From Ignavibacteriae bacterium HGW-Ignavibacteriae-3 (GTDB lineage: Bacteria; Bacteroidota; Ignavibacteria; Ignavibacteriales; Melioribacteraceae), in the NCBI GenBank assembly GCA_002839795.1, contig PGYS01000001.1, forward strand, positions 18,841 to 82,840: a DNA stretch of 64,000 bases, read 5' to 3'. A program made the position numbers and the translations under genes. Below, piece after piece: positions 1 through 64,000 of this stretch. Position 1 is the stretch's first letter. Each line of letters opens with the position of its first letter. The notes below the pieces were generated by a model. The model was not told where the DNA came from. It did no database searches and saw nothing but the letters and a program-made list of their open reading frames with translations.

Positions 1-183
1 TCTCTTACTTTTTCTACTGCTTTTGCTGTACAATTCTGCCTATAAACCGCAATAATTGAAAATATTCGGGTTGATTTTTTATATAATTATGTTCACTTTA
101 AAAAGTAGTTCTTCAATATTGCAGTTACTCCTTTCTCCAACTTGTCGGCTAAAGAAAATTCTTTAATATAAAAAGGAGCGCGT

Positions 184-2592
184 ATGAAAAAGTTATGCGT
201 CTTCCTCTATTTTTTTCTTCTAATGCCCTCTATAAACGCACAATCAAGCAGCTCAAACAACATTCTTGATAATGTGAGAGCTATTCACATTGGTGGCAAT
301 TGGGGGAGAAATCCTTTAGGAATCCCGCAGCAGCCGGAAGAGTACTATCAATTTTTGAAAAATATAAGTGTTAATTGGGCAGCAATTAATATCGGATTAC
401 ACGTGAATAACAGTATGGACGCAGTTGTAAAAAAAGTTTATGATAATGTACCTATACCAACATTCAGAGACGCAACTTTAAGAGATGCAATCCGCGGTTT
501 CAGGAATCATAACATTAATGTTATGCTCACGATGGCCGTAGAAACACAGGAAGCGGCACAATCCAGCATGCCGGTAAATAGATGGCAGTTTGGGGATCCA
601 AATATGGCGGTTAACGACCCGAATATCAGCGCGGCCAATTGGCCGTGGGATACTAATCACCCGCAGCATTCTCAGTTTGTTGATTCGTGGTGGCAGAGTT
701 ATACAAATGAGGTCGTATACTTTGCAAAAATTGCACAGCAGGAGGATGTAAAAATGTTTGCAGTCGGGGCTGAGACAGACAGGCTTTTCAGAACAAGGTC
801 CGGCGGATTATTTCCAAATCATTTTAACAATCAGATAAAAGCTCTTGTCGATTCCGTGAGAAAATATTATTCGGGATTGATTACGTATGAACTTCACTGG
901 AGCGCTCTTACAGATCCGGGATTTTATGGGCCGGGATCGGATAATCTCTGGTCTGACGCAGGATTTGACGTTGTGGGTGTAAGCGCTTATTTCAGACTGG
1001 TTGAACAACAGCCGGCCAGAGTATTAGGGGTTGATGAGCTAGAAGCCGGCTGGAACAATATATTTACAAGTTATCTAATCCCTTTAAAAAACCGGAATCC
1101 GGGGAAGAAAATAGTTTTTCATGAATTCGGGTACAATGATCACGTTGCCTCACCATATAATCCGATATTTGAGGAATTTTCCCAAAAAGCATTTAAGGAT
1201 AATAATGTAAACGGAAAAGATGACGGCGAGGAACAACAGGCGAATATTCTTGACGCATTCTACCATGTGAATGAAACCCATGGCCGTTTAGTTTCCGGCA
1301 CGTTTCTCTGGGATAATTACATCTGCAGCAATACTGATTGGTCTAATTCTTTCGGAGCAAAGAGGATGTGTTCCATAAGAAATAAGATTGCCGAAAATAT
1401 TGTTGGCCGGTGGTATACAACTTACACTCCTCTGCCCGGCGCCCCTTCGTTATTATCTCCGTTAAACGGAGCCCAAAATGTTTCCATTCAGAATATTCTA
1501 TTAGAGTGGGCTGCTGCTGATGAAGCGGTTTCATATGAAGTTCGCGTAAGTGATAAAAATGATTTTTCAACCAATATCGTGACGGCTTCGAATCTATCAT
1601 CCACAAGTTATAACATAACGGCGTCTTTAAATCCCAGTACAACTTATTACTGGGCGGTAAGATCCAATAATTTAGCCGGCACCAGCAATTGGTCGACCGC
1701 TCTCTCATTTACTACAGTCGCTCTGCCTGCGGCGCCTGCATTAATGTCGCCGCAAAACGGAGACGTTAATATTCCGCTTCAAAATGTTTTGTTCGAGTGG
1801 GCTGCCGTTTCTGAAGCAACAACTTATGCTCTGCGCGTCAGTGATAAAATCGATTTTTCATCTCCGCTTATAAGCGCTTCTGATATTTCAAATACAAGCC
1901 ATAGCATCACAACTATATTAAATCCGGCAACAAAATATTACTGGTCGGTTAAATCTAAAAATTCAATAGGCGAAAGCGCCTGGTCTCAAACTTTTTCATT
2001 CACGACGGGCTCTTTACCTATTGCGCCCGCTTTAATTTCTCCGCCAAATAATGCAAAAAACATTCCCACATCCGCAGAGCTGCGCTGGTTTTCATCTTTT
2101 TTAAATTACACATATGAAATCCATGTTGCCGAAAATCAATCCTTTAATCCGGCGTTGATTAATAAAGCCGGGTTAAGCGGGGGGACTTATCAACTAACCA
2201 ATTTGTCTAATTCGAAAACATATTACTGGAGAGTTCGGGCCACCAATAATTTTGGTACCGGCGGTTGGTCGCAAGTTTTTAATTTTGAAACAACGGCTGC
2301 CGTAAGTGTTAAAGGAGAAGAGATTCCTTTGCAGTATAAATTAGAGCAAAATTACCCGAATCCCTTCAATCCGATTACAGAGATCTCTTATCAATTAAAG
2401 TCGGATGGATTTGTAGATCTTTGCGTTTATGATCTGGTAGGAACCAAAGTCAGAACGCTTTTGAAAAGTTATCAGAGAAGGGGTAATTATACAATAGAGT
2501 TTGACGGCGCGAATCTGCCAAGCGCCGTCTATTTTTATAAACTTCAGGTAAATGAATTTATTTCTGTCAAGAAGATGATGCTGATGAAATAA
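184..2592 (+). CDS. Secreted glycoside hydrolase-like TIM-barrel protein (GH113-like) with about three fibronectin III-like repeats and a T9SS C-terminal sorting domain
   Basis: Signal peptide; candidate acidic residues in 'GAETD' and 'HEFGYN'; repeats 'APxLxSPxNG...YYWxVRxxN'; C-terminus 'LEQNYPNPFNP...KKMMLMK'. Confidence 0.7.
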   Translation: MKKLCVFLYFFLLMPSINAQSSSSNNILDNVRAIHIGGNWGRNPLGIPQQPEEYYQFLKNISVNWAAINIGLHVNNSMDAVVKKVYDNVPIPTFRDATLRDAIRGFRNHNINVMLTMAVETQEAAQSSMPVNRWQFGDPNMAVNDPNISAANWPWDTNHPQHSQFVDSWWQSYTNEVVYFAKIAQQEDVKMFAVGAETDRLFRTRSGGLFPNHFNNQIKALVDSVRKYYSGLITYELHWSALTDPGFYGPGSDNLWSDAGFDVVGVSAYFRLVEQQPARVLGVDELEAGWNNIFTSYLIPLKNRNPGKKIVFHEFGYNDHVASPYNPIFEEFSQKAFKDNNVNGKDDGEEQQANILDAFYHVNETHGRLVSGTFLWDNYICSNTDWSNSFGAKRMCSIRNKIAENIVGRWYTTYTPLPGAPSLLSPLNGAQNVSIQNILLEWAAADEAVSYEVRVSDKNDFSTNIVTASNLSSTSYNITASLNPSTTYYWAVRSNNLAGTSNWSTALSFTTVALPAAPALMSPQNGDVNIPLQNVLFEWAAVSEATTYALRVSDKIDFSSPLISASDISNTSHSITTILNPATKYYWSVKSKNSIGESAWSQTFSFTTGSLPIAPALISPPNNAKNIPTSAELRWFSSFLNYTYEIHVAENQSFNPALINKAGLSGGTYQLTNLSNSKTYYWRVRATNNFGTGGWSQVFNFETTAAVSVKGEEIPLQYKLEQNYPNPFNPITEISYQLKSDGFVDLCVYDLVGTKVRTLLKSYQRRGNYTIEFDGANLPSAVYFYKLQVNEFISVKKMMLMK

Positions 2593-2614
2593 AGAACATT
2601 TTCCTAAATATTGT

Positions 2615-3805
2615 TCAGCTTTTACTCAAAGCCTGTTCAAGATCGTCAATAATATCCTTCACATTTTCGATCCCTACGGAAAGGCGAACAAGCCCCTCTG
2701 TAATTCCGGCATCCATTCTGGCCTCTGCGCCCATAGATAAATGCGTCATACTTGCGGGATGCTGAATCAATGTTTCAACACCGCCTAAACTTACCGCCAG
2801 AGTACATAATTTTACCGAATTCATTAAAACTTCTCCGGCTTTGAATCCGCCCTTTAATTCGAAAGAGATCATACCGCCGGGCGCGCTGTGCTGTTTTAAT
2901 CCTACTTCATAATTGGGATGGCTTTTCAATCCCGGATAGCGGACCCATTTGACTTTAGGATGATTCAAAAGATATTCCGCAATCAGCTGTGAATTTTCGC
3001 AATGCCTCTGCATTCGAATCGAAAGTGTTTTCAATCCTCTATGCACAAGAAAAGAATTGAAAGGATCAATTACTCCCCCATGCTGGTTCAGGGTTTTTCT
3101 CATTTTCATATACATGTCTTCATCTTTCACAACAATAATGCCGGCAACCACATCTGCGTGTCCATTTAAAAATTTCGTCATACTGTGAAGAACAACATCA
3201 ACGCCAAATTTGAACGGCTGCTGAAGCGCGGGACTCATAAAAGTATTGTCAACAACAACCAGCGCTCCATTTTTATGGGCAATCCTCGATGCAGCTTCAA
3301 GGTCGGTTATTGTAATCATCGGGTTTGCGGGTGTTTCAACGTAGACTATTTTTGTGTTTGTTTTAATTGCTTTTTCAATCGCACCTTCAACATCGGTATC
3401 AACAAATGTGGATTCCACACCGAACTTGCTCATTATCGTTTGAAGCAGCGTAAGAGTAGGTCCATAAACCGATTTCGAACATACAACATGATCACCCGAC
3501 TGAAGAAGAGATATAAAAACCGTGCTAATAGCAGACATTCCGCTTGCGCATCCCAAAGCTTTGTGTCCGCCCTCCAGCTCGGCAATCGCATTTTCCATTG
3601 CTTCGATGGTAGGATTTTTCATTCTCGTATATATATAGCCGTCAGCTTCGCCCTTGAAAAGCGCAGCGCCGTGTTCTGCGGATTCGAATTTAAATGTTGA
3701 TGTTTGATAAATAGGCGGAACTACCGGTCCGAATTCATATTCGGACATTCCCGAGTGAACGCATTTTGAACCGAATTGTAAATTTTTGTTATATGACATT
3801 TTCAT
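2615..3805 (-). CDS. Cys/Met metabolism PLP-dependent enzyme (methionine gamma-lyase / cystathionine gamma-lyase-like)
   Basis: Motifs 'YIYTRMKNPT', 'VVYVETPANP'-type, 'HSMTKFLNGHADVVAG' (PLP Lys); substrate not resolvable from sequence alone. Confidence 0.85.
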   Translation of the reverse strand: MKMSYNKNLQFGSKCVHSGMSEYEFGPVVPPIYQTSTFKFESAEHGAALFKGEADGYIYTRMKNPTIEAMENAIAELEGGHKALGCASGMSAISTVFISLLQSGDHVVCSKSVYGPTLTLLQTIMSKFGVESTFVDTDVEGAIEKAIKTNTKIVYVETPANPMITITDLEAASRIAHKNGALVVVDNTFMSPALQQPFKFGVDVVLHSMTKFLNGHADVVAGIIVVKDEDMYMKMRKTLNQHGGVIDPFNSFLVHRGLKTLSIRMQRHCENSQLIAEYLLNHPKVKWVRYPGLKSHPNYEVGLKQHSAPGGMISFELKGGFKAGEVLMNSVKLCTLAVSLGGVETLIQHPASMTHLSMGAEARMDAGITEGLVRLSVGIENVKDIIDDLEQALSKS

Positions 3806-3843
3806 TTCCTGTATTAACTGATGTTTTCCGGGCGAGAATGATT

Positions 3844-6291
3844 TTATTCTTCTCCGTTTCCATTTTCATCTTCCGGGATTACTCGGGCTATATCAGCAAT
3901 ATCATCGCCTTCATTCAGCCGGATCAATCTAACACCCTGTGTATTTCTTCCCATTACTCTGAGTTCATGAACGGCCTGACGGATTACCATTCCGCCCGTT
4001 GTTATAATTACAAGTTCATCCTTATCATTAACCTCTTTCATCGCGATCAGTTTGCCGTTTCTGTCTGATGTTTTAACGGTTATAACTCCTTTGCCGCCGC
4101 GCTTTGTAATTCTGTAATCCTCTATTTCCGAACGCTTGCCGAAACCTTTTTCCGTAACAACCATTAGCGTTGTTGCATTTCGGATTACGTTCATACCTAT
4201 AACGACATCTTTCTTGCCAAGTTTAATGCCCCTCACGCCGGTTGCGGTTCTTCCCATATCCCTAACATCTTTTTCGTTGAAGCGAATTGCCATTCCGTCT
4301 CTTGTTCCAATGACTATATCATTACTTCCTTCGCTCAGTTTTGCTTCAATAAGCCGGTCGTTGCCGCTAAGGTTGATCGCAATAATTCCGCCTTTTCGAA
4401 TGTTTGAGTAGGCAGACAGCACTGTTTTTTTAACTGTTCCCTGTTCGGTAGCCATTACTATGAACTTATCATCGGTAAAGTCCTTGACAGAAACGAATGC
4501 TGTAATGTTTTCTTCCTTATCTTTTTCAATAAGATTGAGAATGGATCTTCCCTTGGTGGCTCTGCCGCCTTCAGGAATTTCATGAACTTTAAGCCAATAG
4601 CATTTTCCCTTATCCGTAAAGAACATAATATAGTGGTGTGTTGAGGCCACGAACATATGCTCGATGAAATCCTCTTCGCGGGTTCCGGCGCCGGTAACAC
4701 CTTTGCCGCCGCGTCCCTGTCTGCGGTATCCGCTTACAGGAAAACGTTTGATAAATCCGGCGTGGGAAATTGTAACAACTACATCTTCTTCGGCTATAAT
4801 ATCTTCGAGTTTAAATTCCTGCAGATGCATTTCAATTTTGGTTCTTCGTTCATCAGCATATTTTCCCCTGAGAACAATAAGCTCCTCTTTGATTATTGAC
4901 CATCTTCTCTTTTCGTTTGTCAAAATACCTTTAAGTTTTTCGATGAACTTTAGGACCTCTTTATATTCATCCTCTATTTTCTGGCGCTCGAGTCCGGTGA
5001 GCCGCTGCAGTCTCATATCGAGGATTGCTTTCGCCTGAATTTCCGAAAGCTTAAACTTCTTCATCAAATTGTTTTTTGCAGTCTCTGTATCTCTCGATTT
5101 TTTAATTGTCTGAATAACGGCGTCTATATTATCGAGGGCAATAATGTATCCCTCCAGGATATGTGCGCGTCTTTCTGCTGCATCCAAATCGAACTGGGTA
5201 CGTTTTATAAGCACATCCATTCTATGATCAAGGAAGTGCTGCATCATCTGCTGGAGAGTTAATACTTTCGGCTGACCGTTAACGAGCGCAAGCATAATAA
5301 CGCCGAAAGTTACCTGCATCTGAGTGTGTTTAAACAACTGGTTCAGCGTAACCGCCGGCTGACCGTCCCGTTTCAACTCTATCACTATTCTCATGCCGTC
5401 GCGGTCGGATTCATCTCTGATGTTAGAAATACCTTCTACCTTTCCTTCGCGGACAAGATCTGCCATTTTTTCTATAAGAGATGCTTTGTTTACCTGATAA
5501 GGGATTTCGGTTATGATTATGTTTTCCCTATCATTCTTCAGTGTTTCAATATTCGCTTTGGCGCGGATTACTATTCTCCCGCGTCCGGTAAGTAAGGCCT
5601 CTCTAACTCCGTCATAGCCGTAAATTATTCCTCCGGTAGGAAAATCAGGTGCTTTTACAATTTTAATCAAATCTTCCGCAGATGTTTTTGGTTTATCAAT
5701 AATCGCAACAAGTCCGTCAATTATTTCTCCAAGATTATGGGGGGGAATGTTCGTGGCCATACCGACTGCGATTCCGCTTGCGCCATTAACGAGCAAATTA
5801 GGAAGATATGACGGAAGAACCGTGGGTTCCTGAAGTGATTCATCAAAATTATTAACAAAACTGACCGTGTTCTTATCAAGATCGCGCAGCATTTCATCTG
5901 CAATTCTTGCGAGACGCGCTTCAGTGTAACGCATTGCCGCCGGAGAATCACCGTCGACGGAACCAAAGTTTCCCTGTCCTTCAACCAACGGGTAGCGTAG
6001 CGAAAATTCCTGCACCATACGCACCATCGAATCGTAAACGGCAGTATCTCCGTGAGGATGATATTTACCGAGAACCTCGCCCACGATACGCGCGGATTTT
6101 TTATATGGTTTATTGTGCGGAACTCCAAGTTCGTGCATACCGAACAAAACGCGCCGGTGAACCGGTTTAAGACCGTCTCTTACATCGGGCAGTGCGCGGG
6201 CAACAATTACGCTCATTGCGTAATCGATGTAAGACGATTTCATTTCTTCTTCGAGTGATACGGGAACTACTTTTTCGAATATTGTTGTCAT
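3844..6291 (-). CDS. gyrA: DNA gyrase subunit A
   Basis: '[31 protein letters not shown]', '[10 protein letters not shown]' catalytic Tyr, GyrA-box-like 'QGRGGKG', directly downstream of gyrB. Confidence 0.97.
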
Positions 6292-6399
6292 TATTATGGA
6301 ATCTATATTTGGTTATTAAATTATTTTGCCTTCTTATTAGCGAACTTAATCTTGCTCTGTCCTTTAGAATGAGCTTATGAAAATGAGCAAGGCTGTAAA

Positions 6400-8694
<2,295 letters not shown>

Positions 8695-8717
<23 letters not shown>

Positions 8718-9807
8718 TATTTACTTTTATTAAAATGTTTTCGGCGCTAATATTCAGGCTTTCCGTTTTTGTAAGATCCGTCATTGTAATAAATGCCTGT
8801 CCTATCTCTGCGAGATACCCGCTTATTTTACCGGCGCGGTATGAGTCCAGTTCACCGAAAATATCGTCCATTAAAAATATCGGGGTTCTGCCGAGTTTTT
8901 CTTTAATGAAAAAAAATTGTCCGAATCTAAGGGCAATTTGAAAAGTCTTATGCTGTCCCTGCGATCCGAATCTTTTCAGTTCAAGTCCGTTTATTGATAA
9001 AATAAAATCATCCCTGTGCGGTCCGACCAGGTTTGTTCCCCGCCGCAACTCATCTTCTCTAAGAACAGATAATTCTTCCCTGAATTTTTCTGCCGTGTTT
9101 GTTTCCTGGATACCTGAAATTGAACTATAATTAATTGACGGCCTCTCTATGCTTTCAACAATGTGATTATAAGCTTGGGACAGATATTGATTAAATTCCT
9201 TTATAAACCTTATCCTGTGCTTAATGATCTCAGTGCCGCTAATAATAAGTGCTTCGGTCCAGGCTTCAAGCTGGCTGAACAGATTAATATTTCTTGATTC
9301 TTTAATTTGCGAGAGGAGCGCTGATCGCTGCCTTAAAGTTTTATTATACTCCAACAGAATTTCAAGATATGCATGGCTCGCTTGCGATATAACAGAATCA
9401 ACAAACCTTCTCCGTTCTGCCGGTGATCCCTGAGTTATTGCGTGATCGGATTGGATCAGTGAAACAATCGGAAACTTTCCAATAATGGATGAAGAATTGT
9501 ATATCTGCTTATCATCGAGGAAAAAATTCTTTTTGTTTTTAGGGAGGTCGTATAATAGTCTTGACTGGTTTTGCGTCAGATCTAAAAATCTTCCTTTGGC
9601 CTCAAAGAATTGCTCTCCAAACATAACAACATCGTTCTCGCTAGCGAGATTCAAATTTTTTGTAGTGCATAAATAGTAAATTGCCTCTAATATGGACGTC
9701 TTGCCCTGTCCGTTTCCGCCAACAATCAGATTTAGTTTATCGGAAAAATCCAGTGATGTGTGTTTATGCAGTCTGAAGTTAAGCAATTCAATTTGTTTCA
9801 GAACCAT
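8695..9807 (-). CDS. recF: DNA replication and repair protein RecF
   Basis: Walker A 'VGGNGQGKTSILEAIYYL', 'NLVGPHRDDF', 'SQGQHKTFQIALRFGQ', 'FLMDDIFGELD'. Confidence 0.97.
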
Positions 9808-9808
9808 C

Positions 9809-10939
9809 TTAAGTATTCAAACGGACCGGCATCAACAGCATCATCAGATCAAGATTTTCTTTCTTCTGAACCGGTTCTATAACAACCGCTTTTGTCGGTG
9901 AGTGTAGTTTAAAAATAATATCTTCTTCGGTTCCAAGATGACTTAAAACATCATTTACATAAGCCGAGTTAAAGCCGATTTCGAGATCATCACCCTCATA
10001 TTCACATACAACTTTTTCTTCGCCTGATGCGCCGATATCAAGATCTTCTGCGGAAATTTCCAAAGCGTCTTTCTTGATTGAAAATTTTACCCGCCTTGTA
10101 CTCGAAGTTGAGAAAAGCATCATTCTCTTTATAGAATCGTGTATTTCCTTTGTATTAACCTTCATCTGAAATTCATTTTCGAGCGGAATAACGCTGGCAT
10201 AGTCGGGGTATTTCTGGGCTATCAGACGCGTAATTAATTCAATATCATTCAGTTTAAATGAAACGTAAGATTTAGTTAAATGTATTTTTACATCTTTTTC
10301 GTCCAAAATTTTTGATAGAACGGACACTGCTCTTTCAGGAACAACATACTGCTGATTGAATGCCGCTTTAATATTTTTCTTAAGCATGTTAACAAGACGG
10401 TGTCCGTCGGTAGTTACCAGTCTGAGTCCGTCATCGGTAAACTCGAATAAAGTTCCCATCATAGCAGGACGCATTTCTTCTTTGCTCATTGCGAAGGCGC
10501 ATTTATCAAAAGCGTGTCGAAGCTCAATGCCGTTGATTATAACTTCATTTATGTCTTTGGCGCTTTTATCAGCCTCAACAGACGGAATTTCAGGAAACTC
10601 GTCCGCGTCCAGATAACTGATTGTGTATTTACCCATATCAGTTACAATGTTGATTTTTTTATTCGCCGCTAATTTAAAATGAATTGTGGTGTCCTTAAGA
10701 GAGCGCACAACATCATTTAATAAACGTGCGGGTACAACTATTTTTATATTTTCTTCGGCAACAATATTTAATGAGGATTTTAAAGATATCTCAAGATCAG
10801 TAGCGTAGATGGTCAACTGACCGTCCTTAACTTCGAATAAAAAATTCTCCAGAATAGGCATCGGTGTACGTGTCGGAACTGCCGGAATGATCTTACTAAG
10901 AAGTTTTTCCAGTTCTTTGCTATTAACCTTGAATTCCAT
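9809..10939 (-). CDS. dnaN: DNA polymerase III subunit beta (sliding clamp)
   Basis: 'MEFKVNSKELEKLLSKIIPAVPTRTPMPILENFLFEV'; ATG at 10939 preceded by an AAGGAG-type RBS, preferred over the ORF-track start at 10984; C-terminus 'MMLLMPVRL'. Confidence 0.97.
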   Translation of the reverse strand: MEFKVNSKELEKLLSKIIPAVPTRTPMPILENFLFEVKDGQLTIYATDLEISLKSSLNIVAEENIKIVVPARLLNDVVRSLKDTTIHFKLAANKKINIVTDMGKYTISYLDADEFPEIPSVEADKSAKDINEVIINGIELRHAFDKCAFAMSKEEMRPAMMGTLFEFTDDGLRLVTTDGHRLVNMLKKNIKAAFNQQYVVPERAVSVLSKILDEKDVKIHLTKSYVSFKLNDIELITRLIAQKYPDYASVIPLENEFQMKVNTKEIHDSIKRMMLFSTSSTRRVKFSIKKDALEISAEDLDIGASGEEKVVCEYEGDDLEIGFNSAYVNDVLSHLGTEEDIIFKLHSPTKAVVIEPVQKKENLDLMMLLMPVRLNT

Positions 10940-11029
10940 AAATCTTCTCCTTGTTGAGTCAAAAAATATCAAAAATTGGCGCAACTTTCAATTTATCATT
11001 GATCTTCTTTATCAACATTACAGAGGCCC

Positions 11030-11080
11030 TTATTATTATATATAGGTTATATTTTAAAAAATATTTAATAATAATAATAG
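11030..11080. promoter_or_regulatory. AT-rich candidate DNA-unwinding element between dnaN and dnaA
   Basis: Tract 'tattattatatataggttatattttaaaaaatatttaataataataatag' abutting a DnaA-box-like site. Confidence 0.45.
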
Positions 11081-11089
11081 TGTGGATAT
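11081..11089 (-). promoter_or_regulatory. DnaA box, one mismatch (ATATCCACA on minus strand)
   Basis: Plus strand TGTGGATAT versus consensus TGTGGATAA. Confidence 0.5.
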
Positions 11090-11207
11090 GTTGACAACTT
11101 AATATTACTTCTATTTCAAATCAGATTCTAATAATACTGCTGCTGCTGAATTGTTAATAACTTTTTGTGAAGCGGCAGTTATCAAACGTAAGGGGAGCGA
11201 ACTGATA

Positions 11208-11216
11208 TTATACACA
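11208..11216 (+). promoter_or_regulatory. DnaA box TTATACACA
   Basis: Exact match to the TTATNCACA consensus, upstream of dnaN. Confidence 0.6.
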
Positions 11217-11254
11217 CTTTCTATACAAGTTACACACCGGGTATCAACATTCAA

Positions 11255-12667
11255 TTAAGAAGCGCTCATTTCAATTTTATTTTTAAGAGTATCCAGAGTC
11301 TCTCTGATTTTTGGATCTTTGAGAGCCAACTGCTCAATACTTGACTGAGAATGAATAACGGTTGAATGATCTCTTCCCCCAAAATGAAGACCGATTGTTT
11401 TGAGAGAGAGTTTGGTCATTTGTTTGGAAAGATACATTGCCATCTGCCGCGCAAAAACCACTTCCTTTCTCCGGTTTTTCTCGCGAAGTTTATTTTCTTC
11501 AACCCCAAAAAATTCACAAACAATTTTAGTGATCAGTTCAACAGATACTGTTACCTGCTTATTGGTAGAAACTTCCCGTACGGTTTTCTTTACAAACTCG
11601 AAATCGATCTCTTTTGAATTAAGAGAAGAGCTGGCAAGAAGTTTTATCAGGCAGCCTTCAAGCTCCCTTATGTTCGAAGAAATGTTCTGGGCAATATATT
11701 CAACTATCTCTCTTGAAAGGCTGATGCCGTAAACTTCGCTCTTGTTTTTGAGAATGGCAACACGCGTCTCAAAATCCGGCGGCTGAATATCCGCAGAAAG
11801 CCCCCATGAAAATCTTGAGATTAGTCTTTCATTCAGCCCTTTAAGATCCTTCGGCGGTTTGTCGCTCGAAAGAATTACCTGTTTTCCAGATTGGTGAAGA
11901 GTATTAAATATCTGAAAAAACAGATCCTGAGTTTTTTCTTTCCCGACAAGAAACTGTATATCATCTATTATCAACGCATCCATGCTTTTGTAAAAACCGG
12001 AAAAATCATTAAGAGTATTACTCTGAATAGCCTCTACGAATTCGACGGTAAAAGCATCACTGGAAATATAGATAACACGTTTACGGGGATCTGTTTCCAA
12101 AATCTTATTTCCAATGGCATGAATAAGGTGTGTTTTTCCAAGACCGACGCCCCCGTAGATAAATAAAGGGTTGAAGGATGTCTGTCCGGGGCTATCACCA
12201 ACAGCCATTGCCGCCGCCCGGGCGAGCTGGTTGCCTTCCCCTTTTATGAAATTATCAAAAGTATAGCGGGGATTTAAAAAGGTTTCGTAGTCGAGCGGTT
12301 TAATCTGAGGAGTCGGGGCAATACTTCCGTTTATAGGGATGACAGGAGCCGGCTCATCGGCGGCAATTTTCTCTTCATAGATTACATAAATAAGTCTGCC
12401 CTCTTCGCCGAGAACTTGTGAAACAGTTTTGTTTATAAGAGTGTTATAATGTTCCTCTATCCATTCAATAAAAAAATTATTAGGAACATAAATTTTGAGA
12501 GTAGAGTTTTCGATTTCAAAGGGTCTTATGGGGAGAAACCATGTGTTATACGTGATAAAAGGAACATTTTCTTTAATTAATCCCAGACACTCTTTCCAGA
12601 TATCCTTGGCGTTTTTTTCAAGTTGAAGGTTGTTAGACATCTCGGCTGCGTTTTGCATTTTATCCAC
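11255..12667 (-). CDS. dnaA: Chromosomal replication initiator DnaA
   Basis: 'FNPLFIYGGVGLGKTHLIHAIGN', 'DALIIDDIQFL', domain IV 'GGRDHSTVIHS'. Start is either GTG 12667 or ATG 12658. Confidence 0.98.
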   Translation of the reverse strand: MDKMQNAAEMSNNLQLEKNAKDIWKECLGLIKENVPFITYNTWFLPIRPFEIENSTLKIYVPNNFFIEWIEEHYNTLINKTVSQVLGEEGRLIYVIYEEKIAADEPAPVIPINGSIAPTPQIKPLDYETFLNPRYTFDNFIKGEGNQLARAAAMAVGDSPGQTSFNPLFIYGGVGLGKTHLIHAIGNKILETDPRKRVIYISSDAFTVEFVEAIQSNTLNDFSGFYKSMDALIIDDIQFLVGKEKTQDLFFQIFNTLHQSGKQVILSSDKPPKDLKGLNERLISRFSWGLSADIQPPDFETRVAILKNKSEVYGISLSREIVEYIAQNISSNIRELEGCLIKLLASSSLNSKEIDFEFVKKTVREVSTNKQVTVSVELITKIVCEFFGVEENKLREKNRRKEVVFARQMAMYLSKQMTKLSLKTIGLHFGGRDHSTVIHSQSSIEQLALKDPKIRETLDTLKNKIEMSAS

Positions 12668-12668
12668 A
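12660..12668 (+). promoter_or_regulatory. DnaA box, perfect TTATCCACA, at the dnaA start codon
   Basis: Exact 9-mer consensus read in the sequence. Confidence 0.75.
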
Positions 12669-12764
12669 ATACAGAAGATTGAAAAAGGTAAAAAAAACTA
12701 ATTATTTAAGCGAAAAAATAAACAGACACAAAAGCAATCAACAAATTATTAACATTAATTAGCG

Positions 12765-12797
12765 CCCGTAAAACAGTTCCCGGGAGTAATTTACGGG
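12765..12797. repeat. Nested inverted repeat in the dnaA/asparaginase divergent region
   Basis: CCCGTAAA...TTTACGGG arms enclosing the perfect palindrome TCCCGGGA. Confidence 0.6.
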
Positions 12798-12861
12798 ATA
12801 ATCCTAATCAAGATGAACATCCGCAGAAAATTTTATATTAAAACCACGCCACCCGTTTATA

Positions 12862-12879
12862 TTGTGGAACGTTCCACAA
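12862..12879. repeat. Perfect 18-bp palindrome TTGTGGAACGTTCCACAA
   Basis: Read directly; equals its own reverse complement. Confidence 0.85.
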
Positions 12880-13039
12880 AAACAAGTTATTAACAAGTTG
12901 CTAACACGCCAATTTTCCTCTTCTGGCGGAGGGTGAAAATATGTTTTGAAACCTATTTGTGCAAATTATTTCTTCAATTTTAAAAAATTATTTTTTCCTT
13001 TTTTCCGGTTTTGAATAGAGAATAAGTAGAGCTAATTTT

Positions 13040-14053
13040 GTGCCGAATGATTTATTAAGCAATTATGTAATCAGGAAAAAAATGAAAAACATTTTGGTTG
13101 TTTTTACCGGCGGGACATTTTCAATGCGGGTGGATGAAAAAACTAAATCCGCAATTCCTTTTTTTCATGGCGAAGAATTAGTCCGGATGATTCCACAAGC
13201 ACGCCCATTGGCAAATTTATCTGTTTATGAATTTGGAAATTTTCCCGGACCCCATATAACCCCGGATCTAATGCTGGAACTTTCAAAAAAGATTAAAGAA
13301 TTTGTTAAACGAGATGACGTTGACGGAGTTATAGTAACACATGGAACGGATACGCTGGAGGAAACTGCATATTTCCTGGATCTTACAATAAAGACGGAAA
13401 AACCGATAGTGGTAATAGGGGCAATGAAAACCAGCAGTGAGCCTGATTGGGACGGACCAAAAAACCTGATTGATGCAATCCATATTTGTAATAATATAAA
13501 TAGCAGGGGAATTGGCGTTCTTGTCTGTTTGAACGGAGAAATTAATGCCGCAAGCGAAGTTACAAAAACTCATACGGAGGACGTAGAAACATTCCGCAGT
13601 CTTGATTTTGGGACTCTCGGATTTGTTGATAGAGGAAAAGTATTTTATAACCGTATGCCGAGAAAGCTTGATGTAATAGAAACCGATAGTATCAACTCTA
13701 ATGTGGATCTAATTAAAGTCTATGCCGGAATGAACGATAAGTTTTTCCGCTACTCTGCCGAAAGCGGTGTGAATGGAGTTGTGGTTGAAGCTCTTGGGGT
13801 TGGAAACGTTCCGCCACCAGCGTTCGACGGAATAAAATATATTGTGGAAAGAAATATTCCCGTAGTTCTTGTTTCACGGTGCCCGGCAGGAGAAACCCTT
13901 GATATTTACGGGTATCCGGGAGCTGGTAAGTGGTTAAAAGAAATGGGCGTAATCTTTACGGATTTCCTTAATGGACAGAAAGCCCGGATAAAACTTATCG
14001 TCTGCCTTGGATTGACAGAAAATCATAATGAATTGAGAAAAATGTTCACATAA
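13040..14053 (+). CDS. Type I L-asparaginase family protein
   Basis: 'ILVVFTGGTFSMRVDE' and 'GVIVTHGTDTLEETAYFLDLT' active-site motifs; ATG at 13082 (MKNILVVF) is the more likely start than GTG 13040. Confidence 0.9.
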   Translation: MPNDLLSNYVIRKKMKNILVVFTGGTFSMRVDEKTKSAIPFFHGEELVRMIPQARPLANLSVYEFGNFPGPHITPDLMLELSKKIKEFVKRDDVDGVIVTHGTDTLEETAYFLDLTIKTEKPIVVIGAMKTSSEPDWDGPKNLIDAIHICNNINSRGIGVLVCLNGEINAASEVTKTHTEDVETFRSLDFGTLGFVDRGKVFYNRMPRKLDVIETDSINSNVDLIKVYAGMNDKFFRYSAESGVNGVVVEALGVGNVPPPAFDGIKYIVERNIPVVLVSRCPAGETLDIYGYPGAGKWLKEMGVIFTDFLNGQKARIKLIVCLGLTENHNELRKMFT

Positions 14054-14054
14054 C

Positions 14055-14600
14055 TTGATGATTAATTCTTCGTTCAATAAAATCGCTGTTTGGAAACCGC
14101 TTCTTCCCTGGGTAGGAACGGTAATTCTTTTTCCGGCTGTAGTGTATTACACTTTAAACGGGGGCAAATTTACATTTATAGATTATGTTAATCTCCTTAT
14201 TCATGAAGGGGGGCACGGAATATTCCGAATTTTAGGAAAATTTCTATACACACTCGGCGGAACTCTGATGCAGTTAATCATTCCGGGAATGTTCGTCGTC
14301 TATTATTTTATAAATAAAAAAATTTTCGGCACACAAATCTTCCTTGTTTGGCTTGGAGAGAACCTGCTAAACATAAGTGTTTATGCTTCCGATGCGCGGG
14401 CTCAAAGACTTCCTCTCCTCGGAGGCAATAAAGTTTATCATGACTGGAACTGGCTTTTAACTCAAACCGGGCTGCTCGAATACGACCATACCATAGGATG
14501 GTTTTTTTACATAACCGGTGTTATTGTTTTTGTTGCCGCCCTTTTGGCGCCTTTAGTTGTTGGCGAATCTACAGACTCAAAACTAAATCTCGATTTATAG
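14055..14600 (+). CDS. Integral membrane protein with HEGGH (HExxH-type) motif
   Basis: Several hydrophobic segments; 'NLLIHEGGHGIF'; starts 2 nt after the asparaginase ORF. Confidence 0.6.
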   Translation: MMINSSFNKIAVWKPLLPWVGTVILFPAVVYYTLNGGKFTFIDYVNLLIHEGGHGIFRILGKFLYTLGGTLMQLIIPGMFVVYYFINKKIFGTQIFLVWLGENLLNISVYASDARAQRLPLLGGNKVYHDWNWLLTQTGLLEYDHTIGWFFYITGVIVFVAALLAPLVVGESTDSKLNLDL

Positions 14601-14604
14601 TTAA

Positions 14605-17600
14605 TCACTTCTTTTTTGCCTGAATTGTTTGCCAGGAGAGCGATCTTCTGAGATGAAACGGATCAATGTAGTTTCTGTTAAGATTTACAAGAGCCATATA
14701 ATATCCTATCACCCTCTCATAATCATTAATATAATTTGCGGAAACTGCGCCCAGATAGTAAAAGTTTTCAGCATCTATTGATTCAAACAATTCCGGTTTC
14801 ATCCTAAGGATACTTTCTGCCCGCAGGCACATCTCCGCAGAGTATTTATATTCACCATTGATTAGGAACCCGTTTGCCAGCTGAAGGTAGACTTTTACTT
14901 TGGAGAGACTGTCCGGGCGTGTAGTTTTAATAAACACCGCGGCTTCCTTTTTTATCGAAAATAATTTCAGGAAAGTAGTGGCGTTGGTTTTTTCTAAAAT
15001 CAGGGCGTTATTATAATCTTTTAAAACCTGCGAAGAATCTGGAAATAAAGTAAACAGTTTTTCAAGAATGCCCGCACGGGAATCTTTAATGGAGAGCCTT
15101 TCAAGGGCCTTAACGTAAAGTGTATTGGCATCATAATCGCGCGGATATAATTCCAAAAGATATTTTGCTAAACCGAATGCATAACGGTTGTTTACATTTG
15201 TATTAAATAGGTAGTTGATTGTTTCAACTATGTCCCCCTTGCCGGGAGTATTATTTCTGACAAAGTCTTTCACTAACAATCCCCCGGAAAGCGTATCGAA
15301 CTTTTCATCGAATGTGTATATGTAGCCCGATGGTTTGCCGATATAAAATGATTTCGGCGCAAGAAACTCCAGCCGGGGAAAAATTTCCGAATTGACCGGA
15401 AGCTCCGATGTCATTTTAAAAAAACCGCGGGGCGATACCGTCTGACAGGACAGGAAACTGAAAATGCTTTTAATGCCGATGCGGTCAAAATCTTCTTTGA
15501 TCTCATTCGTTGAGAATTTTCTTTTAAGAAGAGTCTCATTCAATGTAATTTCATTTTTCGATCCGACGAGAATAATATCATTAGCTATAGAGCCCCACAT
15601 TTGGGCATTGGGAAAAACGGAGGCAAATGTATTAAGAACAAGCTTCACTACATCATCATCAGCCTCGTATAAATGAAACCATTGTACCATAATACCGTTG
15701 GAATCAAGGGCCGCGGAACATCTTTCAAAATATTCTTTTGAAAATAAATTTCCGATGCCGGCAATCCAGGGATTTGAAGGCTCAGAAATGATCACATCAT
15801 ATTTCTCCCTGGAGAGCTTCATCAAAGTTATTGCGTCTTCGTTGACCAGCTTGAGACGGGGATCCTCTATACAATTTCGGTTTTCATTATTGAAAAACTT
15901 TGCGGCTCTGATTACTTCGTTGGATATTTCCGCGCATGTAATCTTGTTCACGGGATGAGTCAATGCCGACCCTATTGTGGTGCCGCTTCCGAAACCGACG
16001 ACGAAAACATTTTTTGGATCCGGATGAAGCATCATTGGTATCTGGGCAAGCAAAACCTGTGTGGGCATATCTAAATATGAGCTTGCGTCGGGCTTCCCGT
16101 TTATGATCAATCTCTTATTATTGGAATTAGTAATTGATTGAGTAACAGCGACGGTTGCGTTAATTCCCTCCTCATAAAAAATAATATTTTCGGTTTCCGA
16201 TTCTTTAGAAAATTCAGAAAAAGATGATGGAGGCAGATTTCCCAATGAGCGGAAAACTCCCTTAATCATTACAGACCTGTTCCAAGTCGGGAAAAGAACT
16301 ATATAAAGGACAAATGACATTGCGAAGAAGAAGGAATATGAGGACCTGGTGATGAAGGAATATGAACCGTACGTCCAGAGCAGAATAATAGCCGCTAAAA
16401 GATTAAGTAAAATTCCGATTTCAAAAGTGCCTTTAATTCCCAAAAGAGGTATTAAAAATACTCCGGCGAAAATAACTCCCGCCACCGTTCCAACAGTATT
16501 TACTGAAAAAATCTTTCCTACCGAGAAGCCTATTTTCTTATTCGAGCTGGAGAGAATATCGGATGCGATAGGAAGCGCCATTCCCATGAATAAAGTGGGG
16601 ATGACCATTATGGAGAAGCTTATGGCAAACTCGAGCCCAATGAAAAGTCCGAAAGATTCCGATGTTCGAGTTAAAAACGAGGATGTTCGCCAGAAGATAT
16701 AAGGAAGCCGTTCGTACAGCAGAAGCACAGCCATAGTTGAAAAAGCAATTGCGGCCTGAGTGAAAGTGAGAAGTTTTACATAATTATATTTTCTAAATAT
16801 ATTTTTCGATATAATGAGACTGCCTATAGTTATTCCCCCAATGAACGCGAGCAGCATAATAGAAAAGGCGTAAGTTGAGGAGCCGAAAAAATTTATTAGA
16901 AGTCTTACCCAGACCATTTCATAAATCAACGCCGCCATTCCCGAAATCCCCGCAACAATTACAACCGCGATTGTAGTTTTTTTGTCAAAGTCCGGAAATT
17001 CTTTTGTAGAGCCATCTTCGTTTATAAGATCGGAAACTTCAGGCAATATATTTTTACTTTTCAGTGAAATAATAAGCCCTATCAATCCCGCCAGGATATT
17101 CAGCGCCGCCGTGGCATAGATGGTAGTATTCAACCCAAATTCTTTAATTAAAACAAACCCAGCGAATACAATACCGACTACAGCGCCGAATGAGTTAAGA
17201 AAATAAAGGATGGCGATCTCCCTGCGGGCATTCTGAAGTTTATCCACAAAAAATTTACTGAGCACCGGAAGCGTTCCGCCCATTGCTGCCGTCGGTGCAA
17301 ACAACAGAAGCGCGGCAATAATAAATCTTAATCCGGTAAAGAAAATATTTTGAGATGAAACATTTAATCCCGATGCAGCCTGAATAAAGAGGTCTCCTGT
17401 CCAACCGCTGATGGCGGGATACGCTAAACAGTAAGCTCCGATAAAAAGCTCAAGTATAGAGTAAATTCTTACCGGATTTTTAAATAAATCTGCTCGCTTG
17501 CCAAAGAAATAGTTTCCAAATGCCAGTCCCCCCAGAAATGTTGCCAGCACGGTCATTTGAGCGTAAGTCGTGTTGCCAAGGAACAGACTTAGAAACTTAA

Positions 17601-17694
17601 ACCACACTATTTGATAAATTAATCCGGCTATTCCGCTTACGACAAAAAGCAATGCAATTACGGCCTTAAGGTTCTGCTTTTGAGCGCTCATCAA
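14605..17694 (-). CDS. Giant fused transporter-like membrane protein / spermidine synthase-like protein with TPR-like C-terminus
   Basis: N-terminal multi-TM 'SGIAGLIYQIVWFKFLSLFLGNTTYAQ' duplicated as 'GMAALIYEMVWVRLLINFFGSSTYAFS'; synthase core 'VVGFGSGTTIGSAL...ISEPSNPWIAGIGNLFSKEYF'. Confidence 0.85.
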   Translation of the reverse strand: MMSAQKQNLKAVIALLFVVSGIAGLIYQIVWFKFLSLFLGNTTYAQMTVLATFLGGLAFGNYFFGKRADLFKNPVRIYSILELFIGAYCLAYPAISGWTGDLFIQAASGLNVSSQNIFFTGLRFIIAALLLFAPTAAMGGTLPVLSKFFVDKLQNARREIAILYFLNSFGAVVGIVFAGFVLIKEFGLNTTIYATAALNILAGLIGLIISLKSKNILPEVSDLINEDGSTKEFPDFDKKTTIAVVIVAGISGMAALIYEMVWVRLLINFFGSSTYAFSIMLLAFIGGITIGSLIISKNIFRKYNYVKLLTFTQAAIAFSTMAVLLLYERLPYIFWRTSSFLTRTSESFGLFIGLEFAISFSIMVIPTLFMGMALPIASDILSSSNKKIGFSVGKIFSVNTVGTVAGVIFAGVFLIPLLGIKGTFEIGILLNLLAAIILLWTYGSYSFITRSSYSFFFAMSFVLYIVLFPTWNRSVMIKGVFRSLGNLPPSSFSEFSKESETENIIFYEEGINATVAVTQSITNSNNKRLIINGKPDASSYLDMPTQVLLAQIPMMLHPDPKNVFVVGFGSGTTIGSALTHPVNKITCAEISNEVIRAAKFFNNENRNCIEDPRLKLVNEDAITLMKLSREKYDVIISEPSNPWIAGIGNLFSKEYFERCSAALDSNGIMVQWFHLYEADDDVVKLVLNTFASVFPNAQMWGSIANDIILVGSKNEITLNETLLKRKFSTNEIKEDFDRIGIKSIFSFLSCQTVSPRGFFKMTSELPVNSEIFPRLEFLAPKSFYIGKPSGYIYTFDEKFDTLSGGLLVKDFVRNNTPGKGDIVETINYLFNTNVNNRYAFGLAKYLLELYPRDYDANTLYVKALERLSIKDSRAGILEKLFTLFPDSSQVLKDYNNALILEKTNATTFLKLFSIKKEAAVFIKTTRPDSLSKVKVYLQLANGFLINGEYKYSAEMCLRAESILRMKPELFESIDAENFYYLGAVSANYINDYERVIGYYMALVNLNRNYIDPFHLRRSLSWQTIQAKKK

Positions 17695-17817
17695 AATTCC
17701 TCTTTACAAAGTTCCGGATGCAAATTAATAAAGGTTTTCTGAATTAGAATGATCTGGCGCAAATTAAATAAATAAGAAAAGACGGTTGCGGGAGTATTAA
17801 ATATTCACACAGTAATG

Positions 17818-19203
17818 CTACGGCATAAATATAAGCTGGATGATGATAAAAAGCGGAAGTAGAATAATCAGAGAGAATTTAAAAATATAGGAGAAGAAAT
17901 CAGGCATCTTGATGTTATTCTCCTCAGCAACGGCCTTAACCATAAAATTAGGGCCGTTGCCAATGTAAGTCATAGATCCAAAAAATACAGCGCCAACTGA
18001 GATCGCTTTTAATATGGACTCGGGAATTCCGGCTACCAGTTCGCCGGAATTTATCCCCAGACCTAAAGCAAGGGAGTGAAATGTAACGGCGGTTGGAGTG
18101 TTGTCCAGGAAGCTGCTCAGGAAGCCGGAATAATAATAGAATTCGTGAGGAAGAGTTACTCCCAGAGATTTTGCGTTGGACTCTAAATATAGAAGACAGG
18201 GAACCATTGTTGTAAAAATGCCCATGAAAAGATAGCCCACCTCTTTGATGGGCTCCCACGTAAAATTATTTGATACTCTAACAAGTTTCGAGGTGAACAG
18301 AAGAGAGAAGATGGCCATTGCGAGGATCACCGCCTCGCGTATAAATTTGAAATAATGATTCCGCGCTATGAAAGAAAAATATTGCTCGTTCAAAAAAGCC
18401 ACCGAGAGCACCACACCGATTAGCCATATGAAATTTAATTTTCCCGAAATTTTTATTGGTTTGATATACCGTTTGTCTGCCTCGACTGCCTCTTTTGGCT
18501 CTTTTTTATGATAGTAAGAGTCGACTCCAAAATATATAGTCAGCAGCAATAGATTAGTAATAAACCATTCGGGGGCCAGGTTCAAAAACCACGTGAAGGG
18601 CGCTCCGCGCAGATACATCATAAATAAGGGCGGATCTCCCAGAGGAGTAAGCATTCCCCCGCAATTTGCAACAATGGAGATAAAAAATAAAATTGTATGT
18701 ACTTTAAATCGCCTCTCTTTATTTGTATGGATCAAAGCTCTGATTAAGAGCATTGCAGCCCCGGTTGTCCCCATAAACGAAGCAAGCAGCGCTCCGGTGG
18801 CCAGAAAAAGAGTGTTGACCGACGGCTTTGCCTCAATGTCTCCATCGAGAAAGATTCCGCCTGTAATTGTAAAGAGCGCCCCAAGCAATATTATAAAGGG
18901 AACGTAATCGAAAAAGATAGATTCAAAAAGCTTATCGCTGAGACCGGCGGCAAAAAGATAGATCACTATCGGAAAGCTTAGAATGACTGCGATCAGGAGT
19001 TTATTCTTATTCTTTTCCCAGAAGTGATTCCAGAACAGAGGAAATACTGCGATCGACAAAAGCATCAATATAAATGGAAGCATTGCAATTAGCGGTACAT
19101 GAATATTTCCATCTTCCATAAAAGAATCCATATTAGATAAAAAGCAAGCCTGACATATTTTGCATAAAATAATTTTACCGGAATTGAGTGTGCAAAAATA
19201 CAA
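17818..19203 (-). CDS. NhaD-type sodium:proton antiporter (ArsB/NhaD superfamily)
   Basis: Polytopic; 'GALLASFMGTTGAAMLLIRALI', 'NCGGMLTPLGDPPLFMMYLRGAPF', 'SSFLDNTPTAVTFHSLA'; likely start ATG 19131 (MDSFMEDG). Confidence 0.85.
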   Translation of the reverse strand: MYFCTLNSGKIILCKICQACFLSNMDSFMEDGNIHVPLIAMLPFILMLLSIAVFPLFWNHFWEKNKNKLLIAVILSFPIVIYLFAAGLSDKLFESIFFDYVPFIILLGALFTITGGIFLDGDIEAKPSVNTLFLATGALLASFMGTTGAAMLLIRALIHTNKERRFKVHTILFFISIVANCGGMLTPLGDPPLFMMYLRGAPFTWFLNLAPEWFITNLLLLTIYFGVDSYYHKKEPKEAVEADKRYIKPIKISGKLNFIWLIGVVLSVAFLNEQYFSFIARNHYFKFIREAVILAMAIFSLLFTSKLVRVSNNFTWEPIKEVGYLFMGIFTTMVPCLLYLESNAKSLGVTLPHEFYYYSGFLSSFLDNTPTAVTFHSLALGLGINSGELVAGIPESILKAISVGAVFFGSMTYIGNGPNFMVKAVAEENNIKMPDFFSYIFKFSLIILLPLFIIIQLIFMP

Positions 19204-19234
19204 AAGCTCCCCGAAGAATGGGACTAAAAATATT

Positions 19235-19633
19235 TTATTTTTTTAATAGATCTCTAATTTGTGTAAGGAGGAGAACCTCTTCGCTTGGTTTTTGCGGTTC
19301 CGCGGGCTTGGCTCCTTCTTTTTTCATTAAGCGGTTCATCCCTTTAACAACCAGAAATATTGAAAAGGCCACAATGATAAAATTAACTATGGTATTGATA
19401 AATTTGCCGTATAGAATTTCAACCGGCTTCCCGGAATTAACGGGAGTTGTTAGTTTAAATGAAAGATCTGTAAAATCGATTCCGCCAATGAGGACCCCAA
19501 GCGGCGGCATTAAAATATCATTCACCAGAGAAGTGACTATGGATCCAAATGCCGCGCCGATGATAATGCCTACAGCCATGTCAAGAACATTCCCCCTCTT
19601 GGCAAATGTTTTAAATTCTTCAATCAGTTTCAT
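19235..19633 (-). CDS. mscL: Large-conductance mechanosensitive channel MscL
   Basis: '[40 protein letters not shown]'. Confidence 0.97.
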
Positions 19634-20703
19634 GTCTGTGCTCCTATATTAAAAATATGTAAGTAATCTTTATATGCGAACAATCTGTTCCTCTGCTGTC
19701 CCGTTATTTCCTCAAGCAGATTGATTTCAAGAAACTTCGTTATTAAAATATTAGAAGTCTGCTTGTTAAGACCCAGCTCTTTGGTAACGAATGAAAGAGA
19801 AACGATCGGTTGTCGTGAAAGCAGATCAAGGAATCTAAAAGCCTGGACTGAAGAAATTCCTTTTTCCAAAATAATATTGTAATCCCGCTCTCTTAAATTT
19901 ATTGTTTTGCTGATTATCGATAGAGTCTCTCCGGCGGCTTGAATAATCCGGCTCAGAAAGAATTTTATCCAAAGTTCAAGATTCCTGTTTGTCTCCAGAT
20001 CCGAAAGGTGATCGAAATACTCATTCCGCTTCTTGTAGAACTGATTTGATAATTGAAGGATTGGCGAACTTAATCTTTTCTTCCAGAGAAGGTGAAGCTG
20101 ACTTAATATTCTTCCCGTTAAACCATTGCCCGCTGCAAAAGGATGTATAAGTTCAAATTGAGCATGAACTAATGCGGCATTAATAATCACAGGATACGAA
20201 ATATTAGAGGCTATAAAATGCTGAAGCTCGGTCATCAGGCCGGGAATTTCCACCGGCGCCGGAGGAGCATATTTTGATCTGAGTGAATTTGTGGGATCAA
20301 TTAAAGAGTTGGTTTTCCTGAATTCACCGACATCTTTTCTATTATTCTCAAGCTCCTTGTATAATTCTAGATGAATTGATTTAATAATGTGAGAAGAATT
20401 TGAAACATCACGGAGCAATTTTTGGCCGATGGACAGCGATTTGATGTAATTGTATATTTTTTTTGTACCGTCTGCATTATCTTCAAGAAACATTCTGAAC
20501 AGATAGTCCGGGGATATTTCGAGACCGTCAATTCTGTAACTGCTGTAGGCCTCTATTAATTCTAAAATGTATATAAGCGAATGATTTTCTGATAGAAGGC
20601 TTATCGCGCCATCCAGCCGATAAAGCGCTATATCCGCCTCATTAATCAATGAAAATATTTCTGAATCGAACCTTATTTTAGGGTCGGGCGGTAATTTTAG
20701 CAT
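19630..20703 (-). CDS. Fic/DOC family protein with N-terminal inhibitory helix and C-terminal winged-helix-like domain
   Basis: Degenerate Fic motif [12 protein letters not shown] (20110-20145), inhibitory-like SSYRIDG (20524-20544), HTH-like '[25 protein letters not shown]'. Confidence 0.9.
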
Positions 20704-20707
20704 ATCA

Positions 20708-20727
20708 TAGTCAAATAATGTTGACTA
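20708..20727. promoter_or_regulatory. Putative operator 1: TAGTCAA-N6-TTGACTA
   Basis: Perfect 7-bp inverted repeat just upstream of the fic start. Confidence 0.65.
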
Positions 20728-20749
20728 AATATGCCGAGAAATTTTAAAT

Positions 20750-20769
20750 AAGTCAATAGCTGTGGACTA
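20750..20769. promoter_or_regulatory. Putative operator 2: AAGTCAA-N6-TGGACTA
   Basis: Same half-sites and N6 spacing, one mismatch per half; centres 42 bp from operator 1. Confidence 0.55.
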
Positions 20770-20885
20770 AGATTTTTATAAATGTAGCTTTATTCATTTA
20801 TTGCTAACCAATTTGGTACATTCACCTGCGCAGAGGTGAATTTATCCCCAAGTTCTACATTAAGTGACTATTTAAGAATGGAAAG

Positions 20886-21299
20886 TCAGGTTAAAAGATC
20901 TTCGTCCCTGTAAAGCATTAGAATGGCGGATTGAGATACAATTACAAATTTTTCTTTTTCGATTTCAACTTCAATGGCGTCTTTTCGTAAAAAAATAGCA
21001 AAATCACCCTCTTTGGCCTGGAGCGGGATATATCTTGTGGATTTTTTGTCGCGCCACGGTTCGTCATCATCCGTTGGCATTCCGATCGGGTATCCCGGCC
21101 CGGCCTTTATGACATATCCGCCCTGGACTTTTTCTTTCTCCTGCACACCCGGAGGAAGATACAATCCGCTGTTCGTCTTGTTAATGTTTTCTTCCGGCTT
21201 TACAAGTACACGATCGCCGACAATTATTATTTTTTCTGTATTGATCAAGTTGCCAACAATTTTTGTTTTTAAAATAGTGAATGAATAAGTAAGCATCAA
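20886..21299 (-). CDS. GroES-like (Cpn10-fold) co-chaperone
   Basis: 'GDRVLVKPEENINKTNSGLYLPPGVQEKEKVQGGYVIKAGPG...'; start may be internal. Confidence 0.8.
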   Translation of the reverse strand: MMLTYSFTILKTKIVGNLINTEKIIIVGDRVLVKPEENINKTNSGLYLPPGVQEKEKVQGGYVIKAGPGYPIGMPTDDDEPWRDKKSTRYIPLQAKEGDFAIFLRKDAIEVEIEKEKFVIVSQSAILMLYRDEDLLT

Positions 21300-21331
21300 A
21301 TTGTTATCTTTAAATCAAAAGGTAAAAAAAT

Positions 21332-21928
21332 ATGAGCGAGTTCTGGGACACACGCTATTCCAGTCGGGAATATATTTATGGAAAAACGCCGAACATATTC
21401 CTGGAAGGAGAGCTTAATAAAATCAAACCGGGGAAAATTCTTTTTCTGGGCGAAGGCGAAGGAAGAAACGCCGTCTATGCCGCATCGCTCGGTTGGGAAG
21501 TCGACGCCGTGGATTACAGCGCCGCCGGAAAAGATAAAGCGGAGAAGCTGGCTGCGGAGAAGAAAGTAAAAATAAATTACCGCGTTGAAAATCTGGCTGA
21601 TTTTAATCCCCGGCAAAACTATTATGATGCTGTAGTGCTAATTTATCTGCATCTGGACGAGGTTCTGCGCGAAAACGTTACTCTTAAATCTATTTCTGCG
21701 CTGAAAAGAGAAGGTAAAATAATTCTGGAAGCCTTTGAAAAAGACCAGTTGAAATACAGCTCCGGCGGACCCGCGAACGAAGAGCTTTTGTATTCTCTTT
21801 CCGAAATTGCGGAGGATTTTATAGACCTCGAGTTTGAAAAATTCTCCAAAGAAATCATACAATTAAACGAGGGCAGTAAGCATAAAGGCAAAGCAGCGGT
21901 AATCAGGTTCGTTGGAGTCAAAAATTGA
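21332..21928 (+). CDS. TehB-like SAM-dependent methyltransferase
   Basis: 'FWDTRYSSREYIYGKTPNIFL', 'ILFLGEGEGRNAVYAASLGWEVDAVDYS'. Confidence 0.88.
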   Translation: MSEFWDTRYSSREYIYGKTPNIFLEGELNKIKPGKILFLGEGEGRNAVYAASLGWEVDAVDYSAAGKDKAEKLAAEKKVKINYRVENLADFNPRQNYYDAVVLIYLHLDEVLRENVTLKSISALKREGKIILEAFEKDQLKYSSGGPANEELLYSLSEIAEDFIDLEFEKFSKEIIQLNEGSKHKGKAAVIRFVGVKN

Positions 21929-22168
21929 CGGCCGTAATTATTAACAAGGAAAAGCTGTTTGATATACTTTCTTGAGAACAGCTAATAAAATCTTTCAGAT
22001 GACCAATACCACCCCACTCGCGTTAATTCAAATTATCTTCACGGATCCCCAATATTAATATTACCCGGCAAAAAAAGCTAAATTCCATTCTATCATGACA
22101 ATGGTGAGTGGAACATATTTCTCTATGTATTTGTTATCTTGCTGACAATTAAAATGAGAAAAAGAATT

Positions 22169-23116
22169 ATGAAAGTTGGAATAATAGGCAGCGGAATGGT
22201 TGGAGCCACTTCGGCATATGCAATTATGATGAGAAAGGCGGCAAATGAAATTGTTCTGATTGATGCAAATCAAAAACGTGCGGTAGCCGAAGCAGAAGAT
22301 ATTCAGCACGCTGTTCCATTTGTTCACGCAACAGATGTTTATGCGGGAGGATATGAGGATTTGTCCGACGCCAAAATTATAGTGATTGCCGCAGGAGCAA
22401 GCCAGAAACCTGGAGAAACACGGCTTTCGCTGATGGAACGAAATGCCTCGATTCTAAGAGAGATAATTTCAAATGTGGCCAGAGTAAACACGAGACCGTT
22501 GTTTCTTATTGCCACAAACCCCGTTGATATTATCACACACATCAGTGTTAATATTGCCAAGGAATTTAACATTCCGGCGGAAAGAATTATTGGAAGCGGA
22601 ACAACTTTGGATACAGCCAGATTTCGGACGCTGCTTGGAAAACATATAAATGTAGACCCTCAGAATATTCATGCTTATGTAATCGGCGAACACGGGGATT
22701 CAGAGGTTCTGACATGGTCCAATATAGATATAGGAGGAGTGTCATTTGAAGATTTTACCGAATTCAGAAGTATTTCATTCAACGAAGAAATCAAACGGGA
22801 AATTGACAATGGAGTGCGCAACGCTGCTTACAAAATTATTGAAGGAAAAGGATCAACTTATTACGGTATAGGAGCCGCAATCGCAAAATTAGTTGATGTA
22901 ATTAACCGGGATAACCGCGCCGTGCTAACGGTCAGCACCTTTAAAGAAGATGTTGAAGGGATAAAAAATGTAACTCTCTCGCTTCCCCACTTGATCGGCG
23001 GAGAGGGAGACCTGGGCGTTCTTCCCATCCGGTTAAATGTTAAGGAAAAGGCATTGTTGAAAAAAAGCGCTCAGATTATTCGTGAAAAAATAAATGAGTA
23101 TGAGAACAAGAAATAA
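22169..23116 (+). CDS. ldh: L-lactate dehydrogenase
   Basis: 'KVGIIGSGMVGATSAYA', 'AAGASQKPGETR' (Gln at the LDH/MDH discriminating position), 'YVIGEHGDSEV'; ATG 22169 preferred. Confidence 0.9.
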   Translation: MKVGIIGSGMVGATSAYAIMMRKAANEIVLIDANQKRAVAEAEDIQHAVPFVHATDVYAGGYEDLSDAKIIVIAAGASQKPGETRLSLMERNASILREIISNVARVNTRPLFLIATNPVDIITHISVNIAKEFNIPAERIIGSGTTLDTARFRTLLGKHINVDPQNIHAYVIGEHGDSEVLTWSNIDIGGVSFEDFTEFRSISFNEEIKREIDNGVRNAAYKIIEGKGSTYYGIGAAIAKLVDVINRDNRAVLTVSTFKEDVEGIKNVTLSLPHLIGGEGDLGVLPIRLNVKEKALLKKSAQIIREKINEYENKK

Positions 23117-23222
23117 TCAAATGCTTTGCTGGAATTAGTGTCCTGGCCAATTAATCCGGTAAAACAATATTAATTTATCCGCGGGCTTTATAGGTAAATA
23201 TATTCGCAGAAAAGAAGACGAA

Positions 23223-24032
23223 TTAAACTTCCATTTCAATCCCGACCGGACAATGATCGGATCCCATAACTTCCTGCAGGATGAATGCATCTTTTATATT
23301 CTTCTTAAAATTATCCGAAACAAAAAAGTAGTCTATTCTCCATCCCACATTTCTGTCCCTGGCAAAAGTTACCTGATCCCACCACGTGTATTGTTCCGGT
23401 TCCTGATTGAACATTCTGAAAGTATCATGATAACCGTGTGAGAAAAATTTGTCCAGCCACTCTCGTTCAATTGGTAAAAAACCGGAAACTTTTTCATTTT
23501 CTTTGGGCCGGGCTAAATCTATTTCTTTATGTGCGGTGTTTACATCGCCGCAGATAACAAGTTTTTTGTCGTTTGATTTCAAGTTTTCAGCGTAGTTAAG
23601 AAAAGCATCATAAAAATCCATTTTATATTTAAGACGCTCTTCCCTGGCTTTTCCGTTGGGATAGTAAATGTTAATCAGTACAAACTTTTTATACTCAGCG
23701 ATAATAATTCTTCCCTCATCGTCAAACTTTGGAATGCCAAAACCATGTTCAACTTTTACCGGCTTTTCTTTTGTATAGATTGCTACGCCGCTATATCCTT
23801 TTTTAACAACCGATGATGAGAAATATGATTTATACCCATTGATGTTCAGGAGATCATCAGAAAGCTGCTCCGGACGGGCTTTCGTTTCCTGAAGACAAAG
23901 AATATCTGGATCTTCCTTAACGATCCAACCGACCAATCCTTTTTTCTCCGCTGCGCGGATTCCGTTTACGTTCCATGACAGAAGGCGCATTTTGACTTTT
24001 GGCATTAGTGGTTCCTTGTATAGTTGTCGCAC
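23223..24032 (-). CDS. xth: Exodeoxyribonuclease III
   Basis: '[17 protein letters not shown]', 'ILCLQETKA', '[19 protein letters not shown]', '[10 protein letters not shown]'; internal ATG starts possible. Confidence 0.93.
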
Positions 24033-24153
24033 AAAACATAATCAGATGCTGTTAATCTAACGAAAATTAAAGAATAAAAGTTTATTTGGAATTTAATCGG
24101 AGCCTAACAAAAAAGATCATTTTGGAAACTCGCCGTTTATGGAAATATATTGT

Positions 24154-24300
24154 TTACAGACGAAGTTCTTTTTCACGCAGTTCGTTCATATAGAATTCTT
24201 TTGGATTTAGACCGACTAATCTTATTTCCTTTGCGTAATTAATCAGCACTTGTGCCGGTTCAATTCCGGTTGTTCCGCCGGTACGGATTTTTGTCTGCAT
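24154..24300 (-). CDS. Small 48-aa ORF not in the supplied ORF track
   Basis: Translates without stops as MQTKIRTGGTTGIEPAQVLINYAKEIRLVGLNPKEFYMNELREKELRL. Confidence 0.5.
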   Translation of the reverse strand: MQTKIRTGGTTGIEPAQVLINYAKEIRLVGLNPKEFYMNELREKELRL

Positions 24301-24417
24301 TACTCTTCTTGGATTTTATTTTTTCGTGTTTCTAAAAAAACAGATTCCACAATTTAATAATTCATGACCGGGTGAAAAGTAAAGCTCCCAGGGTTTGTCG
24401 GAAATAATGGAAGCTTC

Positions 24418-24486
24418 GGAAACTATATCTTGACTTTTAAGTTTCCCCGGTTTATTTTGGAAACCAGAAAAACAAATTTAGTTTCC
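24418..24486. promoter_or_regulatory. Candidate TetR promoter/operator region with four GGAAAC/GTTTCC half-sites
   Basis: GGAAAC 24418-24423, GTTTCC 24441-24446, GGAAAC 24459-24464, GTTTCC 24481-24486; TTGACT at 24430-24435. Confidence 0.55.
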
Positions 24487-24496
24487 GGGAGATCTG

Positions 24497-25099
24497 ATGG
24501 AAGAAAATGAGCAAATTTTAGACGCTATTCAGGATAAGTTCTTCAAAACCGGTTTTTATAATACCACTATGGACGAGCTCGCCTCGGAACTAAGGATGAG
24601 CAAAAAAACCATCTACAAATTTTTTCCTTCTAAAAGCGATCTGGTAGACGCCATAGCGGTGCGTTTTACGGAACAGATGAAAGGAAAAATTCTTCCGATT
24701 CTGGAAAGCGATAAAAATGCAATTGAAAAACTGGACGGATTAATAATTCTTTTGAGCAGCACGGCCGGCAGAATAGGCGACCGGATGTTCGGTGAATTGA
24801 AAAATCATTTTCCTTCCGTCTGGGAAAAGGTTGATGCCTTTAGAACCGGCATGATGTACGGGAATATTACCAAGATTATCGATCAGGGGAAACAGGAGGG
24901 GTTGTTTATAGACTACCCCACGCCAATCATTATGAATATCATGATAAACGCAATACGCTCGACGGTTAATCCGGATTTTATAATTAACAATAATTTTTCG
25001 ATGGTAGTTGCCGCAAAAACTACTTTTAAAATAATAGTCGGGGGAATATTAACGGACAAAGGGAGAGAACTTTTTAACTTAACAATCAACAAGAATTAA
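24497..25099 (+). CDS. TetR/AcrR family transcriptional regulator
   Basis: 'ILDAIQDKFFKTGFYNTTMDELASELRMSKKTIYKFFPSKSDLVDAI'. Confidence 0.93.
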   Translation: MEENEQILDAIQDKFFKTGFYNTTMDELASELRMSKKTIYKFFPSKSDLVDAIAVRFTEQMKGKILPILESDKNAIEKLDGLIILLSSTAGRIGDRMFGELKNHFPSVWEKVDAFRTGMMYGNITKIIDQGKQEGLFIDYPTPIIMNIMINAIRSTVNPDFIINNNFSMVVAAKTTFKIIVGGILTDKGRELFNLTINKN

Positions 25100-25101
25100 T
25101 C

Positions 25102-26364
25102 ATGAAAAAGATAACTGCTTTTATTTTAATCCTGCTCGCCTCAACTACGGTGCTGCCTCAGACAAAACTCACTCTCGATGAGTGTTACACAAAAGCACGC
25201 AACAACTACCCTCTTATAAAACAGAAAGAATATATCGCCAGGAGCGGCGAGTTCAGTGTGAGCAATGTATGGAAAAACTATCTTCCTCAAATTACAATAA
25301 GCGGACAGGCGACTTATCAGTCAGATGTAACCGCTCTTCCTATTTCTCTTCCGGGAATTAAAATCGATCCCCTTTCGAAGGATCAGTCTAAAGTCGTGGC
25401 AGATGTATCCCAGACAATTTGGGACGGTGGCGTGATGAGTGCCCAGGCGGGAATTCAAAAAGCCGGGGCGGAGGCGGAGGATCAAAAAATAGAAATTGAG
25501 CTTCTGAAAGTGAAAGACCGCATTAATCAGATTTACTTTGGGATACTGCTTATCGATGAACAGCTTCTTCAAAATGAATTGGTAAAAAGAGATTTAAATA
25601 CAAGTATGGTTAAACTGAAAGGCGCTTATGAATATGGAACTGCCACCAGTACAAATGTTGATCTCCTGAAAGCAGAATTGCTAAAAGCGGACCAGAGATT
25701 AATTGAATTGAAATCATCAAAGAAATCTTACATTGAAATGCTCGGAATGCTTATTAATGAACCATTGGACGAGTCTCTTCATCTTGAAATACCGGCCGCT
25801 CAGAACTATTCCGGAATCACCGGTATTAACCGCCCGGAGCTTAAATTATATTCGTCTCAGAAAAATGTGATCGAAAGTCAAAATACACTTGCCGTCTCTA
25901 AAATCCTTCCCAAAGCAAGTTTGTTTTTTCAGGGAGGATACGGAAAGCCAACACTTAATATGCTCAAAAATAATTTCGACTGGTTTTATGTCGCCGGGGC
26001 AAAATTAAGCTGGTCCCTTTCTAATTTATATACTTATCAGAATGAGAGTGAAATTGTTGAATTGAACAGAAAATCTGTCGATGCCCAGAGAGAAACTTTT
26101 CTGCTCAATACCAACCTTTCTCTTAAACAGCAGCTCAATGAGATCGAAAAACTTGAAGAACTAATAAAAATAGATAAGAATCTTATGGAGATCAGAACTT
26201 CCGTTAAAAACGCGGCACTGGCACAGCTGGAAAATGGAGTAATTACGTCTAGTGACTTTATAAGGGAGCTTAATGCTGAGGATCAGGCGAGGAAGAATTT
26301 ATCGATTCATGCAATTCAGCTATTGCTTGTGCAGCAGAATTATAAACTTACATCCGGAAATTAA
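25102..26364 (+). CDS. TolC-family outer-membrane efflux protein
   Basis: 'LTLDECYTKARNNYPLIKQ', coiled-coil repeats, signal peptide. Confidence 0.9.
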   Translation: MKKITAFILILLASTTVLPQTKLTLDECYTKARNNYPLIKQKEYIARSGEFSVSNVWKNYLPQITISGQATYQSDVTALPISLPGIKIDPLSKDQSKVVADVSQTIWDGGVMSAQAGIQKAGAEAEDQKIEIELLKVKDRINQIYFGILLIDEQLLQNELVKRDLNTSMVKLKGAYEYGTATSTNVDLLKAELLKADQRLIELKSSKKSYIEMLGMLINEPLDESLHLEIPAAQNYSGITGINRPELKLYSSQKNVIESQNTLAVSKILPKASLFFQGGYGKPTLNMLKNNFDWFYVAGAKLSWSLSNLYTYQNESEIVELNRKSVDAQRETFLLNTNLSLKQQLNEIEKLEELIKIDKNLMEIRTSVKNAALAQLENGVITSSDFIRELNAEDQARKNLSIHAIQLLLVQQNYKLTSGN

Positions 26365-26389
26365 TTATTAACTAACAATAGATATTAAA

Positions 26390-27292
26390 ATGGAAAAGAA
26401 AATCAGAAACCTAATGATTCTTTTATCAATCCCGCTTCTGCTCGCGGCATGCGGAACCGGAAACGGCAAATTTGATGCTACCGGAACATTCGAATCCGAA
26501 GAGGTGATCGTTTCATCGGAAACAATGGGCAAGCTTGTTAAATTCGACGTTGAAGAAGGCTCGGTGCTTAAACAAGGACAGCCTGTAGGAGTTGTTGATA
26601 CTCTGCAGCTATACCTTAAGAAGAAACAGCTTGCCGCATCAATTAATGCAATTCTCAGCAAACAGCCGGATATCGCCACTCAGCTTGCGGCAATTGAAGA
26701 ACAGATTAAAACAGCCGTAACCGAAAAGAAGAGGATTGAAAATCTTGTTAAATCCAACGCGGCAACCACAAAACAGCTCGACGATATAAATGCTCAGCTT
26801 GATCTTCTTAATAAACAGTTGAATGCGGCTAAATCTAATCTCACGATTACAAGGCGGGGGCTGCAGAGTGAAACATATCCGCTTCATATACAAATTGAAC
26901 AGATACAGGACCAGATAGATAAAAGCAAAATTATTAACCCGATAGACGGGACGGTTCTTACACGATATGCAAAACAGAACGAAATTACATCTAACGGAAA
27001 AGCGCTCTATAAGATTGCTGATCTTTCTCAAATGACTTTGCGCGCCTATGTGAACGGCGATCAGCTAGGCCAGATTAAGCTGGGACAAAAAGTTAATGTG
27101 TTCGTGGATAAAGGAGACGGAGCACAGAAAGAAATGAACGGAGAAATATATTGGGTTTCTTCAAAAGCAGAGTTTACACCCAAAACTATTCAGACCAAAG
27201 ATGAACGGGCCATTCTTGTTTATGCTGTCAAGATTAAAGTTGTAAATGACGGTTATCTTAAAATTGGCATGTACGGCGAGGTTAAATTTTAA
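26390..27292 (+). CDS. HlyD-family periplasmic adaptor (lipoprotein)
   Basis: Lipobox 'LLAACG'; 'ATGTFESEEVIVSSETMGKLVKFDVEEGSVLKQGQPVGVVDT'. Confidence 0.9.
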   Translation: MEKKIRNLMILLSIPLLLAACGTGNGKFDATGTFESEEVIVSSETMGKLVKFDVEEGSVLKQGQPVGVVDTLQLYLKKKQLAASINAILSKQPDIATQLAAIEEQIKTAVTEKKRIENLVKSNAATTKQLDDINAQLDLLNKQLNAAKSNLTITRRGLQSETYPLHIQIEQIQDQIDKSKIINPIDGTVLTRYAKQNEITSNGKALYKIADLSQMTLRAYVNGDQLGQIKLGQKVNVFVDKGDGAQKEMNGEIYWVSSKAEFTPKTIQTKDERAILVYAVKIKVVNDGYLKIGMYGEVKF

Positions 27293-27344
27293 TAACATTT
27301 TGCGACCCCCGCAGGCAGGGATGCAAGAAAAAGAAGTTCTTTAT

Positions 27345-28259
27345 ATGAAAGCAGTCGAATTAGAAAATATTGTTAAAACATATTCAGCAAAGAAATCAAC
27401 AGTTGTGGCTGTGAATGATGTTTCGTTTTCTGTTAATGAAGGGGAAGTCTTCGGTTTGATTGGTCCTGACGGTGCCGGCAAAACATCAATTTTCCGTATT
27501 CTTACAACCCTCCTGCTTGCGGATAAAGGAATCGCCAATGTTCTTGGATATGATGTTGTAAAAGAATGGAAAACAATACGAAGTATCGTCGGCTATATGC
27601 CTGGAAAATTCTCTCTCTATCAGGATTTAACCGTTGAAGAAAACCTTGAGTTCTTTGCCACGATATTCAATACAACTATTCAGGAAAATTATGATCTGGT
27701 TGCGGATATTTACAAACAGCTGGAGCCATTTAAAACGCGCCGCGCCGGAAAACTCAGCGGCGGAATGAAACAGAAGCTGGCACTCAGCTGCGCCCTAATT
27801 CATAAACCTAAAATTCTTTTCCTCGATGAACCGACAACGGGCGTGGACCCCGTTTCAAGAAAAGAATTCTGGGAAATGCTTAAACGGCTTAAAACGATGG
27901 GGATCAGCATTGTTGTGTCTACTTCTTATATGGATGAGGCAAAACTATGCGACAGAATTGCCCTGATGCAAAACGGCCAAATCATGAAAATAGATCGGCC
28001 CCAGACTATTGTAGATGAATTCGGAAAAAATCTTTACGCTGTTAACTCGGCTAACATGTTTAGGCTATTAACCGATCTGCGCGCCTATCCGCAAACTGAA
28101 AGCTGTTTCGCCTTCGGTGATAAACATCATCTTACTATGAAAGAGGACAATCCCAAAATGTTGAACGATTATCTGACAAACGCCGGTCACAATGATTTTA
28201 ATATTTCGAAAATTGAACCGGGAATTGAAGATTGTTTTATGCAACTGATGAAAATTTAA
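27345..28259 (+). CDS. ABC transporter ATP-binding protein
   Basis: Walker A 'GPDGAGKTS', signature 'LSGGMKQ', Walker B 'ILFLDEP'; ATG 27345 (MKAVELENIVKTYS) preferred. Confidence 0.93.
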   Translation: MKAVELENIVKTYSAKKSTVVAVNDVSFSVNEGEVFGLIGPDGAGKTSIFRILTTLLLADKGIANVLGYDVVKEWKTIRSIVGYMPGKFSLYQDLTVEENLEFFATIFNTTIQENYDLVADIYKQLEPFKTRRAGKLSGGMKQKLALSCALIHKPKILFLDEPTTGVDPVSRKEFWEMLKRLKTMGISIVVSTSYMDEAKLCDRIALMQNGQIMKIDRPQTIVDEFGKNLYAVNSANMFRLLTDLRAYPQTESCFAFGDKHHLTMKEDNPKMLNDYLTNAGHNDFNISKIEPGIEDCFMQLMKI

Positions 28260-28326
28260 AAGCTTCTCGGTTTCTTAACAGTAAAAAATATGCAGAAAAG
28301 ACACCGGGGCACAAAGAAAAAAGTAT

Positions 28327-29070
28327 ATGACAAACGAAATAGTAATAAAGACAGACAAACTCACTAAAAAATTCGGCGATTTCACAGCTGTAAACGAAAT
28401 CTCCTTCGAAGTAAACAAAGGCGAAATTTTCGGATTTCTGGGAGCCAACGGTGCCGGAAAAACGACCGCAATGAAAATGCTTATTGGAATTTCAAAACCG
28501 AGTTCCGGAAGCGCAGAGGTGGCCGGCTTTGATGTTTATAAACAGACCGAGCAGATAAAAAAAAATATAGGCTACATGAGTCAGAGATTCTCTTTGTATG
28601 AAGACTTAACAATAAAAGAAAATATTCAGCTCTTCGCGGGAATTTATGGATTAACTGATAAAGAAATTGAATCAAAGGGTGAAGCTCTGATTACTAAATT
28701 AAATCTGCAGAACGAATCCAATAAAGTTGTAGGGCAACTCCCGCTCGGTTGGAAACAAAAGCTTGCATTCAGTATCGCCATCCTCCACCGGCCGAAAATC
28801 GTTTTTCTTGACGAACCGACCGGCGGCGTGGATCCGGTTACCAGAAGACAATTCTGGGATATGATTTATGAAGCGGCAGACGGAGGCATAACTGTTTTTG
28901 TTACTACACATTATATGGATGAGGCCGAGTATTGCAGCAGGGTTTCTATAATGGTGGACGGAGTAATTACCGCCCTTGATTCCCCGGCGAATCTAAAAAA
29001 GCAGTACGTAGCAGGCTCAATGGAAGAGGTATTTATAATGCTGGCGCGTAAAGCAAAACGCGGAGAATAA
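28327..29070 (+). CDS. ABC transporter ATP-binding protein (degenerate signature)
   Basis: Walker A 'GANGAGKTTAMKML', 'LPLGWKQKLAFSIAILHRPKIVFLDEPTGGVDP', 'VTTHYMDEAEYC'. Confidence 0.95.
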   Translation: MTNEIVIKTDKLTKKFGDFTAVNEISFEVNKGEIFGFLGANGAGKTTAMKMLIGISKPSSGSAEVAGFDVYKQTEQIKKNIGYMSQRFSLYEDLTIKENIQLFAGIYGLTDKEIESKGEALITKLNLQNESNKVVGQLPLGWKQKLAFSIAILHRPKIVFLDEPTGGVDPVTRRQFWDMIYEAADGGITVFVTTHYMDEAEYCSRVSIMVDGVITALDSPANLKKQYVAGSMEEVFIMLARKAKRGE

Positions 29071-29108
29071 AAATCTTTGTATCTCTGCAGAAATTATTCT
29101 CTCGCAAA

Positions 29109-29128
29109 CCTGCCTGCCGGCAGGCAGG
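29109..29128. repeat. Perfect 20-bp palindrome CCTGCCTGCCGGCAGGCAGG
   Basis: Read directly in the gap between ABC genes. Confidence 0.85.
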
Positions 29129-29162
29129 GTCGCAAAGAACGCAACGGAGAAGAGAAAAATAA

Positions 29163-30266
29163 ATGAAACAGCTTTTTACATTCATAAGAAAGGAATTTCA
29201 TCACATACTGCGTGATTACCGCACGATGATGGTCCTGCTCGGGCTGCCGATAGTTCAGCTCCTTATATTCGGATTTGCAATAACAAACGAAACCAGAAAC
29301 AGTGCAATAGCGGTTTTAGATATTTCCAAAGATGAGGCAACACAAAACGTTATAACAAAATTGGAAAGTAGCAGGTATTTCGATATTGACAGGTCTTTAA
29401 CTTCGTCTCAACAGATTGAACAGGCATTTAAAAATGGAAGGATAAAACTTGCTGTGATTTTTCAGCCGAATTTTCAAAACGAATTAATGCACTCGAATAA
29501 TGCCCAGATTCAATTGATCGCCGACGCGACAGATCCCAACCAGGCCTCAACATTGGTGAATTACGCCAGCTCAATTATTATGGAATATCAGAGCGAATTA
29601 AATGATCAGAACAAACTGCCCTATACAATAAATACAGAAATGAGAATGCTGTACAATCCCGAACTTAAAGGTGCGTATACTTCTGTTCCGGGGGTTATGG
29701 CAATGATTCTTCTTTTGATTTCAACGATGATGACTTCCATCTCTATAGTGAAAGAGAAGGAGCTCGGAACTATGGAAATTCTGCTTGTTTCTCCCATGAA
29801 GCCGGCTATGGTTATCCTGAGCAAGGTGATTCCATACTTTATTGTTTCGCTTGTGAACATTGCAAGTATTTTGCTGCTGAGTGTTTTCGTTTTGGGGATG
29901 CCTATTCAGGGAAGCATATTTTTATTAATAGCGGTTACAATTTTATATATCCTCTGCGCGCTTTCGCTGGGAATTCTGATATCAACAGCAACCGATTCGC
30001 AGTTAGCCGCAATGCTCATTTCTCTGCTCGGTTTAATGCTTCCGGTAGTAATGTTAAGCGGATACGCTTTCCCCATAGCAAATATGCCGACCATACTTCA
30101 GGTTATCTCAAACATTGTTCCCGCCAAATGGTACATCATAATGGTTAAATCTGTTATGATAAAGGGAATGGGACTCGCCGGCATCTGGAAAGAATCCCTT
30201 ATCATCGGCGGAATGACTGCGGTTTTTCTTTTGATCAGCATTAAAAGATTCAAGATAAGGTTATAA
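29163..30266 (+). CDS. ABC-2 type permease (YbhS/YbhR-like)
   Basis: 'LFTFIRKEFHHILRDYRTMMVLLGLPIVQLLIFGFAITNE', 'SISIVKEKELGTMEILLVSPMKP'. Confidence 0.93.
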   Translation: MKQLFTFIRKEFHHILRDYRTMMVLLGLPIVQLLIFGFAITNETRNSAIAVLDISKDEATQNVITKLESSRYFDIDRSLTSSQQIEQAFKNGRIKLAVIFQPNFQNELMHSNNAQIQLIADATDPNQASTLVNYASSIIMEYQSELNDQNKLPYTINTEMRMLYNPELKGAYTSVPGVMAMILLLISTMMTSISIVKEKELGTMEILLVSPMKPAMVILSKVIPYFIVSLVNIASILLLSVFVLGMPIQGSIFLLIAVTILYILCALSLGILISTATDSQLAAMLISLLGLMLPVVMLSGYAFPIANMPTILQVISNIVPAKWYIIMVKSVMIKGMGLAGIWKESLIIGGMTAVFLLISIKRFKIRL

Positions 30267-31384
30267 TGAGAACACTTATTTTTTTATTGAGAAAAGAATT
30301 TTTGCAAATCTTCCGCAATAAGTTAATTCTGCGGATGATATTTGTAATGCCGGTAATGCAGCTTATTGTTCTCCCCTTTGCCGCTAATTATGAAATGAAA
30401 AATATTTTGCTCAGCGTTGTGGATAACGACCATTCGGAATACTCGAGGAAATTAATTAATGAGTTTACGTCCTCCGGTTATTTTATATTATCCGATGTAT
30501 CTCCTTCGTATGAAAAAGCACTTAAAGTTATTGAAGACGACAAAGCTGATCTGATAGTTGAAATTCCCCGGGGGTTCGAGCGCGATCTGGTACGGGACAA
30601 TCAAACAAAAGTTATGATCTCAGCCAATGCAATAAACGGTCAAACTTCCGGATTGGCAGTCTCATACTCGAATACAATAATTAAAGAGTTTAACAATAGG
30701 ATCCGCGCCGAGTGGATTCAGCAGCCCCGTCTGAACCCTCTTCCGGTGGTTGAGATAACCAGCAATAACTGGTTTAATCCCAAAATGAATTATAAATACT
30801 TCATAGTTCCAGGTGTTCTTGCCCTCCTTGTTACGCTGATCGGTTTTATTTTAACATCGTTAAACATTGTAAAGGAAAAGGAAACGGGGACTATTGAGCA
30901 GTTAAATGTATCTCCTATCAAAAAGTATCAGTTTATACTCGGAAAACTCATTCCTTTTTGGATTCTTGGAATGTTCGTTCTGATTCTCGGATTTCTGATA
31001 AGCTTTATAGTTTATGGAATTTTTCCCGAGGGAAATTTTTTAATCGGATTTCTTTTCGCCGGAATATATTTAATCGCTATTCTGGGATTTGGGCTGCTTA
31101 CATCAACATTTGCGGAAACACAGCAGCAGGCAATGTTTATAGCGTATTTCTTTATGATGATATTTGTTCTGCTTGGAGGTTTGTTTGCGCCAATAGAAAA
31201 TATGCCGGATTGGGCCAAATATTTAACCTACATTAATCCGGTCAGTTATATTATAGAAGTGATGCGGATGCTGGTTTTAAAAGGCAGCGGATTTACAGAT
31301 CTGTTAAAACATTTCGGAATAATCCTTCTTTTTGCCGTAGTGTTTAACGGACTCGCAATTTTCAATTATAAGAAAACAACGTGA
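30266..31384 (+). CDS. ABC-2 type permease (YbhS/YbhR-like)
   Basis: 'LLRKEFLQIFRNKLILRMIFVMPVMQLIVLPFAANYE', 'LNIVKEKETGTIEQLNVSP'. Confidence 0.93.
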   Translation: MRTLIFLLRKEFLQIFRNKLILRMIFVMPVMQLIVLPFAANYEMKNILLSVVDNDHSEYSRKLINEFTSSGYFILSDVSPSYEKALKVIEDDKADLIVEIPRGFERDLVRDNQTKVMISANAINGQTSGLAVSYSNTIIKEFNNRIRAEWIQQPRLNPLPVVEITSNNWFNPKMNYKYFIVPGVLALLVTLIGFILTSLNIVKEKETGTIEQLNVSPIKKYQFILGKLIPFWILGMFVLILGFLISFIVYGIFPEGNFLIGFLFAGIYLIAILGFGLLTSTFAETQQQAMFIAYFFMMIFVLLGGLFAPIENMPDWAKYLTYINPVSYIIEVMRMLVLKGSGFTDLLKHFGIILLFAVVFNGLAIFNYKKTT

Positions 31385-31388
31385 TAAA

Positions 31389-32078
31389 ATGGATGAAAGC
31401 AGTTTTGATACTAAAAAAGTGAGTCATTTTGAAGAAATTGCCCGCAAAGCCGTTGTTGCTTACGACCAGCTTTTTTTAATGGCGCTCGCAGTCCTCTCTG
31501 ATAATGAAAACTCAGAGAAAAATGTATTAGTTGTAGGATGCGGAACAGGAAAGGAGTTATTGACATTCGCAGAGAAAAAGAAAAACTGGAAACTGACCGG
31601 AGTGGACCCGTCGGAAGAAATGATAAATGTTTCCCGGGAAAAAATACAAGAAAATAAATTAAACGGCCGCGTCAGTTTGTTACATGGAGTGGTTAATCAA
31701 CTGCCGGAAGAAAAAGAATTTGATGCCTCAACAGTAATATTTGTGCTGCGGTTTATCCCCGAAGATTCGGAAAAATTATCTTTGCTTAAAGATATATCCG
31801 ATAGATTAAAACCGGGTGCGCGGATTGTTATTGTAGATCAGTTCGGAGAACGCGAAGATGACTCTTTCAGGGGACTGGTTGAAGACTGGAAAAAATACAT
31901 GCTATATAACGGTATACCCTCTGAGGTTCAAAATAAAATTGCGGAACATGCAATGGCCCGGAGTGTTGTCAGTGAAGAAAGCATCAAAAAATTATTAGGC
32001 AAAGCCGGATTTAATAGAATTAAGACCTTTTATCAGGCATTTACAAATATTGGATATGTCGCTTATAAACAGAATTAA
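31389..32078 (+). CDS. Class I SAM-dependent methyltransferase
   Basis: 'VLVVGCGTGKELLTFAEKKKNWKLTGVDPSEEMI'. Confidence 0.88.
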   Translation: MDESSFDTKKVSHFEEIARKAVVAYDQLFLMALAVLSDNENSEKNVLVVGCGTGKELLTFAEKKKNWKLTGVDPSEEMINVSREKIQENKLNGRVSLLHGVVNQLPEEKEFDASTVIFVLRFIPEDSEKLSLLKDISDRLKPGARIVIVDQFGEREDDSFRGLVEDWKKYMLYNGIPSEVQNKIAEHAMARSVVSEESIKKLLGKAGFNRIKTFYQAFTNIGYVAYKQN

Positions 32079-32086
32079 AATAAAAA

Positions 32087-33502
32087 ATGAGAGACAAAAA
32101 ACACGCAAGAAAATATTTGCGGCGGATTTTCTTCATTTTAATACCGGTCATAATTCTTAACAGCAAAGCAGAATCACAGACCGCCTCCAATTATGAGCTA
32201 CCCTCAGGGCTAACAGCTTTTTCGCTATCGGATTCTTCTGAAATTCAAATATCAAAAAAATATTTTCTGCCCGCAGCAGAAATAGTTGGATTGAATTTTG
32301 CAGTCTGGGGGTATCATAGGTATTTGAGCGGAGAGGGGTGGTCCAATATCAGCTGGGAATCTATAAAATATAATTTTAAAAATGGATTCGAATGGGACGT
32401 GGACGGATATCTCGTCAATCAATTTTGGCATCCTTACCACGGATCAAATTATTTTAATCTCGCGCGCTCTAATGGCCTGAATTTCTGGGAGTCGGCGCTT
32501 TATTCTTTAGGCGGAAGCTTGATGTGGGAATATTTTATGGAAAATGAAAGACCTTCATACAATGACATTGTTAATACCCCCGTCTCAGGAACAATTCTTG
32601 GTGAAATATCATTCCGCGTTTCTAACTTAATAATTGATGAAAGCTCGTCCGGGCTGGAAAGATTCATTCGTGAATTTACTTCAACACTTCTGAATCCAAT
32701 GCAGGGATTTAACCGGATGATCACGGGGGAGATGTGGAAAAGCGGGATTAAAAATATAAAGCCTGACTTTAGTCTTACACTTTCAACGGGCGTTCACAAT
32801 GTTTTCTTTGGAGGAAGAATAAAAGATGGGAGAATATATCTCTCTTTAGGAGGTGATTTAATTTACGGTGATCCCCTGAAGACACAGGAGCACAGAAAGC
32901 CCTTTGACTATTTTAATGTTCACACAGAATTGCATATCGCGGAGAACGACAACATTGTCGGTATTTCCGCCAGCGGGGTTCTCTGGGATTCTAAATTCAA
33001 AATGTTCGCTAATTCAAACGAGGTAATCGGTATTTACAAAGAAATTGATATTCATATTAATACAGTATATAAATTATCAGCCACGAGCGTTTCATCGCAG
33101 ATTATAAGCCGTATACCAATATCAAATTCTCTTGCACTACAGAATTATTTCGGGGTTTCCGCAATTTTAATGGGAGGAACCAATTCGCAATATTCAAGTA
33201 CTGAAGGAAAGGATTATAATATTGGGCCGGGCGCTAGCGCAAAGATCGGTTCTAAATTGATTCTTAAAAATTCCGGCGAGTTTTATCTCAACTATAAAAG
33301 ATATTGGATACACACTCTTAGCGGTGCGAGAGGAGAGGAGTTTATAGGCCTGCTTAATATTGGACTTAACTTTAAATTGGTTGATGGAAGCACTTTGGGG
33401 ACAGAGCTTTTGCTTTACGAACGATCTGGCGATTATAAAAATTTTCCGGACACAAAAAGTTCAAACATTGCCGTCAGAATGTATATGAGGCATAACATTT
33501 AG
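32087..33502 (+). CDS. DUF3943-like outer-membrane-associated protein
   Basis: 'GFEWDVDGYLVNQFWHPYHGSNYFNLARSNGLNFWESALYSLGGSLMWEYFMENERPSYNDIVNTPVSGTILGE'. Confidence 0.7.
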   Translation: MRDKKHARKYLRRIFFILIPVIILNSKAESQTASNYELPSGLTAFSLSDSSEIQISKKYFLPAAEIVGLNFAVWGYHRYLSGEGWSNISWESIKYNFKNGFEWDVDGYLVNQFWHPYHGSNYFNLARSNGLNFWESALYSLGGSLMWEYFMENERPSYNDIVNTPVSGTILGEISFRVSNLIIDESSSGLERFIREFTSTLLNPMQGFNRMITGEMWKSGIKNIKPDFSLTLSTGVHNVFFGGRIKDGRIYLSLGGDLIYGDPLKTQEHRKPFDYFNVHTELHIAENDNIVGISASGVLWDSKFKMFANSNEVIGIYKEIDIHINTVYKLSATSVSSQIISRIPISNSLALQNYFGVSAILMGGTNSQYSSTEGKDYNIGPGASAKIGSKLILKNSGEFYLNYKRYWIHTLSGARGEEFIGLLNIGLNFKLVDGSTLGTELLLYERSGDYKNFPDTKSSNIAVRMYMRHNI

Positions 33503-33588
33503 GTTTTTGTGAAAAAGTTTATTCAGCTGCGATTGAGGAATTGTTTGCGCGGTTCCTTTGTGGCAGAATTGATCTTTATAATAGACTG

Positions 33589-33611
33589 CTCTCCCGGAAT
33601 AAGCGGGAGAG
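33589..33611 (-). terminator. Hairpin between convergent genes
   Basis: CTCTCCCG-gaataag-CGGGAGAG. Confidence 0.6.
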
Positions 33612-33635
33612 AGGAATAAAAGTCCTCGGTGAATT

Positions 33636-36600
33636 CTACTTCATCAAAATTAATTTCTTGGAGCTTGAAAACTCGTTTGCTGAAATTCTGTAAAAATAAA
33701 CCCCGCTGCTGAATTTAGTTCCGCTCCAAATGTAACGGTGTGTTCCCGCGTCAAGTTCGGAATCAACAAGAGTATCGACCGATCTTCCGATGGCGTCGAA
33801 AATTTCCAACTTAACTTTACTATGTCTCGGAAGGGAAAATTTAATTGTAGTCTCTGGATTAAAAGGATTCGGATAGTTCTGAGAAAGACTGTATTGAGCC
33901 GGCAGAGATTCATCGGTCTCAACAGACGAAGCTCCGGGCTGAATTTTTAAATTATCAATTATCCAGCCCCACCCGGTTTCATTTTCATCTGCATAAAGAC
34001 GAAACCGGACTAAAATTACTTCACCCCGATTAAATGTTTTAGTCATGTCAATCTTATGGCTGACGTAATGAGAGGATGCTGGATTTGTGGAAGAGTTATA
34101 CAAGGACAGCCAGGATGAATTATATCTGCTGTCATATCCGTCTTCAAAGGGTATCCAGGTTAATCCGTCTCTGCTGCCCTCTACCACGACGTAATCCCAG
34201 AATTCAGAATCTCCGAAAACGGTATTAAGTTCGCCGGGCTCTATGAGCGCTATGTCATTATATTCTATGTTTGCCAGTCCCTGCGACCAGGAAATTTTTA
34301 TCGGTACAAGAAGATTGTAATGATAATCCGTTGAATTTGAGTAAGGGTGCGGTGAGTTTACGGCGGTGTTCAAAAAATTTGCCGGCTTTGATATTGTAAA
34401 ACCGTTGCCCGCAAAATCATCCGTCGGCTCATCGAAAAAGTTGCTGTAATTTACCTGGGTGGGTTTAAGATTGTAAAGTTCGATACTTCTTAAAGATGAT
34501 TTGTAGCTTCTGCCCGATTTGTATGAGGTTACCTGTATATCAGTTTTTCCAAAAAATGTCGGAATTATATTAAATGTTTTCTCCTGCACATTTGAAGCAT
34601 TAAGTTTCATTAGTTGCTGCCCGTTCAGTGTAACTAATGTTGAATCGTAAATTGATCTCAGACTCACGACAAGATTAATTGATTTATCCACGCTCTGAGA
34701 AAGAGCTGTGATAACGGGGGATAGTGTTACTGCCGGGGGTTCATACCCGCTTAGTTGCGGAAGGGTTACGCTGAATATTCCTCTCCCGTGAGTCGCAAGA
34801 ACGACCTGATCATTCACAATTTTCATATCCCATATTGAAACCGCCGGCAAGCCGTTGTTTGCCAAACGCCACGAGATACCTTTGTCTGTGGATTCGAATA
34901 AACCAATCTCGGTGCCGGCCCATATAATATTTAAATCATACGGCATTACAAGAACACAATATGTAGCAACATCCGGATAGCCGTTGTTGCTCGTTGCTCC
35001 AAATCCAAAGCCGGAAATATCCTCCCATGTTTTTCCGAGATCGGTTGTTCTGATAATCTTTGGCGCGCCGGAAAATGAATATGTTATAAAAGCTGTATTC
35101 ATTTCAGTGGGGTGAGTATCAATTCCCGAAATGGACCCCGGTGCAATTATGCCAGTTGGTTTGTAAACTGAATCAAAAGTTATCCCCCCGTCTTTCGATA
35201 CGAACAATCTGCTGTCAGTATTCGCGAATCTATAACCGGCCCACACAACCTGCGGATCGGCGATGCTTACAGCCACCGGAGTTGAGGTTCCGCTATATGA
35301 CCAGCCTTTGGGCTGAAGTATTAAACTCTTAGACCAGGACGCGCCGAAGTCTTCGGATCTCCAGACGCCCTGTGATCCAGTTGTGTATATTACATCTGGA
35401 TCGCTGTTGGATTTAGCAATTCTCGAAACAAAAACGCCTTTTCCTGATCCTACATCTTCAAGACCTTTCGTTGCCGGATTCCATGTAGTTCCGCCATCCG
35501 TAGATCTGTAAAATGTATTATACTGACTTCCGCCGATAATTTTATTTGGATCCTTATAATGCCAGGAAACGTCAAAACCGTCACCTCCAATCGCTTCTTT
35601 ATAAAGCGAAATCGCTGAGGCATCTTGTCCTTTTGGAGAAATCCATGTTCCGTTATCCTGCATTCCGCCAATGTATTCATTGGCGCCCGGTTTTTTATCA
35701 ACGCCGTAAAACTGCGTTGTGTTATACCCGCCGTTGCTTAAATTATTGTTCGCCGCATTTCCTCCCCAGGTTATTCCCCCGTTTGTGGAATAGGCTACTC
35801 CACCGTCGTTTCCATTAATAATCCAGAAAGTTCCGGGCGAGGAAGCAAGAGGAACGGGTGTAATGTTATGATGATCAACATGAACATACGGTTTTCCTGA
35901 TTGACCGCTGCCGCTGGTTATCTGGGTGAATAGAGCGTTGCGTGTGCCTGGAGACGGCGTCCCGATCTCGGCTCTCCAAAGTTGTATGCCTCCTAAAAAA
36001 ACAATCTTTTCGTTATCGGGATGAACAGCGATCGCATTATCATACCATCCCTGATTCCCCAGCCACGAATAAGTCTTTCCGTCTGAGGAATTAACCGTCA
36101 TCCAATTGACCCCTTTATCTTCAGATAGAAATAAGCCTGATCCGGTGGATGTCTGAGCGCTTGCATATATATAATTTGGATTTTTGCCGGAAACGGCGAT
36201 TTCTATTCGTCCATTTGTCGTAAGACCGTTGCTCGACCTCACCCAGTTCAATCCGCCGTCAGTAGATTTGTATACGCCGTCATTGTTAACAGCACAATAC
36301 TGAATTGAAAAATTTGAAGGGTCTGCTTTTAAATCCTGGGCCTTGTTTCCGGATGTGCTTAAAGTTCTCTGCCAATTAAGACCGCCATCGGTTGACCGCC
36401 ACACTCCGCCCGGATTTACCGAACTGAGCGGACCCGGATTGGTGCATGCAAGTACCAGGTTATGATTAGTCGGACTCACAATTATTCTATTCACATTCCG
36501 GAAATTAAAATTCGCCGTTGAGGATAATTGAACCCATGTTTCGCCGCGGTCGGTAGATTTAAAAATCCCCGCGCCGTTAACCGCATCAAGATTGGCGAAT

Positions 36601-37169
36601 CCCTCTCCGGTGCCGCAGTATATAGTATTTAAATTGGAGGGCGCCTGCGCAAGAACGGTCGTCGCGAGATTTGGTAATGTCTGAGTTTTGTTTACCCAGC
36701 TTATGCCGGCATTGGTGGTTTTCCAGATACCGCCGCTTACAGAACCGGCAAACCATGTTTTATTGGTTGCGTCGGAAGTATCCACAATAATTCCCCGTGT
36801 TCTTCCGCTTACATTTCCGGGACCGCGTTCGACCCAGTTAAGAGCGGTGGTTTTAAATAAGCGGCTGCGCTGCTGAGATTTTGTGAGTTCCTGCATTAAA
36901 TAATTTAGACCGTAATCCGTGGAGGATTTTCCGTCACGAGTCCTGATCTCATGTTGAAACTTATCGAACATATCCGGTTCGTCGTATTTTCCTTTTTCCT
37001 TAATCTCTTTGTTCAATTTGGGCTTAACCGGATTAGAATAATAATGCATGCCGAAAACATTATAATATTTATCCGCGTTATTCTTAACCTGTGCAAAAAC
37101 ATTATGAAAAAAAATTGCCGGAATAATTAAAAAAAATATGGCTAGAAGTAGATTCTTGTGTTTATTCAT
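33636..37169 (-). CDS. Sortilin/BNR beta-propeller secreted protein with T9SS sorting domain
   Basis: Many 'STDGGxTWxxxxxG' Asp-box repeats; 'LSQNYPNPFNPETTIKFSL...SSKKLILMK'; likely start ATG 37169. Confidence 0.88.
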   Translation of the reverse strand: MNKHKNLLLAIFFLIIPAIFFHNVFAQVKNNADKYYNVFGMHYYSNPVKPKLNKEIKEKGKYDEPDMFDKFQHEIRTRDGKSSTDYGLNYLMQELTKSQQRSRLFKTTALNWVERGPGNVSGRTRGIIVDTSDATNKTWFAGSVSGGIWKTTNAGISWVNKTQTLPNLATTVLAQAPSNLNTIYCGTGEGFANLDAVNGAGIFKSTDRGETWVQLSSTANFNFRNVNRIIVSPTNHNLVLACTNPGPLSSVNPGGVWRSTDGGLNWQRTLSTSGNKAQDLKADPSNFSIQYCAVNNDGVYKSTDGGLNWVRSSNGLTTNGRIEIAVSGKNPNYIYASAQTSTGSGLFLSEDKGVNWMTVNSSDGKTYSWLGNQGWYDNAIAVHPDNEKIVFLGGIQLWRAEIGTPSPGTRNALFTQITSGSGQSGKPYVHVDHHNITPVPLASSPGTFWIINGNDGGVAYSTNGGITWGGNAANNNLSNGGYNTTQFYGVDKKPGANEYIGGMQDNGTWISPKGQDASAISLYKEAIGGDGFDVSWHYKDPNKIIGGSQYNTFYRSTDGGTTWNPATKGLEDVGSGKGVFVSRIAKSNSDPDVIYTTGSQGVWRSEDFGASWSKSLILQPKGWSYSGTSTPVAVSIADPQVVWAGYRFANTDSRLFVSKDGGITFDSVYKPTGIIAPGSISGIDTHPTEMNTAFITYSFSGAPKIIRTTDLGKTWEDISGFGFGATSNNGYPDVATYCVLVMPYDLNIIWAGTEIGLFESTDKGISWRLANNGLPAVSIWDMKIVNDQVVLATHGRGIFSVTLPQLSGYEPPAVTLSPVITALSQSVDKSINLVVSLRSIYDSTLVTLNGQQLMKLNASNVQEKTFNIIPTFFGKTDIQVTSYKSGRSYKSSLRSIELYNLKPTQVNYSNFFDEPTDDFAGNGFTISKPANFLNTAVNSPHPYSNSTDYHYNLLVPIKISWSQGLANIEYNDIALIEPGELNTVFGDSEFWDYVVVEGSRDGLTWIPFEDGYDSRYNSSWLSLYNSSTNPASSHYVSHKIDMTKTFNRGEVILVRFRLYADENETGWGWIIDNLKIQPGASSVETDESLPAQYSLSQNYPNPFNPETTIKFSLPRHSKVKLEIFDAIGRSVDTLVDSELDAGTHRYIWSGTKFSSGVYFYRISANEFSSSKKLILMK

Positions 37170-37191
37170 TTTTGAGCCCAAAAGTCATAAA

Positions 37192-37620
37192 TTATTTGTT
37201 TTGTTGTGCCGGATTCAAATCCGATTTTTTTCCTGAATTAACATTATAAATGTAACCAAAAAGGTTTTCTCCTTCATCAGCAGAGACAATTCCGGGTATT
37301 AAACGGACCTCAATCTGATTATTATTTAACCATGAGGCACTGCCTGCCGATAAGCTGTCTTCGAAAATAATTTTAGCAATTTTAAAATTATAAACAAAAA
37401 AATTAAGCGGCGGGTTCGGATTACGGGAAGATGATTTTTCCTGTTTTATATTCAGCGCAAAAGTTGAATCCGCATTATAAAATATCTGGACTGACGAACC
37501 AAATTTTCCGGCGGAAAGATCTCTCAGAATTATTTCAGCGTCTTTAAATGATTTTTGGGGTACGGAGCATCCGATCACTAAAAGAAGAAAAGGAATTATT
37601 ACGAAACATTTATTTTGCAT
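37192..37620 (-). CDS. Hypothetical lipoprotein
   Basis: Lipobox-like 'LLLVIGCS'; no family recognised. Confidence 0.6.
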   Translation of the reverse strand: MQNKCFVIIPFLLLVIGCSVPQKSFKDAEIILRDLSAGKFGSSVQIFYNADSTFALNIKQEKSSSRNPNPPLNFFVYNFKIAKIIFEDSLSAGSASWLNNNQIEVRLIPGIVSADEGENLFGYIYNVNSGKKSDLNPAQQNK

Positions 37621-37797
37621 ATTAGTCCGGTTACTCTGAATAAAAAAAAATTAACATGTTCTCCCGGATTCAAAATAAGCCCGTGTAAATTAATTGGCAA
37701 GTCTAAAGCGCGCGTCCGTAAAACACGGTAATGCAAAACACAAATATCAGAATAAGATAAAAATTATTTTTTTCGAATGGCGTATGGCATTAAAACG

Positions 37798-37822
37798 AAG
37801 CCCGGCTGAATAGACCGGGCTT
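37798..37822 (-). terminator. Rho-independent-like hairpin
   Basis: AAGCCCGG-9 nt-CCGGGCTT, just after the DUF5916 stop. Confidence 0.6.
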
Positions 37823-37854
37823 TCAATAATAATTTCTAATTGTTCGGAGAACTG

Positions 37855-40506
37855 TTAAATATCGAACCAGTAGGAGAACTTTATAACGAACACATTATTT
37901 CCGTCGCTCTTAAGGAGATTTCTCCAGTCCCTTCCAAGTGAAAAATTACCGGGATCATCAAAATTAGATTGGTCATGCGACCAGACAAAATAAAGAATAG
38001 ATCCGGGCATTACTTCCCACCGAAGCACTGCGGTACCTCTGAGAGATTTATAATTGAAGTCGGGATTACCTATCTGAAACATCGGCGCGGGACCAAATCC
38101 GTCCGGATCCACATTGTAAATTCCATCGTTCGGATTATAACTTATAGTCGATCCATTCATTCCATATTGATTAAAATCGTTTGTACGGGAACGGGCCAAT
38201 TCCTTGAAATTATTATAACCGCCGACAGCCAGCAGGGGCTGCATGAACAACTGAAATGTAAGCGTCGGCGTAAAAGTCCAGTTCAGCCGGATATTGGCAG
38301 AAAGAGTTTTCTGATGTATATCGGAAAACACATATCTCGTTCCGTATGTGTTCACGGCTTTTGAATCTGTAAAATTTCCGACCCACATTCGGGTATTGTC
38401 ATTCAATTCCAGCTGGGGACCGATGCTGAAACTCAATTGACTGTTTGGTTTCCATTGAATATCAAATCCAAGATTTTTATACATCCCGTCTGCGGCATCC
38501 TTTGCGAAACCGCCGAAAGCCTCGAATATAATCTTTTCTCTGCTGTCCGATGATATATTCATATTAGTCTGGAATGAAGAGGGCTGAATAAGAAGCGGTC
38601 CGCCCCGTGTCGCGGATTTATTGAGGGATTCAAAATTATAACTTCCTCTTATGCCAAATCCCCAGTAATTCATTAAAGTAAAATTGGAGTTCAGCCATAT
38701 CATGCTATTTAAAAGATTTCCTTCGAAATCATAACTGCGCGCATGGGTTAAATAAAATTGTTTCCTTCTGAATATTCCATCCGGCTCAAACCATCTGTAA
38801 CCGAGAACCAGATGAGCATTTATTTTATCCGCATTAAATTGAAATCCGAGATCATTATTTTCAAAGCCGGGGGTAACCGCGCCAAGGGCGGCATTGAGAT
38901 AAAAATTTCCGCTTTGTTTGTTCAGCATTATTCTTCCATATAATCCGGCAAGAGAAGTAATTTCCGGGTCGAATGTTGCGAAAGTCGCATCAGGTCTCTG
39001 GAAATATCGGTACGGTCTTTTCTGAAGCAGCCGGATATATTCTTTTGATCCGTTTGTGTATGAACCCGCGAATGCTGCCGCGAGGGCATATTCCTTTTTT
39101 TCGTCAAGAAATGTATAGCCGTCCAGTCCAAACGTAAATGCGTTTTGAGGTAAATTAAATTGCAGAGGAGTATCATTCAAATTTCTGTTAACTGTTGTGA
39201 ACATTAAACCAAGCGACTGGTCCCCTTCTCCGAATTCCCTTTTAGCTCTAAATACACCGTAATGAGTCAGGGGTTCTATTTCTTCTTTGGACTGAAATCC
39301 ATTATTGTAAAGAGTGGCAAAAGTTCTTTCGGTTATTGCCGAAACTGCGCCTACTGTTGTATGGTCATCCAATTTTCCGGTTAATTTTGCCGCGCCCAAA
39401 ATTCTGGTTTCGCCGGGAGAATTTATAAAATCGGACGAAGAAGTTGATCCTGTTGGAGAACGCCCGATTCTCCGGGAGTAAAATAATTCAGGCCAGCCAA
39501 AATTAAATCCCCAGTTGTTATTTACTCCGCCGATTCCAAAATAAAACATATTTGCCCCCTCTATAAAGAAAGGCCTTTTCTCTTCAAAGTAGGATTCAAA
39601 TGCTGACAAATTGATTACGGCCGGATCAACTTCTACCTGACCGAAATCCGGATTGATAGTTGCGTCGATGTTTAAATTACTTCCGATTCCAATTTTAACA
39701 TCCGCACCTAAAGAGGTTTTAAACTGATTGGATTTATAAAACGGATCATTCTGATCGTGAACCAGGAACTGGGATTTCTGAACAAGATAAGGAAGAACTT
39801 CAAATCTTTGTTTTGGTTTAACTCCTATCAATCCCTCAAGAGATGCGAATCGGGAGACAAACCCACTTTCGCTTTTGGGAACCATAACAAAAAAAGATTT
39901 TTCATTATTACGCTTTATTTCCCTTGTAAAATTTATGCCCCATGTCATCTTCTCAACCTCATTAAACCGAAGTTGTGAAAAAGGAATTTTCAATTCAACA
40001 GACCACCCGGTTTCATCAATGTAAGTTTTTGCCTCCCATATTCCGTCCCATGTCTCGTCGTCCCAGCTGTCATTAAATAAAACACCGTCGACCATAGTGC
40101 CCCCGGCGTTTACACCAAAATAATTACCCGTCCTTTTATCGTTAAACGCATCGACATAAATTCCAAACCAATCGGAATTTGTATATCCGTCTCTTCTAGC
40201 AAGACTTGCATCGATTAGCTCCGGTTTTGAATCATGCAAATGGGCCGCTACGTAAAGATTGCCCTCATCGTAAGCAACCCATACTTCGGTTTTTTCTGTT
40301 GAGGGCGCGCCCTCTTCCGGATCCCTTTGAATAAATCCGCTTACGGGGCTGTTTTTCCAGATGGGTTCCGTAAGTTTTCCGTCCAGGGAAATATTAAGAT
40401 TATTTATTTTATATGCAGGCACAACTTTTTGCGAGCCGGTTTTTCCCGAAGCAAGCAATACCATCGGCAGAAGAAGCGTAAAAAAAACAAGTATAAATCT
40501 CTTCAT
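37855..40506 (-). CDS. DUF5916 / carbohydrate-binding family 9-like outer-membrane protein
   Basis: 'LTEPIWKNSPVSGFIQRDPEEGAPSTEKTEVWVAYDEGNLYVAAHLHDS...GNYFGVNAGG'; C-terminal 'DGNNVFVIKFSYWFDI'. Confidence 0.82.
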   Translation of the reverse strand: MKRFILVFFTLLLPMVLLASGKTGSQKVVPAYKINNLNISLDGKLTEPIWKNSPVSGFIQRDPEEGAPSTEKTEVWVAYDEGNLYVAAHLHDSKPELIDASLARRDGYTNSDWFGIYVDAFNDKRTGNYFGVNAGGTMVDGVLFNDSWDDETWDGIWEAKTYIDETGWSVELKIPFSQLRFNEVEKMTWGINFTREIKRNNEKSFFVMVPKSESGFVSRFASLEGLIGVKPKQRFEVLPYLVQKSQFLVHDQNDPFYKSNQFKTSLGADVKIGIGSNLNIDATINPDFGQVEVDPAVINLSAFESYFEEKRPFFIEGANMFYFGIGGVNNNWGFNFGWPELFYSRRIGRSPTGSTSSSDFINSPGETRILGAAKLTGKLDDHTTVGAVSAITERTFATLYNNGFQSKEEIEPLTHYGVFRAKREFGEGDQSLGLMFTTVNRNLNDTPLQFNLPQNAFTFGLDGYTFLDEKKEYALAAAFAGSYTNGSKEYIRLLQKRPYRYFQRPDATFATFDPEITSLAGLYGRIMLNKQSGNFYLNAALGAVTPGFENNDLGFQFNADKINAHLVLGYRWFEPDGIFRRKQFYLTHARSYDFEGNLLNSMIWLNSNFTLMNYWGFGIRGSYNFESLNKSATRGGPLLIQPSSFQTNMNISSDSREKIIFEAFGGFAKDAADGMYKNLGFDIQWKPNSQLSFSIGPQLELNDNTRMWVGNFTDSKAVNTYGTRYVFSDIHQKTLSANIRLNWTFTPTLTFQLFMQPLLAVGGYNNFKELARSRTNDFNQYGMNGSTISYNPNDGIYNVDPDGFGPAPMFQIGNPDFNYKSLRGTAVLRWEVMPGSILYFVWSHDQSNFDDPGNFSLGRDWRNLLKSDGNNVFVIKFSYWFDI

Positions 40507-40608
40507 ACCATCCCTTTCATAATTATAAATCGATCATTGGTCTATTAGACTGACGTTGCGCCAAAAGGTTACATGTTGAGAAAAAGAATTTAGAATTAGA
40601 TTAAAAGA

Positions 40609-40635
40609 AAAGCCCGTTTATAAAAACCGGGCTTT
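40609..40635 (-). terminator. Rho-independent-like hairpin
   Basis: AAAGCCCG-11 nt-CGGGCTTT after the DUF4252 gene. Confidence 0.6.
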
Positions 40636-40662
40636 AAAAGTTAAATTTTAAATAAAGGAATA

Positions 40663-41265
40663 TTATTTTTTCCCTTTAGCCTTGTCAATTTCCTTCAGAC
40701 CATCCATGCCGGGGATGTTTAATTCTTTTGTGAGTTTACCAATCTTGCTCATATCAATTTTACCAACAATGTTAACGCAAGTCAGTTTTCCGTATTTCTC
40801 TCCGGATTCCTCGTTCTTCTCTTTTTTTGATAAAGAAAGAATTGTCAGTCCTTCAAAACCGGCGCCTGAAGATTTTTTAATGTAGATGTTTGTAAAATTT
40901 CCCCGACTTTTAGTTCGTACAATTCTATCCCAGTTTTTCGACTGCATTCCATTGTCGATACTTTCGAGAGAACTTTCCATATCAACAATGCCCATTTGGT
41001 CTATTTTGTATTCAGTAACCTGAATAAGTTTTAGTCCGTCGATCATTGAGCCGATACCGTCACTATTCTCTTCGGTCAAACCCGAAACCATCTTTAGAAG
41101 TGTTTCCTCTAAATATACCTCGGAAAGGGTTTCAGCGTTTTTCAATCCCGGCACATCCTTATAATTAAAATATCCGGGATATTTAGAATAATCTTCTCTT
41201 TGCTGGGCAAATAAATTAATGCCCGTCAAGAATAGAATAAACAAGATTACTTTAGTTGGTTTCAT
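40663..41265 (-). CDS. DUF4252-like secreted protein
   Basis: Signal peptide; size and context with ECF sigma/anti-sigma. Confidence 0.65.
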   Translation of the reverse strand: MKPTKVILFILFLTGINLFAQQREDYSKYPGYFNYKDVPGLKNAETLSEVYLEETLLKMVSGLTEENSDGIGSMIDGLKLIQVTEYKIDQMGIVDMESSLESIDNGMQSKNWDRIVRTKSRGNFTNIYIKKSSGAGFEGLTILSLSKKEKNEESGEKYGKLTCVNIVGKIDMSKIGKLTKELNIPGMDGLKEIDKAKGKK

Positions 41266-41822
41266 TTTTTTTCTCCTTCTAATAAGTTATTTGCAATTTC
41301 AATGCTTTGCCGGAACGGTTTTGCCACCGCTTTGACTAAAACTTCGTTTTGCAGCGTCGCGCTGGTTTCCCTAAAAATGTTTCCCACAATTGAGAGGGCG
41401 TATTTTGCCTGTCTATCTGCCGCGGCGATTTCTTCATCTGTATAATTATATTGAACCGGTTTATTTATGATAAGGGAAGTGGCCATCGCTGTAATTAAAA
41501 TAACGCTCACAGCCGCCGAGACAACGGGTCTTGCCATAATAATTGAGAACAGATCATAAAAAAATGAACTGGTTTTGTTTATCGCCGAAAGATTTTTAAT
41601 CTGTATAGATTTTAAAATCTCGTGCGGCATTTCTTCTTCACCAATCGATTTAACTTCCCGGGCAGTTCTTTTGTAATTGTCCAATATATTGCGGACTACA
41701 TCATTTCGGGAGGCCAATCTCGACACCCTGATTTTATCCCGCAGAGACGCGTCTCCATAGGCCACGGAAATGATCTTATTCTCAATCTCATCGGTTATTT
41801 CAAAGGACTTCTTGAGCTTCAT
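41262..41822 (-). CDS. Putative anti-sigma factor (single TM)
   Basis: Cytoplasmic N-terminus, TM 'PVVSAAVSVILITAMATSLII'; overlaps the sigma gene. Confidence 0.65.
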   Translation of the reverse strand: MKLKKSFEITDEIENKIISVAYGDASLRDKIRVSRLASRNDVVRNILDNYKRTAREVKSIGEEEMPHEILKSIQIKNLSAINKTSSFFYDLFSIIMARPVVSAAVSVILITAMATSLIINKPVQYNYTDEEIAAADRQAKYALSIVGNIFRETSATLQNEVLVKAVAKPFRQSIEIANNLLEGEKK

Positions 41823-42333
41823 ACTCTTTTAATTCCTCTTGTAATTTTTTTCTCGCTCTCAGCAGATATACTTTGACTGAATTCAGCGGCATATCCAGCG
41901 CGGCGCTTATTTCTTTATATTTAAGTCCTTCAATTTCATACAGGACAAAAACACTTCTCAGATTTACGGGCAATCTTTGAATTGCCTCTTTTATTTTCGA
42001 TGCCACCATTTTAAAATGTGTTGTTAAATATGGATTATCATTATTGCTGTTCGTGCTGTATGTGTCAATGAAAAATTCATCTATCTCATTCTCTCTTTTA
42101 ATTGAAACGGAGCGTCTGCGCAGATAATCAACACATAAATTATTTGTGGTTTTTAATATCCACGCCTTGGCGGCCAGTATATTGAAATTGTCTATGTTCT
42201 TCCATATTCTGATTATCACTTCCTGCGTGACGTCATCCGCATCCATTTTATTTTTCAGCATGTACAAGGAATAAGTATAAATTTTATTTTTATACTGCTG
42301 AATTAAATAACGATATCGTTGCTCTTTTAACAT
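41800..42333 (-). CDS. ECF RNA polymerase sigma factor
   Basis: 'ADDVTQEVIIRIWKNIDNF', 'LRSVFVLYEIEGLKYKEISAALDMPLNSVKVYLLRARKKLQEEL'. Confidence 0.93.
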   Translation of the reverse strand: MLKEQRYRYLIQQYKNKIYTYSLYMLKNKMDADDVTQEVIIRIWKNIDNFNILAAKAWILKTTNNLCVDYLRRRSVSIKRENEIDEFFIDTYSTNSNNDNPYLTTHFKMVASKIKEAIQRLPVNLRSVFVLYEIEGLKYKEISAALDMPLNSVKVYLLRARKKLQEELKEYEAQEVL

Positions 42334-42429
42334 GTTTTATTTTATAGATTACAGACGAATTGAGCCGTGCTATTGTTACATTGAATATTAAGAATTATTT
42401 TATGTCAAATTATAGAAAGGATATCATTA

Positions 42430-42819
42430 ATGTCTACCTCTAAACCGGAAGTCGGAACAATCGGATGGACCGATTTAACAGTCGCAAATGCCGAGGAAAT
42501 CCGCGATTTCTACAGTAAAGTTACGGGATGGAAGCCCAAAGCGTTATCAATGGGGCAATATGATGATTATGTTATGAATACTCCTGAAACGGAAACCAGC
42601 GTTGCCGGCGTATGCCACGCAAGAGGGACAAATGCGGAATTGCCTCCACAGTGGCTAATCTATATTACTGTTGCGGATATAAGTCTTAGCGTGTCTCAAT
42701 GTAAAGCTCTCGGCGGCAAAATATTGGCGGAGCCTAAAAATTACGGCGAAATGGGGAGCTACTGTGTGATTGAAGATCCGGCAGGAGCCGTCTGCGCTTT
42801 GTTCGAGCCCAAGGCGTGA
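42430..42819 (+). CDS. VOC (glyoxalase/bleomycin resistance) family protein
   Basis: 'GTIGWTDLTVANAEEIRDFYSKVTGWKP...CVIEDPAGAVCALFEPK'. Confidence 0.9.
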   Translation: MSTSKPEVGTIGWTDLTVANAEEIRDFYSKVTGWKPKALSMGQYDDYVMNTPETETSVAGVCHARGTNAELPPQWLIYITVADISLSVSQCKALGGKILAEPKNYGEMGSYCVIEDPAGAVCALFEPKA

Positions 42820-42864
42820 TCTTTAGTGCGGGGCACAATTTTTTATAAAAAGGATTTTTAATTA

Positions 42865-43434
42865 TTGGATCAATCCGCGGAAAGTATGAATACCGAAGAA
42901 AGTAAAAAAATAGAGGAAATTTTCCGGAATTCAGAATCTCATGATGAATTGTTCGACGCTTTCCAGATCGCTGTTAATATTAAGTTCCGCGATCCGGAAG
43001 TATTTAAAATTCTAATTGCCAATCCTGTTCTTTCTCCCGATGAAATAAAAATGTTTACCGAAAAACTTATAAATGTTATTCCCGAACAAACTTATAATAT
43101 ATTAATGTGGACCGGAAAAATATTTGAGAGCCACCCCAACCATTACGATCATCTTGAAGATGCTTTTAATTATTATAACAGGGCAATTTCACATCAGCCG
43201 GAATCATTTATGCCCTATCTTAGACTTTTGAATCTATATAATTATGAAATCGATTATCCAATGAACAGGAAGATAATTGGGACTATTGAAAATCTCGCTT
43301 CAAAAGTTGATCAAAAAAGCAAAGTATATTATGCTTTATCGGCGCACTATAAAAAATGCGGAAACAAGGATCTGGAAGCTGAATATCTTGCCATGGCAGA
43401 AAAAGAAACAAGGAGAGAAACTCAAATCCTATGA
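42865..43434 (+). CDS. Hypothetical TPR-like protein
   Basis: Helical repeat-like sequence; TTG start in the ORF track, ATG 42886 possible. Confidence 0.5.
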   Translation: MDQSAESMNTEESKKIEEIFRNSESHDELFDAFQIAVNIKFRDPEVFKILIANPVLSPDEIKMFTEKLINVIPEQTYNILMWTGKIFESHPNHYDHLEDAFNYYNRAISHQPESFMPYLRLLNLYNYEIDYPMNRKIIGTIENLASKVDQKSKVYYALSAHYKKCGNKDLEAEYLAMAEKETRRETQIL

Positions 43435-43454
43435 AAAACTAATTTAGTTCGGAC

Positions 43455-46160
43455 CTAATAGTAATATCCTATTGTGAAGTAAAAGTAGGTCGGTCCCCAA
43501 ACAACAACATTGTTTGAAAGCTTATTTATAAAGTAAAAACTCTTACCCACCGAGAAGTCCGCCGGCCCAAGAGGAGTATTGAAAGATACGGTCGCCCCTA
43601 CGCCATGCTTTAAATCTTTGAAGCGGATATGCTCCCTTTCTTCCCAGATTGAACCAATATCATAACGCGCTTTAACATATGTGTCAAAGAAAATTTTGAA
43701 CGGAATTTTGTACCTGTATTCAAGTGATGTAATTAGAATTTGTCTTCCGCGAAATTCGTCTTCCCGAAAACCAAAAAATGAATTCTGTCCCCCTAACGAA
43801 AACTGCTGGCTCAAAGGAAGAGTCTTATCTGCGGTCCCGATTACTCCGCGAAAGCTGAATGTGTTTATGCTGCGGTAGCTTATAATGTTTTTGTAGTCTA
43901 AATAAAATTTGGTATATCCTACATCGCCGCCGAAGGCAGTTTGTGCGGTTTCATAAATACTTTTTACCAAAAAACCGACGGTGGGATAAGGATAATTGTT
44001 TTGAGAATCGATCATAAGCGATATGCGCAAACTTGAAATATCTGTTTTATAGGTAGGACCTGTGTAATCGTGTTTATTCTTAATCTCGTCCCGCTGATAC
44101 CTGGCTTCCGCAAGAATATTTCCGAATTTTTCGACTTGGGCCCCGATCCCGAATGAACCACCATAGTATATCTGGCGGTACTCACCTGTTGTACTTCTGG
44201 AAAATTTATTCGTCGCACGAATTGAATCATCTCTATAAACATACACATCATTAAATTCGTTGAACGCTCTTAACTTATAAGTGAAGTAGGAATCAAAAAC
44301 GCGGTTTGCCTTATGTTCAAGGCTGTAAGAGCGGTTCCTGGCTCCTCCCGTTAGTGTGGCCCCTATTTCAGTGCCTGTTCCGTTGAAATTATCATCCCGT
44401 ATGTCGAGAGATAATTGCGCGAGGTTTTCGTTGTCGACCCTGACACCAAACCGGATAACATTTGAAATTTTTTCGGTCACATTTAATATCAGCTCATTGA
44501 TTCCGTTCTTGGGTTTAACCATAAGATCAATCTGATCAAAAAGATTTGTACTGCGAAGATTGGTTAGCCCCTTTTCGGCTAAATCATATTTAAATATTTC
44601 GCCCGCAGACAGAGGGAATTCCCTGCTTATGATTCTCTCCTGCGTTTTATGGTTCCCTTCAATAATAATTTTGGAAATCATTCCCTCGCTTAGATATATT
44701 CTAAGTTCTCCGGATTTTTCATCGAAGGAGATTTTTTCGATTCTGGCAAGGGAAAAACCGGACCGTTTGTACATCCGCAAAATTTCAAGAGCGGCATTTA
44801 ATGTTGCCTGCGGATTGAATGGCTTGTTCATCAATGCTGAAGTGATCCCGAGCGCTTTTACCATGTTTGTATCGGCAGTCCCTTCAAGATTTATTAAACG
44901 GATTTTTTCACGTTCGCTTGGCAAAAGGGTTATAATTGATTTCTCTCCGATCTCATCCACATTGAGAATCAAATCCTTCCAGCCGCCTCGACTGTACAAA
45001 TTATAAAGCTGATAATAAAGCTCTCCGCTTGAAACGGAATCTTTCTTTGCCAATGAGTAATAAAATATTTTATCTGTTTCGGTCGGATTTTCGCTAAGAG
45101 AGATATTCTTGAAAATTTTGTCGCTCACGGAAAAATGAGTTATTAAATGCCTCACATACTCCTGAGCAACTTTGACAGCAACGGGTTTGGCCGATGCATA
45201 GCCGGCTTGAACAACTTTAAAGATATTTGAAAAATCGGAATTCTTCCTGTCGGCTAATTCAGGCTGGATAATAAAATCGGCATTCTTTAATTGCTGATCG
45301 TTTAATAATTTCATCGGAATACTTACCAACTGGTCGGCAATTGTCCATGGAACGTCGAGCTCCTCCTCCGGATAGAGAGGGCTTGAAGCATTAACCGCGA
45401 CGATTATATCAGCGCCGAGTGATAAAGCCTCTCTTACGGGGACATTTGCAACCAAGCCGCCGTCAACCAGCATCAAAGAATCTCTTTTAACAGGCGGAAG
45501 AAGAAGTGTAACGCTTGAACTTGCCCGCATTGCCAATCCGAGCGGCCCCTTTTCAATCAGAACCTCTTTGCCGCTGATAAGATCTGTGCTGACGGCGCGG
45601 TATTTATAAAGGTAATTATCGAAGTTGTCTTCGGATAAAATCGGTGCGTTGATAGAGAGAAGATTTAAATTATTTGCGGCACGCTGACCGGAACTTATAG
45701 AAGTGGGAATGATCGGATTCAATCCATCCATTCTTAACGATATTATAGCACGGTCTTCGGATATTTTTTGATCTATGAAGAGATCATTGCGTGTTGATTG
45801 TTGCGACGAGAAAAAATCTTCCCAGTTTGTTTTCTGCAGCACCGAATCAAGATCGGCGACGGAATACCCCGCAGAATACAAACCTCCCACAATACTTCCC
45901 ATACTCGTTCCAACGATAATCGATAAGGGGATTTTTTCCTCTTCAAAGGCCCTAAGCACTCCCAGCGCAGAAAGGGAGCGGGCTCCGCCTCCGCTTAATG
46001 CCAAACCAATCTGTGGAAGCCCTGCGGCTATTTTCTCGGATAATCCAAAAGGAAGAGATTTTTCTTGAAGATCTAATTTAAGCGTTGTTCTGTTCTGTGC
46101 GGAAAGAGTACCCAGAAATAGAGAAAAAAGAAAAAAATGTATTATGAATAACGGCCTCAT
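43455..46160 (-). CDS. Patatin-like phospholipase fused to POTRA/BamA-like outer-membrane barrel
   Basis: 'GLALSGGGARSLSALGVLRAFEEEKIPLSIIVGTSMGSIVGGLYSAGYS' (GxSxG), 'LMLVDGGLVANVPV', C-terminal barrel 'LSLDIRDDNFNGTGTEIGATLTGG'. Confidence 0.92.
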   Translation of the reverse strand: MRPLFIIHFFLFSLFLGTLSAQNRTTLKLDLQEKSLPFGLSEKIAAGLPQIGLALSGGGARSLSALGVLRAFEEEKIPLSIIVGTSMGSIVGGLYSAGYSVADLDSVLQKTNWEDFFSSQQSTRNDLFIDQKISEDRAIISLRMDGLNPIIPTSISSGQRAANNLNLLSINAPILSEDNFDNYLYKYRAVSTDLISGKEVLIEKGPLGLAMRASSSVTLLLPPVKRDSLMLVDGGLVANVPVREALSLGADIIVAVNASSPLYPEEELDVPWTIADQLVSIPMKLLNDQQLKNADFIIQPELADRKNSDFSNIFKVVQAGYASAKPVAVKVAQEYVRHLITHFSVSDKIFKNISLSENPTETDKIFYYSLAKKDSVSSGELYYQLYNLYSRGGWKDLILNVDEIGEKSIITLLPSEREKIRLINLEGTADTNMVKALGITSALMNKPFNPQATLNAALEILRMYKRSGFSLARIEKISFDEKSGELRIYLSEGMISKIIIEGNHKTQERIISREFPLSAGEIFKYDLAEKGLTNLRSTNLFDQIDLMVKPKNGINELILNVTEKISNVIRFGVRVDNENLAQLSLDIRDDNFNGTGTEIGATLTGGARNRSYSLEHKANRVFDSYFTYKLRAFNEFNDVYVYRDDSIRATNKFSRSTTGEYRQIYYGGSFGIGAQVEKFGNILAEARYQRDEIKNKHDYTGPTYKTDISSLRISLMIDSQNNYPYPTVGFLVKSIYETAQTAFGGDVGYTKFYLDYKNIISYRSINTFSFRGVIGTADKTLPLSQQFSLGGQNSFFGFREDEFRGRQILITSLEYRYKIPFKIFFDTYVKARYDIGSIWEEREHIRFKDLKHGVGATVSFNTPLGPADFSVGKSFYFINKLSNNVVVWGPTYFYFTIGYYY

Positions 46161-46240
46161 AGAATAATTATTCCATTCTCTATTTCAATTTACATGATAC
46201 CGGAATAAAATTTCAATCTTCTGTTAAAAGAAAATCCGGT

Positions 46241-48091
46241 TTATCTTTTTTTCTGATTTGCCTTCTTTTGCGCCAGCGCCTGTTTCTCGGCAGCTTCCAT
46301 CATCCTTGCCATATAACCCTTCTTCTTATTCGGGTTTGCCACCGGCACCAGCTCAACTCCGTCGTGCTTGTGATTGATGTAATACTGCTGACCAATTGAA
46401 AGAAGGTTGAACATGAAATAGTAAAGATTCAATCCGGAGGGAAAACTCATGAACATTACCGTCATCATAACCGGCATGAGATAAACAAGCGCTTTCTGCG
46501 AGGGATCCTTGACGGTCATTTTCTGCTGTATGAACATTGTTATGCCCATCATTAGCGCAAGTCCGCTTATGATATCAACATCGAATAGCGGAATTTTAAA
46601 TGGAAGTCTATAAATTATATCAGGCGATGATAGATTGGTCATCCACAGCATAAACGGCGCCTGGCGAAGTTCAATAGCCACATTAAACAGACTCCACAGC
46701 GCTATCAGTATCGGCATCTGAAGAAGCATCGGAAGACATCCGCCCATCGGATTTATTCCATAGGTGGAATAAAGCTTCATTGTCTCCTGCTGAACTTTCT
46801 GCGCATTGTCTTTGTGTTTTTCTTTCAGCTCGGTAATCTTCGGCTGAAGCATCTGCATTTTTTTCATCGAGTTCATGCTCTGGCGGGTCAGGGGATGGAG
46901 AGCAATTTTTATAATGATCGAGAAAAGAATTATTACGATACCGAAGTTTGATATAAAACTATGCAGGAATTTGAATAGTGGCAGAAGAATAAATTCGCTG
47001 ATTGGCCTAATAATAAATTTCAATCCGAAAAAACTTCCGAAGTCGAATACCGTTTGAAAATTTCTATCGTATGACTTAAGAACAGCGTAATCAACAGGAC
47101 CAAGATAAAGAGTGAACGAATCTTTCTGATACTTTTCGTTTTTAAACGGGATTTTCAGGCTGGTGCTGTAAATCTCACGCACATCCTGTTTGATTTTGTA
47201 ATGATTGCCCACCATGTAGGCGCCGCCCTCGCTGCTCGGAGAATCCGGAGAAAGAATCATCGTAAAATATTTGTTGCGTGTAGCAACCCAATCGACACGC
47301 CCGTTTATGTCTTTTTCAACTTTTTCACCCACACTCGTTGCGTCAATAATCACCTGTTCGTCGCCCGAATACGCGCTCGCGCTGGTATGATTTGCTTCGT
47401 CTACTGAATTTTCCTCTGCAAAATTTAGCCCGCCGGTCCACTCAATATCGTATCTGTAGCTGCTGATAACTTCGTCCATCTTCTCGAGTACGATGTCAAT
47501 TTTGGATGCATAATCATTCCCAAAAAAGCGGAAGTTCTTTTTAATCGCTTTCCCTTCGGCGGTTATAAAAGTATAGTCGATAGACAATGAATCTTCGCCG
47601 CTTATTTTGTAGTAGTAATTATTTGCGTTAGAAGTGAAATCGATTGAGGAGGTGTTAACTCTTTTTCCGTCTTTTGTAACAAAGATAATATTTAAATCAC
47701 CGCCGTCTTTTTGGGTGTTTACGAGTTGAACGTGCTGATTGAAGAAGTTGGTGTCTTTAACATCATTATGATACCAGGTTTTGTACTGTTTTAAGAAATA
47801 TCTTCTGACCTTTGCGCCCCGGCTTGTAAGTTCTATCTTTACAAGATCAGTTTCTATGGTAATTATTTTTTCTTCCAGAGTTTTTGCGCCGAACAGAGCG
47901 GATTCCTCGGGAACTTTTGTCTCTTCTTTTACTTTCGGTAAATCTATAATTGAAACGCTGTCCTTGGTTTCAACCGCCGTTGTATCTGTTATTTTCTTTT
48001 GCGGCTCCTGCGGGGCCGGTGAATTAAAGTATAGCCAGGTTACTAAAATTACTCCGATGAGTATAAACGCGATGGAAGTATTTTTATCCAT
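46241..48091 (-). CDS. yidC: Membrane protein insertase YidC
   Basis: 'GIVIILFSIIIKIALHPLTRQSMNSMKKMQMLQPKITELKEKHK', 'GINPMGGCLPMLLQMPILIALW'. Confidence 0.97.
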   Translation of the reverse strand: MDKNTSIAFILIGVILVTWLYFNSPAPQEPQKKITDTTAVETKDSVSIIDLPKVKEETKVPEESALFGAKTLEEKIITIETDLVKIELTSRGAKVRRYFLKQYKTWYHNDVKDTNFFNQHVQLVNTQKDGGDLNIIFVTKDGKRVNTSSIDFTSNANNYYYKISGEDSLSIDYTFITAEGKAIKKNFRFFGNDYASKIDIVLEKMDEVISSYRYDIEWTGGLNFAEENSVDEANHTSASAYSGDEQVIIDATSVGEKVEKDINGRVDWVATRNKYFTMILSPDSPSSEGGAYMVGNHYKIKQDVREIYSTSLKIPFKNEKYQKDSFTLYLGPVDYAVLKSYDRNFQTVFDFGSFFGLKFIIRPISEFILLPLFKFLHSFISNFGIVIILFSIIIKIALHPLTRQSMNSMKKMQMLQPKITELKEKHKDNAQKVQQETMKLYSTYGINPMGGCLPMLLQMPILIALWSLFNVAIELRQAPFMLWMTNLSSPDIIYRLPFKIPLFDVDIISGLALMMGITMFIQQKMTVKDPSQKALVYLMPVMMTVMFMSFPSGLNLYYFMFNLLSIGQQYYINHKHDGVELVPVANPNKKKGYMARMMEAAEKQALAQKKANQKKR

Positions 48092-48167
48092 TCAAATTCC
48101 TGTTGTGTGCCGCCGATGATTCGGGACTTGTTCACTAAAAAAACAGAGTTTTAATTTTCCGGAACCG

Positions 48168-48377
48168 CTATTCAACCGGATCAAAACCGCCTTTATTAAA
48201 CGGGTTGCATCTCAGTATTCGCCACGCTGCCTTCAAAGTTCCCCTCAGAACCCCGTGCTTTGTTATTGCCTGAACCGCATATTCTGAGCATGTCGGATAA
48301 AACCGGCACGAAGGCGGAAACAACGGCGAAATTAATTTTTGGTATCCTTTAATAAGATGAATCAGAATAAACCGCAT
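48168..48377 (-). CDS. yidD: Membrane protein insertion efficiency factor YidD
   Basis: '[39 protein letters not shown]...[13 protein letters not shown]'. Confidence 0.97.
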
Positions 48378-48378
48378 T

Positions 48379-48777
48379 TTAAATTTTCGCTTTAATCTGA
48401 TTAATTAAATCTATGATATCCGGAAAAACTTCCTTCAAAAAAATTTTTTTTCGGTTTGACTGATTGACCGTGTTGGGCGAGAATACAATTAACAGACTCA
48501 CTTTTTTTAATTCGACCGACTCTTTGAGTTCTTTTTTATTCTGCCGGAACGATTCTCTGAACAGCCGCTTAACTCTGTTCCTCCAAACCGCATTTCCGCT
48601 CTTTCTTGAAACAGCAAAAGCTGCTTTAATTTCACTCGCTTCAGATTCTCTTTGAATGAAAAAAACAGCTTTGAATTTTTTAGACGAAGAGAATACTATC
48701 TCTCCGGCTGAATAAACTAATTCGAATTCATTTTTACTTTTGATTCTTTCTTTTGAAGAAAGACCAAACCGTTTCAA
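48379..48777 (-). CDS. rnpA: Ribonuclease P protein component
   Basis: '[24 protein letters not shown]', '[23 protein letters not shown]'; TTG start. Confidence 0.93.
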
Positions 48778-48924
48778 TTATGCTTCGTCGCTGACTGTTA
48801 ATTTTTTTCTGCCTCTTGCTCTTCTGCGCGCCAGAACCTTGCGTCCGTTGGCCGTAGACATTCTTTCACGGAATCCGTGTTTATTTTTTCTTTTTGTTCT
48901 GCTTGGTTGAAAAGTACGCTTCAT
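48778..48924 (-). CDS. rpmH: 50S ribosomal protein L34 (48 aa; below the ORF-track cutoff)
   Basis: Manual translation [48 protein letters not shown]. Confidence 0.98.
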
Positions 48925-49368
48925 GTTTTTACACCTAATACATTTGAAAGTGGCGCAAAATTACGGAAATAATAGACAATTACCAAAGCTGAGAGGGAAA
49001 TTCGGATACTTTAAAAGACGAAAAATTAACTGTTTTCACACTTTGTGGGGCAGAAAGTAATTTTTGATTAAAATTGGGGAATTTTCTTAAAATACTCTCA
49101 GATTAGAAGGGTTTTAAAACAACAGGGCGGTATCCCAGTGAACAGACCAGCCGAGTACCATTCACCAAAATAACCGCCGCCATCGAGAAAGTTTTTTCTT
49201 TCTATCAAATAAGAGGGTGCTTATTTATTATATATTATACAATCCTTGTGCCAGAACAATCCTTACTATTTTGAATAAAAAAAGATTTTTGTCAATGATT
49301 TGTGTTTCACTATGAGTCCCGTTATTAAAAAGAGTCATCGATTTCTGTCCCATTTTAGAAAAGAAAAA

Positions 49369-49384
49369 CCCCGCCTTGGCGGGG
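49369..49384 (-). terminator. Rho-independent-like terminator
   Basis: CCCCGC-cttg-GCGGGG flanked by A and T runs, after the 1470-aa gene. Confidence 0.75.
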
Positions 49385-49412
49385 CTTTTCAGCTTACTCG
49401 TTTAACCGCACC

Positions 49413-52400
49413 CTATTTCATTAAGATCATCTTTTTGGTGATGTTAACTTTGCTTCCGCTTAATCTGTAGATATACATTCCGCTCGCAAGTCTGCCTGCA
49501 TCAAAGTTTACCTTGTGAACTCCGCTGACCAGCTGACCGCTTATAAGTTCCGCTATTTCTTCGCCCAGGATGTTGTATACCTTTAATGAGTACACTCCAG
49601 CTTCAGGAACCGCAAACTGTATTGTGGTTGAAGGATTGAACGGATTAGGGAAATTCTGATCCAGATTGAACTCTGTAGGAACAGCATCGTTTTCCGTTAC
49701 ATTTGTGGTACCGTTTGCGCTCACGATCTTGAATAATTTGCCCTCTTTTGTCCCTACATAAACATCGCTTGAATTTCCGTTAACCATCATAGAGCTTATG
49801 CCGGATCCGTTCATTCCGAGCGATGACCATGTCTCGCCGTTATCACTCGATACATAAACTCCGTTTGTTATTGAGCTTACATAAATCTTTCCGGTATGAT
49901 CTACAGAGATCGAGTAAACAAAAGATACATTTAGCGAAGCTACTTTTGTAAAGCTCATTCCGTTATCAAGCGATCTGTATAAACCGTCTCCGTATGTTCC
50001 CGCATAAATCGCGTCTGCTTTTGCAGCCAGGGACCATATTACCGAGTAACCGCATGATAGTTTTGTAAAGTTCATACCGTCTGAACTGAAAAGACCTCCA
50101 CCGGCCGTGCCGACAAATAATTGGCCGGTCTTTACAGCCAGAGACTGGACCGCGGTAAATCCTTTCAGCGAAGCTGTGTTCATCTCTGTCCACGAAGTTC
50201 CGTCAGATGATTTGAATACTCCATATCCCCATGTTCCCGCGTATAAAGTTGTTCCGTCTGTCGCAAGAGCGTGAACGTCTTTTCCGGCCAGACCGGCTGC
50301 CGTTGTTCCATTGTATGTATAGACTCCCTTTTCAGTCGCGGCGTATACAGTTCCGTTGAACTTTATTAGCGACCAGATGAATGATACATTCATACCGTTA
50401 TTGGCAACCAACCAGCTCTTTCCGTTATCTGTTGATTTGTAGATCTTACCGCCCCATGTTCCAGCATAAATATCTCCGCCGTCATAAAGAATCGTGTAGA
50501 TAATTTCGCCGGGAGCGAAGGAGCATACGTTAGACCAGCTTCCGCCGGTTGTTCCGCCGCCGTTATTTCCCGTACCGTTATTTCCGCTTGTTCCCGTTAC
50601 CGATACCGTTGCGCTCGATGAGTTATTAGCGGGATTAGGATCTTGTGTTGAACTTGCGCTTACAGAGGCTATGTTTGTTATCTGCTTGTCAACCGGGATC
50701 TGTCCGCCAAAGAATACAGCGTTAAACTGTCCCATTCCTGTAAGAGACTTGCAGATCATCTGGCCGTTGATAACTCCGCTCGCGAAGTTTACTGCTGCAA
50801 ATGGAGCAAGCACAGATCCCGTTATGTCAATGCCCTGGATTGTCAGTGATGTTGCCTGAGGGAAGTTAAAGAGAACATTGGTTGTTGCCGTTCCGTTTAC
50901 AGTTAATCCGCCAGTCCAGCTCAACGTTGTTCCGCTTGTGTTGATCAGCACTACAGATCCGTTTGGAACATTGATAGTTAAATTGTTTGCTGACGAAAGA
51001 TCCGCTCCCGATACAGAGAATACGTTAAGGTAAGGATCTGTTCCTGCTAAAATTATGCCGCCCCATTGTAATGTTGTAGTTCCGGTGGTTGCATAACCGG
51101 CAAGTGTTGTTGATAAATTTTCCAGATATGTTTTCGCAGCCGCAAAGTTGATCGGACTGTCTTTGCGGAGTGTTCCGCCTGTGATGCTCACAAGAGAGAG
51201 AGGAAGATTCGTTGCGTGTCCGTAAACAACGTTTCCGTTGTAGATCGCGCCGCTTGTAAATGTAAGGTCGTTTCCAACAATTAGAACATCTCCGCTGCCC
51301 GATGGAAGCTGATCTCCGATGCTGTAATTTGAGAACTGCGCGTTGCGTCCCACAGCAACTCTGCCCTGAGTATCAGATGACGGCTGAAGAACGTCTTCTA
51401 TTACAAATAAGTTATAATCTTTTGCTATGCCAAGATCGAATACTGCGTTGTTCACCTGTCCGCAGTCCACTTTAACTGTTATTGTTAAAGTCGCGAATGC
51501 ATTATTGGCAAGTGTTCCAATGTTCCAGATGCCTGTTGTTGAATTATATGATCCCTGTGAAGGAGAATTTGACACATAAATTAAACCGGTCGGCAATAGA
51601 TCTGTTACCTGAACTCCGTTTGCCGTATTGGGGCCGAGGTTGGTTGCCTTGATTGTGAATGTTACATTCTGGTCGCATTGAGGATTAGCATTGTTTACGC
51701 TCTTCTCTACTTTTATGTCAGATTTATCCTGGCAGATAATATTTACCGTCCACGTGCTTTCGTCTGTAACCGAGACCGATCCGTCTACAGGATGACCTAC
51801 TGCGCGTGCTCTGTTAACCAGCTGACCGCAGTCCTTATCGCTTGTAACATATGTCTTTGTGAAGGTGGTTGAAGTGCGCGGATTAAGTATGTTAATATGT
51901 TCTATTAAATTATTTCCGGTCGGATTAAGCATAGCATCGAATATATCAACACCGCCGTGAAGCTGAATGTCGCCGCAGTTTTCAACAAGGAATGAATATG
52001 TTACCGTCTCGCCTTTATTGTATGATGATTTATCCGAGGTCTTTGTGATGTTCACGCATGTTTTATAGTAGCCGAAGTTGATTGATAAATTATCGTTGCA
52101 GTTTAAAGTTGTGTTTACCGAAGTACTGTTCTTTGTGTACCATTTTGTCTGTGTGCTGCTGTAAAGAACTCCGCCGGAAGCAAAATTGGAACTGGCCAGT
52201 TTTACCGTGTAGGGCGCATTTGATAAATTAGAGAACGAATACATTCCGTTAACATCGGTTGTTTTTGTAGATACCAGAGTGGTTCCGCTATATAATTCAA
52301 CTACGGCCCCGGCTATTCCAGGTTCGCCGGAATCCATTACTCCGTTTGTATTCAAATCGCGATACACATAACTGCCGATATTGTTTTTGCATATAATTTC

Positions 52401-53825
52401 TTCGCAGGCCAGAAAACCTTTGTCGGTGGTTCCGTTGTCAAAATTCTCGTTGATTGCTGTGGCTGCGTCATTTATCTGGCTGAAAGTTTTTCCGTTCAAC
52501 GGCCCGCCTCCGATTGCTGCTTCGGCATATGCCAGGAAAGATGTCACGGTCATACCTGTAAATGGACCGATTGCAATTGTAAGATCGCCGAGTTTAACTG
52601 TATTGCTGCCTATTTTTCCAGCAGCGCTATATTTAACATTTAATTTTAATGCGGTTAATTGACCCGACAGTACATTAATGGAAGAAGTCGGATTATTATA
52701 GTTTTGTGTATAAGCCGCAGCAGTTCCTCCGTCCGGAAGATAATTCATTACATCAGATGCGGTAGAGAGAGTAAGTTTATATCCTCCGCCGATAGTCAAA
52801 CCGCTTGGAAATACAGTTGAAAAATATAGATCTCTGATTTTACCTGGTGTGCTGTTAGAAGGACTTCCCCATCCGCCCTGTGTATATGTTGTAAATCCTT
52901 TTGTATCGCAGGATCCCGGGTTTCCCGGTGTGTACCATGTAACCGTTACATTTACCTGTTTGGTATCATGTGCCGGAGTTGCAAGGACCAGTTTCTGTTT
53001 TTCACCCGGCTTTGCTTTATGAACATATCTCGTTCCCTGTGAGATTTCCACTGCCGCCTGGGCCTTGATTGTTGCTGTTCCGATTCCGGTGTAAGATAAA
53101 GTTACAGGGCCCACGCGGCCGGAGGAATTTGTTGTTCCGCCTGAAATATTCAAGGTTCCCAGATTCGTGGTAAGTGTTATAGGAAGACCGGAGATGGGAT
53201 TGCCGTTAAAATCCAGCGCATAAACATCGAATGTTGCAGCTGTTCCCTGAGGAAGCGTCTGAGCCGTTGGAACAAAAATCAAACTTTGCAACGGAATTGT
53301 ATTAGTATGATTTGCCGCTGCATTGGCGATGATTGCCAGCGCCCTGTTTTTAACATCAATATTATTTGAAATAGAATTAGCATTAACGCCATCGGCGAAG
53401 TGCCATATAGCAAATTGAACAGCTGCCGCTTCCTTGCCGTTGTCCGAAAGCTTGCCTGTGTAGCTGGTTTTATAAGGAAAATAATTATTCAATATGTAGG
53501 TTATCTGGGATGGTGTACTTGATTCATCCCAATAGTCCTCATTATAAGCCAGCGAGTGTTGAACATCGATACAGTAGAATTTTTTTGTTACGGAATTTAG
53601 TGTTCCGTTAAAAGTTCCTGCAAAATGTGAGGTGCTCTGATTTGTGTATGGATTCGTATAACTTACACTGTTAACACCTTCGGCCGTGCCGGTAACTTTA
53701 ACTATGCTGGTGTAATCGAGCGCACCCTGAATATTGCCCTGTTGGGCAAACATAGGGACGGATAACCAGACAAAGAGCGATGTCATTAAAAACACTCTAA
53801 AGTAAGCTGTTAAACGATTCTTCAC
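49413..53825 (-). CDS. 1470-aa mosaic T9SS surface protein: Cys-Gln thioester domain, SdrD-B-like, DUF11-like, choice-of-anchor-A-like, beta-propeller, T9SS sorting tail
   Basis: '[10 protein letters not shown]' + '[11 protein letters not shown]'; '[31 protein letters not shown]'; '[33 protein letters not shown]'; 'FNVFV..'-like anchor-A block; '[19 protein letters not shown]...KKMILMK'. Confidence 0.82.
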   Translation of the reverse strand: [1470 protein letters not shown]

Positions 53826-54234
53826 TTTGAACTCCCTTCAATTTATTAAATAAGTGACCAGAGGGATGCAATCGTGATGCCATTCAAATGTTGAGTTTTT
53901 TTAATTAAAAGGGGCTTTTTTGAAGGAAAAACAATGGGGCGGTGTATCAAAATGATATTTTTAGTCGTATTTGAGCCATTGTAAAATTGGTCCTAAGCTC
54001 TTGAGTTAAAGGGGATTACTTTAATCTGTGTAAGCAGGTTCTCTTAAGGAGAAGCAAATAAAAGCATAAGACTCAACATGAATGAATTTCATCGCACAAT
54101 TGCTTTATAAGTAGTGAATTTTTCTCAATAAAGTACATTTAATTTGAGCTGAACGAGGGGATAAAGTCGTTTATTGAAAGGGTATAATTCTGGAAAAGGT
54201 GATCACAGGATGAAATTTGATGATTTTTTTAATT

Positions 54235-55677
54235 TTAGTCTCTATGCAAAACAGCGACATTTTCAATATGATAAGTATGTGGGAACATATCGACGGGGCG
54301 AAGTTTTATCAATTTGTAGCCGCCCCCGCACAACAGATTTATATCACGTGCCTGGGTAGCCGGATTGCAGCTGATATAAACTATTTTCTTTGGCATTAAT
54401 TCCAGTATATCTTTTACAGTTTTCGGATTCATGCCGCTGCGCGGAGGATCTGCGATGATAACATCCGGAGCCGGAATTCCCCTCTCGTTAATTAACGGAA
54501 GAAACGATTTATTCAGATCGGCAAGAACCGGCTCAAAATTCTTAATACTATTGAGACCGATATTTACTTTAGCATCTTCTACTGCCGGCTCAACACTCTC
54601 AAATCCATAAATATATTTTACGTATTTAGAAATGAAAATTGGTATAGTCCCGGCCCCGGAATATAAGTCAAAAACAATTTCATCTCCTTTGAAGTCAGCA
54701 TATTCCAGAGCTGTATTGAACAAATATTCTGCCTGACCTGTATTTGTTTGAAAGAAAGAGTTCGCGCTGATTCGGAATTTCCACTCACCAATCAGATCGT
54801 GAATAAATCCGCTCCCGTGAGTAACAATTTCGTAATCACCGTATGCAACCTGAGACAGTTTTCTGTTAATGTTGTACACTAAGGTTGTGACTTCCGGAAA
54901 GCGTTCAAGCAAGTCGTTTTTATAATTTATGAACAAGCGTTCATTCTCGTCCGCAACAACCAGATTTACCATTAAATCGTTTTTCAAAAACGACTGTTTT
55001 ATGACCAGATTTCGTAAAAAACCGGTATGTTTTTGGGCAGAATAAGGTAAAATCTGTCGTTTTTTGAAAAAGTCACGAGTGAAATTTAATATGCCATTAC
55101 TGAGTTCTGATTGAAGCCAGCATCCGTCAATATCAAGAACCTTATCATACATCCCGGGTATATGAAGACCAAGTGCAAAAGCCTTATCTTCGATCTCCTG
55201 CATCGAGCCGATTTCGATTTCGCTCAGCCAGCGCTTCTCGGCGAAGGAATATTCCATCTTGTTTCGGTAATAAAATATTTTCCGTGCCGGAATTATCGGT
55301 TCGATCTCAAAATCCCTGAAGCCGCCTATCCTTTCAAAAATATCCTTCACCTGCTCTTCTTTAAATCCGGTCTGCTCTTTATAATCGAGATCCTGCGCTT
55401 TGCATCCGCCGCAAACGCCGAAGTACTTGCAATTTGCTTTGATGCGGAGAGGTGATTTTTCCAGCAAGTCCTTTACTTTTGCCTCTGCGTAGGAAGAGCG
55501 GACCTTCCTTATCTGCGCAATTACTTTATCTCCCGGGTAGGAACCGTCAACAAAAACAACAAATTTCCTGGCGGCAGTCTCATCCTGAGTGTGAATTTCT
55601 TTTATAATCTTCGCGACGCCCTTGCCTTCAAAAGCATATCCGGTTATATCTAATTCAATCAGATCTCCCTTTTTCAT
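54235..55677 (-). CDS. rlmD: 23S rRNA (uracil-C5)-methyltransferase, RlmD/RumA family
   Basis: TRAM-like N-terminus, Fe-S cysteines 'CKYFGVCGGCKAQDLDYKEQ', 'VFDLYSGAGTIPIF', 'ADPPRSGMNPK', 'YISCNPATQARD'. Confidence 0.88.
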   Translation of the reverse strand: MKKGDLIELDITGYAFEGKGVAKIIKEIHTQDETAARKFVVFVDGSYPGDKVIAQIRKVRSSYAEAKVKDLLEKSPLRIKANCKYFGVCGGCKAQDLDYKEQTGFKEEQVKDIFERIGGFRDFEIEPIIPARKIFYYRNKMEYSFAEKRWLSEIEIGSMQEIEDKAFALGLHIPGMYDKVLDIDGCWLQSELSNGILNFTRDFFKKRQILPYSAQKHTGFLRNLVIKQSFLKNDLMVNLVVADENERLFINYKNDLLERFPEVTTLVYNINRKLSQVAYGDYEIVTHGSGFIHDLIGEWKFRISANSFFQTNTGQAEYLFNTALEYADFKGDEIVFDLYSGAGTIPIFISKYVKYIYGFESVEPAVEDAKVNIGLNSIKNFEPVLADLNKSFLPLINERGIPAPDVIIADPPRSGMNPKTVKDILELMPKKIVYISCNPATQARDINLLCGGGYKLIKLRPVDMFPHTYHIENVAVLHRD

Positions 55678-56387
55678 CGAATCCCTTTCTGAAGAAGCAA
55701 GACAACAAAACCGATAAATTTATCGCCGCCCAATTTTAAATATGCGTTAGATTCATGGCTGAGTTTATTCAGAATTTTTTTATAGTAACTTTTTTCGGAT
55801 GCAGAAAGATTGTCTATTGATCTATCAAGCAGGCGTACATTGGACGAATAATAGTTTTTTAAAGTGTGGGATAGGTTTTGCCTTACAATAACGTTAAACT
55901 TTCTCTCCGTGTAATATTTTTCCAGATCATCCGCGAACAGAGGAAGAAGATCCGATGAGTCAAATATATCCTGGACAAACGGGGGAAAATCCTTCCTAAG
56001 TGTCACAACTTCACCGACACATAAAAATCCGTCCGCTTTTAACAGACGGTTAAATTCCTTAATTATCTTGTTCCGTTTGTTAAGTGAGATTGACGCCTGG
56101 GCGTAGATAATATCGAATGACGCATCCTCAAAGTCAGTTACTTCAAACTCCATCAACCGGACATTAATATTTTCAGAGGATTCCAATAAAAGCTTCGAAT
56201 TCATGAGGGAATCATAATCTTCAACTATCAGATCAATTTGTGCATCAAAATGACGTGACAGCTCTTTCGAGATCTCTTCGCAGTTGGATCCCACAACCAG
56301 AATATTGGAAGCGGTTGATTTATGATTGTTGAATAGAAATTCAATCTGTCTTTCAAGACCGGGTAATAAATAATTTTCTGTTTTCAT
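55674..56387 (-). CDS. Class I SAM-dependent methyltransferase
   Basis: 'NILVVGSNCEEISKELSRHF', 'SFDIIYAQASISLNKRNKIIKEFNRLLKADGFLCVGE'. Confidence 0.7.
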   Translation of the reverse strand: MKTENYLLPGLERQIEFLFNNHKSTASNILVVGSNCEEISKELSRHFDAQIDLIVEDYDSLMNSKLLLESSENINVRLMEFEVTDFEDASFDIIYAQASISLNKRNKIIKEFNRLLKADGFLCVGEVVTLRKDFPPFVQDIFDSSDLLPLFADDLEKYYTERKFNVIVRQNLSHTLKNYYSSNVRLLDRSIDNLSASEKSYYKKILNKLSHESNAYLKLGGDKFIGFVVLLLQKGIR

Positions 56388-56448
56388 GCCGGAAAGATAA
56401 GAAAAGGCGGGATGAATATGGTCTTCGTTCGTTTGAAAAAGCCGGAGA

Positions 56449-57789
56449 CTATTTTATAAAGGACATTTTCTTCGCTGCTGAATGATTTCCGACTTTTAGC
56501 CGATAAAAATAAACACCGGTTGAGAGTGTCGAGTTTAGAGCGGAGAATGTAGAGGTATAAATTCCAGCGGTTTGAAATTCGTTAACAAGAGTTATCACTT
56601 CACTGCCGAGAACATCATAAACTTTTAATGAAACGTCTGCACTTTCTGATAGCCGGTAATTTATCACAGTCTCCGGATTAAATGGATTGGGAAAGTTCTG
56701 CATGAGTTCAAACGCTGCGGGAAGATTTTCTTTATCATTGACGCTTGTGGGAACTCCGAATAAAAAATCAGCGTAAATGGGGAGATGATCGGACGAAAAC
56801 AATAATGCATTGCCGATTGATATATCAGAAAACCATGAGTTGGGTCCGTTTGTAACAGACTTTGCGTAATGATTCCCGTCATTCCCGAAGATTTTGTAAT
56901 CAACTAAATCTATACCGCCGGATTTCTTGATCGATTCAGAAATTAAAATCATATCGAGACGAGATTTTAAATTACTCGGAGAATATGTATGTGTATTTGC
57001 GAATGCTGAATTGTTTGCCCAATAACCAACGGCATCCTGGGGATCGTAAACATATCCAGGGGTGGTTTGATCCAGCAGCTTTTGAAAGGCAAGCTCGGTT
57101 GATGTTAAGATGTTGAAATCTCCCGCAACTATAAAATTTGTTTTTTCTTTCAATTGTGCCGTTCTTGATCTAAGAGTGGTTACCGAGTTGGCCCGCCTCG
57201 TGATGTTCGGGCTATTATCTCCGGATGTAACATTTGCTTTCAAGTGAACACCAAATACAATCAACGTATCTTTAGTGATTTTATGAACAAACTTAAACTC
57301 AGCGAACGGTCTCGGGTCGGATGTAATCATTGATGAGCCGAGGTAGGTTATCAGAGAATCGATATAAAAGACCGCGCATTCATTCCCTGTTCCCCAGTAA
57401 ATGTTAACTTCGGTTGACGCTTTGTACTTTGGCGTTAACACGTCAGTAAGAACTCTTTGGACAGCCGTTGTTCCATCCAGCTCGACAGCCAAGAGTATGG
57501 TTGGCTTTATCTGATCCAGTACAATTTTAAGATATCCTGCAACAGAACTTGAGTTTGAAACATTCGGGAACTGTTTAACATTATAAGCGGCAATCCTGAC
57601 TGTCTCCTGTCCGTAAAGGGAGAATGTTAAAATCAAAAACAAAGGCGGGAGCAGTTTCTTTTTCAAGACGATCCTTTTATTAACAAAATTTTGGGAAGTA
57701 AATCTACTGAAAATATTGTCAAGTGTTAGAGTAAATAAAAAGCGGCTTTGAAGAAAGCCGCTCGCAAATGAACCTTTGACAGCTTGCAT
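56449..57789 (-). CDS. Secreted endonuclease/exonuclease/phosphatase-family protein with T9SS sorting domain
   Basis: '[12 protein letters not shown]', '[10 protein letters not shown]', '[11 protein letters not shown]'; '[19 protein letters not shown]'; probable start is a downstream TTG ([10 protein letters not shown]). Confidence 0.82.
   Translation of the reverse strand: [446 protein letters not shown]
57741..57762 (-). terminator. Rho-independent terminator with CTTC tetraloop
   Basis: AGCGGCTTT-CTTC-AAAGCCGCT followed by TTTTTATTT on the minus strand. Confidence 0.8.
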
Positions 57790-57810
57790 CTAACTTCATA
57801 CCCCGGACAT

Positions 57811-60585
57811 TTATTTCATCAGTATAAGCTTTGCGGATTTATTAAAGCCCTTTCCGCCGGTTATTGATTTTGCGTGTATTGTGTAAATATAAACGCCTCC
57901 GGATACTTGTTGTCCCGAATAATTATCTCCGTTCCATCTAACAGAGTGATATCCTGCTGATTGAGAATTAAAATTGAACGAATTGACCACTCTTCCCAAT
58001 ATATCAATGATATAAATTTTTACACTGGAATTTTCCGGCAAAGCGTAACGGATGTTTGTGCTCGGATTGAATGGATTCGGATAATTCTGGTACATCTCAT
58101 ATTTTTCCGGAATGCCGGAGTAAACATCATATAGACCGGTGAGACTTGTAGTTACACTAATTGTATTTGAATACGGACTTGCTCCAAAGGAATTCGACGC
58201 CGAGACCCGGTAATAATATGTTGTGTTCGCACTCAGTGAACTAACATTTAGAGATGTTAAAATTCCCGCGTTCTTATTCTCATAACCGGCAATGAAGGTA
58301 GAAAAATCGCTGACGGTTGATACATCAAGCCAGTAATTGGAGGCGTTCGAAGAAGCGTTCCAGTTTGCGGTAAATCCGTCTTTCGTAACTCCGGTGGCTG
58401 TGGTTGCCACGGGAGCCATCAAAAGCGTAACAACTGATATTGTGTTTGAGTTAGGACTCGTGCCGCCGCTGTTTGATGCACGGATACGGTAATAGTGTTG
58501 CGCGCTTGGGCCAAGCCCGGTAATATTTAATAATGTGATCAGGCCGACTGATTTGGAATTGTAATTTGGGAGAATATTAGTAAATCCTGCATCCGTGGCA
58601 ATGTCTATTAAATAGTATTCTGCTCCCGCCGACGGATTCCAATTGGCTGTAAAACCGCTTGTTGTAATATTTGAAGCGTCCTTTGCAACCGGTGCAGCCG
58701 GGATCGGAAGATTTTGCGTAATGACCGTAATTGTATTTGAATTATCACTCGTGTAAATGACGTTGGATGACCGGGCCCTGTAATAATAAGTTGTTCCCGG
58801 AGAAAGCGATGAAATGGTTGCCGATGTATCCTTTCCAACATCCTTGTTGTTATAGCCTGTCAGAAGAGAAGAAAAGTCATTTTTTGTTGAAACATCTATC
58901 TTATAAGAAACAGCATTGGCGGAACTGTTCCACTTAGCTGTAAATCCGGTTGTTGTGATGTTGGCTGCCGGCAGAGCAATAGGAGGGGCCATTAAAAGAT
59001 TTACCGAAATTGAGTTTGAACTTGTGCTTGTAACATTGTTGTTTGCTGCGCGAACGCGGTAGTAATAAATTCCGCCGGGTATAAGAGAGGAAATGCTTAC
59101 AGATGTTACATTTCCAAGATCCAGATTATTATAATTTGTTAATAATGATGAAAAATCGGATGAAACAGATACGTCAATTTTATAAGAGGTTGCGTTTGTT
59201 GAAGCGTTCCAGGCGGCTGTAAATCCGGTTGTAGTGACGTTAGTTGCCGGCAGAGCTGCGGGAGGAGCCATTAAACAGGTAACAGAAATTGTGTTGGAGC
59301 TTTGACTTGCTGTTTCTCCGCTTGCGGCGCGTACCCTATAATAATATACCGAGCCCGGATCCAATCCGGATATGTTTGCCGAGGTGACATTCCCTACGTC
59401 TTTATCATTATAACCCGATAGAAGAGTTGAAAAGTTGGATGAGCCGGATACGTCAATTTTGTAGGAGCTTGCATTTGCCGAACTGCTCCAGTTGGCCGTA
59501 AATCCGGTGGAAGAAATATTTGTTGCGGGTGCGGCAAGCGGTACTGAAGGGGTAACTGAACTCATTGTGGTGACAGTTATCGAATTTGAATTTCCGCTGG
59601 TGCTCGTGCTGTTTGAAGCCCTCACACGATAATAGTAAGTTGTACTTGGAGTTAGCGAGGAAATATTTGCTGCTGTTACGTTTCCCACGTCTTTGTTGCT
59701 GTAATTTGCCAATAATGATGAAAAGTCCGAGGAAGCAGATACGTCAATTTTATAGGACGTTACGTTAGCCGAAGCGCCCCAGTTCGCAGTAAAAGATGTT
59801 GAAGAAATGTTGGTTGCCGCGGTTGCTACCGGCGCTGTTAAGGCTGGCGTTGCCGGAGGCAATAGAGTTGTCCAAGTAGTAGCCATTCTAATTCCATCAA
59901 CAACCGTCTGAGGCTGTGAAGTTGTACCCTGTCTGAGAGCAATTGAGTTTACAATATCCTGGCCGGATGTTGTTGATGAAAATTCAGGTACACCCGCGTC
60001 TGATTCAGATGCTGGAATTGATGTTGGGAAAACCCACAAATCGGCTCTATCATCTCCGGCGGTATTAATTGTATACTTAACGACAAGAAGGTAAGTAGTG
60101 TTTGTTAAATAATTTGTCGTACCATAGGCCCCGGTAGAAGTATTTGAAATACCAAAATTTACACCACTACTGGTAGTTTTGGCAAAAACTCTTGCGCAGA
60201 ATGAAGAAAAAGATATTACGCTTGTTCTATTGCCGATATGAATAAAATAGTCGCCTGACTTGTTTGCGCTCTCCGTAACTTTTAACATAAACGAAAAATA
60301 AACTGTAGCACCATTTGTATTGTAAGGACCGACTCCGGCAGTAAAATTAACATCTTCACCGCCCAAATTTCCTACTAGTGCCGCATTACCAAGGCCGCTG
60401 TTTGGATAGCCGGTAAAAGTTAATCCTGTTGTTGTGCTAATTTCATTAGTCCCCGTGCCGCTATGTGTCGACCAACCATTGGCGTTCAACTTGCCTGAAT
60501 AATTAAAATCGTCAACAGTCTGTCCCCTAGAATTGTCTGACAAGGAAAACCAAGCAATTAAAAACAAGAATATTAACTTTTTCAT
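57811..60585 (-). CDS. Secreted multi-Fn3 protein with T9SS sorting domain
   Basis: Signal peptide, lectin-like N-terminal region, six Fn3-like repeats, '[18 protein letters not shown]...KSAKLILMK'. Confidence 0.85.
   Translation of the reverse strand: [924 protein letters not shown]
58145..59835 (-). repeat. Six tandem Fn3-coding repeats, about 280 bp each
   Basis: Repeated 'ATNIxxxxFTANWxxSxNAxSYxIDVSxxxDFSxLLxxYNxKDVGNVTxxxISxLxPGTxYYYRVRAxN'. Confidence 0.8.
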
Positions 60586-60638
60586 ATTCGTCTCAGTTTT
60601 GTTTTGTGGTTCATAAATAAAATTTAATTAGACAGATA

Positions 60639-63600
60639 TTATTTCACTAATAACATTTTTTTTGTCTGTGTAAAGCTTATTGCTCTGTTCGATGAATTAT
60701 CGACAGCGTTTATTTTATAAATGTACATTCCGCTGGTCAGGGTTGCTGCGTTAAAGGATATTTCATGATATCCGGCACCCTGAGCCCCGTTAAAGATTTT
60801 AGCTACCTCTTCACCCAGAACATTGTATATAGTTATGCTTACTTCGCTGTCATTCGGCAATCCGTACCTTATAACAGTTGAGGGATTGAAGGGGTTCGGA
60901 TAATTCTGTTCTAAACAGTAATGGTCTGGGATTCCTAAATTAAGATCCTCTACATCGGTAGCCTCCCCAAAAGTCCTGGCGGCCTGAATCAAGTCAATTA
61001 TCTTAGGGCTTCCTATAACGCCATTTGCTATTATGGTTATTGTTCCTGTTCTGGCAATACTGTTATTTGCAGAGTATCTTATTTTTACTGTGCCATCATT
61101 TGTTCCTGTGGCGCCGTCAGTAATTACAACCCAGAATACATTGGAAACTGCCGACCAGTTCATTTGTCCTCCTCCGGTATTGGAAACGGTAATAGTTGCG
61201 GTGCCCGACGTTGCTGTTGCCTGAAAGCTTAGCGGGGAAACACTTAATACACGGACTTTGGTAAAATTTGCCACTAAAGCTCTGTTCATTGTAAGTGTAA
61301 AAGTATAAGATGTGCTGTCTGAAAGTATTTTCCCGTTTTCCGTCCAATTGGTAAAATCATAGCCGGCATTGGGAACAGCAATTAGTTTTACAGCAGACCC
61401 GTAATTAAAAGTCCCAAAGCCGGAGACGGTCCCGCCTTCGGAAGGACTTGAAGCCGCGGCCACCGAAATTTGATTGACTAAAAAATTTGCCACGAAGGAT
61501 CTGGTTGAATTTATTGTAAATGTAAACTTCGGATTTGTTGATACAATCTTTTCATGCTCAGTCCAGCTTGCAAAAGAATAACCTGATGATGGAGTTGCAG
61601 TCAATGTTACGGATTCACCCGGATCGTAAGTCCCCCCTCCCGTCATTGTTCCTCCGCCGGATGGTGATGGGGTTAAGAAAACATTATATCTGCGTGAAAC
61701 ATTTATTATTCTGTCTATCTGATTACTCTCATAATATGGGTCTGATACTTTAATGCTTATTGTCCGCGATAAGGTATCCGGACTATCGCTGTTGCAGCGG
61801 TATGTAACAGTTCTCAGGACAGATTCGTAATTAGGCAGTGAGCTTGTATTTCTTAAGATTAATAATCCGATGGCAGCGTCCCACGTTCCGGAAATACCTT
61901 CCTGTGGAGTGAAACTCAGAACATCCTGGTCGCTTTTATAATTGTTAGAGATTCTTACTTCGGCAGAAACTAAATTGGAAATCCCGGCATCTGCGATGCT
62001 GATTCCATTTGCAATTACTATAGGACTATCTCCTTGTTTATAATTTATTGCAGAAGACTCAATCCCGGAAAGAACAGGCGGAGTGTTTCCAATGTCAATT
62101 ACTCTGAAGAGCTCATTGCTTTCGGCGGCCCCGTCATTTATTTTGAAGCGGATAGTTCTTCGATATAAATTCAGAACAGGTCCTTCGATCCGGCTGTAAT
62201 AAATGCTTCTCAGCGCGTTTTGGTAATTTAGTAAAGTGGCTGTTCCTGTGAGATTTAATGTCCCGGTTGAAGCGTCCCAATTTCCGGTAATTCCGCTTCC
62301 ATCTGTGAACGTTAGCAGATCATACCCGTTTTGATAATGACCAGTGATCTTAATTTCAGCGCTACTTAAACTATCATTATCGGCATCGTTCACTATTATT
62401 GTATTTGTTATTTTTGTTGCAGAGCCACCTCTGGAATAAATCAAGTTCGCTGTCTCTATTGAATTCAGGATAGGGCCTTGATTGTGTGTTGTAACAGAGA
62501 CAATGTTTGAACTTTCACTCGTTCCGCTGAGGTTAATCGCGCGGACGCGAAAATAATATGTTGTTTTGGAGGTGAGATTAGAAACAATAAAGCTCGTAAC
62601 AATTCCCACATCTTTATTATAATATCCCGTAATAAAACTCGAAAAGTTGGAAGTCGTTGAAACGTCCAGCCTATAGTTCGTGGCTCCCGCCGAACCGCTC
62701 CAATTTGCCATAAAAGAGTATGTTGTTATTCCGGTTGCCGCAGATGCTTCAGGTGTAGTAATCTTCTGATCCCAAATCGTAAATTTATCGGTTGTTCCAA
62801 ATACTTTCGAATTATACCAATTGCTAACTTTTATTCCGCATTGATCCGAATTTACACCATTTGGGATAGTCCACGCGTAAAAGGTTAGTGCGGGGAACGG
62901 TTGATCCTTCCCATCCGGCAAGATTTGTATCCAGGAGTTTCCATTATCTGTTGTATACTCCAGTCTCACGCCAGAGAAAGATCCCTTTTTATTCCATGAA
63001 ATAAATTGAGTAGTGCCGCCCTGAAAACGGGCCCCGCCTTGCGGCTCAATTATATTAATGCTTTGAACGATTCCGTTGAAAATTGCGCTGCCTAGCCCGA
63101 ATTGTGAAAAACTGGTGAGTCCCGTAATGGTAAATTTGCCGGGAATACCGTCAGTCGATCTATTTGTTATAACTGCATTAATCGGGGCTTGAGTAACATC
63201 CTCCCAGAGAGAATTTTCATCTTGTCTTTTTAATACTTTAAAAGTCGAATAATCGTCTAAGCCTAATTGAGAAAAATCAAGTACCACGGTGTAAGTCCCC
63301 GCGCTTTGTACAGATGATTCAATACTGAAAAATAACGGCAGAAGCGATGTTCCAGCAGCAGAAAGAGAAAATCCCGCGCCGGATGCCGGCTGCGTCTCTG
63401 TTTTATTAACAGTTAAAGTAGTGCCCGTTGAAGAACCGCTCGGAAAAGTGACAGTTACTCCGGAAGTTATAAAAGTGGTAGAAGTAGATGTTGTAGAAAC
63501 GGGAATAGCCGTTACTTTTGTGGATTCATCCAGAACTTTATAGAGACCCAGAAGCGGCGAAACAAGATTATACTCGCTTGTTAAACCGCTGCCTTGGAAG

Positions 63601-63989
63601 CTATAAATAGTGTAATAATAATTTGTGTTCTTAATTAAATTGACTTCCGTGAATGATGTATTGCTTCCAACATAAGATATATTGTCAGCGCCATTTGGGC
63701 CTACTGTGTAATCAACCCCATTTACAGGACTGAATGATGGAGGACTACCGGGATGTCGCGCTACGAGATATTGAACTCCGTTTGTTGTTGCTGTCCAAGA
63801 GACTCTAAATGATGAACTGTTCAGAATTGTAAAACTTAAATTTACCGCCTGTGGTGCAGCCGCAAGGCTGTTAACTGAAATTGAATTGGAGTTCGCGCTT
63901 GTTGCATTGCTGCTAGATGCGCGCACCCGGTAATAATAAGTTGTTCCCTGTGTGAGATTTAAAATATTCGCTGTTGTCGCATTCCCCAC
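60639..63989 (-). CDS. 5'-truncated secreted protein: Fn3, paired cadherin-like repeats, InlB-B-like repeats, BACON-like domain, T9SS sorting tail; continues beyond the window
   Basis: Open to the window edge ('...LDVGNATTANI'); 'GGTMTGGGTYDPGESVTLTATPSSGYSFASWTE' x2; 'LEQNYPNPFNPSTVIRYGL...KKMLLVK'. Confidence 0.8.
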   Translation of the reverse strand: MGNATTANILNLTQGTTYYYRVRASSSNATSANSNSISVNSLAAAPQAVNLSFTILNSSSFRVSWTATTNGVQYLVARHPGSPPSFSPVNGVDYTVGPNGADNISYVGSNTSFTEVNLIKNTNYYYTIYSFQGSGLTSEYNLVSPLLGLYKVLDESTKVTAIPVSTTSTSTTFITSGVTVTFPSGSSTGTTLTVNKTETQPASGAGFSLSAAGTSLLPLFFSIESSVQSAGTYTVVLDFSQLGLDDYSTFKVLKRQDENSLWEDVTQAPINAVITNRSTDGIPGKFTITGLTSFSQFGLGSAIFNGIVQSINIIEPQGGARFQGGTTQFISWNKKGSFSGVRLEYTTDNGNSWIQILPDGKDQPFPALTFYAWTIPNGVNSDQCGIKVSNWYNSKVFGTTDKFTIWDQKITTPEASAATGITTYSFMANWSGSAGATNYRLDVSTTSNFSSFITGYYNKDVGIVTSFIVSNLTSKTTYYFRVRAINLSGTSESSNIVSVTTHNQGPILNSIETANLIYSRGGSATKITNTIIVNDADNDSLSSAEIKITGHYQNGYDLLTFTDGSGITGNWDASTGTLNLTGTATLLNYQNALRSIYYSRIEGPVLNLYRRTIRFKINDGAAESNELFRVIDIGNTPPVLSGIESSAINYKQGDSPIVIANGISIADAGISNLVSAEVRISNNYKSDQDVLSFTPQEGISGTWDAAIGLLILRNTSSLPNYESVLRTVTYRCNSDSPDTLSRTISIKVSDPYYESNQIDRIINVSRRYNVFLTPSPSGGGTMTGGGTYDPGESVTLTATPSSGYSFASWTEHEKIVSTNPKFTFTINSTRSFVANFLVNQISVAAASSPSEGGTVSGFGTFNYGSAVKLIAVPNAGYDFTNWTENGKILSDSTSYTFTLTMNRALVANFTKVRVLSVSPLSFQATATSGTATITVSNTGGGQMNWSAVSNVFWVVITDGATGTNDGTVKIRYSANNSIARTGTITIIANGVIGSPKIIDLIQAARTFGEATDVEDLNLGIPDHYCLEQNYPNPFNPSTVIRYGLPNDSEVSITIYNVLGEEVAKIFNGAQGAGYHEISFNAATLTSGMYIYKINAVDNSSNRAISFTQTKKMLLVK

Positions 63990-64000
63990 ATCCAGATTAT

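Follow-up and report, generated by a model that had tools for sequence, protein, structure and literature searches.

The gene, its export signals and its surroundings

The window, a 64,000-nucleotide stretch of contig PGYS01000001.1 from Ignavibacteriae bacterium HGW-Ignavibacteriae-3, carries on its minus strand a gene for a 1470-aa protein in which a thioester domain (TED) is followed by a multidomain stalk and a T9SS sorting tail (Table 1). The GTG start of this reading frame is preceded by a purine-rich stretch resembling a ribosome-binding site. Both marks of T9SS type A cargo are present, namely a C-terminal sorting domain, matched by PF18962 (Por_Secre_tail; 31.8 bits against a cut-off of 27) and TIGR04183 (36.7 bits against 23), and an N-terminal Sec signal, read from the sequence; an LPXTG-type sortase anchor is absent. 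The same genome encodes SprA (833 bits) and a PorV-family protein (208 bits), each over its family cut-off, and a PorU-like protein which scores 217 bits, under the family cut-off of 420.

The neighboring genes are of housekeeping type, encoding RNase P protein, YidC, a TRAM-domain uracil methyltransferase and another methyltransferase, and no conjugation or pilus gene lies directly beside the adhesin gene. Given a gap of approximately 400 bases to the upstream gene, and a terminator-like stem at the 3' end, the adhesin gene is probably transcribed alone. Elsewhere in the window, a patatin-POTRA-Omp85 fusion (43455-46160, minus strand) resembling PlpD-type (type V) secretion proteins is encoded near yidC and rnpA, and three further T9SS-tailed proteins are encoded at 56449-63989 (minus strand): one nuclease-like, one with fibronectin type III repeats, and one with Flg_new_2, fn3 and BACON-type domains.

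Table 1. Features of the adhesin gene, with positions in the window
Feature	Residues	Positions	Strand	Basis
Gene of the T9SS-tailed putative thioester adhesin	1-1470	49413..53825	-	Open reading frame and domain matches; GTG start
Signal peptide	1-28	53742..53825	-	Reading of the sequence; putative cleavage MFA/QQG
Predicted class II TED, complete	41-298	52932..53705	-	Pfam TED (first part), family alignment, AlphaFold2 and Foldseek
Predicted thioester Cys, in KFYCID	Cys85	53571..53573	-	Conservation
TQxxPhiW-equivalent helix motif (putative support residues)	Gln137-Trp141	53403..53417	-	Alignment with 5dcq and 4c0z; conservation
Ig-like insertion, hallmark of class II TEDs	~178-259	53049..53294	-	Big_1 match at aa 195-259 and model strands
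Predicted thioester Gln, in KQKLVLATP	Gln277	52995..52997	-	Conservation; alignment with Embleya TED Gln
SdrD_B-like stalk domain	482-547	52185..52382	-	Pfam
DUF7507 (CLIPPER_2) stalk domain; triad Lys595/Asp630/Asn671	586-698	51732..52070	-	Pfam
DUF11 (CLIPPER) split domain; triad Lys708/Asp742/Asn1051	703-794 and ~1046-1080	50586..51719	-	Pfam, three stretches
Nested ice-binding-like adhesive/choice-of-anchor A domain	798-1040	50706..51434	-	PF20597 (E=1e-60); TIGR04215 (E=9e-62)
Propeller-like repeat region	1101-1375	49701..50525	-	Weak BNR match; partial F510_1955 glycosylhydrolase match below cut-off; repeats by eye
T9SS type A sorting tail	1392-1467	49425..49652	-	PF18962 and TIGR04183
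Terminator-like hairpin 3' of the gene, 12-pair stem		49363..49390	-	Consensus scan; suggestive, since the regional count equals that in shuffles

The stalk described in an earlier note on this DNA is confirmed by matches to SdrD_B, DUF11, choice-of-anchor A/ice-binding-like and sorting-tail families, to which we add DUF7507; the proposed propeller corresponds to a weak BNR match. Recent crystal and prediction work identifies DUF11 and DUF7507 as isopeptide-bonded domains (PMC12617251). Lys595, Asp630 and Asn671 of the DUF7507 domain are identical in all 33 aligned segments, and the DUF11 triad is retained almost throughout the relatives (Lys708 in 68/69, Asp742 as Asp or Glu in 68/69, and Asn1051 in 68/69). 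From their position and conservation, we infer that these Lys-Asp-Asn triads supply the bonding residues. The ice-binding-like domain falls between Asp742 and Asn1051 of DUF11, so that a bond between Lys708 and Asn1051, if formed, would close DUF11 about the insertion, and may constitute an isopeptide clamp around the nested adhesive domain.

Identity, extent and residues of the thioester domain

The TED family search that the earlier note had suggested returned a Pfam TED (PF08341) match at aa 83-169 of 46.1 bits, against a cut-off of 22 (E=7.2e-12), a score which indicates that the motif did not arise by chance; the NCBIfam TQXA_dom model scored 20.6, under its cut-off of 30.4. Cys85 and Gln137, the latter encoded at 53415-53417, lie where the earlier note had placed them in the 1470-aa minus-strand protein. 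The sequence FYCID fits the [YFL]C-hydrophobic-polar motif of thioester cysteines, and Cys85 is at the end of a strand in the AlphaFold2 model. It is the sole cysteine in the first 305 residues, and the TED regions of 78 out of 95 relatives likewise contain a single cysteine, making a disulfide role within the domain unlikely. Gln137 falls within an 11-residue stretch containing the helix motif VQFAIW, in which Val replaces the Thr of TQxxPhiW, and a profile of 27 relatives aligns it with TQLAIW and TQNAIW of the streptococcal structures 5dcq and 4c0z.

The domain interval proposed previously (53380-53640) is too short. The complete domain reaches approximately aa 298 (52932), some 450 bases further, and the alignment beyond that interval reveals, downstream of the Ig-like stretch, the sequence QGTRYVH...KQKLVLATP. 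Class II TEDs carry an Ig-fold insertion of approximately 75 residues ahead of their last two strands, and the bond-forming glutamine, on strand Q, lies near the end of the domain (PMC6194298). Gln277 occupies a [K/Y]QKLV motif of the PhiQzetaPhiPhi type on a late strand, preceded by Lys here and by Tyr in many relatives, and is invariant in the 27 sequences of the first family alignment. Among 95 distinct sequences, Cys85 is conserved in 94, Gln137 and Trp141 in all 95, and Gln277 in 92 of the 94 which reach the site; the three without it comprise one whose contig ends early, and two tandem paralogues in Ignavibacteria Bin_45, one with Ser at the Cys position as well. Loss of both residues from one copy is as expected if the pair functions jointly. 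Cys85 and Gln277 are near-invariant at 30-70% identity, with Cys85, Gln137 and Trp141 kept down to approximately 30%, and the conservation of both Cys85 and Gln277 would be hard to explain without a joint function. Their spacing of 192 residues sits between those of the proven class II pairs of SaTIE (171) and EfmTIE86 (204; PMC6194298). Two other glutamines were considered as thioester partners and rejected: Gln180 (PLQSLIF) fits the motif by eye, but is conserved in only 25/95 sequences and is located where the Ig-like insertion begins, and Gln189 (PTAQTLP; 68/95) belongs to a typical Ig-like domain start.

An AlphaFold2 model of aa 31-300, built from an alignment of 94 sequences, has a mean pLDDT of 92 and a pTM of 0.81, and places the strands of the Ig-like part between the helix at 126-145 (local numbering) and the last strands. 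Searched against the PDB with Foldseek, this model retrieved class II TEDs at ranks one to four, all aligned over the whole domain (E=1e-10 to 3e-9), with 6fwy (E. faecium TIE86) first (E=1.3e-10, 296 columns) and 6fwv (BaTIE protein) also among them. The TM-score to the class II crystals is approximately 0.5, with an rmsd of 8.7 A over the whole domain, which may indicate that the two lobes are set at a different angle. Class II TEDs also ranked first for an earlier model of aa 27-205, which ends before Gln277. At the level of sequence, single-sequence phmmer found no TED in the PDB, and the family profile found weak TED matches, the fold comparison being clearer. Together, these results predict that the N-terminal domain is a class II ('slipknot') TED with a Cys85-Gln277 bond.

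Relatives within and beyond the phylum

The adhesin gene is not a one-off, but is common in its family. TEDs were detected in 23 of 299 genomes sampled across the phylum, almost all of them belonging to the same order as the window, and in 16 of the 18 listed genomes of the window's family. With the family's own profile, the adhesin TED was found in 57 of 80 genomes of this Melioribacteraceae-type family of Ignavibacteriota, including 45 of 57 good-quality genomes, and in 26 of 35 genera. The named relatives are Melioribacteraceae and other Ignavibacteria, including Melioribacter and Stygiobacter electus. The C-terminus is complete in 76 relatives, 75 of which carry a T9SS-type PNPF tail (assigned by pattern); the sole exception is a protein from an Anaerolineae (Chloroflexota) MAG (L097, 4042-5793), which combines the same type of TED with Big_1 and GEVED, and ends in a membrane-type rather than a T9SS tail, which may reflect either transfer or a binning error.

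Several family genomes carry two or three TEDs. In a Stygiobacter-type genome, two diverged TED genes lie less than 10 kb apart (L036, ~5012-5830 and 14720-15523, minus strand), and Ignavibacteria Bin_45 (L134) has three short T9SS-tailed TED genes in tandem (3668-5086, 5860-7281, and 7448-8845), two without the strand Gln; these degenerate copies, beside an intact one, are possibly non-covalent. A distant genome in the phylum encodes a short TED-like protein (L023, a 228-aa open frame, with the same region in L054) with the motifs YCVD, LQAAIW and KQGLV. Its tail is of PEP-CTERM type, and may represent a third way of anchoring TEDs in Gram-negatives.

No relatives were found in the phages searched. 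A tblastn search of plasmids yielded one record, from Embleya sp. NBC_00888 (L138; Streptomycetaceae), which encodes a TED protein with an LAETG sortase signal. The family profile scores 47 bits on this protein, compared with at most 5.9 in 500 shuffles, and its YCID, TQAAIWH and TQTLI motifs align with Cys85, Gln137, and Gln277. Like the adhesin, it has the Cys, helix Gln and strand Gln, with an Ig-like region after the TED; unlike the adhesin, it is short, lacks a T9SS tail, and has no choice-of-anchor A or DUF11 match. The alignment points to one domain type, which is sortase-anchored in Embleya and T9SS-tailed in the adhesin.

A proposed covalent adhesin on another envelope type

The closest parallels are the class II TEDs of Gram-positive TIE proteins (EfmTIE86, 6FWY; BaTIE, 6FWV; SaTIE; and the TIE protein of Bacillus subtilis plasmid pLS20), with which the adhesin shares the Cys motif, the helix Gln/Trp motif, the Ig-like insertion, a strand Gln at similar spacing, the fold match, and an N-terminal position on a multidomain isopeptide stalk; the isopeptide-bonded stalk domains that characterize Gram-positive TIE proteins are represented here by sequence triads. 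It differs in having a T9SS tail in place of the sortase signal, in belonging to the Gram-negative Ignavibacteriota, in its approximately 15% identity to the crystallized domains, in the Big_1-like character of its insertion, and in the ice-binding-like domain nested in its stalk. Class I TEDs (SfbI, Cpa, FbaB) also have the Cys and helix motifs and give weak profile and fold matches, but lack the Ig-like insertion. Among Gram-negative proteins, the adhesin resembles the fibrillar CLIPPER (DUF11/DUF7507) adhesins, in which these domains, with conserved Lys, Asp and Asn, accompany Por_Secre_tail, a co-occurrence already reported (PMC12617251); it goes beyond them in that its N-terminus bears a class II TED and its DUF11 domain encloses an adhesive domain. 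The adhesin thus appears to be a Gram-negative, T9SS-delivered counterpart of the Gram-positive TIE adhesins. The earlier note had proposed a Gram-positive-type TED on a T9SS-tailed multidomain adhesin, and the motifs, predicted class II fold and tail bear this out, with the exception of Gln137 as the bond partner.

With good though not complete confidence, we regard the protein as a fibrillar adhesin that is secreted by the T9SS, remains attached to the surface, and carries a class II TED at its outer tip. Following export via Sec and then T9SS, Cys85 on strand C would react with Gln277 at the strand-Q position, past the Ig-like insertion, releasing ammonia and closing an internal thioester; Gln137 and Trp141, on the central helix, would support it. 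When the protein meets its target, an amine there, such as that of a lysine, would attack the Gln277 carbonyl, leaving a permanent amide bond. SdrD_B, DUF7507, and DUF11, the latter two with a Lys-Asp-Asn triad each, would lend strength to the stalk, the nested ice-binding-like domain may add non-covalent contact, and the T9SS tail would stand in for the sortase signal of Gram-positive relatives. From homology to characterized TEDs, we infer thioester formation and covalent binding, and, as to the nature of the target, proteins of neighboring cells, particles, or biofilm matrix would probably serve.

Three other readings compete with this proposal. A thioester between Cys85 and Gln137, as the earlier note envisaged, is highly improbable: Gln137 is invariant (95/95), and the equivalent Gln adjoins the Cys in solved TEDs (PMC6194298), but it aligns with the TQxxPhiW helix Gln, which is known not to form the bond, and is therefore better seen as a helper residue. 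In crystal structures, the Gln and Trp of this motif sit next to the thioester, where they form hydrogen bonds with the Cys backbone (PMC4450167, PMC6194298), and mutagenesis of Cpa, cited in PMC4450167, showed that the bond can do without either of them. All TEDs of known structure considered in these papers have their bond-forming Gln on a later strand (PMC6194298), and a conserved Gln, Gln277, is present at just such a site, so that the evidence favors Gln277 as the partner. An unlikely though credible reading is that the fold persists as a non-covalent binding or structural tip, with the thioester absent or hydrolyzed and Cys85 a bystander. The Gln-less copies in Bin_45, one of them also Cys-less, offer a precedent for such a state, but both residues are intact in the adhesin, and near-invariant across highly diverged relatives.

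Quite doubtful, too, is the reading in which the thioester acts within the producer's own surface, cross-linking its envelope or matrix or joining sister cells, rather than on foreign targets. These bacteria are free-living relatives of Melioribacter with no known host, and the occurrence of the TED in the majority of family genomes points to a general role, both of which suit that reading; against it, the TED sits at the N-terminal tip of a long stalk, as in adhesins, and the TEDs known so far either bind proteins of foreign origin (PMC4450167) or function in contact with other cells (PMC8092201). A surface adhesin that acts through a Cys85-Gln277 thioester is the interpretation we retain.

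The paper defining bacterial TEDs placed them 'exclusively in Gram-positive bacteria' (PMC4450167), a later survey was limited to Firmicutes and Actinobacteria (PMC9210967), and their Gram-positive conservation has been described (PMC8092201). The open-access literature searched contained no description of a Gram-negative or T9SS-linked TED, which does not prove that none exists. Since the TED itself is already detected by Pfam, what is new is the way in which lineage, export route and nested stalk come together. We lean toward the view that, in this free-living Gram-negative lineage, T9SS-exported, isopeptide-braced class II TED adhesins serve routinely for attaching permanently and covalently to cells or particles, with no animal host involved. 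If so, covalent thioester adhesion would be neither a Gram-positive nor a pathogen speciality, and the question arises of what a TED binds where there is no host. A class II TED that is delivered by the T9SS and retained across a family of Ignavibacteriota would bring covalent adhesion to a further type of envelope, and into free-living communities.
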